Shown here: positions 1 through 64,000 of the stretch, in pieces
Position numbering within the stretch: position 1 is the first letter of the stretch
How the letters are laid out: each line of letters begins with the position of its first letter
NCBI GenBank assembly: GCA_023958085.1
Contig: JAMLGI010000001.1
Span: 62,001-126,000 of the forward strand
DNA length: 64,000 bases
Source of the DNA: Solirubrobacterales bacterium
Lineage (GTDB): Bacteria > Actinomycetota > Thermoleophilia > Solirubrobacterales > 70-9
Reading direction: 5' to 3'
Position numbers and translations under genes: made by a program
The notes under the pieces: model-generated
The model's input: only the letters and a program-made list of their open reading frames with translations
Told to the model about the DNA's origin: nothing
Databases searched by the model: none

Positions 1-2
1 CC

Positions 3-1424
3 GCCGGTCCCGCCGGTCCTGAAGTTGAGCACCGGCTTGCCTGGCGGACCCTGCTGATCGCCACAGTTCCGATCGCGGCCGCGCTCTATCTCGGGATCGT
101 GACCGGAGTGTTCGCCCAGCTCCTCTCGATCGGGGTGACCGCGTTGATCCTCGGACTGCCGCTGGCAGTCGGGGTCGGCCTGCTGGTCGGCTGGGTCTCG
201 AGTCAGGGTGCCGCCGCGATCGAGGAGGGCAGCGGCCTCGGGCAGGTCCGGGAGGCTCTGGTGACCCTGGGTGCCCGGCCCGATCCGGAGCAGCCGGAAC
301 GGTTCGAGCTGCTCCACTCCGGCCTCGGTCCGGACCCCTCCCCGGGGGACGTCGCGGTGATCAACCTCGCCCGGCGTCTGGCAGATCGTGGTCACCGGCC
401 ACGGCTGGTGGTTATCGAAGGCGAGATTCCTCGGCGCGACTGGCGGGATCGGCTGGCAGCCAGTCCCGAGGTGGGCCCGTACATCCGGTATCTCGAAACG
501 GTCTTCCCCGGCGGCAACGGGGGTGAGCTGGTACTGAACCCGGCCGACCGGCTGATCGCCACCGACTGGCGGGCGGCCCACACCGCCGATGCGCTGAGCC
601 TGGAGCTCGGCGGCCTCCCCTTCACCCATCTGATTCGTGAGTACGCACCGTTCCGGTACGCGATGGGGAGTTTCGCCGCGCTGGCCGACGCCGCCTACGA
701 ACTGCCCCACCGGGCGGTCTTTCTCGACCGGCTGTTGATGAAGTACTTCGCCGACCAGCGTCTGGGCGTGTTCGCCGCCGGTCCCCGACTTGGCTTGAGG
801 GAGGCGGTGGCCACCGACGAGCCGACCCTGCCGGTCCGTCCGCGGAGTGCCGGACAGATCGCCGGAACCGACCGGCCGCGGCTGCTGATCTCCTCGCGGC
901 CGGAGGAGGACGGTTCCGGAAACATGTACGACCTGGCGATCCTTGCCCTCGACCGGGCCGTCCTGAACGGCCACTTCCGAAGCTGGGATCTGGCCGCGAT
1001 CGGCATCGGCGGGGAGCAAACCGCGATCATCCTGCCGCGCTCCAGCGCCCGGCTCCGCGTGCTGCCGGAGCAGGCCGCGGTCGGCCGGGCCGCAATGCTC
1101 CCCGAGTTCGATGTCGGGGTGGCGCTGCGCTACTCGCCCGGGCTCGGCCCGGTCCCGGTCGAGATGGCGGCCGCCGGGATGTCGGTGGTCACATCCACCT
1201 TTGGCGGGAAGGACGAGGTTGCCCTGGGTGAGATCTCCCCGAACCTGATCCCGGCCGAACCCCGGATCGAAGAGATCGTCAACGCCCTGGGTGAGGCCGA
1301 ACGCCGCAGCGTCGATCACGCCGGCCGGATCGAGGGCTCGGCGGTCGCGTGGCCCGCCTCCTGGGATGAGGCCTTCGATGACCGGACCATGTCCGTGATC
1401 GAGGGTCTGGCGTCACGGCGGTGA
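3..1424 (+). CDS. Membrane-anchored WsaF-like glycosyltransferase, 5' partial
   Basis: The reading frame is open from the left edge, so the true start lies outside the window; an internal GTG at 99 is not a convincing start because it cuts a hydrophobic segment. The visible N-terminus has two adjacent transmembrane stretches. The rest resembles the rhamnosyltransferase WsaF type of GT-B enzyme: a first Rossmann half with LARRLADRGH, then ATDWRAAHTAD and LIREYAPFRYAMGS (the family has an ATDWxTA and a QDYEPxFYxxGS pattern), and a second half with LLISSRP and a DVGVALRYSPG...EMAAAGMSVV donor-site region. The likely role is addition of a sugar to a cell-surface polymer at the inner membrane. Exact donor and acceptor cannot be read from sequence. 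The assignment rests on motif similarity only. Confidence 0.6.
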   Translation, partial: AGPAGPEVEHRLAWRTLLIATVPIAAALYLGIVTGVFAQLLSIGVTALILGLPLAVGVGLLVGWVSSQGAAAIEEGSGLGQVREALVTLGARPDPEQPERFELLHSGLGPDPSPGDVAVINLARRLADRGHRPRLVVIEGEIPRRDWRDRLAASPEVGPYIRYLETVFPGGNGGELVLNPADRLIATDWRAAHTADALSLELGGLPFTHLIREYAPFRYAMGSFAALADAAYELPHRAVFLDRLLMKYFADQRLGVFAAGPRLGLREAVATDEPTLPVRPRSAGQIAGTDRPRLLISSRPEEDGSGNMYDLAILALDRAVLNGHFRSWDLAAIGIGGEQTAIILPRSSARLRVLPEQAAVGRAAMLPEFDVGVALRYSPGLGPVPVEMAAAGMSVVTSTFGGKDEVALGEISPNLIPAEPRIEEIVNALGEAERRSVDHAGRIEGSAVAWPASWDEAFDDRTMSVIEGLASRR

Positions 1425-1628
1425 CCCGGCCGGCCCGGAAATTCCGCCGCCCCGGGTCGGGGCACCACAACTTCCAGTGAACAGGAGTGTTCTGTCACCA
1501 GTAATACAACTCATCCCCTCGAGATTCACTCGATCCGGGAAGGGTTGGAGCGGAACCCGGTAGGGTGTCGCCTACGATCCACCCGGCAACGGGGGGAGGA
1601 GATCATGTACCACTCACAAGGAGATTCG

Positions 1629-2738
1629 ATGAACGTTTCATCTACGGGCCTTTCGCGGCTCGGCAAGGCCAAGGCCTTGACGCTTGCGGCGTTGGTCGCG
1701 GCGTTCGGGATGCTCGCCCTGGCGGGCAGCTCGAAGGCGGCCCCGGTTGATCACACGATCACCATTGACAAGGGCAAGCTGACCCTCGGCGCTGTTTTCC
1801 CGAACAACACGATCATTCCGGCCGATGTGCCCGGGCCCCTCACACCGCTGATCAATAACGGTTCGCCGAACGGTGAGATCAAGGTTACGGTTGACGGCAG
1901 TGCCGCCAGCGTGACCGCCGCCAACTTCAAGATTCCGGCGGTCTGGGTTCCGAAGCCGGGTGACCCGAACACCCACGTGCCGATTCTGGTCAAGGCGCCG
2001 AACGGTCTGACCGGCACCTTTGATTCCGGCACCGGTGCGCTCGATCTGACCGGTGATCTCCGGATCAGCGTTGTCACCGGTATCGGCGCGACTCCGCCGT
2101 ACCTCGAGACCTGCAACATCGACGCGACCGGCGTCAAGTGGTCGACCGGCCTGAATCCGGTCACCCCGGGTGTTCCGTTCACCACACCGCAGGGCCTCGA
2201 TGGCAACGGTGCGATCTCGGCCTCCTGGTCCGATCTGCCGAACGGCACCGAGGACAACGGTGGCGACTGCTCGACCGTGAACGCCGTGATTCACGACACC
2301 GGCGCGATCTGGTTCTCGAACGGCATCGCCGATCCGCCCCCGGCTCCGGTCTGTGAGCCTCCGCTCGAGGGTCTCTGGCCCGACTGCGAGGAGCCGCCCG
2401 CACCGCCCGTGGTAAAGAAGGCCAAGATCACCAAGGTTGCCGTCTCCAACGGCAAGGTGAAGGCCGGCAAGAAGGTCAAACTGACCGTCAAGGTGACCAA
2501 CAAGGGTGACGCTGCGGCCAAGAACGTCAAGGTGACGCTCAAGTCCAGCAACAAGCAGGTCAAGATCGCCAAGTCGGTCACGATCAAGAACATCGCCCCC
2601 GGTAAGACCGCCGCGGTCAAGGTTGTCGTCAAGACCACCAAGAAGGCCAAGGGCAAGGCCACCATCACCGCCAAGGCAGCCGGAAAGTCCGGCAAGGGCA
2701 AGGTGACGGTCCAGAAGGCCAAGAAGAAGCGGAAGTAA
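1629..2738 (+). CDS. Secreted protein with C-terminal CARDB-like basic domain
   Basis: The start chosen is ATG 1629, preceded by AAGGAG at 1618-1623; an upstream in-frame ATG at 1605 with GGAGGAG is a possible alternative. The 369-residue product has a Sec signal peptide (positive n-region, alanine/leucine core, cleavage near SKA-A). A beta-rich central region of about 230 residues is not recognised as a known family. A proline-rich linker leads to about 100 residues of CARDB-like immunoglobulin fold (VKAGKKVKLTVKVTNKG motif) and a KAKKKRK tail. The same C-terminal module is found on three other secreted proteins of this window (37155, 50520 and 52882). This suggests cell-surface retention through charge or wall binding, which is inference. 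An intrinsic terminator follows at once. Confidence 0.75.
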   Translation: MNVSSTGLSRLGKAKALTLAALVAAFGMLALAGSSKAAPVDHTITIDKGKLTLGAVFPNNTIIPADVPGPLTPLINNGSPNGEIKVTVDGSAASVTAANFKIPAVWVPKPGDPNTHVPILVKAPNGLTGTFDSGTGALDLTGDLRISVVTGIGATPPYLETCNIDATGVKWSTGLNPVTPGVPFTTPQGLDGNGAISASWSDLPNGTEDNGGDCSTVNAVIHDTGAIWFSNGIADPPPAPVCEPPLEGLWPDCEEPPAPPVVKKAKITKVAVSNGKVKAGKKVKLTVKVTNKGDAAAKNVKVTLKSSNKQVKIAKSVTIKNIAPGKTAAVKVVVKTTKKAKGKATITAKAAGKSGKGKVTVQKAKKKRK

Positions 2739-2760
2739 TCGCCTCTCCTGTGAACGAAGA

Positions 2761-2790
2761 AGGGCGGCCTGCGGGCCGCCCTTTCTTTTT
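2761..2790 (+). terminator. Intrinsic terminator
   Basis: A perfect 9-bp stem (AGGGCGGCC / GGCCGCCCT) with a 4-nt loop is followed by TTCTTTTT, 22 bases after the stop codon of the secreted CARDB-like protein. Confidence 0.9.
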
Positions 2791-2800
2791 AATCTCCAAG

Positions 2801-2875
2801 TCGGGTGGTGGGGCCGGGCGGTGGGGGTTCCGTTGCCCTTCCCCGGCCACACCGCCGGAACCCCCATCACCCGAC
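2801..2875 (+). repeat. Family I hairpin, copy with 23-nt conserved loop
   Basis: The inner stem GGGGGTTCCG (2823-2832) pairs perfectly with CGGAACCCCC (2856-2865). An outer stem GTCGGGTGGT (2801-2810) pairs with ATCACCCGAC (2866-2875) at 9 of 10 positions, leaving a 13-nt bulge on the left arm. The loop at 2833-2855 starts TTGCCCTTCCCC and differs at only two of 23 positions from the loop after dodecin at 5394-5416, whose stem is unrelated. It lies in the gap between the terminator and the carboxylase gene. Confidence 0.8.
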
Positions 2876-2912
2876 CATCGACAGTCCAGGTAGTTCGAAC
2901 CCACTGGCAAAC

Positions 2913-2934
2913 GTGGAAGCACCCCGACTTCCAC
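2913..2934. repeat. Small inverted repeat between repeat modules
   Basis: GTGGAAG (2913-2919) and CTTCCAC (2928-2934) form a perfect 7-bp stem with an 8-nt loop. It sits between the family I hairpin and the family II element. The second family II copy also has a separate hairpin just upstream (8415-8460), with a different sequence. Confidence 0.6.
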
Positions 2935-2941
2935 CAACGCA

Positions 2942-3085
2942 GGGGTGGTGCGATGCGGAGTCTCGGGGTGGCGCTGCCAAGGATTAGAGCCGGAAATCAC
3001 CGGGATCGTACTCAAGTACTTGAGCTGTCATTCGGCGCGTCTGACGAAGGCAGGGTCGTTCCGAGGCCCGCATGGTGCCGCCCCG
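2942..3085 (+). ncRNA. Family II structured element, copy A (candidate RNA)
   Basis: This block aligns without gaps over a 104-nt core (2962-3065) to 8510-8613. The arms 2962-2978 and 3049-3065 pair at 16 of 17 positions, counting G-U pairs. The one G-G mismatch falls at the same position in both copies, and several pairs change in a compensatory way. Inside, the block TAGAGCCGGAAATCACCG and the block TCTGACGAAGGCAGG are invariant, and a small hairpin (GTAC, loop TCAA, GTAC) differs in sequence but not in position from copy B. Whether it is transcribed is unknown. It ends about 40 bases before the carboxylase gene, so this copy could lie in a leader only if transcription starts upstream of the -10 at 3112. 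Confidence 0.6.
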
Positions 3086-3111
3086 ACAGACCGCATCCAG
3101 CTTCGGCGTCA

Positions 3112-3117
3112 TAGACT
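3112..3117 (+). promoter_or_regulatory. -10 hexamer TAGACT, probable leaderless start
   Basis: TAGACT ends 6 nt before GTG 3124 and 9 nt before ATG 3127, and no Shine-Dalgarno precedes the gene. The same hexamer stands before the partner biotin carboxylase gene (9689-9694). No clear -35 element is visible. Confidence 0.5.
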
Positions 3118-3126
3118 GCTGCGGTG

Positions 3127-4695
<1,569 letters not shown>

Positions 4696-4715
4696 GGGCG
4701 GAAGCCACCCTGCCG

Positions 4716-4925
4716 ATGGCGACCGGACCCGAAATCAGCCTCAGCCAACCGGCCACCCCCCGGGAGGCCGCCGCGATCGCAGCTGCGATTCAGCGGTTCC
4801 AGTCCGACACCGCGATCGCCCCGCCACCCGAGCCGACCGGCATGGACCCTTGGCTGAAGGCGGCACTCGAAGATGGCGTGAGTGCCGCCGCTTCGTTCGG
4901 TCTCGCCGAACCCTTCGGAACCTGA
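4716..4925 (+). CDS. Acyl-CoA carboxylase epsilon-like subunit
   Basis: A 69-residue protein starts at ATG 4716, 20 bases after the beta subunit. It has the AccE/PccE layout: a short N-terminus, then PATPREAAAIAAAIQRF (the family has P-x-E-x-A-A-x-x-A), a proline-rich middle, and a tryptophan near the C-terminus (DPWLKAALEDGV). In actinobacteria such small chains join the alpha and beta subunits and raise activity. Its position right behind the carboxyltransferase supports this. Short length makes homology uncertain, but order and motif agree. Confidence 0.75.
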   Translation: MATGPEISLSQPATPREAAAIAAAIQRFQSDTAIAPPPEPTGMDPWLKAALEDGVSAAASFGLAEPFGT

Positions 4926-4986
4926 ACCGCCTCCCCACCGAAGACCCCACAAGCCGAAACCCCACCACCCCAAGGTCCCAAGAACG

Positions 4987-5106
4987 TTCTGGAGCCGATT
5001 GTGGCTTCCATGTGGCCTTTTTCGGCTCCAGAAAGCTGACGGGATCGGCCGATCTCGTTCTGGAGCCGATTGTGGCTTCCATGTGGCCTTTATCGGCTCC
5101 AGAACG
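4987..5106. repeat. Tandem pair of identical-loop hairpins
   Basis: Two direct copies of about 48 bp lie 71 bases apart. Copy 1 has a perfect 12-bp stem (TTCTGGAGCCGA 4987-4998 with TCGGCTCCAGAA 5022-5033). Copy 2 has a perfect 15-bp stem (5056-5070 with 5092-5106). The loops share TGTGGCTTCCATGTGGCC and differ only next to the stem. There is no T-tract, so they do not look like simple terminators. They fill the 241-base gap between the epsilon subunit and dodecin. Confidence 0.85.
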
Positions 5107-5166
5107 GAGCTGGGGGAGTTGGGCGGTTAGGATCGGGTCACAGGCACCCGACGAAGAGGAGGAGCA

Positions 5167-5373
5167 GTGGCAGTAGTCAAGATCATCGAACTGGTTGGCA
5201 GCTCGCGCGTTTCGACCGACGACGCCGCCCAGCAGGCACTCAAGCAGGCCCAGGATTCGCTGCGGAACATCCGGGCGGTGGACATAGTCTCGACCGGGAT
5301 CCGCGGTGAGAACCTCGACGAGTACCGGGCCCACGTTCGGGTCGCATTCCTGATCGAGGGCAAGGACGTCTAG
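5167..5373 (+). CDS. Dodecin family flavin-binding protein
   Basis: A 68-residue protein starts at GTG 5167 with GAGGAGGAG at 5155-5163 as ribosome binding site. It matches the dodecin fold: MAVVKIIELVGSS, then the helix AAQQALKQAQDSLRNI, then EYRAHVRVAFLIE. Dodecins assemble into hollow 12-mers that store riboflavin or FMN. The tryptophan found in the flavin pocket of many dodecins is absent (RNIRAVDIV), as in the shorter actinobacterial branch. A candidate -10 TAGGAT lies about 35 bases upstream of the ribosome binding site. Confidence 0.85.
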   Translation: MAVVKIIELVGSSRVSTDDAAQQALKQAQDSLRNIRAVDIVSTGIRGENLDEYRAHVRVAFLIEGKDV

Positions 5374-5376
5374 GGC

Positions 5377-5433
5377 GATCGTCGGAAGCCTCGTTGCCCT
5401 TCCCCAGCCATACCGCCGAGGCTTCCGACGATC
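5377..5433 (+). repeat. Family I hairpin, 17-bp perfect stem
   Basis: GATCGTCGGAAGCCTCG (5377-5393) pairs perfectly with 5417-5433. The 23-nt loop (5394-5416) starts TTGCCCTTCCCC and is 21/23 identical to the loop of the 2801-2875 hairpin, although the stems are unrelated. It starts 4 bases after the dodecin stop codon. It has no T-tract after the stem, so a plain terminator role is doubtful. Confidence 0.85.
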
Positions 5434-5470
5434 ATCCCTGACCGAGCCCGTTGATGGATGAGGGAGGCGA

Positions 5471-5508
5471 GATCCCACGGCCAGCGGTGTTCACGCACCG
5501 CCGGGATC
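5471..5508 (+). promoter_or_regulatory. Possible structured leader upstream of cysH
   Basis: GATCCC (5471-5476) pairs with GGGATC (5503-5508) around an inner CGGTG/CACCG stem (5485-5489, 5496-5500). A second short stem, CAGAC/GTCTG, lies just before the cysH start. The 190-base stretch before cysH could hold regulation of sulfate assimilation, but no known riboswitch core was recognised. Confidence 0.3.
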
Positions 5509-5621
5509 CCCCACGACCGTCCCTGGCCGACGCTGCGAAAACGGGGTGAGAAAGGATGCCCGTCCATGGGGCGGGATGAGGTGGAAGTGACAGACCTGCG
5601 ATCCTGTCTGACTTCGCTTTG

Positions 5622-6350
5622 ATGAACTCTCTCGGCCCCACATCCAGTCCCACCCCCGAAGAGGTGGAAAGCGAGCGGTCCCGCTTCGGCACGGAAACCG
5701 TTGAGCTGGTCGAGCGACTGAACGCCCGCCAGATCTTCGAGTGGGCCTTCGACGAGTTTGGGGAACGGTTCTACATCGCCTGCTCGTTCCAGAAAACCAG
5801 CTCGGTGATGGTCCACCTGGCGGTGGAGGCAAACCCGGACGCCCGCTTCTTCTATCTGGACACCGGACTGCTGTTCGAGGAGACCTACCGGACCCGCGAC
5901 CGGCTCGAACAGCATTTCGGCGTGAGCTTCGACCGTTGGGCCGGGATCCCCCTTGAGGAGCAGGCCGAGCGCTACGGCGAGCGGCTCTGGGAGCGGGACA
6001 TCGAGCTTTACAACCGGGTCCGCAAGGTTGAGCCGATGCAGCGGGCCCTGACCACTGCAGACTGCTGGGCGGCCGGGATCAGGCGACAGGATTCGGCCAC
6101 CCGGGCCGGTTCACCGAAACTGCTCTGGGATGAACGCTTTGGCATCTGGAAAGTGAATCCGCTCGCCGACTGGTCGGAACGTGAGGTCTGGGCGTTCATC
6201 TATGAACACGACATCCCGTACAACCCGCTTCACGATCAGGGGTATCCTTCCATCGGATGCAAGCCCTTGACCCGTCCGGTGCGACCGGGCGAGTCCGACC
6301 GCGACGGCCGTCTGTTCGGTTCAAACAAGACGGAGTGCGGCATCAACTGA
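5622..6350 (+). CDS. cysH: Phosphoadenylyl-sulfate reductase, cluster-less type
   Basis: This 242-residue protein reduces (P)APS to sulfite with thioredoxin or glutaredoxin electrons. It shows the PP-loop fold (ACSFQKTSSVMVHLA), LDTGLLFEETY, the AGIRRQDSATRA region, WSEREVW, the GYPSIGC turn and the catalytic SNKTECGIN tail. The paired cysteines (CC before RKVEP) and the second cysteine of the CxxC pair that bind the 4Fe-4S cluster in APS reductases are missing: the sequence reads NRVRKVEP and GCKPLTRPV. Lack of the cluster normally marks PAPS-specific enzymes, and the APS kinase gene downstream agrees. Cluster-less APS reductases also exist, so substrate is inferred. ATG 5622 is used; no ribosome binding site is obvious. 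Confidence 0.88.
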   Translation: MNSLGPTSSPTPEEVESERSRFGTETVELVERLNARQIFEWAFDEFGERFYIACSFQKTSSVMVHLAVEANPDARFFYLDTGLLFEETYRTRDRLEQHFGVSFDRWAGIPLEEQAERYGERLWERDIELYNRVRKVEPMQRALTTADCWAAGIRRQDSATRAGSPKLLWDERFGIWKVNPLADWSEREVWAFIYEHDIPYNPLHDQGYPSIGCKPLTRPVRPGESDRDGRLFGSNKTECGIN

Positions 6351-6477
6351 CGGCAGACCGGGCAGCCCGCTGCCCCACGGTCCCCGCCACAACCGCGTCA
6401 CAGGCCCGATGTGGCTAATGTGAGCGGGTGATTCTTCACCAGACCAGTCAAGATAAGCGACAAAGAAGAGCCTCGAT

Positions 6478-7542
6478 ATGACCCAATCCAGCCTGCAGCT
6501 TTCCGAACGCCAGACCGCCGACTTCGAGATGATCGGCAACGAGGGTTTTGCCCCGCTCACCGGCTTTCAGGGTTCCGCCGACTGGGAGAGCGTCTGCGCG
6601 AACATGCGGACCGCCGCGGGCGAGTACTGGCCGATCCCGATCACCCTCGCCACCGACCATCCGGCCGAGGTCGGCGACGTCATCGCCCTGACTTCCGACG
6701 AAGGCAAGGCACTCGGTTCGATCACGGTCGAGGAGATCTACGAACGCGACGTCGAACGCGAGGCCGCCTCGGTTTACGGGACCACCGACAATGAGCATCC
6801 CGGGGTCGCCGCGATCCGGGCCGACGGCAATCGCTGCCTGGCCGGTCCGATCCAGGTCGACGCCCTGCCCGACCACGAGGAGGCCTTCCAGCGGCGTTAC
6901 CTCACCCCGGCCGAGTCGAAGGCCGCCTTCGCCGAGCGCGGCTGGAAGCGGGTGGTGGCCTTCCAGACCCGCAACCCGATTCACCGGGCCCACGAGTATC
7001 TGACCAAGGCCGCCCTCGAAACCTGCGACGGGCTGTTCATCCACCCGCTGATCGGCAAGACCAAGGCCGGTGACGTGCCCGCCGACGTGCGGATGCGGTG
7101 CTACGAGATCCTGATGGAGGACTACTACCCGAACGACCGGGTGATTCTCGGGGTCAACCCCTCGAAGATGCACTACGCCGGCCCCCGGGAGGCGATTCTT
7201 CACGCGATCGTCCGCCGCAACTACGGCTGCACCCACTTCATCGTCGGCCGCGATCACGCCGGCGTCGGGGACTACTACGGAACCTATGACGCCCAGAAGA
7301 TCTTCGAGGAGATCGACATCCGGGAGCTCGGGATCGAGCCGTTGATGTTCGAGCACTCCTTCTGGTGCAACGACTGTGAGGGCATGGCCTCGGGCAAGAC
7401 CTGCCCCCACGGTGCCGAGTCGCATGTATTTCTTTCCGGGACCAAGGTCCGCGAGATGCTGGGACGGGGCGAGGCCCCGCCACCGGAGTTCTCCCGGCCC
7501 GAGGTTGCCGCGATCCTGATTGACGCTTACAAGGAGAACTGA
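6478..7542 (+). CDS. sat: Sulfate adenylyltransferase (ATP sulfurylase)
   Basis: This 354-residue monomeric-type ATP sulfurylase makes APS from sulfate and ATP. Key motifs are QTRNPIHRAH (163-172), GRDHAGVGDYYG (257-268) and a zinc site formed by C297, C300, C309 and H311. It begins at the LxLSERQTADFEMI region, so it lacks the roughly 30-residue N-terminal lead (PHGG...L) usual in bacterial homologues. A stop codon in frame 24 bases upstream rules out a longer form. AAAGAAG stands a few bases before ATG 6478. The APS kinase gene starts directly after its stop codon, so the two are cotranscribed. Confidence 0.95.
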   Translation: MTQSSLQLSERQTADFEMIGNEGFAPLTGFQGSADWESVCANMRTAAGEYWPIPITLATDHPAEVGDVIALTSDEGKALGSITVEEIYERDVEREAASVYGTTDNEHPGVAAIRADGNRCLAGPIQVDALPDHEEAFQRRYLTPAESKAAFAERGWKRVVAFQTRNPIHRAHEYLTKAALETCDGLFIHPLIGKTKAGDVPADVRMRCYEILMEDYYPNDRVILGVNPSKMHYAGPREAILHAIVRRNYGCTHFIVGRDHAGVGDYYGTYDAQKIFEEIDIRELGIEPLMFEHSFWCNDCEGMASGKTCPHGAESHVFLSGTKVREMLGRGEAPPPEFSRPEVAAILIDAYKEN

Positions 7543-8091
7543 ATGGAAACCAAAGGCTTCACCCTCTGGTTCACCGGACTTTCCGGGGCCGGCAAGACCA
7601 CCATTTCCGAGATCGTCGCCCGTGAGCTAAAGGCTCGCGGATCGAAGCTGGAGATCCTGGACGGGGACATCGTCCGCGAGAACCTCTCCAAGGGACTCGG
7701 CTTCTCGAAGGAGGACCGCGACACCAACATCCGCCGGATCGCGTTCGTCGCCGACCTGCTTTCCCGCAACGGCACGCCGGTGATCACCGCCGCGATCTCC
7801 CCCTACCGGGCGATTCGTGAAGAGGCCCGCGAGTTGATGGGCGACCGTTTCATCGAGGTCTACATCGACGCCTCGGTCGAGGTCTGTGCCGAACGGGATG
7901 TGAAGGGCCTTTACGCCAAGGCCTTCGCCGGGGAGATCAAGGAGTTCACCGGGGTTTCGGACCCGTACGAGGCACCGGAGAACCCGGAGCTGGACCTGAA
8001 GACCGCCGAGGAGGAGCCGGAAGAGTCCGCCGCTCGCCTGATCGCCTACCTGGAGGAGCGGGAGCTGATCCCGGCCGCGGTCGCCTCCTGA
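7543..8091 (+). CDS. cysC: Adenylyl-sulfate kinase
   Basis: A 182-residue kinase phosphorylates APS to PAPS. It has Walker A GLSGAGKT (12-19), the [16 protein letters not shown] region, [12 protein letters not shown] and the [15 protein letters not shown] substrate lid. Its ATG abuts the sat stop codon with no gap, indicating translational coupling. Together with Sat and the cluster-less CysH it makes a PAPS-dependent assimilation route. A strong terminator follows. Confidence 0.95.
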
Positions 8092-8113
8092 CCCTCACCA
8101 CAGCAGCTTCACC

Positions 8114-8143
8114 AAAGGGCGGCCGGAGAGCCGCCCTTTTTTA
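8114..8143 (+). terminator. Intrinsic terminator of the sulfate operon
   Basis: A perfect 10-bp stem (AAAGGGCGGC / GCCGCCCTTT) with a 6-nt loop runs into TTTTTT, 22 bases after the cysC stop. Confidence 0.93.
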
Positions 8144-8162
8144 TTCCCATCCAGAGGATTGT

Positions 8163-8283
8163 GGTGGGGCCGGGCGATGGGGGTCTTGTTGCTCTTCCAC
8201 ACCAACCTGAGTGGTGAGGCCGGGTGGTGGGGGTGTCGGTTGCCCGTCCCCCCCCCCACCGCCGAGATCCCCACCACCCGACC
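8163..8283 (+). repeat. Family I repeats: partial copy plus full hairpin
   Basis: A partial copy (8163-8217, with GGGCGATGGGGGTCTTG and TTGCTCTTCC) is followed by a full hairpin. In the full copy, arms 8218-8239 and 8262-8283 pair at 19 of 22 positions and one of the exceptions can form G-U. Its loop keeps TTGCCC and then has a run of ten C. The stem again differs from those at 2801 and 5377. Confidence 0.75.
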
Positions 8284-8306
8284 TTCGACAGTGGGCGTGG
8301 TACCGG

Positions 8307-8356
8307 CAACTCAGTGAACGTGAACAGACCCACCCTGGATGCAGGGTGCCCCCCGC
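8307..8356 (+). repeat. Family IV module (GTGAACGTGAAC), forward copy
   Basis: The block CAACTCAGTGAACGTGAAC, then GACCCACCCTGGATGCAGGG, recurs on the opposite strand at 24019-24062 and, more diverged, at 50441-50485. It holds a tandem hexamer GTGAAC-GTGAAC and a short CACCC/GGGTG stem. The other two copies border hairpin arrays; this one does not. Confidence 0.75.
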
Positions 8357-8414
8357 CGGTGAATCGCCCGCAATTCACACCGAACGGCCACCGTTGCAAG
8401 AGGACAAGACGGAA

Positions 8415-8460
8415 GGGTGGGCACCTCTACCGCTGTATACGACGGGTTAGGTGCCCACCC
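8415..8460. repeat. Perfect 12-bp inverted repeat
   Basis: GGGTGGGCACCT (8415-8426) and AGGTGCCCACCC (8449-8460) flank a 22-nt loop. It has no T-tract. It stands just upstream of the second family II element. Confidence 0.8.
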
Positions 8461-8488
8461 GGGCGGGGCGTTGGGCAGTCAGGGTTCC

Positions 8489-8633
8489 GCGGGTGGTTTC
8501 CTGCGGAGACTCAGGGGGTGGCTGCCGAGGACTAGAGCCGGAAATCACCGCGATTTTACGTGGGTAAATGAGCTGTGGTTTCCGGTGTCTGACGAAGGCA
8601 GGCGCCCCCTGAGGCCCGCAGGTAACCGCCCGC
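8489..8633 (+). ncRNA. Family II structured element, copy B (candidate RNA)
   Basis: The core 8510-8613 is exactly as long as copy A (104 nt). The closing stem CTCAGGGGGTGGCTGCC (8510-8526) pairs with 8597-8613 at 16 of 17 positions, with one G-G mismatch at the same place as copy A. The inner hairpin TTAC, loop GTGG, GTAA replaces GTAC/GTAC of copy A. On the plus strand nothing is encoded downstream: the element runs up to the 3' end of the minus-strand PHP gene. So this copy is not a 5' leader; it is either a free-standing small RNA, a 3' element of the PHP transcript on the other strand, or a DNA repeat. Confidence 0.6.
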
Positions 8634-8635
8634 CC

Positions 8636-9442
8636 CTACGGCTTGGGGGGGATCTCCACCTCGCCGAGTCCGAAGGTGTTGTAGGCGCCGAAGCGGCTGA
8701 AGGTCTTGTGGGTGGGGCCGTGGTAGTCGGATGAGCCGGTGGCGGAAACCCCGAGTTCACGGGACAGCTCGTACAGATGCTCGGTCTGCTTCGTCGTGTG
8801 TGACGGGTAGAAGACCTCGATCCCGCCGATGTCGAGCGCCCGGATCAGTTCCTCGACCTGGACCGGGTCCTTCACGTCCCAGTACGGGTGGGCGATCACC
8901 GGTACGCCGCCCGCTTCCCGGATCAGGGCGCAGGCCTCGTTCGCGTCCGGCCAGCGACGGGAGACGAAGGCCTTGGCTCCGGGTACCAGCCACTCCTCGA
9001 AGAACGGCCCCAGGTTGCCGGTCGCACCGGCGGCCTTGGCGATGTGGGGCCGGCCGATCGCGTCGGCGCCGCCGGCTTCCCGGATCGCATCCTCGAAAGT
9101 GAGGTCGAACCCGTGCTCACGCAGATTCGCGACGATCTCCCTGGCCCGTTCGCGACGCTCCTCCTGGGCCCGCTCGCAGGCTGCGGCGATCTTCTCGAGG
9201 TCCATCCAGTAGCCGCAGATGTGGAGGTCCTCGGCGTACTCGTGGACCGAAGACATCTCGACCGCGGGCACGATCTCGACCCCGAGACGCCCCCCGGCCT
9301 CGATCGCCTCCGGCACCCCGGCGACCCCGTCATGGTCGGTCAGGGCGAGCACCTCGACTCCGGCCTTCGCCGCCTCCTCGACCACCCCTGCGGGGTGGAG
9401 CTGACCGTCGGAAACCGTGGAGTGACTCTGAAGCTCGATCAT
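8636..9442 (-). CDS. PHP-domain phosphoesterase, TrpH/YciV-like
   Basis: A 268-residue protein starts at ATG 9442 (MIELQSHSTVSDG). It has the PHP metal motifs LTDHDGVAGV, PAVEMS, IGRPHIA, VIAHPYW and a terminal GSSDYHG. The family includes nucleotide 3',5'-bisphosphate phosphatase and the 5'-3' exonuclease RNase AM. An oddity is that the first metal histidine of the usual DLHxHS is glutamine here (ELQSHS), so metal site 1 may be altered. A TACCAT hexamer ends 9 nt upstream of the start, with no ribosome binding site. The gene diverges from the biotin carboxylase gene; two hairpin repeats lie between. Confidence 0.8.
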   Translation of the reverse strand: MIELQSHSTVSDGQLHPAGVVEEAAKAGVEVLALTDHDGVAGVPEAIEAGGRLGVEIVPAVEMSSVHEYAEDLHICGYWMDLEKIAAACERAQEERRERAREIVANLREHGFDLTFEDAIREAGGADAIGRPHIAKAAGATGNLGPFFEEWLVPGAKAFVSRRWPDANEACALIREAGGVPVIAHPYWDVKDPVQVEELIRALDIGGIEVFYPSHTTKQTEHLYELSRELGVSATGSSDYHGPTHKTFSRFGAYNTFGLGEVEIPPKP

Positions 9443-9451
9443 GTTCGGGCG

Positions 9452-9457
9452 ATGGTA
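9452..9457 (-). promoter_or_regulatory. -10 hexamer TACCAT before the PHP gene
   Basis: On the minus strand TACCAT ends 9 nt before ATG 9442, and no Shine-Dalgarno is present. It fits the leaderless pattern seen in many genes of this window. Confidence 0.45.
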
Positions 9458-9496
9458 CCGGCACCGCCGCTTCCACCAACCGCGCGGCCGGACCCT

Positions 9497-9602
9497 GGGT
9501 GGGGCCAACAGATGTCCGTACGGATACCTACGGGCCCCACCCGAGCGAGGGGGTTGGCGGTGGGGCCAACTGATGCCCGTACGGATACCTACGGGCCCCA
9601 CC
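9497..9602. repeat. Tandem nested hairpins between divergent genes
   Basis: Two direct copies (9497-9542 and 9559-9602) share CCGTACGGATACCTACGG and differ only in two left-bulge bases. Each folds as an outer GGTGGGGCC/GGCCCCACC stem with an inner CCGTA/TACGG stem. They stand between the PHP and biotin carboxylase promoters and are upstream of both, which suits a DNA operator more than a leader RNA. Confidence 0.8.
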
Positions 9603-9688
9603 TGAGTGGAGGGGTTGGCCCCGCCTCGGTGGTTGGGTCGGGGGTTGGGGTTCGGGCAAGCGGAGCGCAGCGGGTGGGCGTTCGGAAA

Positions 9689-9694
9689 TAGACT
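9689..9694 (+). promoter_or_regulatory. -10 hexamer TAGACT before biotin carboxylase
   Basis: TAGACT ends 11 nt before ATG 9706, identical to the hexamer before the carboxyltransferase gene. There is no clear Shine-Dalgarno or -35. Confidence 0.45.
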
Positions 9695-9705
9695 CCCTCC
9701 CGCCT

Positions 9706-11475
9706 ATGTTTTCGAAGATCCTGATCGCCAACCGTGGCGAAATCGCCATCCGTGTCGCCCGTGCCTGCAAGGAGATGGGCATCACCTCGGTCGCCGTCTA
9801 CTCCGAGGTCGACCGCGACGCCCGTCACGTCGCTGCCTGCGACGAGGCCTACCTGATCGGCCCGGGCATTCCGGCCGAGAGCTACCTCTCGATCGAAAAG
9901 ATCCTCGGAGCAGCAAGGGAGTCCGGGGCCGAGGCGATCCACCCCGGATACGGCTTCCTCGCCGAGAACGCGGAGTTCGCCCGGGCCTGTGAGGCTGCCG
10001 GGATCGTGTTCATCGGCCCGCCCGCTTCGGCGATCGACGCGATGGGCTCGAAGACCGGCGCCCGCGACATCATGGCCAAGGCCGGGGTGCCGATCGTGCC
10101 CGGTGCGACCGAACCGGCCAGGGATGTCGACCAGGGCCGTCTCCAGGCCGAGGATGCCGGCTACCCGGTTGCCTGCAAGGCGGTCGGCGGCGGTGGCGGA
10201 AAGGGCTTCCGGGTGGCGATGACCCCGGAGGACTTCGCCGAGGCCTTCGAAGGTGCCGCCCGCGAGGGCGAGAAGTTCTTCTCGGACGACCGGGTTTACG
10301 TCGAGCGCTACCTCGAGGATCCGCGGCACGTCGAGGTTCAGGTGCTGGCCGACCGGCACGGCAACGTGATTCACCTCGGTGAGCGTGACTGTTCACTTCA
10401 GCGTCGTCACCAGAAGGTGGTCGAGGAAGCCCCCGGCCCGCACGTGGATGAGGAGATGCGGGAGCGGATCGGCAAGATCGCGACCGACGCTGCCCGGGCG
10501 GTCGGGTACTTCTCGGCCGGCACTGTCGAGGGGATGCAAGTCGGTGACGAGTACTTCTTCCTCGAGATGAACACCAGGGTGCAGGTCGAGCACTGTGTGA
10601 CCGAGATGGTCACCGGCATCGACATCGTTCGTGAGCAGATCAAGATCGCCGCCGGGGAGGAACTGGCGCTCCGCCAGGAGGATGTGGAGCTGGACGGCTG
10701 GGCGATCGAGTGTCGGATCAACGCCGAGAAGGCGGACATGAACTTCGCTCCCGCCCCGGGCGCGATCACCACCTACACCGAGCCCTCCGGCCCCGGGGTC
10801 CGGGTCGATTCCGGGGTCGCTGCCGGCGACGAGGTTTCTCCGATGTACGACCCGATGGTGGCCAAACTGATCGTCTGGGATCGGGACCGCGAGCACGCCA
10901 CGAAACGGATGCTGCGGGCGCTGGACGAGTACCGGATCGGCGGACTCTCGACCCTGATCCCGTTCCACAAGGCGATCCTCGCCACCGAACAGTGGGAGCG
11001 CGGCGAGACCTGTCGTGACCTCATGGAGGATCGGAAGTGGCTGAAGACCACCGCCCCTGATCCGGCTCCGGACCTCGGTCCGGACGAGGAGGGTGGTGCC
11101 GAGAAGATCGCCCGCGACTACCAGGTCGAGGTTTCCGGCAAGCGCTTCGAGGTCAAGGTGATCGGGGAAGCCACCGGCTTCGCGGCGGCCGCCGCCAACG
11201 GGGCGGGACCGGCACCCCGCGCCAAGCGGGAGCGCAAGTCCGGTGGATCCGGTGGATCTGGCGGCCCGGTACTGGCCTCGCCACTTCAGGGTTCCGTGTT
11301 CAAGATCGAGGCCGAGGAGGGGGCGGAGGTCAAGGAGGGCGACCTCGTCTGCGTGATCGAGGCGATGAAGATGGAGAACGAGATCACCGCCCACCGGGAC
11401 GGCAAGCTGGTCAAGATCGCGGTCGCGGTCGGTGATGCGGTCGCCTCGGGTGATCCGCTTTTCACGATCGAGTAG
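9706..11475 (+). CDS. Acyl-CoA carboxylase biotin carboxylase/BCCP (alpha) subunit
   Basis: A 589-residue fusion of biotin carboxylase (about 1-445: MFSKILIANRGEIAIRVARA, glycine-rich KAVGGGGGKGF ATP loop, CSLQRRHQKVVEEAP, EMNTRVQVEHCVTEM) and a C-terminal biotinyl domain with CVIEAMKMENE; K555 is the biotinylated lysine. A flexible linker with GGSGGSGG joins them. It carboxylates biotin with ATP and bicarbonate and hands it to the beta subunit at 3127. The length and order are those of actinobacterial AccA3/PccA. The subunits are unlinked, which is common when one alpha subunit serves several carboxyltransferases. Confidence 0.95.
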   Translation: MFSKILIANRGEIAIRVARACKEMGITSVAVYSEVDRDARHVAACDEAYLIGPGIPAESYLSIEKILGAARESGAEAIHPGYGFLAENAEFARACEAAGIVFIGPPASAIDAMGSKTGARDIMAKAGVPIVPGATEPARDVDQGRLQAEDAGYPVACKAVGGGGGKGFRVAMTPEDFAEAFEGAAREGEKFFSDDRVYVERYLEDPRHVEVQVLADRHGNVIHLGERDCSLQRRHQKVVEEAPGPHVDEEMRERIGKIATDAARAVGYFSAGTVEGMQVGDEYFFLEMNTRVQVEHCVTEMVTGIDIVREQIKIAAGEELALRQEDVELDGWAIECRINAEKADMNFAPAPGAITTYTEPSGPGVRVDSGVAAGDEVSPMYDPMVAKLIVWDRDREHATKRMLRALDEYRIGGLSTLIPFHKAILATEQWERGETCRDLMEDRKWLKTTAPDPAPDLGPDEEGGAEKIARDYQVEVSGKRFEVKVIGEATGFAAAAANGAGPAPRAKRERKSGGSGGSGGPVLASPLQGSVFKIEAEEGAEVKEGDLVCVIEAMKMENEITAHRDGKLVKIAVAVGDAVASGDPLFTIE

Positions 11476-11532
11476 CGGACCCCCGTCGGCTCCGGGCCGC
11501 CGACTATCCTCCCCAACCGGGGAGACCCGGGA

Positions 11533-13599
11533 TTGAGTAACGCGCCGACACGGAAGCAGCTGCTGACGGGCGGCGGCCATCTGGCCGCAGTCTGGACCCT
11601 TGCCTTCGTCCAGCCACTGCTGGACCTGCTGGGCCGGAACCCGGACTTCTTCGTAGCCCGGGACAACACCTCCGGTGACGTCCTGATCCTGGCGCTCGCC
11701 TTCACTCTGCTGCCCCCGCTCGGGCTGCTGGTGATCGAGTGGGCGACGAGCAAGGTCAGCGCCCGGGCCTACAACTGGCTCCACCTGGTCCTGCTGGCCG
11801 GCATCTCGACCTTCCTCTTCATCCGGCTGATCTCGACTTTCCTCGACCGACCGACCGGGCTGATCCTCCTGCTGGCGGCCGCTCTGGGGGTCCTGCTTGC
11901 CTGGGCGGTGTTCCGCTTCACCTTCGCCCGGAACCTGATGGACATCCTGATCGTCGCTCCATTGGTGGTGCTGGGCCTTTTCATCTTCGTCAGCCCGGCC
12001 CGGGAGGTGATCTTTCCCGGGAAGGAGTCCGACAAGCTGAATGCGGCGAAGGGTGAGAACCGGCCGATCGTGCTGGTGATCTTCGACGAACTCGGCACCG
12101 GCGACCTGATGGCCGACCGCGACACGATCGATGCGGAACGCTTTCCCGAGTTCGCTCGACTTGCCCGCGAGGCGACCTGGTACCGGAACCAGTCCACCAC
12201 CTCGCCGTTCACCCCGCAGGCGGTTCCCGGAATCCTCACCGGTCAGGCCCTGTCGAAAGATGTTCTCCCCGCCTCCTGGAATCTGCCGGACAACATCTTC
12301 ACTCTGCTCGGCCGCGACCGGAACTTCCACGTGATGGAGGACGTGACCAAGCTCTGTCCGGTTGCGCTCTGCCCCCAGAACCGGATTCGGTGGCGTCAGC
12401 TCAGAAGGCTGAACGCGCTCTGGTCGGATCTGAAGTACGTCGAGGGCCGGATGATCCTGCCGCCCGGACTGGCCGACCGCCTGCCCGAGGTCGACGGCAA
12501 GTTCCAGGACTTCGGCAATGCCCGGGGCGACGCCAATTCACAGCCCTTCCGCAAACTGGTCGCCCATCACGGCCGCGGCGGCGGCAATGCAGCCACCGTA
12601 AGCCGGTTCATCAGGGACATACCGGACGGCCGGAGGGGACTGACCGTGATGCACCTGGCCCTGCCGCATCACGAGTGGCGGTATGCCGCCGACGGACGTT
12701 CCTACAACTGGAAACCGCTGTCTGAGCTCGGAGCCTCGGCCGGCGAGTGGGGGGTCGACTCGAACGGAATCGCCAGCGCCCAGGCCCGGATGTACGTGCA
12801 GACCGGGTTCGCCGACCGGCTGGTCGGAGAGTTGCGCCGGAGCCTGGAACGAAAAGGACTCTGGGACGACGCGGTCGTGGTGATCTCCGCCGACCACGGG
12901 CTCTCCTTCGAAGGCGGCGATGTGCCGCGCCGGGTGGCCACTCGGGCGGGGGTGGGCGAGATCGGGAACCCGCCGCTCTTCATCAAGTACCCGGGCCAGC
13001 GCCGAGGCCGTACGGTCACCGCCCACAGCACCACCCTCGACATCCTGCCGACGATCGCCCGGGCGGTCGGGGTGAAACCGACCTACAGAATGGATGGAGT
13101 CCCGCTGCAACGGAGGGTGCTCCCGGATCGGCCGGTCACCCTGCAGCGCCTCGTGAACGATCCGGTAACGATCACGGTGGAGGAGATGGTGGCCCAGAGA
13201 AACGCGGCGATCGGCCGGGCCCGAAAGCGTCTTGGCGGGGGTCCGCTCTACACCCTCGGCCCCGCCCCGAACTTGATCGGCCGCCGGGTCCCGCCGGTTC
13301 CGGCCACCGCCGATTCGGCAGTCCTTGATGCCCGGGGAATCTGGCGTAGGGTCCGCCCCGCGGGCAGTCCGGTCCCGATCAACGTGACCGGACGCCTCCC
13401 GTCCGGGGCGCCCGGAACCGTGCTGGCGATCGCCGTGAACGGGGTGATTCGCGGAACCGCCGGAACCTTCGAGCATGACGGTGCCGTTCGCTTCGGCGGG
13501 CTGATCGATCCCGCCTCGCTGGTCCCGGGGGCCAACCGGATCGGGATCTACATGGTCGAGGGAAAGCGGCTGGCCCCGCTGGGAGACAACCGTCGCTGA
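11533..13599 (+). CDS. LtaS-like membrane phosphotransferase, first paralogue
   Basis: A 688-residue protein starts at TTG 11533 with GGGGAGA a few bases upstream. About five transmembrane helices fill residues 15-165, followed by an alkaline-phosphatase-superfamily domain: VLVIFDELGTGDLM (metal aspartate), FTPQAVPGILTG, HLALPHHEW, VISADHGLSFEGG and a late HSTTLDILPTIARAVGV. At the place of the sulfatase formylglycine cysteine (CxPSR) it has threonine (TPQAVPGILTG), as in lipoteichoic-acid synthase and phosphoethanolamine transferases. A phosphodiester-transfer role on a surface polymer is inferred. It is paralogous to 15400-17568 and starts a four-gene operon. Confidence 0.75.
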   Translation: MSNAPTRKQLLTGGGHLAAVWTLAFVQPLLDLLGRNPDFFVARDNTSGDVLILALAFTLLPPLGLLVIEWATSKVSARAYNWLHLVLLAGISTFLFIRLISTFLDRPTGLILLLAAALGVLLAWAVFRFTFARNLMDILIVAPLVVLGLFIFVSPAREVIFPGKESDKLNAAKGENRPIVLVIFDELGTGDLMADRDTIDAERFPEFARLAREATWYRNQSTTSPFTPQAVPGILTGQALSKDVLPASWNLPDNIFTLLGRDRNFHVMEDVTKLCPVALCPQNRIRWRQLRRLNALWSDLKYVEGRMILPPGLADRLPEVDGKFQDFGNARGDANSQPFRKLVAHHGRGGGNAATVSRFIRDIPDGRRGLTVMHLALPHHEWRYAADGRSYNWKPLSELGASAGEWGVDSNGIASAQARMYVQTGFADRLVGELRRSLERKGLWDDAVVVISADHGLSFEGGDVPRRVATRAGVGEIGNPPLFIKYPGQRRGRTVTAHSTTLDILPTIARAVGVKPTYRMDGVPLQRRVLPDRPVTLQRLVNDPVTITVEEMVAQRNAAIGRARKRLGGGPLYTLGPAPNLIGRRVPPVPATADSAVLDARGIWRRVRPAGSPVPINVTGRLPSGAPGTVLAIAVNGVIRGTAGTFEHDGAVRFGGLIDPASLVPGANRIGIYMVEGKRLAPLGDNRR

Positions 13600-13749
13600 A
13601 CCGAAAGTCGGCTCCCGCAGGCACCCGGGATGCGGCGATCTCCGCGCAGGGTCTGTGTTGAACCCCGTCACCGCACGGATCGAGTAACATTCCGCGGTCG
13701 GTGGGCTGCCAGTGGCTTGCCGCTGCCCAAAACAGGAAGGACCGTCACT

Positions 13750-13971
13750 ATGGATCTCTTTGCATATCTTGACCCCGGAAGCGCCAGTGCCCTGCTCGCC
13801 GCCGTCCTCGCCGGAGTGGCCGGAATCGGTGCTGCGTTCCGCAGCTACGGCAAGCGTTTCATGAGCGTGATCATGTTCTGGAAGAAGGACGAGCCGGCCG
13901 TCGACGGGCCTGCCGCGAGCGAGGAACCCGCCTCCGATTCGTCCGAGCAGTCCAAGAGCTCCGACAGCTGA
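13750..13971 (+). CDS. YLDPGS-type single-pass mini-membrane protein
   Basis: A 73-residue protein starts at ATG 13750 after CAGGAAGG. It begins MDLFAYLDPGSASALLAAV and has one transmembrane helix (about 13-33), a basic segment (RSYGKRF) and an acidic serine-rich tail. Small YLDPGS(G/A)S proteins are often found next to surface-polymer phosphotransferase and methyltransferase genes, where their role is unknown. It lies between the first LtaS-like gene and the methyltransferase and ends 3 bases before the latter. Confidence 0.7.
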   Translation: MDLFAYLDPGSASALLAAVLAGVAGIGAAFRSYGKRFMSVIMFWKKDEPAVDGPAASEEPASDSSEQSKSSDS

Positions 13972-13974
13972 TCG

Positions 13975-15396
13975 GTGGCAAACGCAGAACCCGGTTCCTT
14001 CAGGGACCGTGACAGCCGCGTCGTCGTCGCCGGCGACGCGATCTACCGGGCGCTGAGTCCGGAGGGCACCGAGGACTGGGAGGCACTGGCCGCCACCCCG
14101 TTGCTCGACTCGCTGGTCAACGCAGGCGATGTGATCGCCACCAGCGAAGTCGATGCCGCACGCCTCGAAGAGATCGGTTCCGCCACCGGGACCGACCTGC
14201 TGCCCACCGGGGTGGAGCGGGTCCTCGAGCACGAGCGGATCCCGTTCATCTCCTACCCCTATGAGTGGACCTTCAGCATGCTGCAGGACGCGGCCACGCT
14301 CCAGCTGGATCTGGGGATCGCCGCGATCGAGAACGGTCTGAACCTGAAGGACGCGACCCCCTACAACGTTCAGTTCCGCGGGGCGAAGCCGGTCTTCATC
14401 GACGTCGGCTCGTTCGAGAAGCTGCCGGAAGGCGAACCCTGGGTCGGGTACCGCCAGTTCTGCATGCTTTACCTGTACCCGCTGCTGTTCCAGGCTCACA
14501 AGGATCTGCCGTTCCATCCCTGGATGCGGGGCTCGATCGACGGGATCGAACCGATCGACGCGATCAAGGTCTTCTCCCTGCTCGACCGTTTCCGCAAGGG
14601 CGTCTTCATGCACACCTCGCTGCACGCCCGTCTCGACCGCCGGGCGAACAAGTCCGGTCCGGGCGAGGCTGCCGCGAACGCGAAGAAGCGGGAGACCAAG
14701 CCGGAACAGAACAAGGCGATGATGGCCAGCCTCAAGCGGCTGGTCTCGAAGCTGCGCTGGAAGGCCGGCGAGACCTCCTGGAGCGGTTATCGGGCGGACA
14801 ACACCTACAGCGACCAGGACGACCAGGCCAAGCAGACCTTCGTGGCCAAGGTGGCCGAGGCGAAGAAGCCCGGCCTGACCTGGGACATGGGCTGCAACGA
14901 CGGCGCCTACTCGCGGATCGCCGCCGAGTCCTCCGACCTGGTGATCGCCTTCGACTTCGACCACGCGACGGTCGAGGCGCTCTACCGGTCGCTGCGCGAA
15001 GAAGGCAACGACAAGATCCTGCCGCTGGTTTCGAACCTGGCCGACCCCTCGCCGGCCCTTGGCTGGCGCGGCCTCGAACGCCAGACCCTCTCCGATCGCG
15101 GTGCCCCGGACCTGATGCTGGCCCTGGCCCTGATCCACCACGTCTCGATCTCGGCCAACATCCCGATCGCGGACTTCCTCCAGTGGGCCCGTGATCTCGG
15201 CACCACCCTGCTGATCGAGTTCCCGAAGCGGACCGATCCGATGGTCGAGGCCCTGCTCGCCAACAAGCATGACGGGGCCAACCCGGACTACGACCTCGAC
15301 AACTTCGAACGGGAACTGGAGCGCCGCTTCACCGTCGAGCAGCGTGAGGAGCTGCCTTCCGGCGACCGGGTCCTCTTCCTCGCCGTCCCGAGGTAG
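13975..15396 (+). CDS. SAM-dependent methyltransferase with N-terminal extension
   Basis: A 473-residue protein starts at GTG 13975. The N-terminal half has DATPYNVQFRGAKPVFIDVG, as in the NoeA-related methyltransferase group. The C-terminal half is a class I SAM-binding domain: LTWDMGCNDGAYSRIAAE (motif I), VIAFDFDHATVEALY (motif II), and LALALIHHVSI. A lysine-rich stretch joins the halves. The substrate is probably a surface glycan or its lipid precursor, judged by the operon; this is inference. The next gene starts 4 bases after its stop. Confidence 0.75.
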   Translation: MANAEPGSFRDRDSRVVVAGDAIYRALSPEGTEDWEALAATPLLDSLVNAGDVIATSEVDAARLEEIGSATGTDLLPTGVERVLEHERIPFISYPYEWTFSMLQDAATLQLDLGIAAIENGLNLKDATPYNVQFRGAKPVFIDVGSFEKLPEGEPWVGYRQFCMLYLYPLLFQAHKDLPFHPWMRGSIDGIEPIDAIKVFSLLDRFRKGVFMHTSLHARLDRRANKSGPGEAAANAKKRETKPEQNKAMMASLKRLVSKLRWKAGETSWSGYRADNTYSDQDDQAKQTFVAKVAEAKKPGLTWDMGCNDGAYSRIAAESSDLVIAFDFDHATVEALYRSLREEGNDKILPLVSNLADPSPALGWRGLERQTLSDRGAPDLMLALALIHHVSISANIPIADFLQWARDLGTTLLIEFPKRTDPMVEALLANKHDGANPDYDLDNFERELERRFTVEQREELPSGDRVLFLAVPR

Positions 15397-15399
15397 AAC

Positions 15400-17568
15400 G
15401 TGGCCGATCCGGAACCGGCCGGGAAGAGCGGGCCGGCACTGAAGGGCCTGGCCGCCGTGTTCGGCCGGCCGGCCCCGACCCGTCGTCAGCTCCTGCTCGG
15501 GGGCGGCCATCTGGCCGCCCTCTGGGCCCTCGCTTTCGTTCAGCCGCTACTCGATCTGCTCGGCAAGAACCCGGACTTCTTCGTCGCCCGCAGCAACACC
15601 CCGGGCGACATCCTGATCGTCGCGATCGGCTTCACCCTGCTGCCGCCGCTGGCGCTGCTCGCGGTCGAGTGGCTGGTCAGCAAGCTGAGCAGCAAGGCCT
15701 ACTACGGGCTCCATTTCGCGTTTCTGGCCCTGATCGCCACCTTCTTCTTCATCCAGCTGATCGGCGACCGGATCGGTGCCCGCAGCGCGGTGATCTTCCT
15801 GATCGCGCTCGCCCTGGCCTCCCTGCTCGCCTTCGGGATCTTCCGGATCACCTTCCTGCGGAACCTGATGGACATCCTCATTGTCGCCCCGCTGGTCATC
15901 CTGCTGCTGTTCATCTTTGCCAGCCGGAGCACCGATGTGATCTTCCCCAAGGGCTCCAAGTTCAGTCTGGCAAAGGATTCCGGCGATGATCGCCCGATCG
16001 TGCTGGTGATCTTCGATGAACTCGGGACCGACAACCTGATGACAGACAATCGTCAGATCGACGGAGCCCGTTTCCCCAACTTCGCCAACCTCGCGAAATC
16101 GAGCACCTGGTACAAGAACCAGACCACCACCGCCTTCCTCACCCCGATGGCGGTCCCCGGGATTCTCACCGGCAGGGACGAGTCGGCCGACACCCTGCCG
16201 ACCTGGCAGGCCCGCCCGGAAAGCATTTTCAGCCAGTTCAGCCGCGGCCGTCAGGTTCACGTGCTGGAGCCGGTGACCGCGATCTGCCCACCGATGATCT
16301 GTGGTTCCGATCAGCAGGACGAGAGCCAGGCCACCCGGCTGAAGGCGCTCTGGTCCGATCTTAAGTACGTGGAGGGGCGGCTGATCCTGCCCCCCGGCAT
16401 GGCAGCCACCCTGCCCGACGTGAGCACCAACTTCCAGGGTTTCGGTGGCGACGGCGGAGACAGCCCGGTCGGAGGTACCGCGCCGAAGCCGGGCAAGCAC
16501 CTGATCCGCAAGAAGGGCAAGCTTTTCGTCAAGGCGTTCGCCAGCGGAGACCCGGCCGAGTACGAGGCCTTCATCCGCCAGATGCCGACCAGCGACCGCA
16601 GCCTGACCGTGATGCACATGTCGCTGCCTCACACCCAGTGGAAGTTCGACGCCCGCGGCCGTCGGTACAACAAGAGTCCGATCGACACACTCTCGGACGG
16701 GATCGACCAGTGGCTGGTGGACGGCAACGGGATCGCCACCTCGCAGGCCCGGATGCTCACCCAGACCGCCTACGCCGACGACGTTCTCGGCCAGATCCGC
16801 CACCGGCTGGAGAAGTCCGGCCTCTGGGACAAGGCGATCGTGGTGGTATCCGCCGACCACGGAATCTCGTTCGAGGGAGATGGCGTGGAGCAGCGCCGTC
16901 TCAACCCGCGGGCGATGGGTGACGTCGCCAATCCGCCGCTCTTCATCAAGTACCCCGGCCAGAAGAAGGGGCAGGTCTCGCTCACCCACAGCATGACCCT
17001 GGATATCGTCCCGACGATCGCCAGGGCGGTCGGGGTGAAGAACCCGTACAGGACCGACGGACTTCCGCTTCAGGGCGAGATTCCGTCCCGGCAGATCAAG
17101 GTCACCGACACCAAGGGCGGCACCCTTACCGCCGATGAGGCGACGATGATCAGGCAGCGGGCAGAGTCGATCGCCCGGGCCAACGAACGGCTCGGCACCG
17201 GTCCGATCTACACACTCGGACCGGCTCCGGAACTGCTCGGCCGACCCGCCCCGGCGGTGCCGTCCGGCAGCAGCGGCGCCCAGCTCGACGATCCCTCGCT
17301 GTGGCAGAACTACAAGCCGGGAAGAGACAGGATCCCGATGTTCATCACCGGCCGCACTGCTGCTCCCGCGCCGAGCGATCCGGCCGATGCGCCGGTGATC
17401 GCGGTCGCGGTCGACGGGGTGATCCGCGGCACCGGCAAGGTTTTCGAGTTCAAGGGCGCCACCCGTTTCGGGGCACTGGTCGATCCGAAGTCGCTGCGTC
17501 CGGGGGCGAACAGGATCGGCATCTATCAGGTGGAGGGCGATCGCCTGACGCCGCTCGGCGGTAACTGA
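15400..17568 (+). CDS. LtaS-like membrane phosphotransferase, second paralogue
   Basis: A 722-residue protein starts at GTG 15400, coupled to the methyltransferase. It repeats the plan of 11533-13599: GGGHLAALWALAFVQPLLDLLGKNPDFFVAR, five transmembrane helices, VLVIFDELGTDNLM, TPMAVPGILTG with threonine at the nucleophile position, MSLPHTQW, VVSADHGISFEGD and a C-terminal beta domain. An extra segment near residues 355-380 is not present in the first copy. The two proteins probably act on the same class of polymer. Confidence 0.75.
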   Translation: MADPEPAGKSGPALKGLAAVFGRPAPTRRQLLLGGGHLAALWALAFVQPLLDLLGKNPDFFVARSNTPGDILIVAIGFTLLPPLALLAVEWLVSKLSSKAYYGLHFAFLALIATFFFIQLIGDRIGARSAVIFLIALALASLLAFGIFRITFLRNLMDILIVAPLVILLLFIFASRSTDVIFPKGSKFSLAKDSGDDRPIVLVIFDELGTDNLMTDNRQIDGARFPNFANLAKSSTWYKNQTTTAFLTPMAVPGILTGRDESADTLPTWQARPESIFSQFSRGRQVHVLEPVTAICPPMICGSDQQDESQATRLKALWSDLKYVEGRLILPPGMAATLPDVSTNFQGFGGDGGDSPVGGTAPKPGKHLIRKKGKLFVKAFASGDPAEYEAFIRQMPTSDRSLTVMHMSLPHTQWKFDARGRRYNKSPIDTLSDGIDQWLVDGNGIATSQARMLTQTAYADDVLGQIRHRLEKSGLWDKAIVVVSADHGISFEGDGVEQRRLNPRAMGDVANPPLFIKYPGQKKGQVSLTHSMTLDIVPTIARAVGVKNPYRTDGLPLQGEIPSRQIKVTDTKGGTLTADEATMIRQRAESIARANERLGTGPIYTLGPAPELLGRPAPAVPSGSSGAQLDDPSLWQNYKPGRDRIPMFITGRTAAPAPSDPADAPVIAVAVDGVIRGTGKVFEFKGATRFGALVDPKSLRPGANRIGIYQVEGDRLTPLGGN

Positions 17569-17575
17569 TCCCGTT

Positions 17576-19249
17576 TCAGTTCCGGGGATGCGTCGGCCAG
17601 GGGGGTGCCGGAGCGCGGCAGGCGGCGCCGGCACAGCCACGAAGTCTGGCCAGCTGGCGGGACATGTACCGCTCGATCCGTTCGTAGCCCGGCTCGCCAA
17701 AGCGGTTCTTCAGTTCGTACGGATCCTTCGGCAGCACGTACAGCTCGCCCTCCCCCTCGGCTTCGTACCGGATGTACTTGTACGGTCCGACCCGGATGCC
17801 GACGTAGTTCTCGTTCGGCGCCTTGGCTGAAACCTGTGCCCGGCGCGGAATCGCACCGCCCGGCCCGAACAGGGAAAGCGGTTCGTCGGGATAGTCGCCG
17901 GGGATCAGGTGGGTTCCGGCCTGGTAGCTCTCCAGCAGGATCGGCCGTCGGCTGATCCGGCCGGGTTTCTTCCAGAACGGGACCATCGAGCGGCCGTCGA
18001 TCCGGTATCCGGAACCCTGGGTGCGGGCCAGCCTGAGCAGGGTCGGAGCGATGTCCTGGTTTGCGACCAGCTCCCGGCTGGTTGTCCCCGGGCGGATTCC
18101 GGGACCGCGGATCACGAACGGGACCCGCAGGGCCGGTTCATACGGAAGCAGCTTGCCCCGGTGGATCCGATGCTGGCCGAGGAAGAAGCCGTTGTCCGAG
18201 GTGAAGATCACATACGTGTTCTTCAGCCGGCCGGTGTCCCGGAGGGCGGCGATCACCCGGGCCACCCCTTCATCCACCGAGCGCAGAGCCTCGACCGACT
18301 TCTGATACTCGATCCCGAGCTGGGTCACCTCGTTCGAACTGAGGCGGGGGAGGTCGTAGCGCAGGAACCAGGGCTTGTCCGACACGTCGGCCTCGTTGTA
18401 GCCGCCCGGAGTCGGCCCCGGGGTCTGGGCCGCAGTGTCGTAGTGCCGGGTGGCCGGTTCCGGGCCGATCGGTGGCCGGGAGTCACCGTGCGGAGTATGG
18501 AAGTCGAGTTGGAGGTAAAGCGGTCGTCTGCCGGGGTTGCCCCGGATTTCGCGGGCCGCCTGGACCGACATCGAGTCCGAATGGTAGTTGCACTGGGCCA
18601 GTCCGAGGGTCGGGCAGCCGAGCGGATCCCGGCCGCCGAGCAGGTCGTAGGACGGGTCCCCCATCCGCGGGGTGATCTGACCGTTGACGTTCTGCCGGTA
18701 GCCGTAGAACTCCCGGGTCGAGTTGTCGGTCGCATCAGACACCCACTGGTCCCAGCCGGGTGGAACCTCCGCTTCCGCCGGGGCGTCCGGACCCCCGTAG
18801 TGGTTGATGAACTTGCCGAAATGCGAGGTGCGGTAGCCGGCTCGCTGCAGCCAGACCGCCAGGTTCTCGTTGCGGATCGGGTTGCTCCGGTAGCCGTCCC
18901 ATCCGCCGCGGGGCCCGACGATCCGGACCACCCCGTGGTTCTGGGCGTACTGCCCGCTGAGCAGTGAGGCCCGCGAGGGAGCACAGAGCGGGAACGGAGT
19001 CACGTACTGACGGAACTCGATTCCCCGGTCGCGGATCATCCGCTGGGTGTTGGGCATGATCGGGCGATTGCGGCCCCAGAGGTCGGTCCAGCGTCCGTGG
19101 AACTCCTCCAGCGGCTGGTCATCGGTCTGGATCACCACGAAACTGGGCCGTGGAGCAGCCCCCGCCCAGGCGGGTGGCCAGAAGAAAAGCGTGAGTGCAG
19201 CCGCGAGAACGGATCCGAGCGCGGCGAGTTTTGCGGAACGGGGAATCAG
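17576..19249 (-). CDS. Exported sulfatase, formylglycine type; non-canonical start
   Basis: The sulfatase core has VVIQTDDQP (metal site), CAPSRASLLSGQY (cysteine converted to formylglycine), and FTSDNGFFLGQHRI. The first ATG/GTG/TTG in frame (GTG 19138) starts inside the first beta strand. Upstream the frame stays open and encodes a good Sec signal peptide (IPRSAKLAALGSVLAAAL...PAWAG). No canonical start exists before it; CTG 19249-19247 or ATT 19246-19244 follow a GGAG at 19257-19260 with 7 or 10 nt spacing. CTG is chosen here, giving 557 residues. The enzyme probably cleaves sulfate esters outside the membrane. It converges on the LtaS-like gene with 7 bases between. Confidence 0.75.
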   Translation of the reverse strand: MIPRSAKLAALGSVLAAALTLFFWPPAWAGAAPRPSFVVIQTDDQPLEEFHGRWTDLWGRNRPIMPNTQRMIRDRGIEFRQYVTPFPLCAPSRASLLSGQYAQNHGVVRIVGPRGGWDGYRSNPIRNENLAVWLQRAGYRTSHFGKFINHYGGPDAPAEAEVPPGWDQWVSDATDNSTREFYGYRQNVNGQITPRMGDPSYDLLGGRDPLGCPTLGLAQCNYHSDSMSVQAAREIRGNPGRRPLYLQLDFHTPHGDSRPPIGPEPATRHYDTAAQTPGPTPGGYNEADVSDKPWFLRYDLPRLSSNEVTQLGIEYQKSVEALRSVDEGVARVIAALRDTGRLKNTYVIFTSDNGFFLGQHRIHRGKLLPYEPALRVPFVIRGPGIRPGTTSRELVANQDIAPTLLRLARTQGSGYRIDGRSMVPFWKKPGRISRRPILLESYQAGTHLIPGDYPDEPLSLFGPGGAIPRRAQVSAKAPNENYVGIRVGPYKYIRYEAEGEGELYVLPKDPYELKNRFGEPGYERIERYMSRQLARLRGCAGAACRAPAPPWPTHPRN

Positions 19250-19328
19250 ACTGATACTCCAATAACACTCCGGTCGGGCGAAGATGCGTTTTCCGAAGCC
19301 TGAAACCCGGCTTTCACCGGGTGGGCGA

Positions 19329-21068
19329 TCAGGAGCCGGAAACGTCGGGCGGCTCGGGCCAGGGCGGGAGCGGCGCCCGACAGCTTGCTCCGGCGCAGCT
19401 GATTACCCGCCGGTAATGCTTCTGCATGTAGCGCTTCACCTGAGCGTACTGCGGGTCCGCGATCCGGTTGTCGAGCTCATACGGATCGTTGGACAGGTCG
19501 TAGAGCTCCCGTTCGCCGGTCTGGTACCGGAAGTACTTGTAGGGCCCGATCCGGTAGCCGCGGTAGGGCACCGAGGGTGCCCGGCCGACCACTGTGATCA
19601 GCTTGCCCGTGGCCACGCCCTTTTCGCCGGTCCCGACCACCGCGTCACTCTCGCCTTCCAGTCCGCCGAAGTAGGCGATCTGGTACGGCCGCCGGGTGCG
19701 CTGCTTCGGGTTCTTCCAGAACGGGACCATGGTCCGGCCGTCGACCTTGTAGTCGGCCTTGGTCCGGGCCAGCTGCAGGACCGTGGCGGGAACGTCGATG
19801 TTGCCGGTCAGCTCGGCGGTCTTGGTTCCGGGCTTTATCCCCGGACCCCGGACCGCCATGCCGACCCGGGCGGACGGCTCGAACGGCTGGAACTTGCCTC
19901 GCACGAAACGGTGCTCGCCGTAGAACTCGCCCTGGTCCGACAGGAAGAACACGTAGGTGTTGTCCATCTGGCCGGTCTTCTCGAGGGCGTTCAGGATCGC
20001 TCCGACTCCGTCGTCCACGCCCCGCACCGTCTCCACGTAGCGACGGTAGGCACGGGTGAGCCGCGCCATGTTCAGGGGGGAGATCGGGGGGCCGGCGGAA
20101 CGCTGGGTGCGTTCCGGCTTGTCCGACATGTCGGCCTCGTTCACCGACGGGTTGCGCGGCAGGCCGGTGCGATCGGCGGAACCGAGGTAGCGGGTGGGCG
20201 GGGTCGGCCCGCCCGGGGGTCGCTTGTCCCCGTGTGGCGCCTGGTAGTCCACCTGGAGGTAGAACGGCTGATCCGGGTTCTCGCCGTTTCGCTTGATCTC
20301 CTCAACCGCCCGTCTGGTGGTCACATCCGACTGGTAGTTGCACGGCACACCGTCGGGGCTGCGGGGGGTCATCGCCTTGCAGCCGGCCGGATCGATCCCG
20401 GTCGGGGGCGTGATTCCGGGTACACCCAGGGAGTAGTCGGGGTCGCCGAACGGACCGACAGCCTCGCCGTCCGAGTTCACCCGGAAACCGTAGTACTGGG
20501 CTCCTTCCAGATAGGCGGTGGTGAACCAGCGATCCCAGCCCGGGGGGACGGTCAGGTCGACCCCGTTGTTCCGGGCGTCCCAGTATCCGTTCATCAACTT
20601 GCCGTAGTGGGCGGTGCGGTAGCCGGCCTCCTGGAGCGTGAGCGGCACGTTGTGATCCCAGGTCTGAAGTCCCTGCCAGCCGGACCAGCCCCCGGTCGGA
20701 CCGTTGTTGCGGAGCAGGCCGTTGTTGTCCGAGTACTGACCGGTCATCAGCGAGGCACGGGAGGGCGAGCAGACCGGAGTCGAGGAGTAATAGTTGGTGA
20801 ACTCGGCTCCCTGGTCGACGATGCCGCGGATCGTCCGTGGCATGATCAGCCGTTGCCGGCCATTGCGGTCCCGGAACTCTCCCTTGAAGGTGTGCCGGTT
20901 CTGGTCGTCGGTCTGGATCACGACGATGTTCGGTCGTTCGCCGTGGGCCACCTGGGGCGACCGATCCGAGGTCCGGGCGAACGCCAGCCAGTAGACCAGC
21001 AGGACCGCGACGATCACGGCGGCTGCCAGAAAGAGCTTCCGGGGGGTTGAGAGGCTGGAGATCTTCAT
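19329..21068 (-). CDS. Exported sulfatase, formylglycine type
   Basis: A 579-residue protein starts at ATG 21068 with a signal anchor (about residues 11-30). The core has NIVVIQTDDQNRHTF, CSPSRASLMTGQYSDN (formylglycine site), GKLMNGY, and VFFLSDQGEFYGEHRFVRGK. It is a paralogue of the sulfatase just downstream at 17576 and probably shares its transcript. A formylglycine-generating enzyme must be encoded elsewhere, since none is in this window. Confidence 0.85.
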   Translation of the reverse strand: MKISSLSTPRKLFLAAAVIVAVLLVYWLAFARTSDRSPQVAHGERPNIVVIQTDDQNRHTFKGEFRDRNGRQRLIMPRTIRGIVDQGAEFTNYYSSTPVCSPSRASLMTGQYSDNNGLLRNNGPTGGWSGWQGLQTWDHNVPLTLQEAGYRTAHYGKLMNGYWDARNNGVDLTVPPGWDRWFTTAYLEGAQYYGFRVNSDGEAVGPFGDPDYSLGVPGITPPTGIDPAGCKAMTPRSPDGVPCNYQSDVTTRRAVEEIKRNGENPDQPFYLQVDYQAPHGDKRPPGGPTPPTRYLGSADRTGLPRNPSVNEADMSDKPERTQRSAGPPISPLNMARLTRAYRRYVETVRGVDDGVGAILNALEKTGQMDNTYVFFLSDQGEFYGEHRFVRGKFQPFEPSARVGMAVRGPGIKPGTKTAELTGNIDVPATVLQLARTKADYKVDGRTMVPFWKNPKQRTRRPYQIAYFGGLEGESDAVVGTGEKGVATGKLITVVGRAPSVPYRGYRIGPYKYFRYQTGERELYDLSNDPYELDNRIADPQYAQVKRYMQKHYRRVISCAGASCRAPLPPWPEPPDVSGS

Positions 21069-21131
21069 CGGGGAGGGACGCCGGCGTTCCCTGCCGGACC
21101 CGGTCAGGTTACAGAGTCAACCCGTCCAGGG

Positions 21132-22838
21132 TCACCGCTTCCACCACGGCCCGGTGTTGAGGATCCGGCCGGCATCGAGCCAGGCACGACGGGCGGTCGC
21201 CACCGCAAAGGCCATGTAGTCCATGGCTTCGGGTCGGTGGGCGTCGGTGTTGAGCACGATCCCGACGCCGGACTCGGCGGCCAGTCGGGCGTTCACCTCG
21301 TTCAGGTCGCGACGCCGGGGGTTGCCGTTGATCTCGAAGGCGGTTCCGCAACGGGCGGCGGACTCAAAGCAGCGCTCGAGATCGATTCGGTACGGCTCCC
21401 GCTGGTTGAGCAGCCTGCCGGTGGCGTGACCGATCAGGTCCACCTCGGGGTGCTCGATCGCGGCGATCATCCGGGCGGTCATCCGGTCCTCCTTCATGTT
21501 GAACGAGGTGTGGATCGAGGCGATCACCCAGTCGAGTGCCCGGAGCAGGTCGTCAGGGTAGTCGAGCTCCCCGTCGGGCAGGATGTTGACCTCGGATCCG
21601 GCCAGCACCAGGATGCCCGGATCGGTCGCGTTGAAGGCCTCGATCTCCTCGATCCGTTGCCAGAGCCGTTCGGCGGTAACGTGATCTCCGAAACCGTGAC
21701 TCGACGAGTGATCGGTGATCGCCAGATACTCGTATCCCCGGGCGCGGGCCGCTCCGGCCATCTCTTCCAGGGTCGCGGTCCCGTCGGAAAGCGTGGTGTG
21801 GCAGTGGAGCTCGCCCCGAATGTCGTCCGCTCTGACCAGCTCGGGCAGGGTGCCGTCCCGCGCGGCGTCGAGCTCGCCGCGGTCCTCCCTGAGTTCCGGC
21901 TCGATGTAGCTGTAGCCGAGGCGACGGTAGACCTCGGTTTCGGTTTCGAAGCGCTCGGTCTCCCCGGTCGCATCGTCCTTGATGCCGTGTTCCGACACAT
22001 GAAGTCCGATCGCGGCGGCGCTTTCGCGCAGTTCGGCACTGTGGGCAGCCGAGCCGGTGAAGTGCTGGAACAGGTTGCCGAAGGCGTCGGGCTGGACGAT
22101 CCGCACATCCACCCCGATTCCGCTGTGGGTGGTCAGTTTCACACCGAGTTCGCTCGGGTTGCCGTGTTCGGCGACCGTCCGGTGTTCGGTGATCGCCTCG
22201 GTCAGGTCCCGGGGTCGTTCCGAGGTGGCGATCAGGTCGATGTCCTTGCAGGTGTCCGTTCGTCGGCGGATCGATCCGGCGATCTCGGCCCGATCGCAGG
22301 CAGGGTGGTCTCGCAACGCCCGGACCAGGGCTTCGGCCACCGGGAGGATCTCGTCCAGCAGCAGCCGCTCCGGCCCGTCCGGGGCGGCATCGAGCCGGTC
22401 CAGCCCCTCGAGGATGTTCAGCTCCGCCTTCGGCCCGAGACCCTTCAGTCCACGAATCTGCTCGGACTCGGCCGCCTCCCTCAGATCCGCCGGGGTCTCG
22501 ATCCCGAGTTCGTCGTGGAGCCGGCGGATCGTCTTCGGGCCAAGCCCCGGAATCCGGTTGATCTCGACCAGGCCTGGTGGCACCCGCTTCTCCAGATCGG
22601 TCGCCGCCGGGATCCGGCCGGTTTCCACCAGGGCCAGGATCTTTGCCTCAAGGGTCTTGCCGATGCCGGGAAGCTCGGTGACCCGGCCATCCCGAGCCAT
22701 CTCCTCCACCGATCGGCCCTCGTGGCGGATCGTCCGGGCCGAGTTGGTGTAGGCCAGCACCCGGTACCGATCGGCCCCGTCGAGCTGGTAGAGCACCGCG
22801 AGTTCTTCCAGTGCGGCGGCGATCTCGGCGTTGGTCAT
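21132..22838 (-). CDS. polX: Family X DNA polymerase/3'-5' exonuclease PolX
   Basis: A 568-residue protein with the standard PolX order: helix-hairpin-helix 8-kDa domain (ELPGIGKTLEAKI, INRIPGLGPKTIRRLHDELGI), Pol X nucleotidyltransferase (EIAGSIRRRTDTCKDIDLIAT), and a C-terminal PHP exonuclease domain with GELHCHTTLSDGTATLEEM, LAITDHSSSHGFGD, and DLIGHATGR. It acts in base-excision or gap-filling repair. Its start is 62 bases from the divergent glycosyltransferase. In contrast to the PHP protein at 8636, the HxH metal pair is intact here. Confidence 0.92.
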   Translation of the reverse strand: MTNAEIAAALEELAVLYQLDGADRYRVLAYTNSARTIRHEGRSVEEMARDGRVTELPGIGKTLEAKILALVETGRIPAATDLEKRVPPGLVEINRIPGLGPKTIRRLHDELGIETPADLREAAESEQIRGLKGLGPKAELNILEGLDRLDAAPDGPERLLLDEILPVAEALVRALRDHPACDRAEIAGSIRRRTDTCKDIDLIATSERPRDLTEAITEHRTVAEHGNPSELGVKLTTHSGIGVDVRIVQPDAFGNLFQHFTGSAAHSAELRESAAAIGLHVSEHGIKDDATGETERFETETEVYRRLGYSYIEPELREDRGELDAARDGTLPELVRADDIRGELHCHTTLSDGTATLEEMAGAARARGYEYLAITDHSSSHGFGDHVTAERLWQRIEEIEAFNATDPGILVLAGSEVNILPDGELDYPDDLLRALDWVIASIHTSFNMKEDRMTARMIAAIEHPEVDLIGHATGRLLNQREPYRIDLERCFESAARCGTAFEINGNPRRRDLNEVNARLAAESGVGIVLNTDAHRPEAMDYMAFAVATARRAWLDAGRILNTGPWWKR

Positions 22839-22900
22839 AGTCGCAACGTACCCCGCCGGGCGGCGTTCCGGAACCGGATCGACGGACCGGATTCCGGCAG

Positions 22901-23665
22901 GTGTCCCGTACCATCATCGTGGTGTCCGAACCCGGAGCCGACATCCGAGGACCCGTCTGGGTCATCCTCCCGACCTTCAACGAGGCGGGCAACATCGAGC
23001 GGATCGTTGCTGCGGTGGATCGCCGACTGGAGCCGGGTGACCGGATCCTGATCGTCGATGACAACTCGCCCGACGGAACCGGGCGGATCGCCGATCGACT
23101 GGCTGCCGAGGGTGACCGGGTCGTGGTCCTGCATCGCACCAGCAAGGAGGGTCTCGGTCCTGCCTACCTGGCCGGTTTCCGCGAGGCCCTCGCCGGCGGG
23201 GCCGGACTGATCGTCCAGATGGACGCGGACTTCTCTCACGATCCGGCCTACCTCCCGCGCCTCCTGGCCGCTTCGGAGGAGGCCGATCTGGTGATCGGTT
23301 CACGCTACGTCCCCGGTGGCGGAATCACCGAGTGGGGTCGGGCGCGGCTGCTGCTCAGCCGGGGTGGCAGCCTCTACGCCCGTCGCGTCCTCGGCCTCGA
23401 GGTGCGGGATCTGACCGGGGGCTTCAAGTGCTTCCGCCGAGAGGTTCTGGAGACCCTGGACCTGAACCGGGTCGCGGCCTCCGGGTACTCGTTCCAGGTG
23501 GAGATGACCTGGCGGACGATCCAGGCCGGTTTCTCGGTGATGGAGGTGCCGATCACCTTCCGCGAGCGCGATCACGGCAGCTCGAAGATGAGCGGGTCGA
23601 TCGTCGCCGAGGCCGCCTGGCGGGTCCCGGCGCTGCGCCTGGGAAGTCGCAGAAAAAACGAGTAG
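22901..23665 (+). CDS. Polyprenol-phosphate mannose synthase-like glycosyltransferase 2
   Basis: A 254-residue GT2 enzyme without transmembrane helices. Motifs: VILPTFNEAGNIERIV, ILIVDDNSPDGTGRIAD, DADFSHDPAYLP, DLTGGFKCFRREVLE and FRERDHGSSKMSG, all typical of DPM1/Ppm. It would load mannose from GDP-mannose on a polyprenyl phosphate at the inner membrane face for protein or lipoglycan mannosylation. GTG 22901 is used; a GTG six codons later is possible. A partner Lnt-type acyltransferase, fused in mycobacteria, is not next to it. Confidence 0.85.
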   Translation: MSRTIIVVSEPGADIRGPVWVILPTFNEAGNIERIVAAVDRRLEPGDRILIVDDNSPDGTGRIADRLAAEGDRVVVLHRTSKEGLGPAYLAGFREALAGGAGLIVQMDADFSHDPAYLPRLLAASEEADLVIGSRYVPGGGITEWGRARLLLSRGGSLYARRVLGLEVRDLTGGFKCFRREVLETLDLNRVAASGYSFQVEMTWRTIQAGFSVMEVPITFRERDHGSSKMSGSIVAEAAWRVPALRLGSRRKNE

Positions 23666-23675
23666 CCCGTATCTG

Positions 23676-24004
23676 GCGGCATCGCATCCTGTCCGCATTC
23701 TTTCGTACTCAAGGGACGACGCTCCGGGTGAAAAGCAAAAGACCCGGCCACCCGCCGGAGAAGCGCTGATGGTTCACGGCGAGGGACCGACCTGTCGGCC
23801 GGCGGGTCCTGTCCGCGTTTTTTCTTTTGGCATTCGCTCCCGCTCGGTGCCAAAAGCAAAAAACCCGGCCACCCGCCGGAGACACGCTGATGGTTCACGG
23901 TGAGGGACCAACCTGGTGGCCGGCGGGTCCTGACCGCGTTTTTTCTTTTCGTACTCCCGGGACGACGGTCCGTGCGAAAAGCAAAAAACCCGGCCACCCG
24001 CTGG
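23676..24004. repeat. Family III nested-hairpin array, three units
   Basis: Three units (23676-23758, 23797-23879, 23918-24004) are separated by conserved 38-nt spacers carrying CGCTGATGGTTCACGG. Each unit has outer arms CCGGCGGGT/ACCCGCCGG, then T6/A6 tracts, then an inner stem. In unit 2 the inner stem is CTTTTGGCA/TGCCAAAAG; in unit 3 it is CTTTTCGTAC/GTGCGAAAAG. Unit 1 is degenerate. Units 1 and 3 share one apical loop (GGGACGACG), unit 2 has another (TTCGCTCCCGCTCGG). The T-tracts would allow bidirectional transcript ending. Two more units lie at 50222-50427. Confidence 0.85.
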
Positions 24005-24018
24005 AGGGGCGCTTGGGG

Positions 24019-24062
24019 AACACCCTGCACCCGGGGTGGGTCGGTTCACGTTCACTGAGTTG
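24019..24062 (-). repeat. Family IV module at the edge of the array
   Basis: On the minus strand this reads CAACTCAGTGAACGTGAAC, then GACCCACCCCGGGTGCAGGG. It is nearly identical to 8307-8356 and stands 15 bases from the last array unit, just as the 50441-50485 copy stands beside the other array. Confidence 0.75.
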
Positions 24063-24187
24063 TTCGGGCCCCGGAAACTGTTGACGGTCAGACGATGGGG
24101 TTCTGGCAACCGGGCCACGCGGCGTGAGCACGGCGTTAGCCGGCGAGTCGAAGCGGTGCGATCCACGAGTTCTGCCTGTCGAAACAG

Positions 24188-24230
24188 ACCCCCAGGCTGG
24201 GGAAGGGCAACAAAACCCTCATCGCCCGAC
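24188..24230 (-). repeat. Degenerate family I copy; rest of gap unrecognised
   Basis: On the minus strand the piece GGGCGATGAGGGTTTTG runs into TTGCCCTTCCCCAGCC, the conserved family I loop start, but the right stem arm is lost. Nothing recognisable was seen in the remaining gap from 24063 to 24187 and from 24231 to 24350 beyond short GC-rich inverted repeats; no open frame there looks coding. Confidence 0.6.
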
Positions 24231-24350
24231 CCAACCACGCAGGCAGGGAGGGAACTGGACGACCGGGAGCTCTCCCCTCGAAGCCCGGCTGTGGGTGCGG
24301 TACCTTTGGGGAGCACGGTGTTCGATCCCCGCGGGCGTCCCGTTCGGGGT

Positions 24351-24379
24351 TTGAACTTCGTCACTTCATTTTGTATAGT
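24351..24379 (+). promoter_or_regulatory. Sigma-70-type promoter of the thioredoxin gene
   Basis: TTGAAC (24351-24356), a 17-base spacer and TATAGT (24374-24379) are close to consensus, in a local A/T-rich patch. The predicted leader to ATG 24435 is about 48 nt and carries AGGAGG. Confidence 0.75.
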
Positions 24380-24434
24380 ATTGGCATCAGACGGGCGATG
24401 ATCCGTCCCCACTACCAACGATCAGGAGGCCGAG

Positions 24435-24761
24435 ATGGCAGACAAGCTCCCCCCGGTAACCGACTCCACGTTCAAGGCGGAAGTACTTGACCACGAGGGC
24501 GCAGTACTGGTTGATTTCTGGGCACCCTGGTGCGGGCCTTGCCGCGTTGTCCACCCGGTCCTCGAGGAGATCAATGCGGAGCGGGACGACCTCAAGATCG
24601 TCAGCCTGAACATCGACGAGAACCAGCAGACGGCGACCCAGTACGAGGTGCTCTCGATCCCGACCATGATTCTGTTCAAGGACGGGGCGATGGTCCACAA
24701 GCTGGTCGGGGCGCAACCCAAGCGGAAGATCCTGGCCCAGCTCGAACCGGCTCTGGCCTGA
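24435..24761 (+). CDS. trxA: Thioredoxin
   Basis: A 108-residue thioredoxin with the active site WAPWCGPCRVVHP (C33, C36), the cis-proline region LSIPTMILFKDG, and normal length. It starts at ATG 24435 after AGGAGG. It reduces disulfides and could serve CysH as electron donor. It has its own promoter, and the small tautomerase gene starts 24 bases after its stop, so the next two genes are probably cotranscribed. Confidence 0.95.
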   Translation: MADKLPPVTDSTFKAEVLDHEGAVLVDFWAPWCGPCRVVHPVLEEINAERDDLKIVSLNIDENQQTATQYEVLSIPTMILFKDGAMVHKLVGAQPKRKILAQLEPALA

Positions 24762-24785
24762 CCGAAGCCGAAGCGAGCGCGAAAA

Positions 24786-24962
24786 ATGCCGTTCGTCCAC
24801 ATTCACTGGTTTGAAGGCCGCTCCGACGAGCAGAAGCTGGAGATCGCAAAACGGATCGAAGACGCCCTGGTCGAGGTCGCCGGAGCATCGCCCGAACACT
24901 GCTGGGTGAAGTTCGTCGACTCGAAGAAGAGCGACTTCATCATTCCCGAAGCCGGAGAGTGA
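24786..24962 (+). CDS. 4-oxalocrotonate tautomerase-like small protein
   Basis: A 58-residue protein, MPFVHIHWFEGRSDEQK..., starts at ATG 24786. Proline directly after methionine is the catalytic base of the tautomerase superfamily after methionine removal, and the beta-alpha-beta pattern with KLEIAKRIEDALVEVAG and the ending VKFVDSKKSDF fits the monomer size. The substrate is unknown. The cupin gene starts 3 bases after its stop. Confidence 0.75.
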   Translation: MPFVHIHWFEGRSDEQKLEIAKRIEDALVEVAGASPEHCWVKFVDSKKSDFIIPEAGE

Positions 24963-24965
24963 CCC

Positions 24966-25427
24966 GTGGTGGCGCGGCCGGACGATCCCGACCGCGCCAC
25001 CCACGGATACCGCGTCCTCAGGACGGGTGATGCCTTCTGGCGACGCTCCAACCAGATGTCGGTGCTCAACACCGATCTCGCCCGGCAGCTCGGCTGCGAA
25101 ACCCTCGGGGCCAGGCTGTGGAGGATCGAACCGGGGCAGGCCTCGACCCGCCACCGGCACCGGGAGACCGACGAGCTTTACGTGTTGCTCGAGGGCACCG
25201 GAAAGCTGCGGGTTGGTGATGAGCTCCTGGAGCTGGGCCCGCTCGACACGGTTGCGGTCGATGCCCACACCCTCCGTCAGCCCTTCAACGACACCCAAAC
25301 CGACCAGCTCTGGCTGATCCTCGGTGCCCCGGTGGAAGCCGCTGACACCACGGCAATGGACCCGGAACTGATCGAATGGATGTATCCGGACGGCCCCAAA
25401 GCGATGCCGTCGGAACTCGGCGCCTGA
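24966..25427 (+). CDS. Cupin-domain protein
   Basis: A 153-residue single-cupin protein starts at GTG 24966. The cupin motifs are [18 protein letters not shown] (metal H-x-H and E) and [19 protein letters not shown] (second motif with H). A short acidic C-terminal tail follows. It is probably a small metal-binding enzyme or sensor in the cytosol. It follows the tautomerase gene closely; the function is not clear. Confidence 0.7.
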
Positions 25428-25489
25428 CCGTCAGCAGCGAAGTCCACGGATATGATGCGGCCCGCAAATCGAGGCGAGAGGGACGGTTC

Positions 25490-26686
25490 GTGACGGGGAG
25501 AAGCACATACGTGGTCGGCGTGGGGATGACAAGATTCGAGAAGCCGGGCCGCCGGGAGGACTGGGACTATCCGGACATGGCCCGGGAGTCCGGGAGTATG
25601 GCGCTCGACGACGCCGGCATCGCCTACTGTGAGATCGAGCAGGCCTATGTCGGCTACGTCTACGGTGAGTCCACCTCCGGCCAGAGGGCGGTCTACGAAC
25701 TCGGCCTGACCGGAATCCCGGTGATCAACGTGAACAACAACTGTTCAACCGGATCGACCGCTCTCTTCCTCGCCGCTCAGGCGGTCGAGAGCGGAGCGGC
25801 CGAGTGTGCGCTCGCCCTCGGCTTCGAGAAGATGCAGCCCGGCTCACTCGGGGCGACCTTCACCGACCGGCAGCAGCCGCTCCTGAAACACATTCAGGTC
25901 CTGAACGAGATGTACGAGGGCGCCTGGCCGGTGGCCCCCTGGATGTTCGGCGCGGCCGGTCGCGAGCACATGGCCGAACACGGTTCCGAGCCGGAGCATT
26001 TCGCAAGGATCGGCGAGAAGAACCACCGCCACTCGGTCAACAACCCCTACGCCCAGTTCCAGGACGAGTACACGCTGGCGGAGATCCTTGACGCGCCGAT
26101 GATCTACGAGCCCCTGACCAGGCTCCAGTGTTCTCCCACCTCGGACGGATCCGGGGCGGCTATCGTGGCGAGCGGGGATTTCGTCGAGAAACACAACCTG
26201 GCGGAACGGGCGGTCGAGATCACCGCCCGGGCGATGACCACCGACTTCGAGAGTTCCTTCAAGAGCGGCAGGGCGAAGGATGTGATCGGTTACGACATGA
26301 ACGTCCAGGTCTCCAGGCAGATCTACCAAAAGTCTGGGCTCGGCCCGGAGGACTTCCAGGTGATCGAACTCCACGACTGCTTCTCGGCCAACGAGTTGCT
26401 GCTCTACGAGGCACTCGGCCTCTGTGACGACGGTGACGCCCCGGCTTTGATCGAGGCAGGCGACAACACCTACGGTGGCCGCTGGGTGATCAACCCCTCC
26501 GGCGGGCTGATCTCCAAGGGTCACCCGCTTGGGGCCACCGGCCTCGCCCAGTGCGCCGAACTCACCTGGCAGCTCCGCGGCGAGGCGGAGGCCCGGCAGG
26601 TGGACGGGGCAGAGGCCTGTCTGCAGCACAACATCGGCCTCGGCGGAGCGGCGGTCATGTTCGCCTACCGTCGGGCAGTGAACTGA
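25490..26686 (+). CDS. Thiolase-fold lipid-transfer (SCP-x type) protein
   Basis: A 398-residue thiolase-like protein. GTG 25490 is chosen because [20 protein letters not shown] is the family N-terminus and GAGAGGGA lies 7-10 bases upstream; the frame is open further up but that part overlaps the cupin gene. The nucleophile is in [14 protein letters not shown] (C85). It has [10 protein letters not shown] and [18 protein letters not shown], and ends [19 protein letters not shown], as in SCP-x thiolases that cleave 3-keto chains of sterols or branched acyl-CoA. An acyl-CoA dehydrogenase follows 22 bases downstream. A -10 candidate TATGAT lies at 25451-25456. Confidence 0.85.
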
Positions 26687-26708
26687 CCAACAACTCGGAG
26701 GAGGAGAG

Positions 26709-27887
26709 ATGGAAGAGTCACCCAACCGGTCGAGAGTGGTGGGTCCACGAACCCTGTTCGAGGACGAGCACGACACCTACCGGGAGAGCTTCCGCAGCTT
26801 TCTCGAGACCGAGGTGGTTCCCGAGTACGCGACCTGGCTGGCCGATCACATCGTTCCGAAGAGCCTCTTCGAAAGCTGTGCCGAACTCGGCTTTCTGGCG
26901 ATGGAGGTTCCGGAGGAGTACGGCGGTCTCGGGGTGGACGACTGGCGCTTCAACGTGGTGCTGGCCGAGGAAGCGGTCTGGGCCGGCGTCTCCGACGCGA
27001 TGGGGGGTCCGATGCTTCACTCCGATGTCGTTCTGCCCTACATCATGAGCTCCGCCGACGAGGAGCAGCGGCAGCGCTGGCTGCCCGGGATCGCCTCGGG
27101 AAAAGAGGTGCTGGCGGTGGCGATGACCGAGCCCGGCACCGGATCCGACCTCGCCGCGATCGCCTGCCGGGGCCGCCGCGACGGTGGCGACTGGGTTGTC
27201 AACGGGGGCAAGACCTTCATCACCAACGGGATCAACGCCGATCTCTTCGTGGTTGCAGTCCGCACCTCGGATGACCCCCATCGCGGTCTCTCCCTGTTCG
27301 TGGTCGAGGATGGCACCCCCGGATTCGAGCACGACCGGCAGATCGAGAAGATCGGCCAGCACGCTTCCGATACGGCCGAACTCTTCTTTACCGACTGCCG
27401 GGTCCCGGCGGAGAACATGCTGGGCGAGGAGGGCTCCGGGTTCCTCCAGCTCGTCTCACGGCTGGTGCCGGAGCGGCTCGTGCTGGCGGTCAGTTCGATG
27501 GCTGGCTGCGAAGCAGCCCTGGCCCTGACCCTCGATTACGTGATGGAACGAGAGGCCTTCGGTCGGCCGATCGGCAAGTTCCAGCACTCCCGGTTCACCC
27601 TGGCCGAGTTGAGGACCGAGGTTGAGCTCGGCCGCTGCTTCATCGACCGTTCGATCGAGCGCTACCGGGCGGGAACCTGCACGGTTGAGGAAGCCGCAAT
27701 GGCGAAGTGGTGGACCACCGACCTGCTCGGCAAGGTGACCGACGCCGGGGTCCAGCTCCACGGAGGCTACGGCTATACGACCGAGTATCCGATCGGCAGG
27801 GCCTGGGTGGATGCCAGGGTCGGCCGGATCTACGCCGGTACCAACGAGATCATGAAGGAGTTGATCGGCAAGACGATGGGACTCTGA
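26709..27887 (+). CDS. Acyl-CoA dehydrogenase
   Basis: A 392-residue flavoenzyme starts at ATG 26709 after GGAGGAGGAGAG. It has AMTEPGTGSDLAAI, NGGKTFITNGINADLFVV, RQIEKIGQHASDTAELFFTDCRVP, AFGRPIGKFQHSRF, and QLHGGYGYTTEYPIGRAWVDARVGRIYAGTNEIMKELIG in sequence, the classic family order. It oxidises acyl-CoA to enoyl-CoA with ETF as acceptor. With the thiolase it makes a two-gene beta-oxidation unit. Confidence 0.93.
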   Translation: MEESPNRSRVVGPRTLFEDEHDTYRESFRSFLETEVVPEYATWLADHIVPKSLFESCAELGFLAMEVPEEYGGLGVDDWRFNVVLAEEAVWAGVSDAMGGPMLHSDVVLPYIMSSADEEQRQRWLPGIASGKEVLAVAMTEPGTGSDLAAIACRGRRDGGDWVVNGGKTFITNGINADLFVVAVRTSDDPHRGLSLFVVEDGTPGFEHDRQIEKIGQHASDTAELFFTDCRVPAENMLGEEGSGFLQLVSRLVPERLVLAVSSMAGCEAALALTLDYVMEREAFGRPIGKFQHSRFTLAELRTEVELGRCFIDRSIERYRAGTCTVEEAAMAKWWTTDLLGKVTDAGVQLHGGYGYTTEYPIGRAWVDARVGRIYAGTNEIMKELIGKTMGL

Positions 27888-27904
27888 GCCGGCCTGCCTT
27901 CAAC

Positions 27905-27925
27905 CGGTCTCCCCCGGGGAGACCG
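27905..27925. terminator. Inverted repeat between convergent genes
   Basis: CGGTCTCCCC (27905-27914) and GGGGAGACCG (27916-27925) form a 10-bp inverted repeat around one base, between the acyl-CoA dehydrogenase and the CorA-like gene. No T-tract follows, so termination is only a guess. Confidence 0.4.
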
Positions 27926-27941
27926 TCAGGATGGAATGGGG

Positions 27942-29063
27942 TCAGGGTCCCCTGAGTACCTCCAGCCGGACCCGTTCTTCCTCCTCACGTTCCCGCCTGG
28001 TTTCCTTCGCCTGTTTTCTCTGCCAGAGGACGAGAAAGGTGACGACCAGGGCCGTGAAGGTGACCAGCGCAGCCACCATCACCCAGAAACCCCAGCGCTC
28101 TCCCTCCCCCGGCACCCAGGTGTTGGCGCCGTAGAAGCCGACGATCAGGGTCGGTACCAGCAGGGCCGCTGCCGCGATCTCGACTCGCCGCTCAAGCGAT
28201 TCGGTCGCCTCCCGGGCTCGTTCGCTCTGCTGCACGTGAAGCAGCGAAAATGAAGAGCGGAGCGAGTCCCCCAGCCGATCCAGAGCTGACAGGGCACGAT
28301 CGATCCGCCGGTCCAGCCCGACCACCAGGTCCCGGTCCACCCCGGGCAGCCAGGCCCTCACGGGGCTGGTCGTGATCCCGGGGGGATCGAGCGGCGTCAG
28401 CCAGTCGCGAAGCAGGGCCCTGGCCCCCCAGAGGTTGGCCAGATCCAGATCGGTGAAACGTTCGTCGCGGACATAGAAACCCAGCTCCCAGTCCTCAAGC
28501 CAGGTGGCGATCGCCCGATACGCGGGGGCATAGGTGAGGGCCAGTTCGTCCATGACCAGCACGCCGAGGTCCCCCGCGGTCCTTCCACTGGACTCCGTCC
28601 ACCTCGACTCGACGGCTCGCCTGATCGCTTCCGGACCTTCCGCCGGACCGTCCCCGTCCTGGCGCTGGTTGCCGTAATAGGTCCGGGTTGGGTGCCAGCA
28701 GGTCACCAGCCAACTGGCACCGGCCAGAAGCTCCACCGGCTGGATCACAAGCAGCCCGGCCGGCACCGGCTCGCCCCGCTTCTCCCGCCGGGTCGGGTTC
28801 ACGCTGTGGACCGCGAACGTCGATGCCAGTTTGACGTCGCCTCCCTCGAAGCTGACCTCGGTGGGCCTTTCGTCCGGAGTGATCACGTCCCCGATCATGG
28901 GCGCCGTGATGCCGGGGCAGTGTGGTCCGAGTTCCCGGAAGAGTTCGTCTGGGGTCAGCTCGGTTCCGGTCAGATCGAACCAGACCAGCGACGGGTCATC
29001 CGCAGGCCAGTCGAAGCGGGTCAGGGTGCGATCCCGCTCGGACTTCTCCCTCATCCCCGACAT
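27942..29063 (-). CDS. CorA-like divalent-cation channel
   Basis: A 373-residue protein starts at ATG 29063. A long soluble N-terminal domain is followed by a helical stretch (residues ~235-310) and two C-terminal transmembrane helices. The loop after the first one is GFYGANTWVPGEGE, equivalent to the GMN-MPEL signature of CorA but with GAN in place of GMN. The end is a highly charged tail (KQAKETRREREEEERVRLE). It is likely a Mg2+ or other metal channel. The GAN change may alter selectivity. Confidence 0.75.
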   Translation of the reverse strand: MSGMREKSERDRTLTRFDWPADDPSLVWFDLTGTELTPDELFRELGPHCPGITAPMIGDVITPDERPTEVSFEGGDVKLASTFAVHSVNPTRREKRGEPVPAGLLVIQPVELLAGASWLVTCWHPTRTYYGNQRQDGDGPAEGPEAIRRAVESRWTESSGRTAGDLGVLVMDELALTYAPAYRAIATWLEDWELGFYVRDERFTDLDLANLWGARALLRDWLTPLDPPGITTSPVRAWLPGVDRDLVVGLDRRIDRALSALDRLGDSLRSSFSLLHVQQSERAREATESLERRVEIAAAALLVPTLIVGFYGANTWVPGEGERWGFWVMVAALVTFTALVVTFLVLWQRKQAKETRREREEEERVRLEVLRGP

Positions 29064-29100
29064 GTCGCCATCCTAAGCGGCAGCGGGTGGCCGGGGAACT

Positions 29101-32100
29101 TCAGCTGGCGCGGGTGAGGGAAATGGTGAGGGTGGAGCCGTCGATCTCGACCGTCGGGCTGCCCGGCTCGGCTTCTCCCACCGTGTAGGCGCGGGCGAGG
29201 ACCTCGCCGGCGATCCAGGGTTCGTGGGTGCGGGCCGCATCGAGCAGCGGTTCGTCGCCATCGAGGGCCAGTTCGATCCGGTCGGTGATCTCGAGGCCGG
29301 CCTCCTTGCGGGCGTTCTGGACCGCGTGGACGATCTCCCGGGCGAGACCCTCCCGGATCAGATCCTCGTCCAGATCGAGGGCGAGGGCGACGGCGTGCCC
29401 GGACTCGGACTCCACCTGGTAGCCCTCCAGCGGCTCCATCGAAAGCAGCAGGTCATCAGCCCCGAGCGCATGCTCCCTGCCGTCCACGTTCACCCCGACC
29501 TCGCCGCCGGCCTCGACCGTTTCGGCCACCCGGTCGGCATCGAGCGCGGCGACCGCGGCGGCGAGCTGCGGCATCGACTTCCCGAATCGCGGGCCGAGGG
29601 TGCGGAAGTTGGGTTTCACCCGGTAGTTGACCAGGTCGGACTGATCGGCCACGAACTCCAGCTCCTTGACGTTCAGCTCGGTCCTGATCAGCTCCGACTG
29701 GGAGGAGATCGCCTCCCGCTCCGCGTCGTTGGCGACCACCACCGCCCGGGCCAGCGGCTGGCGCATTTTCAGCTTTGCCTGGGCGCGGCTGGCCCGGCCG
29801 AGTTCGACCGTCTGGCGGGCGGCCTCCATGCCTTGGTCGAGCGCCTCGTCCCGAAGAGCCGGGTCGGGCACCGGGAAGTCCCTGAGGTGAACCGAGTCGG
29901 GCATCTCCCCGAAATCACCGTCGGTACCACCGGCAAGGTTGGTGTGGATCTCCTCTGCGATGAACGGGGTGAACGGGGCGATCAGGGCGGCGATCTCGAC
30001 CAGCAGGTGCCGGAGCGTGGCGAAGGCGGCCTGATCGCCCTCCCAGAAACGGCGGCGGGAGAGCCGCACGTACCAGTTGGAGACCTCGTCGACCAGCGAG
30101 GCGATCTCGCGGCCGGCAGCGGTGCAGTCGAAGCGATCCATCGCTTCCGTCACCCGCTCGACCGTGCCCTGCAGGCGGGAGAGTGCCCAGCGGTCGAGGT
30201 CGGTCGGATCCTCCGGCGGGCTTGGGGGCGTGGTCGCATCGATCCCGTCGGCATTCGCGTAGAGCACCCAGAAGGAGTAGGTGTTCCAGAGGGTGAGCAG
30301 GAAGCTGCGGAGCGCCTCCGAGATCGCTTCGGTCGAGAAACGGTAGCCGGCCCAGGGCTGCTGGGCGGTGAACAGATACCAGCGGAAGGCGTCGGCCCCG
30401 AACTCGTCCAGAACCTCGAACGGGGCGACCACGTTGCCCTTCGACTTAGACATCTTCTGGCCCTCGGCGTCGAGGATCAGTCCGAGGCAGACCACGTTGC
30501 GGTAGCTCGGCTGGTCGAACAGCAGGGTCGACTCGGCCAGCAGCGTGTAGAACCAGCCGCGGGTCTGGTCGATCGCCTCGCAGATGTAGTCGGCCGGGAA
30601 GCGTTCGGCGAACTCGTCCTCGTTCTCGAACGGGTAATGGAACTGGGCGAACGGCATCGCCCCCGAGTCGTACCAGGTGTCGATCACGCTGACCACCCGT
30701 TTCATCGTGCCCTCGCCACATTCGCAGTCCCAGGTCACCTCGTCGATGAAGGGACGGTGGAGGTCTTCCGGGACGGAACCGGCCTTCTCCTCGAGGTCGG
30801 CGATCGAACCGGCGCAGAAGCGGTGATTGCAGTCCTCGGCGTCGCACTCCCAGACCGGCAGCGGGGTGCCCCAGTAACGGTCACGGGAGAGTGCCCAGTC
30901 GACGTTGTTCTCCAGCCACTTGCCGAAGCGTCCACCCTTGATGTGCTCCGGATGCCAGCCGATCCTTTCGTTGCCGGCCAGCATCTCTTCGCGAGCGTCG
31001 GAGGTCTTCACGTACCAACTCGCCTTGGCGTAGTAGAGCAGCGGGGTACCGCAGCGCCAGCAGTGCGGGTAGGAGTGCTCGTACTCGGTGGCGCGGAACA
31101 GCAGGCCGCGCTCTTCCAGGAGCGAAATCAGCCGGGCGGTCACCTCCTCGTCCTTGACGAACTCGCCCCCAAAGCCGGAGAGCTGGGCGGTGAAGTTGCC
31201 GTCGAGGTCCACCGGGTTGTAGAGCGTTGAGCCGGCGGCGCCCGGGTCGTAGAGCCTGTTCTCGATCACGGCCCGGTAGTCGTCCTCGCCGAACGCGGGG
31301 GCGATGTGGACCAGCCCGGTGCCGTCCTCGGTGGTCACGAACTCGCCGCCGATCACGGTGAACACCCCGGAGCCGCCGTCGCTCATCGGCATCACCGGTC
31401 CGTCGTAACGGCGACCGATCAGATCCGAGGCCGGGAGTCGCTCCGTGATTTCGGTGCCCTCGCCCAGCACCTTCTCGACCAGCGGTTCGGCCAGGATCAG
31501 GGTCTCGCCATCCAGCTCGACCCGGGCGTAGGTCACCCTTGGGTTGACTGCGACCGCGTAGTTGCCGGGCAGGGTCCAGGGGGTGGTGGTCCAGACCAGC
31601 ATCGACTCACCGGTCCGATTGCCGTCGGCGTCCAGTAGCGGGAAGCGGACGTGAACGGAGGGATCGGTCACATCCCTGTAGCCCTGGGCGACCTCATGGG
31701 AGGAGAGCGCGGTGCCGCAGCGCGGGCAGTAGGGGGAGACCCGGTGGCCCTCGTAAAGATCGCCGCGGTCGAACAGGGTCTTCAGCGACCACCAGACCGA
31801 CTCGATGTAGCTGTTGTCGAGGGTCACGTACGGGTCGTCGAGATCGATCCAGAAGCCGATCCGTTCGGTCAGCCGGTTCCACTCCTCGACGTAGGTGAAC
31901 ACCGACTCGCGGCAGAGCCGGTTGAACTCTTCGATCCCGTACTCCTCGATCTCCTGCTTGGAGGAGATCCCGAGCTGCTTCTCCACCTCCAGTTCGACCG
32001 GCAGACCGTGGCAGTCCCAGCCGGCCTTGCGCGGCACCCGGTAGCCCTTCATCGCCTTGTAGCGCGGGTAGATGTCCTTGAACACCCGGCTCAGGACGTG

Positions 32101-32277
32101 ATGTGAGCCGGGCCTGCCGTTGGCGGTCGGCGGGCCCTCGTAGAAACTCCAGGTTTCCGCGTCCCTCCGCTGCTCCAGGGAACGCTCGAAAATCCGTCCC
32201 TCCTTCCAGCCCGCCCCGATCCGTTCCTCCATCGCGGGGAAGGACTGTTTCGGGTCAACCGGGCGGAAAGAGGCCAT
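29101..32277 (-). CDS. ileS: Isoleucyl-tRNA synthetase, type 2
   Basis: A 1058-residue class I synthetase charges tRNA-Ile. It has PPTANGRPGSHH (HIGH equivalent at 57-60), the editing CP1 domain (VWTTTPWTLPGNYAVAV), GWHPEHIKGGRFGKWLENNVDWALSRDRYWGTPLPVWEC, a CxxC zinc site (CECGEG and related), KMSKSKGNVV, and the long C-terminal region of the eukaryote-like IleRS2 form. Type 2 enzymes are usually mupirocin-tolerant. A TAAACT hexamer ends 9 nt upstream of ATG 32277, with no ribosome binding site. No T-box leader was found. Confidence 0.96.
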   Translation of the reverse strand: MASFRPVDPKQSFPAMEERIGAGWKEGRIFERSLEQRRDAETWSFYEGPPTANGRPGSHHVLSRVFKDIYPRYKAMKGYRVPRKAGWDCHGLPVELEVEKQLGISSKQEIEEYGIEEFNRLCRESVFTYVEEWNRLTERIGFWIDLDDPYVTLDNSYIESVWWSLKTLFDRGDLYEGHRVSPYCPRCGTALSSHEVAQGYRDVTDPSVHVRFPLLDADGNRTGESMLVWTTTPWTLPGNYAVAVNPRVTYARVELDGETLILAEPLVEKVLGEGTEITERLPASDLIGRRYDGPVMPMSDGGSGVFTVIGGEFVTTEDGTGLVHIAPAFGEDDYRAVIENRLYDPGAAGSTLYNPVDLDGNFTAQLSGFGGEFVKDEEVTARLISLLEERGLLFRATEYEHSYPHCWRCGTPLLYYAKASWYVKTSDAREEMLAGNERIGWHPEHIKGGRFGKWLENNVDWALSRDRYWGTPLPVWECDAEDCNHRFCAGSIADLEEKAGSVPEDLHRPFIDEVTWDCECGEGTMKRVVSVIDTWYDSGAMPFAQFHYPFENEDEFAERFPADYICEAIDQTRGWFYTLLAESTLLFDQPSYRNVVCLGLILDAEGQKMSKSKGNVVAPFEVLDEFGADAFRWYLFTAQQPWAGYRFSTEAISEALRSFLLTLWNTYSFWVLYANADGIDATTPPSPPEDPTDLDRWALSRLQGTVERVTEAMDRFDCTAAGREIASLVDEVSNWYVRLSRRRFWEGDQAAFATLRHLLVEIAALIAPFTPFIAEEIHTNLAGGTDGDFGEMPDSVHLRDFPVPDPALRDEALDQGMEAARQTVELGRASRAQAKLKMRQPLARAVVVANDAEREAISSQSELIRTELNVKELEFVADQSDLVNYRVKPNFRTLGPRFGKSMPQLAAAVAALDADRVAETVEAGGEVGVNVDGREHALGADDLLLSMEPLEGYQVESESGHAVALALDLDEDLIREGLAREIVHAVQNARKEAGLEITDRIELALDGDEPLLDAARTHEPWIAGEVLARAYTVGEAEPGSPTVEIDGSTLTISLTRAS

Positions 32278-32286
32278 AGACCGGCA

Positions 32287-32292
32287 AGTTTA
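32287..32292 (-). promoter_or_regulatory. -10 hexamer TAAACT before ileS
   Basis: On the minus strand TAAACT ends 9 nt before ATG 32277. No Shine-Dalgarno is visible in the short leader, which fits the leaderless pattern of this window. Confidence 0.45.
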
Positions 32293-32387
32293 TGAGGATG
32301 AGTCGACATTGAGATCCTGTTGGCAGATGGGGATGGTGGCCGTTGCTCAAGTGGGAAGAATAATGCACATATCATCCTCTCATGGGC

Positions 32388-32393
32388 TATTGT
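32388..32393 (+). promoter_or_regulatory. -10 hexamer TATTGT before hipB; flanking TGCACAT repeats
   Basis: TATTGT ends 6 nt before ATG 32400. A direct repeat TGCACAT stands at 32364-32370 and 32395-32401, flanking the hexamer, and could be a binding site for the encoded regulator. The patch is A/T-rich for this DNA. Confidence 0.45.
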
Positions 32394-32399
32394 CTGCAC

Positions 32400-32723
32400 A
32401 TGGAGAGGCGTTCGCTGTCACCGCTCACTCGTGATGCGATCCGGGTTCTGGGTCGTTCAGTTCGACTGGAGCGGCTGGGTCGGGGGTGGACCGTGGCGGA
32501 GCTGGCCGAGCGGGTGGGGGTGAGCCGGCGCACGATCTCGAAGGTGGAGGCCGGTGATCCGTCCGTTTCGGTGGCGACGGTCTTCGAGGCGGCGGTCCTG
32601 ACCGGGGTGCCGGTCTTCTCCCGTGACCGGGAGGCTCTGAGGAGAATGGATGCCGACACCTCGTTGCGGCTTGCGGTGCTGCCCGAGACCGTTCGACCGA
32701 GAAAGCTGAACGATGATTTCTAG
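32400..32723 (+). CDS. HTH regulator, HipB-type antitoxin
   Basis: A 107-residue protein. ATG 32400 is preferred because a TATTGT -10 stands 6 nt upstream; ATG 32382 in the same frame is the alternative. An XRE-type helix-turn-helix lies in the middle (WTVAELAERVGVSRRTISKVEAG). A short C-terminal extension ends RPRKLNDDF. It overlaps the HipA gene by 11 bases, as in hipBA operons, and should repress the pair and neutralise the kinase. Confidence 0.8.
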   Translation: MERRSLSPLTRDAIRVLGRSVRLERLGRGWTVAELAERVGVSRRTISKVEAGDPSVSVATVFEAAVLTGVPVFSRDREALRRMDADTSLRLAVLPETVRPRKLNDDF

Positions 32724-33933
32724 TGCCTTTGTCTGGTTCTGGCTGCCCGCCGAGAGCAGTCCGGTGCGGGTCGGCCGGGTGGATCAGGAGGGTGACAGTC
32801 TCGTTTTCACCTACTCGGCCCGGTATCTGGAGCGGGCCGGTGCGATTCCGATCTTCTCGGAGCTTCCACTGAAGCGGGGCGTTCAGGTGCCGGCCCACGG
32901 CATTCACGGCTGTATCGCCGATGCCGGACCGGATGCCTGGGGGCAGCGGGTGATCCTGAACCAACGAGTCTCGGCGGGCCTCGGCGGGGATGCCGATCCC
33001 ACTCCGCTCCTGTTTCTCGTCTCGGCGGGACCGGACCGGATCGGGGCGCTCGACTTTCAGGTAGAGGACGGTGAGTACCGGCGGCCGGAGCCGGGGAATC
33101 CGTCCCTGGAGAACCTGATGGGCGCGATGGAGATGGTTGAGGGGGGAGTCCCGCTACCGGCTGCCCTGAACGATGCCCTGTTGCGGGGCTCCTCGATCGG
33201 CGGGGCGCGGCCCAAAGCACTACTTGAGGACGGTGACCGCAAACTGATCGCGAAGTTCGCATCCTCGACCGATCGTTACCCGGTGGTTCAGGGCGAGTTC
33301 GTGGCGAGCAGACTGGCCGGACTCTGCGGGCTGGACATACCCGGGGTTGAACTCGCCGAGGTAGGTGATCGCGTGGTGTTGCTGGTGGAAAGGTTCGATC
33401 GGGTGGGGAATGCCCGCCGGGCGATGGTCTCGGCCCTGACCATTCTCGGGTTGAGCACGGTCGAAGCCAGGTACGCAAGCTATGCCGAGCTCGCCCACAA
33501 CATCAGGGCCGAGTTCAGCGACGCAAAGAAGACCCTGGCCGAACTGTTCTCCCGGATCACCTTCAATATCCTGGTGTCCAATCTCGATGACCACGCCCGC
33601 AACCAGTCGGCGTTCTGGGATGGCCGGGAGCTGACCCTCACCCCCTGTTACGACATCTGCCCCTCTCCGCGCACCGGCGGCGAGGTCCAGCAGGTGATGG
33701 CGATCGGGGAGGACTCCTGGCGCTTCAGCCAGCTTGAGGGATGTGTGCGGCGGGCAGGCACCTACCATCTTTCCGAAGCCGACGCCCGGCAGATCGTCGA
33801 TCACCAGGTCTCGGTGATCCGGGGGAACTGGGACGAGGTCTGTGATGAAGCCCGTCTCACCGCGATCCAGCGGCAGTCCTTCTGGGGCAGGCAGTTTCTC
33901 AATCCATTTGCCTTCGAGGATTCCAGAAGCTGA
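32713..33933 (+). CDS. HipA-family serine/threonine kinase toxin
   Basis: A 406-residue kinase starts at ATG 32713 inside the end of the HTH gene. It has the N-subdomain (VGRV...FSELPL), the phosphate-binding GSSIGGARPKAL (serine 160/161 is the place of the autophosphorylated serine), the catalytic NILVSNLDDHARN (D292) and the metal-binding PCYDICPS (D314). Catalytic residues look intact. E. coli HipA inactivates glutamyl-tRNA synthetase; the target here is unknown. It forms a toxin-antitoxin pair with the gene at 32400. Confidence 0.85.
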   Translation: MISSAFVWFWLPAESSPVRVGRVDQEGDSLVFTYSARYLERAGAIPIFSELPLKRGVQVPAHGIHGCIADAGPDAWGQRVILNQRVSAGLGGDADPTPLLFLVSAGPDRIGALDFQVEDGEYRRPEPGNPSLENLMGAMEMVEGGVPLPAALNDALLRGSSIGGARPKALLEDGDRKLIAKFASSTDRYPVVQGEFVASRLAGLCGLDIPGVELAEVGDRVVLLVERFDRVGNARRAMVSALTILGLSTVEARYASYAELAHNIRAEFSDAKKTLAELFSRITFNILVSNLDDHARNQSAFWDGRELTLTPCYDICPSPRTGGEVQQVMAIGEDSWRFSQLEGCVRRAGTYHLSEADARQIVDHQVSVIRGNWDEVCDEARLTAIQRQSFWGRQFLNPFAFEDSRS

Positions 33934-34005
33934 GGTAGCTGAACCGTCCGATATCTACCCCGGTCTCGTTCGAGGCGCATGTCGTTTCGGTCACACTGAC
34001 TGAGT

Positions 34006-34221
34006 ATGACTCGGCAGATCGGATCCAAAGGCCAAGTGGTGATCCCCAAGGCGATCCGGGATGAGACCCGGCTTGAGCCGGGTGCGGAGGTCTCCTTTGA
34101 ACCGGTGGAAGACGGTGTCATCGTGCGGCGGGCACAGCATCGCCCGGGACTCAGGGGGCGGTTCGCGGGAAGTGGCATGGCGGACCGGTTGCTTGAAGAT
34201 CGTGACCGGGAGCCTCGATAA
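34006..34221 (+). CDS. AbrB/SpoVT-type antitoxin
   Basis: A 71-residue protein starts at ATG 34006. The swapped-hairpin AbrB DNA-binding motif MTRQIGSKGQVVIPKAIRD is at the N-terminus, followed by LEPGAEVSFEPVEDGVIVR. A C-terminal tail (MADRLLEDRDREPR) would contact a PIN toxin. The cognate VapC gene downstream is broken, so this is an orphan antitoxin. Confidence 0.8.
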   Translation: MTRQIGSKGQVVIPKAIRDETRLEPGAEVSFEPVEDGVIVRRAQHRPGLRGRFAGSGMADRLLEDRDREPR

Positions 34222-34224
34222 CTC

Positions 34225-34394
34225 TTGACCCACTGTCTCGGCTCGTGGCCCGTGCTGGCCTGGCTCGACGGGGATGAGCCGGCGGCATCCCGAGTCGATG
34301 AGGTCCTTGCGTCAGGGCGGCCGGCGATCCCGAGATCATCGACCGGGCGGCAGAGCTCCCCTGCGAAGTCGAGGATCTCCGCCGGAACGGTTGA
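34225..34394 (+). pseudogene. Remnant of a VapC PIN-domain toxin
   Basis: Three bases after the AbrB stop, TTG 34225 opens a frame reading CLGSWPVLAWLDGDEPAASR, which matches the start of PIN-domain VapC toxins (LDSWAVLAWL...). After about 35 residues similarity ends. A second frame from about 34323 reads GDPEIIDRAAELPCEVEDLR and stops at 34394; this looks like an internal part of the same family. So the gene has an internal deletion and a frame change. The catalytic acidic residues of the middle are gone. Confidence 0.6.
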
Positions 34395-34557
34395 ACTCAA
34401 GAACGGCGGTCGTCCATTGGGCAGCTCAACTCGGGTGGTTGATGTCAACTCGGAAAGTTCAGGCTGCCAATTCGGAAAGCAGCTTCGGCCAGCTCGGAGA
34501 ATCTGACCTGCTAACTGGGAGTACCGGGGATTCAGTCCCGGGAAGTCCGGCTTCGCG

Positions 34558-34563
34558 TACCGT
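34558..34563 (+). promoter_or_regulatory. -10 hexamer TACCGT before the double SDR
   Basis: TACCGT ends 6 nt before ATG 34570, the expected distance for a transcript starting at the ATG. No Shine-Dalgarno is present. The 170 bases upstream, between the VapC remnant and this gene, hold nothing recognised. Confidence 0.45.
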
Positions 34564-34569
34564 ACGTCC

Positions 34570-36282
34570 ATGGAGAGAATCGAGCTTGCCGGCAAGGTTG
34601 TCCTGATCACTGGCGGGGCGCGGGGGATCGGGTTCGAGAGTGCGCGGCTGGCCCGGGAGCGGGGTGCCTCGGTCGCACTACTCGACCTCGACCCGGAGGT
34701 CGTCGCCGAGTCGGCGCAGGCCCTCGGAGGCGATTCGGTCGGGATCGGAGCCGACGTCACCGATCTCGAGCAGATGAAGGATGCGGTTGCCCGGGTCACC
34801 GAGCAGTTCGGCCGCCTCGACGTGGTGATCGCCTCGGCCGGGATCACTCCGCCGAAAACCACCGTCCGGGCGATCGACCGCAAGGTGTGGGAGAAGGTGG
34901 TCGAGGTGAACACGGTCGGGGTGTTCAATACGGTCAAAGCGGCGATCGAACCGGTAATCAGGAGCGGTGGTCATATGACCCTGATCGCCTCGGTCTACGC
35001 CCACGTGAACGGGGTACTGAACACCTCCTACGCGACCTCCAAGGCCGGGGTCGAGGCGCTCGGGCGGGCGCTTCGCAGTGAGCTCGGGCCGCATGGCGCC
35101 AGTGCCTCGGTCGCCTACTTCGGCTTTGTCGACAGTGGCCTGAGCGACAGCGTCTTCGGCGACGATCTCGCCGACCGGTTCCGGGACGAAATCGCCCCAT
35201 CCTTCCTCACCGGGAGGATGCCGGTCGGCCAGGTGGCCGAGGCGGTGATCGACGGCACGGAGCGCAGGGAGCCCCGGATCATCGAGCCTCCCGCCTGGCG
35301 CCCGCCGCTCTATCTGCGGGGCGAGGTCGGCCCGGTGAACGATCGTCAGCTGGAGCGCAACCCGAAGGTCGGGGACTTCATCCGCCAGTTCGAGGCGAGA
35401 GACATCGGGCCCTCGGCGGCACCGCTCTTCCCACCGGCCCGCTCTGGCCAGCGTTACAACCTCGCCGGCAAGACGGTGCTGGTGACCGGTGCCGCCCGGG
35501 GGATCGGGCTGGAGATCGCCCGACAGGCCCACGGCCGGGGTGCCTCGGTGGCGCTGCTCGATCTCGATCGCGAGGAGGCGGAGCTGGCGGCGAACTCGAT
35601 CGGTCCCCGGGCGGCCGGCTTTGCCTGTGATGTCACCGATCCGGCGGCGCTCGACACCGCCTTCGCGGCCGTCCGTGAACGGTTCGGGAAGATCGACGTC
35701 GTCGTCGCCAATGCCGGGATCGCCGCCCGCAAGGCCGAGACCATCCGTTCGATCGATCCCGAGGAGTGGCGCCGGATCTACGAGGTGAATTTGTTCGGGG
35801 TCTGGCGCACCGTCCGGGCGGGCATCGAGGACGTGGTGAGTAACGGCGGCCAATTCGTGCTGGTTTCTTCCTCCTACGCCTTCGCCAACGGGATGCTGAA
35901 CTCGGCCTACGCGACCGCCAAGGCCGGGGTCGAGGCGCTCGGCCGGGGCCTCCGGGCCGAACTCACTCCGGTCGGGGCGAGCGCCACGGTCGCCTACTTC
36001 GGCTGGATCGACACGAAGATGGTCGAGGACGCCTTCGACGACCCCGTGGTAGATCGCCTCCGGGAAGAGGTATTCCCGGGCTGGGCTACCCGCCGGGTCC
36101 CGGTCGACCGGGCCGGCAAGGCGGTGATCAAGGCTCTCGAGAAGCGGTCGGCCAGGGCGATCGCGCCGAACGAGTGGAAGGGACTCTTCTACGCCCGGGG
36201 TCTCGCCGGACCGGCCACCGACAAGACCTTCGACCAGGATCCGGCAGTAGCCCGCAGCATCAAGGAAGCCGAATCCCGCTGA
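34570..36282 (+). CDS. Tandem short-chain dehydrogenase (two SDR domains)
   Basis: A 570-residue protein holds two full SDR domains in one frame. Domain 1 (about 1-280) has VLITGGARGIGFESARLA, ADVTDL, ASAGIT and a YATSK catalytic pair. Domain 2 (about 295-570) has VLVTGAARGIGLEIARQA, CDVTDP, ANAGIA and YATAK. Both keep the NAD(P) glycine motif and YxxxK; each ends with a similar A/PPxW(R/K)xxLYxRG region, so the gene arose by duplication and fusion. Acidic residues after beta-2 (LLDLDPE, LLDLDRE) suggest NAD. The substrate is unknown. Confidence 0.88.
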   Translation: MERIELAGKVVLITGGARGIGFESARLARERGASVALLDLDPEVVAESAQALGGDSVGIGADVTDLEQMKDAVARVTEQFGRLDVVIASAGITPPKTTVRAIDRKVWEKVVEVNTVGVFNTVKAAIEPVIRSGGHMTLIASVYAHVNGVLNTSYATSKAGVEALGRALRSELGPHGASASVAYFGFVDSGLSDSVFGDDLADRFRDEIAPSFLTGRMPVGQVAEAVIDGTERREPRIIEPPAWRPPLYLRGEVGPVNDRQLERNPKVGDFIRQFEARDIGPSAAPLFPPARSGQRYNLAGKTVLVTGAARGIGLEIARQAHGRGASVALLDLDREEAELAANSIGPRAAGFACDVTDPAALDTAFAAVRERFGKIDVVVANAGIAARKAETIRSIDPEEWRRIYEVNLFGVWRTVRAGIEDVVSNGGQFVLVSSSYAFANGMLNSAYATAKAGVEALGRGLRAELTPVGASATVAYFGWIDTKMVEDAFDDPVVDRLREEVFPGWATRRVPVDRAGKAVIKALEKRSARAIAPNEWKGLFYARGLAGPATDKTFDQDPAVARSIKEAESR

Positions 36283-36347
36283 AGTAGCTGCCAAGGTCGG
36301 TCCGGGCAATCGACGTGAGCTTTGTCAGGGATAGTTACAACTTTCCT

Positions 36348-36791
36348 TCATGTCGCTGGCCTTGGGTTGCCGGGATCCCGCCAGCTCAGCTTCGGGTATC
36401 TGGCGAAGCCGCGGTCGCGGGTGATCCACTCCGAACCGGACTCGATCGCGAGGGCGGCCAGCCATGCATCGGCGACCTGATTGCCGGTTGCGTCGGTCTC
36501 CGCGGCGAGTCCGAGAAACAGATCCCAGTGGCGCGGCCCCGGGTTTACCCGCACGCAGTTTTCCCGGGACGTCAGCAGCTCGGCGAATTCGAGTGCCGCT
36601 TCGAGTTCGCTGGGCGGATTGAACACACGCGGATGAGTGACGATGCGGATAAATCCCTCAAGCGCCCGGTCAGCCACACCGTAAGCGGCAGGCTCGTTGA
36701 TCCTGGCTTCCAGCCACGCCCTCGTCTCCTTGTGGGCAAACGCATCCTCGCGAAAGGCGGAGACCAGGATGTTGACATCCGGGAGGATCAA
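36348..36791 (-). CDS. VapC PIN-domain ribonuclease toxin
   Basis: A 147-residue PIN protein starts at ATG 36791, which overlaps the antitoxin stop as ATGA. The catalytic acidic residues are in MILPDVNILVSAFRED (D5), ALEGFIRI, and NQVADAWLAALAIESG, followed by ITRDRGFARYP. Length and motifs are those of the mycobacterial VapC group with a TxxR/DRGF ending. It should cleave a specific RNA when free of the antitoxin. Confidence 0.85.
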   Translation of the reverse strand: MILPDVNILVSAFREDAFAHKETRAWLEARINEPAAYGVADRALEGFIRIVTHPRVFNPPSELEAALEFAELLTSRENCVRVNPGPRHWDLFLGLAAETDATGNQVADAWLAALAIESGSEWITRDRGFARYPKLSWRDPGNPRPAT

Positions 36792-37039
36792 TCGAGGCCG
36801 TCCATGAGGTCCGCCAGCGCCGCGTTGTCGTTGATCAGCTCCGGGTCGAGCCCCCCACGCAGGCCGTTCCCGGGGCAGGACGGGAGCCGGGTGACGGTCG
36901 GGCTGGAGGTCCGATCAGTCCGGCTGATCCGCTCACGCAGGGAATCCGTGATCAGGGCGGTCAGGGTAGTGCCCTCGCGGGCAGCCGCCTCTTTCGCCTC
37001 TCGGAGCAGTTGGTCATCGAGTCTCACTGTGGTCCTCAC
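36788..37039 (-). CDS. VapB-type ribbon-helix-helix antitoxin
   Basis: An 83-residue protein. GTG 37039 is chosen because the ribbon-helix-helix begins there (VRTTVRLDDQLLREAKEAAAREGTTLTALI) and a promoter fits in front. An unstructured C-terminus (GGLDPELINDNAALADLMDGLD) would wrap the toxin. Its stop overlaps the VapC start by 4 bases. Confidence 0.8.
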   Translation of the reverse strand: MRTTVRLDDQLLREAKEAAAREGTTLTALITDSLRERISRTDRTSSPTVTRLPSCPGNGLRGGLDPELINDNAALADLMDGLD

Positions 37040-37046
37040 AAGAGGC

Positions 37047-37075
37047 AAAGTGGCACAGAGACATATATATGTCAA
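37047..37075 (-). promoter_or_regulatory. vapBC promoter with palindromic operator
   Basis: On the minus strand TTGACA (37075-37070), a 17-base spacer and CACTTT (37052-37047) precede GTG 37039 by 7 nt. The perfect 14-bp palindrome GACATATATATGTC (37060-37073) overlaps the -35 and spacer, a likely site for self-repression by VapBC. The A/T-rich run is rare in this DNA. Confidence 0.55.
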
Positions 37076-37154
37076 TCAGAACCTGAGTCGCGTCCATGCC
37101 CTGGAAAGGGTTGGGCGTCGAGAGCTCTCCCCCGCGGAGGCCGGGCCGGGCCCT

Positions 37155-38546
37155 CTACCGTGGGATCACCACTACCATCGCCCGGTCGCGCTTGCCTTCA
37201 GCTGTGGCGGTGATCAGGCTTGAGCCGCGGGCCTTGCGGTCGGCCCGAATCCTGATCCTGGTGGCCTTCCTGTAGGGGTCAACCTGGACCGATCTCGGAA
37301 GTCGAACCCGACGATTGGAAGAACGTAGCCGGACCTTCACCCGGGGCAGACCCATGCCCGGTGTGACCCTGACGCGCAACCACACGTAACCGCGCCTGCC
37401 GGCCCGGATCGTCACCCTGCCCGGAGAGAGCCGGACCGACTGGACCTGGCTGGCTGGTTCCACGGTGCGGCAGCGCGGACGGACACCGATCGACGGCGGT
37501 GGGCACTCCTGGCTTTCGCAGCGGGCAGTCCCGTCCGGCCGTGGGACTCCGGCCTCGCAGAGGTACTGGTTGAGCTGGCCGGGGCGGGTGGTGTTGATCC
37601 CGTTGGCGCCTTCCGTGATCAGCTGCCGGTAGTACGGGGCGGTGTCCTGGAGCGGGTCGTGGTCGGAGCCCCAGATGATCAAGGAGTACCCGTCGAAACG
37701 GGCCGGGGTGCGGAGCACCGGAACGGTCCTCAGCCAGCCTCCATTCAGGTCGTAGTAGTCCGGCGGCTGGAGCGACACCGGGGTCGGCGTTACCGGGGTC
37801 CCGCTCAGGTAGCCCAGGGTCGCTTCCTCGCTGGCCGAGAAGGCGAGGTGGTTCGGTGCCGCCGCGTGGAAGGCATCCATCATCGCCTGCCCGAACGAGT
37901 TGATGATCACGTCCTTCTCGCGACCCGGATGCCGGGCCAGCGCGGCGGCGGCAGCAGCGGCGGTCGCGTTGATGTCAACCCCGACCACCGACTTCAGTTC
38001 GATGTTGATCGGGGTGGTGGGGAACTCGTCCAGCACCTGATCGAAGGTGGCGATCCTGAAGTCGTCGGCGGTGAAGCCCTCCGGCGGTTCCACTGCGCCG
38101 GTCGCGATCCCGCGGTAGGGGTGCGGTTTGCCGGCATCCCCGTGGTTGTAGTAGGTGCCGTACCAGGGGGTGAACCAGTAGCCGAAATCGAACTGTCGAA
38201 GCTCGGCGAGTGTGTGTTCCGAGATCTTCGTTCCGCCCGGCGCGTTCGAGGTGTTCGATGCGTCGAGGTCGTGGGTGAGCACGATCTGGTTGTCGCTCGT
38301 CATGTAGGCGTCCATGTCGATCATGTCCGCCCCGCGGTACCGGAGTGAGGTCTTGTAGGCGAACAGGGTGTTGCCCGGAGCCTCCTGCTCCCCGCCCTGA
38401 TGAGCGATGTTGAGGAAACCGAGCTTCTGCCAGTAGTCGGTCGGCGGCGGATTCGGATCCCGATTCAGGCCCCAGGCGATCCCGCCACTCCCGCCGAACA
38501 GCAGGCCGATCGCCAGAACGATCGTCAAGATCGGTTTTGCCCGCAA
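37155..38546 (-). CDS. Secreted glycerophosphodiester phosphodiesterase with CARDB-like tail
   Basis: A 463-residue protein starts at TTG 38546 behind GGAGGGAG. A signal anchor (residues 6-26) precedes a GDPD barrel: NIAHQGGEQEAPGNTLFAY, MIDMDAYMTSDNQIVLTHDLD, and NIELKSVVG. The usual HRG and PENT motifs read HQG and PGNT, so one metal-binding glutamate is missing in the standard place. After residue 350 comes a beta domain with RRVRLPRSVQV and RADRKARGSSLITATAEGK, related to the basic C-terminal module at 1629. It probably hydrolyses glycerophosphodiesters or teichoic-type polymers outside the cell. Confidence 0.8.
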   Translation of the reverse strand: MRAKPILTIVLAIGLLFGGSGGIAWGLNRDPNPPPTDYWQKLGFLNIAHQGGEQEAPGNTLFAYKTSLRYRGADMIDMDAYMTSDNQIVLTHDLDASNTSNAPGGTKISEHTLAELRQFDFGYWFTPWYGTYYNHGDAGKPHPYRGIATGAVEPPEGFTADDFRIATFDQVLDEFPTTPINIELKSVVGVDINATAAAAAAALARHPGREKDVIINSFGQAMMDAFHAAAPNHLAFSASEEATLGYLSGTPVTPTPVSLQPPDYYDLNGGWLRTVPVLRTPARFDGYSLIIWGSDHDPLQDTAPYYRQLITEGANGINTTRPGQLNQYLCEAGVPRPDGTARCESQECPPPSIGVRPRCRTVEPASQVQSVRLSPGRVTIRAGRRGYVWLRVRVTPGMGLPRVKVRLRSSNRRVRLPRSVQVDPYRKATRIRIRADRKARGSSLITATAEGKRDRAMVVVIPR

Positions 38547-38692
38547 GACACTCCCTCCGAGATCCGCATCGGACGGACCTCTGCTTTCCGCTGCCCCGAC
38601 CCTACCGTCTGACAGGCTCTCCAGCCAGGTTAGCGAGGCGATTTGCTTGATCTATACCTCGCGAAATGCCTAGTAGAAACCCCTCGATATGC

Positions 38693-38698
38693 TAGATT
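38693..38698 (+). promoter_or_regulatory. -10 hexamer TAGATT before the DUF4143 gene
   Basis: TAGATT ends 6 nt before GTG 38705, and no Shine-Dalgarno exists. The 60 bases around it are A/T-richer than their surroundings. Confidence 0.5.
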
Positions 38699-38704
38699 CA
38701 CGTT

Positions 38705-39976
38705 GTGGCCTATCGGCATCGCATCGTTGATGACCTGCTGGATGAGCTGTTTCCGCATCTCGCTGCGATCGCTCTGGAGGGAGCGAAGGGTGTGGGCAAG
38801 ACAGCTACCGGAACGGAGCGGGCCGCAACGATCCTCAGTCTGGACGATCCTCGCCGTCTCGAGACACTGATTGCCAACCCCAACTACATCACCCAGGTTT
38901 CGCCACCGGTTCTGATCGACGAATGGCAGCGCGAGCCATCGGTCTGGGATCGGGTCCGCAGGGCAGTTGATGACGACCCTGCCGGCGGCCGGTTTCTGCT
39001 CGCGGGATCCGCCGGCGTCTCTCCGGGAGTTCGCATCCACTCCGGTGCTGGCCGCATAGTCAGCCTCGCGATGCGACCGCTGGCAATCAGCGAGCGCGGC
39101 GTAACCGAACCCACCGTCTCTCTGGCGAGGCTGCTCGACCCTGCCGAGACTCCGATCGAGGGTCGCACCGCACTCAGTCTGCCGAGCTACGTCGATGAGA
39201 TTCTCCGCTCCGGCTTTCCCGGGATACGTGACCTTCCCGAGCCGGCCCGGAGGGCGCAACTCGACAGCTACCTGGCCCGGATTGTTGAGCGAGAACTACC
39301 GGAAAACGGGGTGTCCGTTCGACGTCCACGGGCGCTGACCGCGTGGCTGGCCGCCTACGGCGCAGCCACGGCCACCGACGCCTCGTACACAAAGATTCTC
39401 GATGCTGCGACCGCCGGGGAAGCCGACAAGCCGGCCCGGGCCACAGTCGACTCCTACCGCGAGCACCTGGGAAGACTTTTCATCCTGGACCCGGTTCCGG
39501 CCTGGACGCCCGCTAGCAACGCCCTGAAGGCCCTCACCTTTTCTCCCAAACACCATCTCGTTGATCCCGCTCTGGCCGCCCGGCTGGTCGGGGTCGGCAG
39601 GGACGGCCTGCTGCGTGGCGACGGTGAACGCCCGGTGGCGGGATCCGGCACCTGGCTGGGAGCACTGTTTGAGTCCCTCGTCACCCAGAGCGTTCGGGTG
39701 TACGCGACGGGCAGCGATGCTCGAGTCGGACATCTGCGCAAGAAGAGCTCAAGCCGTGAGATCGATCTGATCGTTGAGCGAGATGACCGTCAGGTCGTGG
39801 CGATCGAGGTGAAACTGGCTGCCACCGTCACCGACCGTGACGTCAGGCATCTGAACTGGCTTCATCAACAGATCGGTGGTCGGCTGTCCGACCGGGTCAT
39901 CATCACCACAGGTGAAGATGCCTACCGACGGCGCGACGGGGTCGCGGTGGTCCCGCTCGCCCTGCTGGGTCCGTAG
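38705..39976 (+). CDS. AAA-fold ATPase with DUF4143 and nuclease-like C-terminus
   Basis: A 423-residue protein of the AAA_14/DUF4143 group: a Walker A region LEGAKGVGKTATGTERA (residues ~25-40), Walker B-like PPVLIDEWQ, a sensor segment FLLAGSA, the DUF4143 body (GFPGIRDLPEPARRAQLDSYL), and a C-terminal EIDLIVE...VVAIEVKLAAT stretch that matches the PD-(D/E)xK nuclease pattern. Such genes are common in accessory regions beside toxin-antitoxin loci, as here. The function is unknown. Codon and base use do not differ strongly from the neighbours, apart from the A/T-rich upstream patch. Confidence 0.8.
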   Translation: MAYRHRIVDDLLDELFPHLAAIALEGAKGVGKTATGTERAATILSLDDPRRLETLIANPNYITQVSPPVLIDEWQREPSVWDRVRRAVDDDPAGGRFLLAGSAGVSPGVRIHSGAGRIVSLAMRPLAISERGVTEPTVSLARLLDPAETPIEGRTALSLPSYVDEILRSGFPGIRDLPEPARRAQLDSYLARIVERELPENGVSVRRPRALTAWLAAYGAATATDASYTKILDAATAGEADKPARATVDSYREHLGRLFILDPVPAWTPASNALKALTFSPKHHLVDPALAARLVGVGRDGLLRGDGERPVAGSGTWLGALFESLVTQSVRVYATGSDARVGHLRKKSSSREIDLIVERDDRQVVAIEVKLAATVTDRDVRHLNWLHQQIGGRLSDRVIITTGEDAYRRRDGVAVVPLALLGP

Positions 39977-40028
39977 CGACCGACCGGTCGTCTCGTCGCA
40001 CTCGCTCAGGGCCGGGAGTGGCGACTGG

Positions 40029-42956
40029 TCAGAGCGGCCGGGTGGTTTCTTCGAGCAGGTAGATGAAGGAGCCGAAGGACTGGTCGGTGGAGCGTTCGAG
40101 ACCGATTTCGCAGGTGCGGTTGGAGGCGACGTAGTGGTCGGTGGGCCGGGCCGCGATCTCGATCGTCTCGGAGGCGGTGGCGGCGGCGGTCAGCTCCGGG
40201 TGGAGCATGCCTCGATCCCCGGCGAAGCCGCAGCAGGTGGCGGTCGGCGGGACCACGACCTCGTCGGAGATCTGGCCGACCACCTTGGTCAGGGTGCGCT
40301 CCAGTCCGAGATGTTTGACCGAACAGGTCGGATGGACGGTGACCGATCCGGCCGGGCGGGTCACTTCGAGGTTCGGCAGCAGATGCCGGTCGGCCCACTC
40401 GATCGAGTCGAGGATGGTCAGCTTGCCGTAGCGCTCCTGGTTTTCCGCGGTCAGCACTCCGGCCTCGATCTCCCGGAGGCCGTGGCCGCAGGAGGAGGCG
40501 TCAATCACCAGCGGCAGCTTGCCACCGTCGGTCCAGCGCCAGATCCGCTCCACGGTCTCGTTCGACTTGAAGCTGTGGGCGTCCACGTATCCCTTCGAGG
40601 ACCAGGGAACCGAGCAGCAGGAGCCGGCCACGTCCTCCGGGATCCAGACCGGCTGACCGGCCCGGGCGGAGACCGCCACCAGGGCCTCCGGCAGCGACAT
40701 CCCCGGGTCGTCCTTGGAGCGGCCGAACATGCGGTTGATGCAGGCCGGCATGTAGACCGCGGTCGCGCCCTCGCGCACCGTGGCCGGCAGCTCGACCGTG
40801 GCCGCGGGCGGAGTCTTTTCACCCCAGACCGGCACCAGGTCGGCGGCGACCAGCTTGCGGGCGGCACCGGTCAGGCCGCGCATCGCCCCCTCGGCCCCGA
40901 CCTTCGAGAAGGCGTCGCCGAGCTTCAGGCCAGTGCGTCCCAGCGCCTCAACCCGGTCCCAGCGCCTGGCGATTCTGAGCGCCATCGCCTCCCGCATCGG
41001 GGTGTGGGTGCGGGTGCGGAACTGGGAGACCAGCTTGCCGGTGTCGATCCCGACCGGGCAGACGATCAGGCAGGAACCGTCGATCGCGCAGGTGTCCAGT
41101 CCGTCGTAGCCATACTCCTCGACCAGTACCCGGCGGACCGCGGTGTCCTCGCCCTGGCGGACCATCTCCCGGCGCAGCACGATCCGCTGGCGGGGAGTGA
41201 GGGTGAGATCGCGGCTGGGGCAGACCGGCTCGCAGAACCCGCACTCCACACAGACGGTCGCCTCTTCCTCGATCGGCGGGGTGGTCATCAGATCCCGCAG
41301 ATGAACCTCCGGGTCCCGGTTCAGCAACACCCCGGGATTCAGCATTCCGGCCGGGTCGGCGAGTGACTTCGTTCGCCACATCAGTTCGGTCGCCGTCTCA
41401 CCCCACTCGCGGGACACATAGGGGGCCATGTTGATCCCGGTGCCGTGCTCGGCCTTCAGCGAGCCGTCGTAGCGGTCGCAGATCAGTTCGACCAGGCCGG
41501 ACATGAAGGCCTCGTAGCGCTCCAGATCCTCCTGTTTGGCGAAGTCCGGCGTGAGCATGAAGTGGAGGTTCCCGGCGGAGGCATGGCCAGCCACCCCGTT
41601 GAGGAAACCGTGTTCGGCCAGCAAGGCCCGCAGTTCCTCGGCGGCCGGGGCGATCTTTTCCGGCGGCACACAGACGTCCTCGACGATCAGCGCGGTCCCC
41701 GGCAGGCGCAGCCGCCCGGCCAGGCCGTGGAGACCCTCCCGGATCTTCCAGGCCATCTCGACCTGATCCTCGTCGCGCGTGAAGGCGGTCTCGGAGATCA
41801 GGTTGTCGCGGCCGATGATCTCGAAGGCCCGCTCCTCGGCGTCCTTCAACTCGGCCTCGGTTTCACCGCCGAACTCGACCAGCAGTGCCGCCGAGTTCGG
41901 GTCGAGCTCCCGGAAGTACTCGGGAGCCCCGGCGATGGTCCAGCCGGCGGCGATCAGGGCCGGGGCGACCATCAGCTCGACCGCGGTGGCCCCGGCCGCG
42001 ACCAGCTCGTTGACCGGCACGATCGCCGACTCGATGTCCCTGAAGTGGAGCCAGCCGGTGGTGGTGACCGGTGGCACCGCCACCGTGTCGAAGGTGACCG
42101 AGGCGATGAAGGCGAGGGTGCCCTCGGAACCGACGATCAGCCGCCGGAAGATCTCCACCGGGGTCTCCCCGTCGAGGAAGGCGCAGAGCCGGTAGCCGGT
42201 GGTGTTCTTGATCGAGAACTTCTGCCGGATCCGGGCGGTCAACTCCTCGTCGGCCAGGATCTCCTCACGGATCTCCATCAACCCGGCGGCGAGTTCCGGT
42301 TCGGCCAGGGCGAACTCCTTTTCGGCGTCTTCGGCGAGGGTGTCGATCACGGTGCCGGAGGGCAGCACGAAGGTCATCCCGGCCACGGTCGAGTACGGGT
42401 CCTCGGTCGTGCCGCAGCGCATCCCGCCGGAGTTGTTGGCGACCACCCCGCCGACCGCCGCGGTGTCGGTCGAGGCCGGGTCGGGACCGAGCCGGCGACC
42501 GTACGGGGCCAGCACCCGGTTGGCGTTGCCGAGCACCGTGCCGGGGCCGGTCCGCACCCGGAGGCCCTGCTCGTCCAGCACCTCGACTCCGGCGAAGTGA
42601 CGACGCACGTCAACCATGATGCCGTCGGTCTGACTCTGGCCGTTGAGGCTGGTGCCGGCCGCCCGGAAGGTGACCCCGATCCCCTGCTCGGTGCCGTAGC
42701 GCATCACCTTCGCCACATCCCCGGCGTCACGGGCCATCACCACCACCTGCGGCAGCTTGCGATACGGGCTGGCGTCGGAGGCATACCGGATGATGTCGGT
42801 CGCCCGGGCCAGAACCCGGTCCTCTCCCAGCAGCGCGATCAGTTCGGAGCGCAGCGGCTCCGGGGTGCCGGACGCGACCCATTCCGGGGCACGATCCGGT
42901 GCCGGCTCGCTCGGTTCCGGGGTGATCCTGGTTACGTCAGCTTCGAGCAGAGCCAT
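40029..42956 (-). CDS. FAD-linked 2-hydroxyacid dehydrogenase fused to Fe-S oxidoreductase
   Basis: A 975-residue fusion. Residues ~1-540 are a VAO/PCMH flavoprotein of the GlcD/D-lactate dehydrogenase type (FRAAGTSLNGQSQTDGI, ASTDTAAVGGVVANNSGG, HASAGNLHFML, KAEHGTGIN). Then come two 4Fe-4S motifs (CVECGFCEPVCPS and CAIDGSCLIVCPVG) and a C-terminal CCG domain (CCSVPWSSKG and TCCGFAGDRG). It would oxidise a D-2-hydroxyacid and pass electrons to the quinone pool at the membrane. It starts 20 bases after the benzoylformate decarboxylase gene, which suggests a D-mandelate-like substrate; this is inference. Confidence 0.85.
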   Translation of the reverse strand: MALLEADVTRITPEPSEPAPDRAPEWVASGTPEPLRSELIALLGEDRVLARATDIIRYASDASPYRKLPQVVVMARDAGDVAKVMRYGTEQGIGVTFRAAGTSLNGQSQTDGIMVDVRRHFAGVEVLDEQGLRVRTGPGTVLGNANRVLAPYGRRLGPDPASTDTAAVGGVVANNSGGMRCGTTEDPYSTVAGMTFVLPSGTVIDTLAEDAEKEFALAEPELAAGLMEIREEILADEELTARIRQKFSIKNTTGYRLCAFLDGETPVEIFRRLIVGSEGTLAFIASVTFDTVAVPPVTTTGWLHFRDIESAIVPVNELVAAGATAVELMVAPALIAAGWTIAGAPEYFRELDPNSAALLVEFGGETEAELKDAEERAFEIIGRDNLISETAFTRDEDQVEMAWKIREGLHGLAGRLRLPGTALIVEDVCVPPEKIAPAAEELRALLAEHGFLNGVAGHASAGNLHFMLTPDFAKQEDLERYEAFMSGLVELICDRYDGSLKAEHGTGINMAPYVSREWGETATELMWRTKSLADPAGMLNPGVLLNRDPEVHLRDLMTTPPIEEEATVCVECGFCEPVCPSRDLTLTPRQRIVLRREMVRQGEDTAVRRVLVEEYGYDGLDTCAIDGSCLIVCPVGIDTGKLVSQFRTRTHTPMREAMALRIARRWDRVEALGRTGLKLGDAFSKVGAEGAMRGLTGAARKLVAADLVPVWGEKTPPAATVELPATVREGATAVYMPACINRMFGRSKDDPGMSLPEALVAVSARAGQPVWIPEDVAGSCCSVPWSSKGYVDAHSFKSNETVERIWRWTDGGKLPLVIDASSCGHGLREIEAGVLTAENQERYGKLTILDSIEWADRHLLPNLEVTRPAGSVTVHPTCSVKHLGLERTLTKVVGQISDEVVVPPTATCCGFAGDRGMLHPELTAAATASETIEIAARPTDHYVASNRTCEIGLERSTDQSFGSFIYLLEETTRPL

Positions 42957-42976
42957 CGCGGTTTCCTCCTGACGAC

Positions 42977-44572
42977 CTAGAAGATCGCCATCCCGGGCTG
43001 GACGTCAACCTCGACCAGTCTCGGGGTCGGGTCGGCGATCGCCTCGGTCAGCGCCGCCTTGACCGCCTCGGTCCCGGAGACCCGCACGCTCTCGACTCCG
43101 TAGGCGCTGGCGATATCGGCGGACTCAAGGGCGGGCAGATCGAGGCCCGGGGAGTTCACCTGTTCGATCTCGGCGAACCACTTGAGGATCGCGTACTCCT
43201 CGTTGCGGAGCACCAGGAAGGTGACCGAGACGCCGTAGGTCTTGGCGGTCCAGAGCGCGGAGATCGCGTACTGAAGCGAACCCTCGCCGACCACGCAGAC
43301 CACCGGCCGGTCCTCCGCCGCAAGCTGGACCCCGACCGCGGCGGCGGTCCCGAAGCCGAGTCCGCCACCGGCTCCGAAAAAGTAGGACTTCGGGTGTGAG
43401 ATTCGCAGCTGGTTGCGGAGGGCCAGGGTGGCGCTCGGGGCCTCCAGCACGATCACCGCGTCCTCCGGAATCACCTCCTTCAGGGTGCTCATCACCACCG
43501 AGGGGTTCAGCGGGTCACTGTCCTCCAGCCGCATCGGGGCGGGGTTCGGCTCAAGCGCTTCCCGGGAGGTCGGTTCTAGATGGGCGTTCAGGGCGGCCAT
43601 GGTCAGTTTCACGTCGGCGACCAGCGCCTCGCCCATCGGGGCGCGGGCGGCCTCGTCCGGGTCGGAGGTGATCTGGACCAGCTCCGTGTTCTCACCGAGC
43701 AGACTGCCCGGCAGATACGGGTAGTAGGGGAAAACCGAGGAGCCGATCACCACGGCAAGGTCATGGTTGCCGAGGATCTCACCGACCGGCTGGATGCCGG
43801 GCGGCAGCACCCCGCGGAAGTTGGGGTGGCCCTCCGGGAAGCCGATCCGTCCGCCTCCGGGAGCCGGGGTCGCCCAGACCGGCAGGTTCTGGCTTTCCGA
43901 AAGGGCGATCGCTTCATCCCAGCCGCCGGCGGCGTCGATGTCCGGGCCGGCGACCATCACCGGGTTCTTCGCATCTCTGAGCCGGGAGGCCAGCCGTTCG
44001 ACCGCGACCGGATCGGCGCTTGCCTTGCCGGTCACGCTGCGGGCCAGCAGGAGCTCGGCGTCACCGCTGTTCATCTCCAGGTCCCAGTCGTCCATCGGCA
44101 GCGAAACCATCACCGGGCCCATCGGTGGCAGGGTGGCCAGGTGGATCGCGTGGGCGAGCGCCAGCGGCACATCCTCGGCGCGCGGCGGCTCGAAGGAGAA
44201 CTTGACGAAGGGATGCGGCACCCGGGTTGCGTCCCGGTTGGTCAGATTGGCCTGCATCGTGATCTGGGCCCGCACCTGCTGGCCGACCGTGATCACCACC
44301 GGAGAGTGGTTGGCCTGGCAGTTGAAGATCGCCCCCATCGCATTGCCGAGACCGGGCGCGGTGTGGATGTTGGCGTGGGCCGGCCTGCCGGTCATCTGGG
44401 CGTAACCGTCGGCCATCCCGACCACAGCCGCCTCCTGCAAGCCGAGCACATACTTGAAGTCATCCGGGAAGTCGGTCAGCATCGGCAGTTCGGTCGATCC
44501 CGGATTGCCGAAAATCGTGGTCATCTCCAGTTTGCGGAACAGGTCGAAGGTGACATCGCGCACGGTAGGCAT
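42977..44572 (-). CDS. Benzoylformate decarboxylase-like ThDP enzyme
   Basis: A 531-residue thiamine-diphosphate enzyme starts at ATG 44572. MPTVRDVTFDLFRKLEMTTIFGNPGSTELPML is the characteristic N-terminus of benzoylformate decarboxylase (MdlC). The ThDP site follows the GEGSLQYAISALW...VLRNEEY pattern, with glutamate in place of the usual GDG aspartate. It turns aromatic 2-oxoacids into aldehydes. The co-operonic hydroxyacid dehydrogenase would supply the 2-oxoacid, and aldehyde dehydrogenases at 55417 and 62276 could take the product. A TAGGCT hexamer stands 7 nt before the start. Confidence 0.85.
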   Translation of the reverse strand: MPTVRDVTFDLFRKLEMTTIFGNPGSTELPMLTDFPDDFKYVLGLQEAAVVGMADGYAQMTGRPAHANIHTAPGLGNAMGAIFNCQANHSPVVITVGQQVRAQITMQANLTNRDATRVPHPFVKFSFEPPRAEDVPLALAHAIHLATLPPMGPVMVSLPMDDWDLEMNSGDAELLLARSVTGKASADPVAVERLASRLRDAKNPVMVAGPDIDAAGGWDEAIALSESQNLPVWATPAPGGGRIGFPEGHPNFRGVLPPGIQPVGEILGNHDLAVVIGSSVFPYYPYLPGSLLGENTELVQITSDPDEAARAPMGEALVADVKLTMAALNAHLEPTSREALEPNPAPMRLEDSDPLNPSVVMSTLKEVIPEDAVIVLEAPSATLALRNQLRISHPKSYFFGAGGGLGFGTAAAVGVQLAAEDRPVVCVVGEGSLQYAISALWTAKTYGVSVTFLVLRNEEYAILKWFAEIEQVNSPGLDLPALESADIASAYGVESVRVSGTEAVKAALTEAIADPTPRLVEVDVQPGMAIF

Positions 44573-44579
44573 GGACCTC

Positions 44580-44585
44580 AGCCTA
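44580..44585 (-). promoter_or_regulatory. -10 hexamer TAGGCT before benzoylformate decarboxylase
   Basis: TAGGCT on the minus strand ends 7 nt before ATG 44572. The identical hexamer stands before the methylmalonyl-CoA epimerase gene (59314-59319). No Shine-Dalgarno is seen. Confidence 0.45.
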
Positions 44586-44668
44586 TAGAGCCGGGGGATG
44601 GCGTGACTTCGAATAAACGCGGTGGTACGCGAGCTTCCCGCGGCCCGTCGCCGACCACATCACGGTCT

Positions 44669-44689
44669 GAACATCGGGACAGAATGTTC
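44669..44689. promoter_or_regulatory. Inverted repeat upstream of amt
   Basis: GAACAT and ATGTTC, perfect 6-bp arms separated by 9 bases, lie in the 249-base divergent region before the ammonium transporter. It is a candidate regulator site for the nitrogen operon. No regulator can be named from sequence. Confidence 0.35.
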
Positions 44690-44821
44690 CCGCAGATATG
44701 TGCCACCGGGATAAAGACCGGCCGCGATCCCGTTTCTAGGGTTTTCTCACGACGCCGGATCCGCTCCACCTGGGACGGGTTCGGGTCGTCCCGTTCGCAG
44801 TACCGAAAGGAGACCCCTCAA

Positions 44822-46300
44822 ATGGCCCGCAACCTTGCTTCCGAACTCGACATCACCTGGGTGATGATCGGGGCTGTGCTGGTCCTGTTCATGCAGGCCG
44901 GCTTCCTCTTCCTGGAGATCGGCTTCTCCCGTCGCAAGAGCGTCGGTTCGGGGGTGGCCAAGATTCTGGTCAACCTCGGCATCGCCAGTCTCGCCTGGTG
45001 GGCGATCGGATGGGGCATCTCGTCCTCCTCCGGTAACAAGCTGTTCGGGACGGAGGGCTTCTTCTTCCACATCGGTCAGACCGTCGGCGGGCTGGAGATG
45101 GGCCCACCCGATGCGGCCCTGATGCTGTTCGGGATGCTGTTCTGTGCGGTCTCGCTGGCGATCGTCTGGGGTACGACCCTCGAACGGATCAAGCTGAGTG
45201 CCTACGTGATCTACGCGATCGTGTTCGCCGCGGTGATCTACCCGCTGGTTGCCCACAGCGTCTACGGCGGCGGCTTCCTGGCTGACATCGGCGGCCGTCC
45301 GGTGATGGACTTCGCCGGCTCCACCGTGGTTCACCTCACCGGTGCGGTTGGCGGTCTCGCGGCCCTGCTCCTGCTCGGACCGCGGCTCGGCAAGTACGCG
45401 GCGGACGGCTCGGTCAAGATGATTCCCGGCCACTCGATCCCGATGGTCGGACTCGGTGTCCTGATCCTCTGGGTCGGCTGGTTCGGATTCAACGCCGGTT
45501 CGACCTACGGAACCGAAGACAGCTTCATGGCGGTGGTCGCACTCAACACCCAGCTGGCCGCTGCCGCAGGTGTGCTCGGCGCCCTGTTGACGATCTGGAT
45601 CAAGCGGCGCACGGTCGATGTCGGCATGGTTGCCAACGGCGCGATCGCCGGCCTGGTCGCGATCACCGCCGGCGCCGGGTTCGTCGACTTCTGGGCGGCA
45701 CCGATCATCGGCGCGATCGGTGGAGTGATCGTGGTCTACGGCTGCATCAAGCTGGACGAGGTCGGTCTCGACGATCCGGTTGGCGCTCTCTCCGCCCACG
45801 GTCTCTCCGGCATCTGGGGAACCCTCGCGGTGGGTCTGTTCGCGGCTCCCGGTCTGGTCCTTGACGGAGCCGCACCGGGGGTCTTCTACGGGCTCTTCGG
45901 GGGCGAGCCGCTCGGGGCGAGCCTCGGGCAGCTCGGGGTCCAGGCGTTCGGAGTTGCGGCCACGTTCATCGCTGTATTCCTGCTCTCATACGGCACCTTC
46001 GCGGCCCTCAAGGCCACGATCGGCATTAGGGTTTCGGAAGAGGAGGAACTGGCGGGCCTTGACATCAGCTCACACGGCACATACGGATACCCGGAGTACT
46101 TCGCGGACAGCCTGTTCGGCGACCGGCCCGGCGATGCGTCGATGCTCGACCCGTACGTCCGGCCGCTCACCGGCAACGGTGTCGCCCCGGCTCCTTCGGG
46201 GAGTCCGGTCGAGCCAGCCGCCAATGGCGTGGCGCAGACGGATGCGCCCCTCGCCGGCGTGGCTGGACCGGAGGAGCTGAGCGTGGGAGGTAGCCGATGA
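44822..46300 (+). CDS. amt: Ammonium transporter
   Basis: A 492-residue Amt channel. ATG 44822 is chosen because GAAAGGAG lies 9-10 bases upstream and the following residues fit Amt proteins (ITWVMIGAVLVLFMQAGFLFLEIGFSR); the open frame further up is not coding-like. It has about 11 transmembrane helices and the pore motifs FAGSTVVHLTGAVGGLAALLLLGPR (twin-histidine region), WVGWFGFNAGS and LSAHGLSGIWGTLAVGLF. A cytosolic tail of about 90 residues (SHGTYGYPEYF...) is longer than usual. Its stop overlaps the glutamine synthetase start as ATGA. No glnK is next to it. Confidence 0.93.
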   Translation: MARNLASELDITWVMIGAVLVLFMQAGFLFLEIGFSRRKSVGSGVAKILVNLGIASLAWWAIGWGISSSSGNKLFGTEGFFFHIGQTVGGLEMGPPDAALMLFGMLFCAVSLAIVWGTTLERIKLSAYVIYAIVFAAVIYPLVAHSVYGGGFLADIGGRPVMDFAGSTVVHLTGAVGGLAALLLLGPRLGKYAADGSVKMIPGHSIPMVGLGVLILWVGWFGFNAGSTYGTEDSFMAVVALNTQLAAAAGVLGALLTIWIKRRTVDVGMVANGAIAGLVAITAGAGFVDFWAAPIIGAIGGVIVVYGCIKLDEVGLDDPVGALSAHGLSGIWGTLAVGLFAAPGLVLDGAAPGVFYGLFGGEPLGASLGQLGVQAFGVAATFIAVFLLSYGTFAALKATIGIRVSEEEELAGLDISSHGTYGYPEYFADSLFGDRPGDASMLDPYVRPLTGNGVAPAPSGSPVEPAANGVAQTDAPLAGVAGPEELSVGGSR

Positions 46301-47661
46301 ACTCCCCCGGACAGACAACCGCGGCCGATGTGCTCGCCAGGGTCGAGCAGGACGGAGTCGAGTTCGTCCGTTTCTGGTTCACCGACATCCTCGGCCAGCT
46401 CAAGAGCTTCGCGGTCGGCCGGGACCAGCTCCCGGCCGCCCTCGAGGAAGGTATGGGCTTCGACGGCTCCTCGATCACCGGTTTCAACCGGATCGAGGAG
46501 TCGGACATGGTCGCGATGCCGGACCCGAGCACCTACAGCCTGCTGCCCTGGCGCCCCGGTGCGGACGGCGAAGGAGGGGTCGCGAGACTCTTCTGCGACA
46601 TCCTGATCCCCGGTGGCGAACCGTATGCGGGCGATCCCCGGTTCGTGATGCGCCGGGCGCTGGATCGCATGCGGGAGATGGGTTTCGATGACTTCTTCAT
46701 CGGACCCGAGCTCGAGTACTACTACTTCGCCTCGGATCAGCCGGACCAGGACGGCCGGTTGACCCCATTGGACCGCGGCGGGTACTTCGACCTGACCACC
46801 CTGGATGTCGGCTCCGACCTGCGCCGCGACACGATCAACGCGCTCAAGGGGGTGGGGATCGAGGTCGAGTACAGCCACCACGAGGTCGGCCCCTCCCAGC
46901 ACGAGATCGACATGCGCTACCAGGGCGGGCTGAAGATGTCCGACGACGCGATGACCTACCGCATCGTGGTCAAGGAGATCGCCAACGCACACGGGGTCTA
47001 CGCGACCTTCATGCCGAAGCCGCTGTTCGGCGAGAACGGTTCCGGAATGCACGTCCACCAGTCACTCTTCCGCGACGGACGAAACACCTTCTACGACCCG
47101 GATGCCCGCTACCACCTGTCGGAGACCGCCCGCCACTTCATCGCCGGGCTGCTCCATCACTCGCGGGAGCTGTCGGCCCTGTTCGCGCCGACCGTGAACA
47201 GTTACAAGCGGCTGGTTCCGGGTTACGAGGCGCCGGTCTATGTGGCCTGGTCCCAGCGTAACCGTTCCGCCCTGGTCCGGGTGCCGATGTACCAGCCCGG
47301 GAAGGAGCAGTCGACCCGCTGCGAGCTGCGCTGCCCGGATCCATCCTGCAATCCGTATCTGACCTTTGCCGCCCTGCTTCACGCCGGGCTGGACGGGATC
47401 GAGAACCGTTACGACATCCCCGACCCGATGGAGACGAACCTCTACGAGCTCTCCCCCGAGGAGCTGGAGGAGCGGGGCATCGAGCGTCTGCCGGAAACAC
47501 TGGGCGAGGCGATCGAGGTGATGGCCGAATCGGAGATGGTGCGCCGGGCGATCGGCGATCACATCTTCGACCGCTACATCGAGTTGAAACGGGCCGAGTG
47601 GGAGGAGTACCGGGTTCAGGTCAGCAGGTGGGAACTTGAGCGCTACCTCCCCATCCTCTGA
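46297..47661 (+). CDS. glnA: Glutamine synthetase type I
   Basis: A 454-residue GSI enzyme makes glutamine from glutamate, ammonia and ATP. Motifs: FVRFWFTDILGQLKSF, FDGSSITGFNRIEESDM, GPELEYYYF, EVGPSQHEIDMRY, FMPKPLFGENGSGMHVHQSL, PTVNSYKRLVPGYEAPVYVAWSQRNRSALVRVP, and NLYELSPEE near the C-terminus, where type I enzymes can carry the adenylylated tyrosine. Its start lies within the amt stop codon. The regulator gene starts inside its 3' end, so the three genes are coupled. Confidence 0.95.
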   Translation: MNSPGQTTAADVLARVEQDGVEFVRFWFTDILGQLKSFAVGRDQLPAALEEGMGFDGSSITGFNRIEESDMVAMPDPSTYSLLPWRPGADGEGGVARLFCDILIPGGEPYAGDPRFVMRRALDRMREMGFDDFFIGPELEYYYFASDQPDQDGRLTPLDRGGYFDLTTLDVGSDLRRDTINALKGVGIEVEYSHHEVGPSQHEIDMRYQGGLKMSDDAMTYRIVVKEIANAHGVYATFMPKPLFGENGSGMHVHQSLFRDGRNTFYDPDARYHLSETARHFIAGLLHHSRELSALFAPTVNSYKRLVPGYEAPVYVAWSQRNRSALVRVPMYQPGKEQSTRCELRCPDPSCNPYLTFAALLHAGLDGIENRYDIPDPMETNLYELSPEELEERGIERLPETLGEAIEVMAESEMVRRAIGDHIFDRYIELKRAEWEEYRVQVSRWELERYLPIL

Positions 47662-48829
47662 TGAGGACCAACCGGACCTCGGCGCCCTGGCGAAAGCCGT
47701 CGCCGAAGGGGCCGGTCTCCCGGCCGTGGCCCGGGCTGCCGCCCGGGCCCTGGACCTGAGCCTCGCGATCGTTGATCGTTCCTCGGCGGTCCTGGCGATC
47801 GCCGCCCATTCGCCCGACGAAGAGGACCGGCTGCGCTCCCGCGGCAGCGGAGTGAAGCGGCATCGCCTGAGGGTGGCCGGCCAGCCGGTTGGTGAGTTGC
47901 GCCTGCGGACGCCGGGGAGTACGACAGTGGATCCCGGGCTGCTCGAGCTGGTCGCGGTGCTGATCGGTCTTGAACTGGAGCGGACCCGGTCAGGAGACTG
48001 GGCCGATGAGGACGAGATGACCGGGTTCGTCGATGCGGTCCTGGCCCGGGATCTGACCAGCCCGGATGAGATCGCGAACCGGGCCACCGGTCTCGGGGTG
48101 GACCTCGATGAAGGCGGCGGCGCGGTCATCGCCCGGCTCGGTTCAACCGGTGACGACCCGACCCCGGAGCCGGCCGATCGCAACCGCCGGGCGCTGACGG
48201 CCGGTCTCAGGGCGCTTCGCGGCGGGGGACGAGGGGCCCTCGTGGCGCTTGCTGAAGACGGCAGCCGGAGCGAGATCAGAGCGATCGTGACGGCCGTTGA
48301 CAGTGAACAGATCGAGAAGGCGGCGCGGGCGCTGGAGACCGAGTTGGACGGAGCGGTCGGCGCGGAGACCGGGAACCTCACCGTGGGTTACAGCCGTCAC
48401 GTCGAGCGGCCGGATGACCTCTTTCGGGCGGGCAAGGAGGCCTTGCTCGCAGTCAACGTTGCCGAGGCCGAGGGAACCGCCCGGCTGGCCTTCGAGGCGA
48501 CCGGTTCGTACCGGCTGCTGCTCTCGGCGATGAGCGAAAACCCGGCCGAACTCGAGTGGTTCTACGACGACACGGTGGCGCCACTCGCCGCCTACGACGA
48601 GCAGTACGGCAGCGACCTGGTCGGTACGGTCGAAACCTTCCTGAAGAACGACGGCAACATCGCCCCGACCGCCGAGGAGCTGTTCACCCATCGTCACACG
48701 ATCCGGTACCGGTTGGGGCGGGTGCGTGACCTCTGCGGCCACGACCTTCAGACCACTGACGGACGCGAGCGGCTCGGGTTCGGTCTCAAGGCAATGCGGG
48801 CCCTCGGTCTCGGCCCTCGAAGTGGTTGA
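47636..48829 (+). CDS. PucR/CdaR-family transcriptional regulator
   Basis: A 397-residue regulator. TTG 47636 with GGTGGG upstream overlaps glnA by 26 bases; a GTG at 47723 is a shorter alternative. The N-terminal half has a sensor-like segment (AIVDRSSAVLAIAAHSPDEED), the middle a GGDEF-like CdaR domain (GNLTVGYSRHVERPDDLFRAGKEALLA), and the C-terminus the PucR helix-turn-helix (TVETFLKNDGNIAPTAEELFTHRHTIRYRLGRV). PucR proteins often control nitrogen or purine use, and the place after amt-glnA supports a nitrogen role. Confidence 0.85.
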   Translation: MSATSPSSDEDQPDLGALAKAVAEGAGLPAVARAAARALDLSLAIVDRSSAVLAIAAHSPDEEDRLRSRGSGVKRHRLRVAGQPVGELRLRTPGSTTVDPGLLELVAVLIGLELERTRSGDWADEDEMTGFVDAVLARDLTSPDEIANRATGLGVDLDEGGGAVIARLGSTGDDPTPEPADRNRRALTAGLRALRGGGRGALVALAEDGSRSEIRAIVTAVDSEQIEKAARALETELDGAVGAETGNLTVGYSRHVERPDDLFRAGKEALLAVNVAEAEGTARLAFEATGSYRLLLSAMSENPAELEWFYDDTVAPLAAYDEQYGSDLVGTVETFLKNDGNIAPTAEELFTHRHTIRYRLGRVRDLCGHDLQTTDGRERLGFGLKAMRALGLGPRSG

Positions 48830-48895
48830 CTTCCTGAATCTGCGGGGACGGCGAATCGGTGCCCCGCGTGAGTCCGACCCGAAGAAAGGCATGAC

Positions 48896-50209
48896 GTGAG
48901 CGAAGAGCTGTGGGGTGGCGAGACCACCAAGGCGATCGAGAACTTCCCCGTCTCCGGCGAGCCGATCCCGGCGCCGGTGGTTCACTGGCTCGGCTGGATC
49001 AAGGCAGACGCAGCCCGCACCAACGCTGAACTCGGCCTGCTCGACCCGGTGATCGCCGAACGGATCGCCACCGCAGGTGACGCAGTCGGTGCCGGCCAAC
49101 ATGACGACCAGTTCCCGGTCGATGTGTTCCAGACCGGATCCGGTACCTCCTCGAACATGAACGCCAACGAGGTGATCGCCGCGCTGGCCGGCGAGGGTGT
49201 TCACCGCAACGATCACGTCAACATGGGCCAGTCCTCGAACGACGTCTTCCCGTCGGCGGTTCACCTGGCCGCCCTCGATCGGGTTACCGGCGATCTGCTG
49301 CCGGCGATGGACGCCCTGGCCCAGGCGCTTGAAACGAAGTCCCGGGATTTCGCCGACGTGGTCAAGGCCGGTCGGACCCATCTGATGGATGCGGTTCCGG
49401 TCACTCTCGGCCAGGAGTTCGGCGGTTACGCCTCCCAGGTCCGCCAGGGGAGCGATCGGGTCAAGGGAACCCTCGGCCGGGTCGGGAAGATTCCGCTTGG
49501 TGGCACCGCCACCGGGACCGGCCTGAACACCCATCCCGATTTCGCCGCCGGGGTCAGGCGGAAGCTGTCCGAACGCTCCGGCCTCACGATCGAGGCCCCC
49601 GACGACCGCTTCGAGGCCCAGGCCAACCGCGACTCGCTGGTTGAGCTCTCCGGAGCGCTCAAGGTGTACGCGGTTTCGCTCAACAAGATCGCCAACGACC
49701 TCGCCCTGATGGGTTCCGGACCCCGGGCCGGCCTGGCCGAGCTGGTCCTGCCGGAGCTTCAGAAAGGTTCCTCGATCATGCCCGGCAAGGTCAACCCGGT
49801 GATCCCCGAGGTGGTGATCCAGGTCGCCGCCCAGGTGATAGGCAACGACACGGCGATCACCGTGGCCGGCTCCCAGGGCCAGTTCGAACTGAACGTGCGG
49901 GTGCCGCTGATCGCCCGCAGCCTGCTCGGCTCGATCCGGATCCTCGCCAGCGCCACCCGGATGCTGGACGAGAAGTGCGTACGGGACCTCGACGCCAACC
50001 GCGAGAACAACGAGCATCACGCCGAAGCCACCCTGGCCACCGCCACCGCTCTCAACCCGTTCATCGGCTACGACAGGGCCAGCGAGATCGTCAAGGAGGC
50101 CGCTGCATCGGGTCGCCTGCTGCGCGAGGTAGCAATCGAACTCGGGGTGGACGAGGCCACGCTCGACCAGGCCCTCGACCACCACAAGATGGCCAACCCC
50201 CACGGCTGA
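48896..50209 (+). CDS. fumC: Class II fumarate hydratase
   Basis: A 437-residue fumarase starts at GTG 48896 (MSEELWGGETTKAIENFPVSG). It has the superfamily blocks QTGSGTSSNMNANEVIA, HVNMGQSSNDVFPSAVHLA, KAGRTHLMDAVPVTLGQEFGG and the signature GSSIMPGKVNPVIPE. It hydrates fumarate to malate in the citric acid cycle. The N-terminus is about 10-20 residues shorter than in E. coli FumC. A hairpin array begins 12 bases after its stop and may act as its transcript end. Confidence 0.93.
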   Translation: MSEELWGGETTKAIENFPVSGEPIPAPVVHWLGWIKADAARTNAELGLLDPVIAERIATAGDAVGAGQHDDQFPVDVFQTGSGTSSNMNANEVIAALAGEGVHRNDHVNMGQSSNDVFPSAVHLAALDRVTGDLLPAMDALAQALETKSRDFADVVKAGRTHLMDAVPVTLGQEFGGYASQVRQGSDRVKGTLGRVGKIPLGGTATGTGLNTHPDFAAGVRRKLSERSGLTIEAPDDRFEAQANRDSLVELSGALKVYAVSLNKIANDLALMGSGPRAGLAELVLPELQKGSSIMPGKVNPVIPEVVIQVAAQVIGNDTAITVAGSQGQFELNVRVPLIARSLLGSIRILASATRMLDEKCVRDLDANRENNEHHAEATLATATALNPFIGYDRASEIVKEAAASGRLLREVAIELGVDEATLDQALDHHKMANPHG

Positions 50210-50221
50210 GCCGGCCGTTGT

Positions 50222-50427
50222 GGCCGGCGGGTCCTGTCCGCGTTTTTTCTTTTGGTATTCGCTCCCGCTCGGTACCAAAAGCAAAAAACCCGGCCACCCG
50301 CTGGAAGGGATGTTGGTGGTTGACGGTGAAGGGACCAGCCTTGAGGCCGGCGGGTCCTGTCCACGTTTTTTCTTTTCGCATTCGCTCCCGCTCGGTGCGA
50401 AAAGCAAAAAACCCGGCCACCCGCCGG
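50222..50427. repeat. Family III nested-hairpin array, two units
   Basis: Two units (50222-50304 and 50345-50427) with a 40-nt spacer. Inner stems are CTTTTGGTA/TACCAAAAG (50249-50257, 50273-50281) and CTTTTCGCA/TGCGAAAAG (50372-50380, 50396-50404), with the same loop TTCGCTCCCGCTCGG. Compared with the 23.8-kb unit, each stem differs by a matched two-sided substitution. Outer arms CCGGCGGGT with ACCCGC(C/T)GG and the T6/A6 tracts are as in the first array. It lies between convergent fumC and a metallophosphoesterase gene. Confidence 0.88.
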
Positions 50428-50440
50428 AGACACGCTCGTG

Positions 50441-50485
50441 TAGCACCCCGCACCCAAGGCGGGTCGGTTCACGTTCACTTAGTGG
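50441..50485 (-). repeat. Family IV module at the edge of the second array
   Basis: On the minus strand this reads CCACTAAGTGAACGTGAAC, then GACCCGCCTTGGGTGCGGGG. It has the same tandem GTGAAC hexamers and short stem as the other two copies, with G-U pairs replacing two Watson-Crick pairs. Confidence 0.7.
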
Positions 50486-50519
50486 CCGGCATCAGGACCA
50501 CTGTTAAAGGTCGGGTGTG

Positions 50520-52796
50520 TTAGCGGCGCTTCCTGTGCTTCTTCTTGAGTGGCTTGACCGTCGCGGTCGCGGTCGCCTTCTTGCCGGCAGCCCTCGCGGT
50601 GATCTTCGCCGTGCCCCTTGCCTTGCGGGTGGCTCTCACCACGACCTTCACCCTGCCCGTCCGGCCCGGGGTGATCTGGCCGATCACCGCAACCCGCTTC
50701 ACCTTGACCTGGCGGTCTGAGGACTTCAGGGCCACCTTCACCCTCCTGGCGACCGCCGTGGCGGTGGTGAAATTGGAGACCGAGACGGTCAGCCTTGCCT
50801 TCCTGCCGGCCTTGAGAGTCCGCTTCTTCGGTGTGATCTTGATCGAGTCGATGATCGCCTGGGGGCGGCGGGGGTCCTTGATCAGCAGCTCCGCATTCCG
50901 GTCCCGGGGCTGTCCCTCACCGCCGGCTCCGGCCTGGCTGTCGTTCAGTCCGACCACCCGCCCGATCGAGGCCAGCTGATCCGGGGTGAACCCGGCGGCA
51001 CCGGTTCCCGGAGCCGGGGCTTCAACCGGGGCGGCATGATCGATCACGGTGCCGAACAGCGAGAGGGTGCCGTCCCGGTTGTCGAACAGCTCGAGTAGCC
51101 GGTTCTGTTTGGGCCAGTCGGCCAGGGCAGAGGTCTGGATGCTCCAGAAACCACTGCCACCGCCGGCCGCATGGTACGGCTTGATCCGGTTCACGTGGCT
51201 GTGACCGGCCACCCAGGCAATCGCGTTCGGATACCTCAGCATCAGGGCCTGGGCGTCGGCCGCGAGGCGGACGGGAGCTGAGTTCCGGGGGTCGGCATCA
51301 CAGCCCGGCACTTGCGCCGGATCGACCTCGCTGCATGCGGGGGCCGATTCGTCCGGCATGTTCATGTTCAGGCTGGTGATCGCGTGGTGCGAGAAGACGA
51401 TCGCCAGTTCATTCTGCCTGGCGGCAAGCTTGAGTTTGCCCTCGAACCACTTGAACTGCGGGTTGTCGATATTGCCCTCCGGGCCGAGCGGAAACTTGCC
51501 GGCCGTGGCCGCGGTGTCGAGCACGATGTAACGGATACCGGGCCGGGGGCTGAAGCTGTAGTAGCCGGCCTGGCCTGCGGAAGCCCGAGCCTCCGTCCGG
51601 TCAACGAAACCGAAACCGTGGTTCCGTTCCGGGTCCCTTCCGGCGCCAAAGACCTTCATGTACTCCTGCCGGGACACGAACCGCCGATCCGGATCGGGCA
51701 GCACCGGCATGAAGTAGGCCGGGGTCGACTGGTGAAGACTCAGCAGATCATCCTGGGAGAAGCCGGAGTCGAGCACGAAGCTGAGTAGCGGCCCGGTGTC
51801 GCGGCCGCTGTTCGCCTTGTCGTCATCCACCGGTTTCAGGCAGCCGGTGGCGATCTGATTGAAGATCCGGTTGGCGTAGACGTTGCCCTGCACCAGAGTG
51901 TCGTGATTGCCGAAAAGCACGTATCCGGGCACCTTCAGGCCGGTTGCCCTGAACGGTTGCTGGGCCCGGTTCATCAGGCCGGGCCAGCTCGGCGCGTCCG
52001 CGTACGGGTTCACCCAGTTCGGGTTGGCCGCGGTCGGGTTCGGATCGTCCGGATCCCAGAAGTAGCCCATCGCCGGATCGGCCGGATGGGAGGTCGAGGC
52101 CGGCCAGAGGCCACGATCCTGAACCCCGGCGTAATCGGCGGGGTTCATGCCGTTCAGTTGCGAAGCGAGACTGGACGGGCAGAGCGGATGCCGGCCGAGG
52201 TAGGGAGCGGACTTGACTCCACTTCCGGGATTGATCGTGCCACCCTCGATCAGCTGGCGGTTCCAGCGAACCTCGTTCAGCTGGTTGTTGTCGGCGATGT
52301 CTCCCGTGTTGATCACGAAGTCCATCTTCGGCTTTGCGCCGCTGCCGGACCGGTTGGGTGGGTTACCGGCGAAATGGTTGAACTGGCGGATCATCCGGTC
52401 GGCCTCGAAAACGGTCAGCGCCTCCTGGGGCCGCCAGGCGGAGGTGAAAAGGCCACCGAGCGGATCGAGAAACTCGACCCGGGCGGGGCTCTCCTCGTCG
52501 GCCAGCTGAAAGTCGGAGAGCTGACCGAAGTAGGAGATCGAGGTGCGTCGCTTCTGCCGATCCGGGATCGCCTGGCCGAGCGCGATGCCACCCTCCTCGG
52601 AGCCGTCCCGGACCGTGTAACCCTCACCGTCAGTCAGTTCGAGGTAGTTGAACCCGGGGCCACCGTCCGGGGTGATCCGCTGCTGAAGCGTCGACCTGCC
52701 GGCGGTGTCCCCGCCCGAGGCCTGCGCCACTGCGGCAGTCCCGACCGAAAGCAGCACGGCCACCATCACCAAAATCCGAACCGCTCCCGTTTTCAA
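50520..52796 (-). CDS. Secreted metallophosphoesterase (PPA1498-like) with basic C-terminal module
   Basis: A 758-residue exported protein starts at ATG 52796 with a Sec signal peptide (ILVMVAVLLSVGTAAVAQA). It belongs to the calcineurin-like phosphoesterases of the PPA1498 type: ISYFGQLSDFQLADEESPARVEF, INTGDIADNNQLNE, FGNHDTLVQGNVYA, FSHHAITSLN and VAGHSHVNRI give the metal ligands. After about residue 640 comes the CARDB-like module (LKAGRKARLTVSVSNFTTAT) and the tail KKKHRKRR. The substrate is unknown; an extracellular phosphodiester is likely. It is paralogous to the gene just upstream (52882-55200). Confidence 0.82.
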   Translation of the reverse strand: MKTGAVRILVMVAVLLSVGTAAVAQASGGDTAGRSTLQQRITPDGGPGFNYLELTDGEGYTVRDGSEEGGIALGQAIPDRQKRRTSISYFGQLSDFQLADEESPARVEFLDPLGGLFTSAWRPQEALTVFEADRMIRQFNHFAGNPPNRSGSGAKPKMDFVINTGDIADNNQLNEVRWNRQLIEGGTINPGSGVKSAPYLGRHPLCPSSLASQLNGMNPADYAGVQDRGLWPASTSHPADPAMGYFWDPDDPNPTAANPNWVNPYADAPSWPGLMNRAQQPFRATGLKVPGYVLFGNHDTLVQGNVYANRIFNQIATGCLKPVDDDKANSGRDTGPLLSFVLDSGFSQDDLLSLHQSTPAYFMPVLPDPDRRFVSRQEYMKVFGAGRDPERNHGFGFVDRTEARASAGQAGYYSFSPRPGIRYIVLDTAATAGKFPLGPEGNIDNPQFKWFEGKLKLAARQNELAIVFSHHAITSLNMNMPDESAPACSEVDPAQVPGCDADPRNSAPVRLAADAQALMLRYPNAIAWVAGHSHVNRIKPYHAAGGGSGFWSIQTSALADWPKQNRLLELFDNRDGTLSLFGTVIDHAAPVEAPAPGTGAAGFTPDQLASIGRVVGLNDSQAGAGGEGQPRDRNAELLIKDPRRPQAIIDSIKITPKKRTLKAGRKARLTVSVSNFTTATAVARRVKVALKSSDRQVKVKRVAVIGQITPGRTGRVKVVVRATRKARGTAKITARAAGKKATATATVKPLKKKHRKRR

Positions 52797-52881
52797 GTCT
52801 CCCCCTCTGGTTCAATCGCCCGCTTGCACCGGTCCGGCCGGAGCGGGCAGAGTCCCGCATCCGGCCGGATCACCGGGTCGC

Positions 52882-55200
52882 TCAGCGGCGCTTCCTGTGC
52901 TTCTTCTTGACCGGCTTGATCGTCACCGTTGCGGTCGCCTTCTTCCCGGCCACCTTGGCGGTGATCTTCGCCTTGCCCTTCGCCTTCCGGGTGGCCCGGA
53001 CCACGACCTTCACTCTGCCGGTCTTGCCGGGGGCGATCTTGCCGATCACCGCGACCCGCTTCACCTTCAGCTGCCGGTTCGATGACTTCAACGCGACCCT
53101 GACCCGCTTGGCCACCGCGGTCGCGGTGGTGAAGTTCGAGACCGAGACGGTCAGCTTCATCTTCCTGCCGGCCTTCAGGGTCCGTTTCTTCGGGGTGAGC
53201 CTGACCGAGTTGATGATCGTCTGCGGGCGTCGCGGATCCTTGATCAGCAGTTCGGCGTTGCGGTCCCGGGCCTGGCCTTCACCACAGGGTCCACCGCAGG
53301 CGCGGCCACCGACCTGGCTGTCGTTGAACCCGATTTCACGACCGATCGAGGCCAGCTGCTCCGGGGTGAACGCCGCGGCGCTTGTTCCCGGAGCCGGAGT
53401 CTCGGCCGGAGCGGCGTGGTCGACCAGTGTTCCGAAGAGCGAGAGGGTTCCGTCCCGGTTGTCGAACAGTTCGAGCAGCCGGTTCTGTTTCGGCCAGTCG
53501 GCCAGGGCGGCGGTGCGGATGCTCCAGAAGCCGCTCTTGCCATCCGCGGACGGATACGGGGTGATCTTGTTCTCGTGGCTGTGGCCGGCCACCCAGGCGA
53601 TCGCGTTCGGATACTTCAGCATCAATGCCTCGGCGTCGGCCCCCAGGTGGATCGGGCCGGAGAACCGGGGATCGCCGTCGCAGCCGGGCACTTCGGTGAT
53701 ATTGACGTGCTTGCAGGATGGCGCGGTTTCATCGGGGAGCTCGACGTCGAGATTCGGGATCGCATGGTGCGAGAACACGATCGCGACCTCGTTCTGCTTC
53801 TTCGCCAGTTTGAGCTTGCTCTCGAACCACTTGAACTGGGGATCGTCGATGTTCCCCTCGGAGGAGCTGGCGAGCGGTGAGGTGCGGAACTTGCCGGCCG
53901 CGGCGGTCGTGTCGAGCACGATGTACCGGACTCCGGGCCGGGGGCTGAAGCTGTAGTACCCGGCGTAGCCGTTGGAAGCCTGGGCTTCGGACCTGTCGAC
54001 CAGGCCGAAACCGTGCCCGGTCTTCCGGTCCTTGCCCGACTCGAAGATCTTCATGTACTCCTTGCGGGAGATCAGGCGGCGGTCCGGGTCGGGCGGGACC
54101 GGCATGAAGAGCTTCGGCTGTGACTGGTAGAGCGAGTTCATGTCGTTCGCGGTGAAGTTGGGGTTGAGTACGAAACTGAGCAGCGGGCCGTTGTCTCGAC
54201 CACTGTTTGCCGCGTCATCGTCGATCGGCTTGAGGCAGCCGACCGCGGTCTGGTTGTAGATCTTGTTGGCGTACACGTTGCCCTGAACCAGGTTGTCGTG
54301 GTTGCCGAACACGATGTAGCCGGGAACCTTGAGTCCGGTTGCCTTGAACGGCTTCTGGGCCCGGTTCATCAGACCGGGGTAGTCCGGGGCATCGGCGTAC
54401 GGGTTGACCCACGCAGGGTTGGCGGCGGTCGGGTTCGGGTCGTCCGGATCCCAGAAGTAGCCCATCGCCGGGTCGGTCTCGTAGCCGGGCTTGGAGCTCG
54501 TCGGCCAGAGATCACGATCCTGGACCCCGGCGTACTCGGCCGGGTTCATCCCGTTCAGACTCGCGGCGAGACTCGCAGGGCAGAGCGGGTTGGTGCCGAG
54601 CGAAGACGCCGGGTCCACACCGCTGCCGGGGCTGACGGTGTCCCCGTCCATGATCTGGAGGTTCCAAAGGGTCTCGTTGTACTGGTCGTTGTCCGAGACG
54701 TCGCCGGTGTTGACCACAAAGTCCATCTTCGGCTTCGCGCCGTTGCCGGCCGCGGTCGGCGGACGGGTGGAGAAGTAGTTGAACTGGCGCATCATCTGGT
54801 CGGCCTCGAACGGGGCGAGGGCTTCCTGCGGGCGCCAGGCGGAAGTGTAGGCGCCGCCCATCGGATCGGTGAACTCGACCCGGGCGGGACTCTCCTCATC
54901 GGCGAGCTGGAAGTCGGTGAGCTGGCCGAAGTAGGAGATCGAGGTGCGCCGCTTGTCACGGTTCGCCTTCACCTGGCCGAGTGCGACCCCGCCGTCCTCG
55001 GAGCCGTCCCGCACGGTGTAGTTCTCGCCCGCGCCGGTTACCCCGAGAAAGTTGAATCCGGGCTTTCCGTCCGGTTCGATCCGCTGAGTGAGGGTGGACT
55101 TGCCGAAGGTGCCGCCCCCGGCCGCCTGCGCGACAGTGACCACCGCCAGCGCCAGTACGGCCACGCTCAGGGCGACGATTTTGGTCCGGATCGAATGCAT
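52882..55200 (-). CDS. Secreted metallophosphoesterase (PPA1498-like), paralogue
   Basis: A 772-residue protein starts at ATG 55200 with signal peptide (IVALSVAVLALAVVTVAQA). It follows the same plan as 50520-52796: ISYFGQLTDFQLADEESPARVEF, VNTGDVSDNDQYNE, FGNHDNLVQGNVYANKI, FSHHAIPNLD, VAGHSHENKITPY, then a CARDB-like module and a KKKHRKRR tail. Eighty-five bases separate the two genes. The duplicated block extends to the last residues, which are identical, so the basic tail is conserved. Confidence 0.82.
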   Translation of the reverse strand: MHSIRTKIVALSVAVLALAVVTVAQAAGGGTFGKSTLTQRIEPDGKPGFNFLGVTGAGENYTVRDGSEDGGVALGQVKANRDKRRTSISYFGQLTDFQLADEESPARVEFTDPMGGAYTSAWRPQEALAPFEADQMMRQFNYFSTRPPTAAGNGAKPKMDFVVNTGDVSDNDQYNETLWNLQIMDGDTVSPGSGVDPASSLGTNPLCPASLAASLNGMNPAEYAGVQDRDLWPTSSKPGYETDPAMGYFWDPDDPNPTAANPAWVNPYADAPDYPGLMNRAQKPFKATGLKVPGYIVFGNHDNLVQGNVYANKIYNQTAVGCLKPIDDDAANSGRDNGPLLSFVLNPNFTANDMNSLYQSQPKLFMPVPPDPDRRLISRKEYMKIFESGKDRKTGHGFGLVDRSEAQASNGYAGYYSFSPRPGVRYIVLDTTAAAGKFRTSPLASSSEGNIDDPQFKWFESKLKLAKKQNEVAIVFSHHAIPNLDVELPDETAPSCKHVNITEVPGCDGDPRFSGPIHLGADAEALMLKYPNAIAWVAGHSHENKITPYPSADGKSGFWSIRTAALADWPKQNRLLELFDNRDGTLSLFGTLVDHAAPAETPAPGTSAAAFTPEQLASIGREIGFNDSQVGGRACGGPCGEGQARDRNAELLIKDPRRPQTIINSVRLTPKKRTLKAGRKMKLTVSVSNFTTATAVAKRVRVALKSSNRQLKVKRVAVIGKIAPGKTGRVKVVVRATRKAKGKAKITAKVAGKKATATVTIKPVKKKHRKRR

Positions 55201-55416
55201 GCGGTCTCCTCTGATCCCGTCGGCCGGGATTCAAGTTCGGCTTCGGCGTCCACGCACGGTGGAACGCTCAGGGTCGGTCACTCAAGATAACCGTTAAACG
55301 GCGTCGGAGGTGCGGTCTGCGGTGTTCCGGGGAAGCCCGGTCTGGTGCGGACAAGCCCGGAATGGGCCGCCCACCGTGGCGGCCGGGTTGCCTGGCTTGA
55401 GTTCGGGCCGGTCGGT

Positions 55417-56874
55417 TCAGCCCTGCAGGGTGATGATCCGTTCCTCGGTCATTTCGATGATCGAGTAGGCCGGGCCTTCACGGGTGTTGCCGGAGTCCTT
55501 GACTCCGCCGTAGGGCTGCTGATCGGCCCGGAAGGTCGGCATCTCGTTGATCAGCACTCCGCCGAACTCGAGTTCCCGGGCGGCCCTGAGTCCGCTGCCG
55601 ATGTCCCGGGTGAAGACCCCGGCCTGCAGTCCGTACGGTGAGTCGTTGGCCATCCGGATCGCCTCGTCCAGATCGCTGAAACGGTGAACCGTGGCGACCG
55701 GCCCGAAGATCTCGGCACACCACACATTCGCCTCGAAGTTCGGATTCTCGATCAGGGTCGGGGCCAGGCAGCGGCCCTCGTCGACCAGTTCGCCGCCGGT
55801 CAGGATCCGGCCGCCGCCGGAGACGGCCTCATCGATCCACTCCTTCACCCGGTCGCGATCCCCCGGTGTGATCAACGGCCCGACATCGGTGGCCGGGTCG
55901 CGCGGATCACCAACCTTGAGCGACTCGATGTTGGCCACCGCCCGCTCGATGAACCGGTCGGCAATCGACTCGTGCAGCAGGATCCGCTGGGTCGAGATGC
56001 AGGACTGTCCGGCGTGGGAGAAGGCGTGGATCCGGGTCTTGTCGGCGGCGGTCTCCCAGTCGCCATCATGGTTGACGATCAAGGGAGCGTTCGAACCGAG
56101 CTCAAGTCCGACCCGCTTGTGCGGGACCTTGCTGCGGATTCCCCAGCCGACCGGGGCCGATCCGGTGAAGGAGATCGCCGTGGTCAGTTCGTGCTCGACC
56201 AGGGCGTTGCCGACCGTGCTGCCGCCACCCTCGATCACCGAGAGCCAGCCGTCGGGCAGGCCCGCCTCGATCAGGATCTCGGCCAGCTTGATCGAGGAGA
56301 TCGGGGTTTGGCTGGCCGGTTTCAGGACCACCGCGTTGCCGGCGGCGATCGCCGGACCCAGCTTGTGGGCGACCAGGTTGAGCGGAAAGTTGAACGGGCT
56401 GATCGCGCCGACCACGCCAAGCGGAACCCGCAGCATCACGCCGAGCTTCCCGACCCCGGCCTCGGAGGCCTCCATCGGCACCGTGCCCCCGGTCAGCTTG
56501 CGGGCCTCGACCGCGGAGAAGGTAAGGGTGTCGACCGTCCGGGCGGCCTCGCCACGGGCGGTCTTGATCGGCTTGCCGGCCTCGGCCGAGATCGTCTGGG
56601 CCAGGTCCTCCTGGCGTTCGGCCACCAGACGGGCCGCCCGTTCAAGGATTTCCGCCCGTTCGTACTGGGGGATCGGCTGTTCGGTGAAGACCCGGTGTGC
56701 GGTCCGCACCGCCCGGTCCACCAGTTCCTCGTTGCCGGTGGCCACCCGGCCGACCGGACTCCGGTCCCAGGGGCTGAGGACCTCCGCCCATTCGCCGGTT
56801 TCGATCCATTCACCTGCCAGGAGCAACTTGTAATCCACGTCAACCTCGATTCCGGGGCGGCCGGGCCGCCTCAT
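55417..56874 (-). CDS. Aldehyde dehydrogenase
   Basis: A 485-residue enzyme if ATG 56874 is used, which leaves the usual ~20 residues before LLLAGEW; ATG 56928 would add 18 residues of low-complexity type. It has ISPFNFPLNLVAHKLGPAIAAGN, ISFTGSAPVG, LELGSNAPLIV (catalytic glutamate), FSHAGQSCISTQR (catalytic cysteine), and EIFGPVATVHRF. It oxidises aldehydes to acids with NAD(P). The sequence fits the broad succinate-semialdehyde/lactaldehyde group; the substrate is not resolved. Confidence 0.88.
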   Translation of the reverse strand: MRRPGRPGIEVDVDYKLLLAGEWIETGEWAEVLSPWDRSPVGRVATGNEELVDRAVRTAHRVFTEQPIPQYERAEILERAARLVAERQEDLAQTISAEAGKPIKTARGEAARTVDTLTFSAVEARKLTGGTVPMEASEAGVGKLGVMLRVPLGVVGAISPFNFPLNLVAHKLGPAIAAGNAVVLKPASQTPISSIKLAEILIEAGLPDGWLSVIEGGGSTVGNALVEHELTTAISFTGSAPVGWGIRSKVPHKRVGLELGSNAPLIVNHDGDWETAADKTRIHAFSHAGQSCISTQRILLHESIADRFIERAVANIESLKVGDPRDPATDVGPLITPGDRDRVKEWIDEAVSGGGRILTGGELVDEGRCLAPTLIENPNFEANVWCAEIFGPVATVHRFSDLDEAIRMANDSPYGLQAGVFTRDIGSGLRAARELEFGGVLINEMPTFRADQQPYGGVKDSGNTREGPAYSIIEMTEERIITLQG

Positions 56875-57030
56875 TGTCGCCACACTCGCATCCTTACCGA
56901 TCCACGATGTGACTCCCTCGTCAGGCATTCTGGCAGGGACACACGTTCGGCCCCCTGCCGACCCGCCACCTGTCCGGCTCCGGGATCTCCCCGGTCCGGA
57001 CGCCCGCAGCCGGCCGGTCGGGCGTCGGGG

Positions 57031-57555
57031 TCAGAAGTCGTAGGGATCGGCCGGCTCGGCAGACGGCAGTGGCAGTACCGTCCCGATCGCGGTTCCGAGC
57101 ACCGCACCGGCGGCGACGTCGCTCGGGAAGTGCATTCCGAGGTAGGGACGGGTTACCGCCATCAGGGCAGCGGCTCCGAACAGCGGCGCCTTCAGTTCCG
57201 GGGCGATTCGTGACATCGCGACCGCACAGGCGAACGAGGCGGTGGCGTGGGCGGAGGGAAAGGAGAGCGACGAGGGTGCCCCGCCGAGCGGTGGCAGGCC
57301 GTCCAGGGCGGGGCGCTTGCGCCGAACCACCAGCTTGATCCCGAAGTTGAAGACGATCGCGGCCGGACCGAGCAGTGCCGCCACCGCCCACTGCCTGCGA
57401 CGCCGCCGGTCGAGCAGGGCGCCGGTGACCCCGATCCCGAACCAGAGGTAGCCGTTCTCACCGGTTTTCGAGAGGCTCATCGCGGCCTTCTCGGCGGCCG
57501 GACAGTGGCCCCGGGTCCGCATGAACCGCAGAAGTCGCAAGTCGAGGTTCTTCAT
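57031..57555 (-). CDS. PAP2-family membrane phosphatase
   Basis: A 174-residue integral membrane protein starts at ATG 57555. It has the three phosphatase motifs: KLVVRRKRP, SFPSAHATASFA, and RPYLGMHFPSDVAAGAVLG. Several hydrophobic helices surround them. It probably removes phosphate from lipids such as phosphatidic acid or undecaprenyl pyrophosphate at the outer face. It is divergent from the next gene, with 45 bases between. Confidence 0.85.
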   Translation of the reverse strand: MKNLDLRLLRFMRTRGHCPAAEKAAMSLSKTGENGYLWFGIGVTGALLDRRRRRQWAVAALLGPAAIVFNFGIKLVVRRKRPALDGLPPLGGAPSSLSFPSAHATASFACAVAMSRIAPELKAPLFGAAALMAVTRPYLGMHFPSDVAAGAVLGTAIGTVLPLPSAEPADPYDF

Positions 57556-57600
57556 CGGGCCACAGGATATGGACCCGTCCCGATCGGGGATGATCGCCAC

Positions 57601-58716
57601 GTGGTCCGGGAACCGATGACCAGGCAGGAGTACGAACGGGAGTTCCGCCGGGCGGGGCTCCCGCTTCTGGCCGAGGACTACTCGGCGGCCGAGGACGTCT
57701 TCAACCGGGCGGCCCCTCTGCTCGGCCTGGCGTTGGTGCTGGAGGTACTCGGCCCACTCAACCGCAGCTTCACCCTGATCCAGAACCTGCTGGCCGTGAT
57801 CGCCGCGATGCTGTTTCTCGGGGTGGCTCTCGGTCTCGTCAACCGGGGGCGCGGACGGCCGTTCTTCTCGCTGCCGCGCCGGGTTGGCCGGCCGGAACTG
57901 GCAGCCTTTGTGGTCATCCCGGCCCTGCTCCCGGGGCTGATCTCGGGGCACTGGGGGATCGCGGCGCTGACCGCGCTGTTCAATCTCGCGCTGCTCCTGC
58001 TGATCCTCGCGGTGATCGGGTTCGGGCTGATCCACATTCTGTGGTGGGCGCTGTCCCGTCTGCTGGATGAGCTCTCGAGATCACTCGGGCTTCTGGCCAA
58101 GGCGGTTCCGCTGCTGATGATCTTCTCCCTCATCCTCTTTCTCACCCCGGAGCTCTGGCAGGTTTTTGGCACCCTGCCGGACGCTTCGCTGGCGATCATG
58201 ATCGGACTCTTCGTCCTGCTCGGAGTGGGATTCCTGGTTGCACGTCTGCCCCGCGAGGTCGCCCTGCTGGAGGCCGATGCGGCCGCCGGTGGTCCACCCC
58301 TCCGGCCTCGCCAGCGATTCAACGTGGGGCTGGTGCTGTTCGTCGGCCAGTCGCTTCAGGTGCTGGTGGTGTCGCTGGCGGTGGCCGGCTTCTTTGTCGT
58401 TTTCGGGCTCCTGACCGTGGACGCAACCCTGATCGCCGACTGGATCAAGGCTCCGGTCGAGGTGCTGTTCGGTTTCCGGCTCGGCGGCCGTGAGGCCGAG
58501 CTCACGGTTGAGCTGCTCAAGGTGGCGGCGGCGATCGCGGCCTTCACCGGGCTGTACTTCACGATCTCGATGCTGACCGACGACCTCTACCGCCGTGAGT
58601 TTCTCACCCAGATCACCGACGAGATGAAGGAGACCTTCAGCCGCCGGGTTCGCTATCTGAATCTGCTGGCGGAGCCGGACGAGCCTAGAAGCCCACCGTC
58701 CTGTCGGCCGAGTTGA
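57601..58716 (+). CDS. Polytopic membrane protein, unknown function
   Basis: GTG 57601 or ATG 57616 start the protein (371 or 366 residues). About seven or eight hydrophobic helices are seen, among them GLALVLEVLGPLNRSF, LALLLLILAVIGFGLIHILWWAL and VLVVSLAVAGFFVVFGLL. An aromatic/charged C-terminus follows. Predicted helices near the end (TDDLYRREFLTQITDEMKETF) suggest a cytosolic tail. I do not recognise the family. It converges on the small gene at 58685 and overlaps it by 32 bases. Confidence 0.65.
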   Translation: MVREPMTRQEYEREFRRAGLPLLAEDYSAAEDVFNRAAPLLGLALVLEVLGPLNRSFTLIQNLLAVIAAMLFLGVALGLVNRGRGRPFFSLPRRVGRPELAAFVVIPALLPGLISGHWGIAALTALFNLALLLLILAVIGFGLIHILWWALSRLLDELSRSLGLLAKAVPLLMIFSLILFLTPELWQVFGTLPDASLAIMIGLFVLLGVGFLVARLPREVALLEADAAAGGPPLRPRQRFNVGLVLFVGQSLQVLVVSLAVAGFFVVFGLLTVDATLIADWIKAPVEVLFGFRLGGREAELTVELLKVAAAIAAFTGLYFTISMLTDDLYRREFLTQITDEMKETFSRRVRYLNLLAEPDEPRSPPSCRPS

Positions 58717-58894
58717 AACGGACGAAGATCACCTTGCCGAGATCGAGCAGCAGGCTGCCCGACTCGGTCTCGATCTCGTGGGGGCTTTCCCCGGTCTTCA
58801 GCGCCTTGCGGAGCGCCTTCACCTGGTCATCGGAAAGCTGGACCGGCAGAACCTGACCGCCCTCGAAACCGATCTCGGTCGGGGTGGAACTCAT
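58685..58894 (-). CDS. Small conserved-looking protein of unknown function
   Basis: A 69-residue soluble protein starts at ATG 58894, which overlaps the stop of the epimerase gene as ATGA. The sequence SDDQVKALRKALKTGES, then SGSLLLDLGKVIFVRF, suggests an alpha-beta mini-fold. It is not recognised. The overlap speaks for a real, cotranslated gene rather than chance. Its 3' end overlaps the convergent membrane-protein gene. Confidence 0.55.
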   Translation of the reverse strand: MSSTPTEIGFEGGQVLPVQLSDDQVKALRKALKTGESPHEIETESGSLLLDLGKVIFVRFNSADRTVGF

Positions 58895-59304
58895 CCGTGG
58901 CCCTCCGCCGGCTGGACGATCTCGGTCAGCACCGAACCGGTAGCCGCGGGATGGATGAAGGCGACCCGGCTCTGGCGGATTCCGGTGCGGGGGCTTTCGT
59001 CGATCAGTCGCATTCCGAGCTCCTTGGCCCGTTCCAGTTCGGCCTCGATGTCCTCGACCGCGTAGGCGACGTGATGGATCCCCGGCCCCTTCTTCGCGAT
59101 GAACTTGCCGACCGGGGTGTTGGCACTCAACGGCGCCAACAGCTCGACGTGGCCGTCGCCGACGTCCAGCAGCACCGCTTCGACTCCCTGCGATTCGACG
59201 GTTTCACGGTGCACGAGTTCCATCTCGAAGCTCCGCTCGTAAAGTTTGATGGCGGTATCCAGGTCCTCGACCGCCACGCCGATGTGGTCAATTCGGGTGA
59301 ACAT
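58891..59304 (-). CDS. mce: Methylmalonyl-CoA epimerase
   Basis: A 137-residue VOC-fold protein starts at ATG 59304. MFTRIDHIGVAVEDLDTAI has the first metal histidine; GIHHVAYAVEDIEAEL the second; SVLTEIVQPAE the terminal glutamate. It interconverts (R)- and (S)-methylmalonyl-CoA, downstream of propionyl-CoA carboxylation, which fits the carboxylase subunits at 3127 and 9706. TAGGCT ends 9 nt before the start (59314-59319) without a ribosome binding site. Confidence 0.85.
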   Translation of the reverse strand: MFTRIDHIGVAVEDLDTAIKLYERSFEMELVHRETVESQGVEAVLLDVGDGHVELLAPLSANTPVGKFIAKKGPGIHHVAYAVEDIEAELERAKELGMRLIDESPRTGIRQSRVAFIHPAATGSVLTEIVQPAEGHG

Positions 59305-59313
59305 GAGAGGCGA

Positions 59314-59319
59314 AGCCTA
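59314..59319 (-). promoter_or_regulatory. -10 hexamer TAGGCT before mce
   Basis: On the minus strand TAGGCT ends 9 nt before ATG 59304; it is identical to the hexamer at 44580-44585. Confidence 0.45.
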
Positions 59320-59348
59320 CGCCGCCACGCGGCCCTTCGTGTTTCGGG

Positions 59349-60638
59349 TCAGGTGGCCGAGCCGAGCAGGCGCGGCGGCAGCCAGGTGTAGAGGTTCTCC
59401 ATCAGCTCCACATCCTCGACCGTGATCCGCTCGTCGGCACCGTGAACCAGGGGTTTGGTTTCGGCCAGGGTCATCCGCTGCGGGGCGAACCCGTACACGG
59501 TGGCTCCGAATGCCTTGCGGAACCAGTGACTGTCCGAGAACCCCGGCATCACGATTGGCAGGACGGTCGCCCCCGGTTCGGTTTCGGCGGTCCATTCCTC
59601 CAGTGCCTCGGCCAGCGGACCGCCGTACTCGGAGCTGGAACCGACAACCGGCCGACGGAACTCGATCTCCCACTCACCCTCCCCGAGTACCGACTCGATC
59701 CGTTCCAGAACCTGGTCCGGGGTCATCCCGGGCGGGGTGCGGCAGTCGACCACCAGCCCGGCCCGGGAGGGGATCACGTTCTCGCGGCTGGAGGCGGTGG
59801 CCATGGTCGGGGCGAGGGTCACCCCAAGCATCGGATCGGCCAGCAGTTTCGCGATCAGTGGATCCCCGTCCTCCACCTCCTGCAGGGCATCCTCAAGGTT
59901 GTCCGGCAGATGGCCGAGCAGGCGCTCCAGGAAACGCTCGGTGTCCGAGGTCGCTTCGTGATTCGGCTGGTTGTGGAGCCGGGACAGGGCCGGAGCCAGC
60001 TTCAGCAGGGCGTTGTCCCCGACCCGGGGCAGTGAGCCGTGACCGGCCTCCCCCTTCGCCCGGAGATTGAAGTGAAAGGTGCCCTTCTCCCCGACCGAGA
60101 GGGTGAAGAAGCGACGTCCGTCGAACTCGACCGTCTCGCCGCCACCCTCGTTCACGACCCAATCGCAGCGAACCTTCTCCGGCATCTCCTGGCAGAGCCA
60201 CTTGGCCCCGTGGTCGGCCCCGGTCTCCTCGTCGGCGGCGACCACCAGCAGCAGATCGCCGGCCTCCGGGCGCCAGCCCCGTTCGGCCAGGGTGATGCAG
60301 GCGGCCGTCGACGCGGCGACCTGGTCCTTCATGTCGAGCGCCCCGCGCCCCCAGATGTAGCCGTCTTCAAGATCGCCGGACCACGGATCGTGTGACCACT
60401 CCTCCGGATCGGCGGGAACGGTGTCCACATGGCTGATCAGGGCAAGAACCGGACCGGGCCTTGCGCCTCTCAGCCGGGCGACCAGATTGGGGCGGTCGGG
60501 GGTCCTCGCCAGCAGCTCGCACTCCCACCCGGCGGACTCGAGCAGATCCTTGAGGAACTCGAGGGCGGGACCCTCGTTTCCGGGCGGGTTCACGGTGTTG
60601 AACCGGATCAGTTGCTGGAGCAGGCCGGGTGCCTTCAT
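59349..60638 (-). CDS. M20-family metallopeptidase/deacylase
   Basis: A 429-residue protein starts at ATG 60638; the open frame continues upstream but only into the divergent rarA region. It has IRFNTVNPPGNEG, LALISHVDTVPAD (zinc His/Asp), WGRGALDMKDQVAAS, VAADEETGADHGAKW (catalytic glutamate) and VMPGFSDSHWFR. M20 enzymes split dipeptides or N-acyl groups. The substrate is not resolved. GATACT ends 6 nt before the start. Confidence 0.85.
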   Translation of the reverse strand: MKAPGLLQQLIRFNTVNPPGNEGPALEFLKDLLESAGWECELLARTPDRPNLVARLRGARPGPVLALISHVDTVPADPEEWSHDPWSGDLEDGYIWGRGALDMKDQVAASTAACITLAERGWRPEAGDLLLVVAADEETGADHGAKWLCQEMPEKVRCDWVVNEGGGETVEFDGRRFFTLSVGEKGTFHFNLRAKGEAGHGSLPRVGDNALLKLAPALSRLHNQPNHEATSDTERFLERLLGHLPDNLEDALQEVEDGDPLIAKLLADPMLGVTLAPTMATASSRENVIPSRAGLVVDCRTPPGMTPDQVLERIESVLGEGEWEIEFRRPVVGSSSEYGGPLAEALEEWTAETEPGATVLPIVMPGFSDSHWFRKAFGATVYGFAPQRMTLAETKPLVHGADERITVEDVELMENLYTWLPPRLLGSAT

Positions 60639-60722
60639 CGGCGCAGTATCCCAGCAGCCCGGATCGATGGCGTGGTCGGGACGGTTCGGGACTGCGCCGG
60701 ACCGGGGTTCATACTCCGGCCC

Positions 60723-62063
60723 ATGTCCGACCAGCTTTTCGATGCAGGCGGGATCGAAGACCGGGCCGGGGACCCCGGGACCGATCCGGTCGGTCCGGAC
60801 GCCCCGTTGGCCGCCCGGATGCGCCCCCGCGAACTCGGCGAGGTGGTCGGCCAGGAGCACATCCTCGCCACCGGAACCGCGCTACGGGGAACGGTCGAGT
60901 CCGGTCGCCCGCACAGCATGATTCTCTACGGCCCGCCCGGCACCGGCAAGACAACCCTGGCCCGAATCATCGCGGCCGCCTCCGACGGGGCGTTCGAGGA
61001 GGAGTCGGCGGTGAACGCGGGCCGGGCCGAGATCCGGGCGGTGATCGCCCGGGCCGATGAGCGGCGCAGGCACGATCGTCGCACGGTGCTCTTCCTCGAC
61101 GAGATCCACCGGTTCAACAAGGCCCAGCAGGACGCCCTGCTGCCGGCGGTCGAGTCGGGAGTGCTCACCCTGATCGGGGCGACCACCGAGAACCCGTACT
61201 TCGAGGTGAACCGGGCCCTGATCTCGCGCTGCCAGATCTACGAAATGCAGCCGCTCGGGGCGACCGAGATCGAGGCCCTGATCCACCGGGCTCTGGCCGA
61301 TCCCGACCGCGGGGTCGCCGGTCGGGTCGAGCTCGAACCGGAGGCGGTCGTGTTGCTGGCCGAGCGGACCGGCGGTGACGCCCGGGCGGCCCTCGCCGCC
61401 CTGGAGCGGCTCGCCGCCGCGGGCGGGACTGCCGGGGTCGCCGAGGCGGGAGACGCACTCCAGGCGCAGGCGATCGCCTACGACAAGGGCGGCGACCATC
61501 ACTACGACTACATCTCGGCCTGGATCAAGGCGACCCGCGGCTCCGACCCGGACGCCTCGCTCTACTACCTGGCGGTGATGCTCGAGGGCGGCGAGGACCC
61601 ACGATTCATCGCCCGGCGGATGGTGATCCTCGCCTCCGAGGACATCTCCAACGCCGATCCGCAGGCACTCTCGGTGGCGACCGCCGCCGCCGCAGCTGTT
61701 GATCGGGTCGGGCTTCCCGAGGCGGCGATCAACCTCGCTCAGGCTGCCACCTATCTGGCCCTGGCCCCGAAATCGAACGCCTCGTACATGGCCCTGAACC
61801 GGGCCCGTGAGGAGGTCCAAAGGAACGGGCCGAAACTGCCTCCGGACCGGCTTCGCGACAGCCACTACTCCGGCGCAGACGAGCTCGGCCGGGGCGAGGG
61901 CTACATCTACCCGCATGATCTCGAGGGCGGGGTGAGTGAGCAGTCGCTGATGCCGGAGGGGCTCGAGGGACTGCGGTTCTATGAGCCGACCGAGTACGGC
62001 CTGGAGCAGGAGCTGGCCCGTCGCAAACGTGCGGTCGATCGGATCCGTTCCGCCGCCGGCTGA
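60723..62063 (+). CDS. rarA: Replication-associated recombination protein A (AAA+ ATPase)
   Basis: A 446-residue AAA+ protein starts at ATG 60723 (a longer open frame overlaps the divergent M20 gene). It has the [16 protein letters not shown] box, Walker [16 protein letters not shown], Walker [20 protein letters not shown], sensor 1 [13 protein letters not shown], then the MgsA C-terminus [39 protein letters not shown]. It works on stalled replication forks. A strong terminator-like hairpin follows. Confidence 0.93.
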
Positions 62064-62196
62064 CTCTCGGCCCGCGCATGGGCGCCACACCGGTATCCAG
62101 GGCTTGTGACAGGTCGGGTGATTCAGCAACTTTTCCCGGCCCAGCGGGTTTTCGATGTAACCCGACTTGAGCAAGACGCCAAGGGGGGTGCTGTGC

Positions 62197-62239
62197 GGCC
62201 GGGGATTCGGACTGGGGATCCCCGGCCCTTTCTTTCCCC
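62197..62239 (+). terminator. Intrinsic terminator after rarA
   Basis: GGCCGGGGAT (62197-62206) pairs perfectly with ATCCCCGGCC (62218-62227) and is followed by CTTTCTTTCCCC. It lies between rarA and the aldehyde dehydrogenase promoter. Confidence 0.75.
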
Positions 62240-62262
62240 TGCGGGCCTTTCCGGAGCTCGCG

Positions 62263-62268
62263 TACACT
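62263..62268 (+). promoter_or_regulatory. -10 hexamer TACACT before aldehyde dehydrogenase
   Basis: TACACT ends 7 nt before ATG 62276, and no Shine-Dalgarno is present. Confidence 0.45.
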
Positions 62269-62275
62269 TGCATTC

Positions 62276-63889
62276 ATGGCCACCGAGACCGCAGCACCGA
62301 GCAAGCCCGACACGAAGTCCACCGGAACCCTCGACTCGCTCAACCCCGCCACCGGTGAGGTTGTCGGCACCGTTGACACGATCACCCCGGACCAGGTTCA
62401 GGGCATCGTCGACGAGGTCGGCCGGGTCCAGCCGGCCTGGGCTGAACTGAAGCCGTCGGACCGGGCCGTCTACATGAAGCGGGCCGCGGACGTCCTGCTT
62501 GATCGGCTCGACGAGATCGCCACCCTGCTCTCGGCCGAACAGGGCAAGCCGATTTCCGAGGCCTACACGATGGAGCTGATCCCCTCGATCGATGCGATCA
62601 GGTGGATCGCCAAGGAGGGGCCGAAGATCCTCAAGGACGAGAAGATCGGCTACCCGCAACCGTTCTTCAAGACCAAGAGCTCGAAGTTCCGCTACGAGCC
62701 GTACGGGGTGGTCGGGGTGATCGCTCCCTGGAACTACCCGTGGACGATCCCGATGCAAGAGATCGCGATCGCCCTGATGGCCGGCAACGGGGTGGTCCTG
62801 AAGCCCGCTTCGCTGACCCCGCTGCTGGGCGAGGCGATCCAGTCCGTGTTCGAGGATGCCGGCTTCCCCCAGGGTCTGATCCGCACCGTCCACGGCGGCG
62901 GCCGGATCGGTGACGCCCTGACCAAGTCCAGTGCCCGCAAGATCTTCTTCACCGGTTCGGTCCCGGTCGGCTACAAGGTCGGCGAGGAGTGTGCCAAGCG
63001 GATGAAGGGCTGTGTGCTTGAGCTCGGCGGCAAGGATCCGATGATCGTGCTTGAGGACGCCAATCTCGACTTCGCGGTTTCGGGGGCGGTCTGGGGCGGT
63101 TTCGCCAACGTCGGTCAGACCTGTGCCGGAATCGAACGGGTCTACGTGATGGAGAACGTGGCCGAGAAGTTCATCGAGGGCGTGGTCGCCGGGGCAAGTG
63201 CGCTCAAGGTCGGCGACCCCTCGCTCTACGACACCGAGATCGGTCCGATGACCTCGGCCGACCAGTACGACATCGTGGTCGAACTGGTCGAGGATGCGGT
63301 CAGGAACGGGGCCGAACTGCGCTGCGGCGGACCGGTCGAGATCGACGGGTTTCCCGACGGCAAGTTCTACGCGCCGGCGGTGCTGACCGGCGTGACCCAG
63401 GACATGCGGATCATGAACGAGGAGGTGTTCGGCCCGGTGCTGCCGATCCTCACGGTCAAGTCGGCCGACGAGGCGGTCGAGTTCGCCAACGACTCCGAGT
63501 TCGGTCTCGGTGCCTCGGTCTGGACCAGGGACCGCCAGAGGGGCGAACGGCTGGCCAACCGGATCGAGTCCGGGATGGTCTGGATCAACGACCACATGTT
63601 CACCCATGGCGCCTGCCAGACCACCTGGGGCGGAGTCAAGGACTCCGGGCTCGGCCACTCTCACTCGAAGTACGGCTTCCTGGAGTGCGTCGAGATCAAG
63701 CTGGTCACCTACGAGCGGGGTCTGACCCGGAACTTCTGGTGGCATCCCTACGACGAGACCCTGGTCAAGGCGATGCGATCCTCGGCCCACCTGCTCTACG
63801 GCAGTGCCACCGAGAAGGTGGAGGCTCTGAAGACCGGAGCGCTGCCGCTGCTCGAGGTCGGCAAGCGAATCACCAGACGCGGCTCCTGA
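62276..63889 (+). CDS. Aldehyde dehydrogenase (succinate-semialdehyde-like)
   Basis: A 537-residue enzyme starts at ATG 62276. It has VIAPWNYPWTIPMQEIAIALMAGNGVVLKPA, FFTGSVPVG, LELGGKDPMIVLEDANLD (catalytic glutamate), NVGQTCAGIERVYV (catalytic cysteine) and EEVFGPVLPILTV. The C-terminus is about 40 residues longer than the common length, with a basic end. It oxidises aldehydes with NAD(P)+. The substrate is not resolved; products of the benzoylformate decarboxylase are one option. Confidence 0.88.
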   Translation: MATETAAPSKPDTKSTGTLDSLNPATGEVVGTVDTITPDQVQGIVDEVGRVQPAWAELKPSDRAVYMKRAADVLLDRLDEIATLLSAEQGKPISEAYTMELIPSIDAIRWIAKEGPKILKDEKIGYPQPFFKTKSSKFRYEPYGVVGVIAPWNYPWTIPMQEIAIALMAGNGVVLKPASLTPLLGEAIQSVFEDAGFPQGLIRTVHGGGRIGDALTKSSARKIFFTGSVPVGYKVGEECAKRMKGCVLELGGKDPMIVLEDANLDFAVSGAVWGGFANVGQTCAGIERVYVMENVAEKFIEGVVAGASALKVGDPSLYDTEIGPMTSADQYDIVVELVEDAVRNGAELRCGGPVEIDGFPDGKFYAPAVLTGVTQDMRIMNEEVFGPVLPILTVKSADEAVEFANDSEFGLGASVWTRDRQRGERLANRIESGMVWINDHMFTHGACQTTWGGVKDSGLGHSHSKYGFLECVEIKLVTYERGLTRNFWWHPYDETLVKAMRSSAHLLYGSATEKVEALKTGALPLLEVGKRITRRGS

Positions 63890-64000
63890 AGCGGAAGCAC
63901 CTCACAGCGGTATCTGTAGCCATCCTGGTGGCGGGAGGGATCGGCCTCACCGCCTGCGGCCAGAGCCGGGACTCAACGTCGAAGCCGGACCCGGCAAGTC
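63886..64000 (+). CDS. Lipoprotein, 3' partial, possible CTG start
   Basis: Frame 63886 reads (CTG)KRKHLTAVSVAILVAGGI, then GLTACGQ: a basic n-region, a hydrophobic core and a lipobox ending in cysteine, the hallmark of a bacterial lipoprotein. No ATG, GTG or TTG exists in frame before the n-region; CTG 63886 overlaps the stop codon of the aldehyde dehydrogenase (CTGA). GTG 63921 would remove the n-region. The gene runs off the right edge. Confidence 0.6.
   Translation, partial: MKRKHLTAVSVAILVAGGIGLTACGQSRDSTSKPDPAS

Follow-up and report, generated by a model that had tools for sequence, protein, structure and literature searches.

Four neighboring genes in the window, the 64,000-nucleotide stretch of DNA analyzed here, belong to a bacterial system that has apparently not been described before. 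Our preferred reading, held tentatively at a probability of roughly 45%, is a three-component envelope-modification module that installs methyl-phosphate using a WbdD-like kinase-methyltransferase (KMT), an alkaline phosphatase (AP)-superfamily enzyme for transfer or cutting and a microprotein partner, and not an LtaS polymerase pair. The microprotein is associated near-obligately with KMT, and a membrane AP-fold enzyme usually accompanies them, a pattern suggestive of an envelope modification that is widespread.

Gene layout and co-occurrence across genomes

AP1 (11533..13599, + strand, 688 aa) is followed after 150 bp by the YLDPGS microprotein (13750..13971, + strand, 73 aa), KMT (13975..15396, + strand, 473 aa) and AP2 (15400..17568, + strand, 722 aa), the last three genes each being 3 bp apart. 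The microprotein begins MDLFAYLDPGSAS and has one predicted membrane segment. Its YLDPGSAS motif lies at 13765..13788 (+ strand), and the Tyr and Asp of the motif are invariant in the 36-row family alignment (A4). Neither Pfam nor NCBIfam has a family that matches the microprotein, and motif searches in a library of 5.39 million open papers returned nothing on it. The whole genome has a single microprotein match and a single KMT match.

The microprotein lies immediately upstream of KMT in 76/78 homologous loci with room for it, counted with a motif pattern that was widened after 12 misses were inspected (variants such as YLDAATGS); the first, strict motif count was 66/80 loci. The two exceptions have the microprotein on the opposite strand (L040) or on another contig (L036). 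Across 1.96 million codons of KMT loci, the motif occurred in just one further short ORF, a genuine second copy in L062. A class survey of 119 genomes detected KMT in 13 and the microprotein in the identical 13; another 8 of the 21 genomes with matches had partial methyltransferase matches alone (E ≥ 6e-7) and were excluded from the KMT count. The AP family was present at E ≤ 1e-60 in 11 genomes, all within the 13. This co-occurrence with KMT is very strong, with Fisher p values of 1e-17 for the microprotein and 7e-14 for the AP family that ignore phylogeny and come from profiles built mostly from KMT loci. In a phylum survey of 396 genomes, KMT was found in 42, the microprotein in 44 and both in 40; KMT was seen without the microprotein in G267 and G300, in both cases at a contig end. 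The locus and genome samples overlap (L036 is G091, and L032 is G117).

Microproteins located apart from KMT have a directly adjoining AP-fold gene in 6/8 cases, and those in G417 and G091 adjoin neither KMT nor an AP gene. All seven of the strong microprotein matches fetched from Pseudomonadota adjoin KMT and an AP-fold gene, assigned by profile match, in varying order. No adjoining AP-fold gene was found at a number of KMT loci, the AP family was not detected at 1e-10 in the genomes of L084 and L086, and matches to it were no more than weak in six gammaproteobacterial genomes. The module occurs in Actinomycetota, among others, and in Pseudomonadota, including the Microvirga strain of L062 and the Nitratireductor strain of L057; single records come from a planctomycete and an acidobacterium. 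Co-occurrence of all four genes had been suggested as a check in the original prediction; the cross-phylum conserved unit is the microprotein plus KMT, usually partnered by an AP-fold enzyme, of which there is more than one type.

A protein matching Pfam 60KD_IMP was observed inside the KMT cluster of L063, and its homologues follow KMT in L058, L066, L070 and L071. A YidC/insertase parallel with arylsulfotransferase (ASST) loci was dropped, as hhalign gave no evidence that the membrane protein of the ASST loci is related (a probability of about 1%, at the level of the controls).

The two halves of KMT

KMT consists of an N-terminal kinase-like half and a C-terminal methyltransferase half, where the protein ends. 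The alignment used for conservation (A1) contains 63 of the 81 KMT sequences and omits near-duplicates and truncated ones; it combines the window copy with 62 homologues 39–82% identical to it from records of four phyla. R25, K125, D126, N131 (D+5) and D143 (N+12) are invariant in all 63. In the KMT model (pLDDT 89.8), the strands and helices around the kinase-like catalytic loop (K125-D126...N131...D143; 14347..14403, + strand) follow one another as in a kinase C-lobe, and the loop is in register with WbdD residues 357–395. A fold search gave a methyltransferase fold for residues 265–473, which include SAM-binding motif I (D304-x-G-C-N-D-G310; 14884..14904, + strand). The earlier label of methyltransferase missed the kinase-like half.

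The only PDB matches to the KMT profile at E ≤ 0.005 were three WbdD sequences (E 7e-4, weak in absolute terms), and the next best was another methyltransferase (E 0.007). The KMT-WbdD alignment covers the methyltransferase and a second stretch in register with the WbdD kinase catalytic loop, scoring -1.6 bits. The kinase-like half had no significant match in Pfam or among PDB sequences. When its profile (A3) was compared by hhalign with 52 E. coli K-12 proteins, SrkA ranked 2/52 at a probability of 0.85%, which is not significant; of the other kinase-fold controls, ThiK ranked 25th and WaaP, WaaY and YniA lower. Comparison with an APH-kinase alignment gave a probability of 0.08%, also not significant. 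The kinase assignment therefore rests on the motif, the topology and the WbdD register. The fold search covered the methyltransferase half, which filled the matches listed, and the absence of WbdD and kinases among them carries no weight. We infer kinase activity and methylation of the phosphate, and KMT probably adds both a phosphate and a methyl group.

Membrane enzymes AP1 and AP2

AP1 and AP2 are 53% identical across 699 columns, and both match Pfam Sulfatase (50.3 and 58.6 bits; cut-off 25). AP2 was the copy modeled (pLDDT 90.5), and the AP1 fold was judged from identity and motifs. The AP2 model has helices at 28–56, 68–94, 98–122 and 129–149 and a broken fifth (151–160, 163–174), followed by a phosphatase/sulfatase fold and then a C-terminal beta domain. 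D206, E207, D486 and H487 do not vary across the 47-row AP alignment (A2; 9 rows from the source genome and 38 from KMT loci), and at least 90% of its rows share T248. T248 of AP2 (16141..16143, + strand) is the predicted nucleophile by motif and alignment, and T227 of AP1 (TPQAVPGILTG; 12211..12213, + strand) is predicted to take this role from its motif position and the Thr conservation in that alignment. These data uphold the original prediction of two paralogues with five N-terminal helices and a threonine nucleophile flanking the YLDPGS protein and a methyltransferase, and the five-helix plus phosphatase arrangement and metal-site residues proposed for checking are present. The source genome has nine AP-family matches at E ≤ 1e-60, so AP1 and AP2 belong to a broader expansion of the AP family. 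One paralogue adjoins a locus resembling, by eye, polysaccharide genes.

A specific assignment as LtaS-like polymerases lacks support. The LtaS equivalog model scored AP1 at 23.2 bits and AP2 at 31.4 bits vs a cut-off of 970, the YejM model scored AP2 at 15.7 bits vs a cut-off of 825, and the AP family profile matches LtaS less well than it does phosphonate monoester hydrolases or several of the sulfatases. Phosphonate monoester hydrolases are also the closest solved sequences. The AP2 fold matches include LtaP, MCR-1 and the full-length helices-plus-sulfatase-fold chains 6v8q, 6xlp and 9nww. The Sulfatase S1 nucleophile motif (Cys/Ser in C/S-x-P-S-R) is absent from AP1 and AP2, which have Thr in T-P-x-A-V-P instead.

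Two sulfatases are encoded downstream of AP2 on the minus strand (17576-19138 and 19329-21068), as originally noted. Their grouping with AP1 and AP2 as four enzymes of one pathway gains no support: they have the Cys nucleophile motifs CAPSR/CSPSR, and sulfate-assimilation genes lie upstream. As Cys-type enzymes, they were rejected as members of the cross-phylum module, although genome G059 likewise has three AP-profile matches of 48–50 bits near its module. There is no polysaccharide gene among the annotated neighbors between 3.1 and 22.8 kb of the window.

Proposed mechanism and comparison with known systems

In the methyl-phosphate module that we favor, cytosolic KMT would phosphorylate an acceptor and then methylate the phosphate, as WbdD does. 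The AP enzyme, held in the membrane by its five helices and with the active site on the outer side, would use the Thr nucleophile and metal site to transfer (or cut) a phosphodiester, and AP1 would be an additional copy of AP2. The microprotein may be a dedicated membrane partner of KMT and the AP enzymes, its YLDPG(S/T)xS motif facing outward at the membrane surface and its basic tail toward the cytosol. The end result would be methyl-phosphate on a surface glycan or lipid. We infer which way the AP chemistry runs, its acceptor and the topology, including the side of the membrane, and phosphodiester surface chemistry is plausible.

The motif Tyr could instead be a carrier. KMT would esterify it with methyl-phosphate, the modified N terminus would move to the outer face, and the outside AP enzyme would act as an extracytoplasmic transferase that takes the aryl phosphodiester as donor and decorates the surface; a sister microprotein (AxA|YVGPGAG) would do likewise with sulfate, through a sulfotransferase and then ASST. 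What both module types retain is the Tyr, present in 114/115 profile matches (Cys in the orphan copy L159); Asp is kept in 110/115 and the other 5 have Gly, which equals the count of YVGPG rows, but the profile rows were picked by a Tyr-containing motif and the 115 include near copies. An arylsulfotransferase lies beside the sister microprotein in 4/4 loci tested (L188, L189, L190 and L192) and a sulfotransferase family accompanies it in 3/3 loci tested; the sister-module loci have no KMT match. In many proteobacterial members the Tyr comes directly after a signal-peptidase-like site that follows the AxA rule. Most actinobacterial members, however, have few residues ahead of the motif and no signal peptide, and KMT would have to meet an exported Tyr ahead of translocation. 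We regard the carrier role as unlikely; if true, it would supply a natural donor for such arylsulfotransferases and a new way of moving activated groups across the membrane.

With KMT as a WbdD-like terminator, the AP enzymes might be hydrolases of diesters, trimming the capped glycan outside or recycling it. Phosphonate monoester hydrolases, the nearest solved sequences, cleave diesters, but the module copies keep five membrane helices, which are more typical of transferases using lipid donors; this counterevidence is weak. We think such hydrolysis quite unlikely. We are slightly more doubtful of the original reading, in which AP1 and AP2 are LtaS-like enzymes, either polymerases or transferases, for building or decorating a polymer of teichoic type, and KMT and the microprotein are accessories. 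The five helices, AP fold, Thr nucleophile, LtaP and MCR-1 fold matches and the paralogue beside the polysaccharide-like locus speak for it; the LtaS score and the closer phosphonate monoester hydrolases speak against it, and the tight KMT-microprotein link would be left unexplained. Least probable to us is an N-terminal half that is a pseudokinase or binding domain, making KMT a plain sugar or lipid O-methyltransferase: it would fit the lack of a significant kinase-family match, but D126, N131 and D143 are invariant across records of four phyla.

Among known systems, LtaS/LtaP resemble the AP enzymes in the five membrane helices, AP-fold domain and predicted Thr nucleophile and differ in that AP1 and AP2 fall far under the LtaS cut-off, AP2 has the extra C-terminal beta domain and the operon is another one. 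PbgA/YejM and EptA/MCR also combine helices with a sulfatase fold, but AP2 is far below the YejM cut-off. ASST/AST systems have the sister microprotein beside their ASST genes, but their chemistry is sulfate, not phosphate, and no KMT match was found there; the portion of PMC11576661 available gives no natural roles. The Actinoplanes exopolysaccharide cluster was rejected as the same module, its kinase and methyltransferase genes being separate in the portion of PMC13390465 available.

Methyl-phosphate capping is described only as O-antigen termination in the literature found, in the portions available. E. coli WbdD is a kinase-methyltransferase that caps O-antigen with methyl-phosphate (PMC3482155, in part). 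The methyltransferase-kinase ORF6 of K. pneumoniae O7, unlike WbdD in sequence, is a second solution to methyl-phosphate termination (PMC11231755, in part); encoded in an O-antigen cluster, it is a multi-module protein with a coiled coil and is set beside KMT by description. WbdD, the chain terminator of E. coli O9a and K. pneumoniae O3, joins a kinase and a methyltransferase domain in a single protein, as KMT joins its kinase-like and methyltransferase halves. Among PDB sequences KMT is best matched by the WbdD methyltransferase, and the catalytic loop is in register. The WbdD order is methyltransferase, kinase and coiled coil, whereas KMT has the reverse order with no coiled coil after the second domain; and, with no O-antigen operon seen around it, KMT is tied instead to the microprotein and usually to an AP-fold partner.

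Gene layout and the membrane enzymes

Re-reading of the window bore out the positions of the four plus-strand genes in the original prediction. These are AP1 (11533-13599, TTG start), a 73-residue microprotein with the motif YLDPG(S/T)xS (13750-13971, ATG), the 473-residue KMT (13975-15396, GTG) and AP2 (15400-17568, GTG). Gaps of 3 bp separate the microprotein, KMT and AP2 genes. AP1 and AP2 are alkaline phosphatase (AP)-superfamily proteins with 53% identity. Structure prediction for AP2 (722 residues, pLDDT 90.5, pTM 0.89) gave the anticipated arrangement of five N-terminal helices and a sulfatase-like fold, together with a C-terminal beta domain. Fold matches to the model were sulfatases, phosphonate monoester hydrolases and YejM (Z 25-28 over 275-307 residues) with rmsd of 2.9-4.1 Å, except for one full-length YejM row at 13.4 Å. 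Foldseek with the same model returned full-length YejM/PbgA, MCR-1 and LtaP among its matches. The residues invariant in 47 aligned family members include D206, E207, E290, H406, H411, D460, D486, H487, R499 and K517, and the predicted nucleophile T248 is nearly invariant.

The window's own genome contains nine AP-family matches at E <= 1e-60. Three are clustered on contig C10 (38001-56000) and are shorter by eye, with signal-like starts replacing the five helices. Another paralogue (contig C1, 180000-199000) borders an apparent surface-polysaccharide locus with glycosyltransferase, aminotransferase, flippase-like and methyltransferase genes, all assigned by eye.

The two minus-strand sulfatases at 17576-21068 have Cys nucleophile motifs, and PAPS reductase, ATP sulfurylase and APS kinase are encoded upstream at 5619-8091. 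The Cys motifs and the assimilation genes make sulfate scavenging a simpler role for these sulfatases, and the two gene groups probably serve sulfate scavenging and assimilation. Near the window start, 99-1424 encodes a protein with a WsaF C-terminal domain.

KMT combines kinase-like and methyltransferase halves

KMT had been described as a METHYLTRANSFERASE. This holds for the C-terminal half, but the N-terminal half is kinase-like, making the protein a probable kinase-METHYLTRANSFERASE. The C-terminal half has a SAM methyltransferase fold, matching CmoA and NodS at Z 17-18. The RNA phosphate methyltransferases MePCE (17.2) and BCDIN3D (16.5) are also among the fold matches, at scores similar to those of unrelated methyltransferases.

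Eighty homologous KMT loci were fetched. K125, D126, N131 and D143 are invariant in 63 aligned sequences, window copy included, and the spacing is 5 from D to N and 12 from N to D, which is near that of protein-kinase-like catalytic loops. The structure model (pLDDT 89.8, pTM 0.91) contains a helix (100-119), a strand (122-124), a loop, two strands (132-135 and 138-141), D143 and a helix (159-176), an order that appears to be that of a kinase C-lobe. Two modeled strands around R25, preceded by the conserved G7-S8-F9, resemble an N-lobe. A whole-protein profile searched against solved structures had WbdD, the Escherichia coli kinase-methyltransferase that caps O-antigen, as its sole match (E 7e-4) within the limit of E <= 0.005, followed by an isoaspartate methyltransferase with E 0.007. 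A second HMMER stretch aligns in register with the WbdD kinase catalytic loop, with the domain order opposite, and taken alone is not significant (-1.6 bits). The kinase half had no significant match to other kinases. It very probably has a kinase fold (about 0.85).

Linkage of the microprotein, KMT and AP genes

KMT and the microprotein each have a single match in the window's genome. A short ORF with the motif lies directly upstream of KMT in 76 of the 78 loci with upstream room (80 loci in all). The motif ORF sits on the opposite strand in L040, and in L036 (genome G091) the microprotein is on a different contig, between unrelated genes. Across the 1.96 million codons of the KMT loci the motif pattern turns up 78 times, and all but two of these occurrences (that of L040 and an additional one in L062) are directly upstream of KMT, so chance does not explain this linkage. 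L062 (4190-9386) reads AP, microprotein, AP, microprotein, KMT, with a microprotein following each AP gene. The KMT tree largely follows phylum with some mixing, because it requires 5 changes among four groups where the minimum is 3. A YidC-type gene lies right downstream of KMT in L058, L063, L066, L070 and L071, assigned by a Pfam 60KD_IMP match in L063 and by homology in the others. L073, L080 and L081 carry Bifidobacterium breve titles and are probably mislabelled bins; their KMT and microprotein sequences look like Ilumatobacteraceae.

Full-length KMT and the microprotein were each found in 13 of 119 genomes of the class, and these genomes are identical; partial methyltransferase matches alone occurred in 8 more. 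The AP family (E <= 1e-60) was detected in 11 genomes, all among the 13. A different membrane protein adjoins the module in the other two, G041 and G005. The G041 protein scores 27.6 bits for Pfam Sulfatase against a cut-off of 25; the G005 protein has no Pfam sulfatase match and is homologous to an L037 protein with a sub-threshold one. The phylum survey (396 genomes) gave KMT in 42, the microprotein in 44 and both in 40. The four microprotein-only matches all had E >= 4e-5, and KMT was at a contig end in both KMT-only genomes (G267 and G300). Judged by coordinates, the two genes are same-strand neighbors in 39 of these 40 genomes; in G035 they are on separate contigs. Fisher p values for co-occurrence were 1e-17, 7e-14 and 9e-48, with phylogeny ignored and profiles derived mostly from KMT loci.

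The 398 Pseudomonadota genomes yielded 14 microprotein matches, 8 of them at E <= 5.2e-8. In all seven fetched surroundings of these strong matches, both KMT and an AP-fold gene lie next to the microprotein, in varying orders (AP-fold calls by profile or phmmer match, outside Pfam), and the eighth (G492, genome of L041) has KMT and no AP gene adjacent. Of the six weaker matches, five (L188-L192) belong to a related type of microprotein, AxA|YVGPGAGLS, whose neighbors include an arylsulfotransferase (4/4 loci tested), a sulfotransferase family gene (3/3) and an unassigned membrane protein (5/5). The remaining match (G912) falls within a 670-residue ORF and is apparently a chance hit.

An AP1/AP2-type gene was seen in 44 of the 80 KMT loci and another AP-like type in 7 more. 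Among 25 genomes without a nearby AP1/AP2-type gene, 12 actinobacterial genomes encode one elsewhere (E <= 4e-85), 10 have weak matches only and 3 have none; one of these three (L058) has the other AP-like type adjacent to KMT. Of 8 microproteins separate from KMT, 6 are directly beside an AP-fold gene. The other two are in G417, where an orphan with Cys for Tyr (L159, 7317-7523) adjoins neither KMT nor an AP gene, and in G091, where a normal-motif copy (L153, 1164-1649) has neither neighbor and KMT and AP lie together on another contig.

Microprotein topology and a proposed function

The microprotein had no match in Pfam or NCBIfam and a chance-level match alone in PHROG (E 0.31). A hydrophobic segment comes after the motif. 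Lys plus Arg average 0.28 ahead of the motif versus 4.2 in the 20 residues beyond this segment (36 rows), which by the positive-inside rule suggests that the motif is outside and the tail inside. In many proteobacterial members the start resembles a signal peptide and ends in AxA immediately ahead of the Tyr. Tyr is present in 114 of 115 profile matches (Cys in L159) and Asp in 110, with Gly in 5, equal to the number of YVGPG rows. These counts are supportive and not independent, because motif-selected rows went into the profile and some of the rows are near-duplicates.

For the module, the analysis shows linked components, model-based folds and conserved active sites. The open-access literature returned one paper with a single YIDPG occurrence for a YLDPGS-type motif. 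No KMT, small-membrane-protein or arylsulfotransferase operon of this kind was described in the titles and abstract starts of the open-access matches listed, and a description elsewhere is possible. The AP enzyme would transfer or cut a methyl-phosphate phosphodiester outside the cell, and the microprotein would couple KMT to the AP enzyme; in a bolder version its Tyr would be the carrier. WbdD (PMC3482155) and the Klebsiella pneumoniae O7 methyltransferase-kinase (PMC11231755) are reported to make methyl-phosphate on an acceptor. By analogy to these two enzymes, KMT would put methyl-phosphate on an acceptor.
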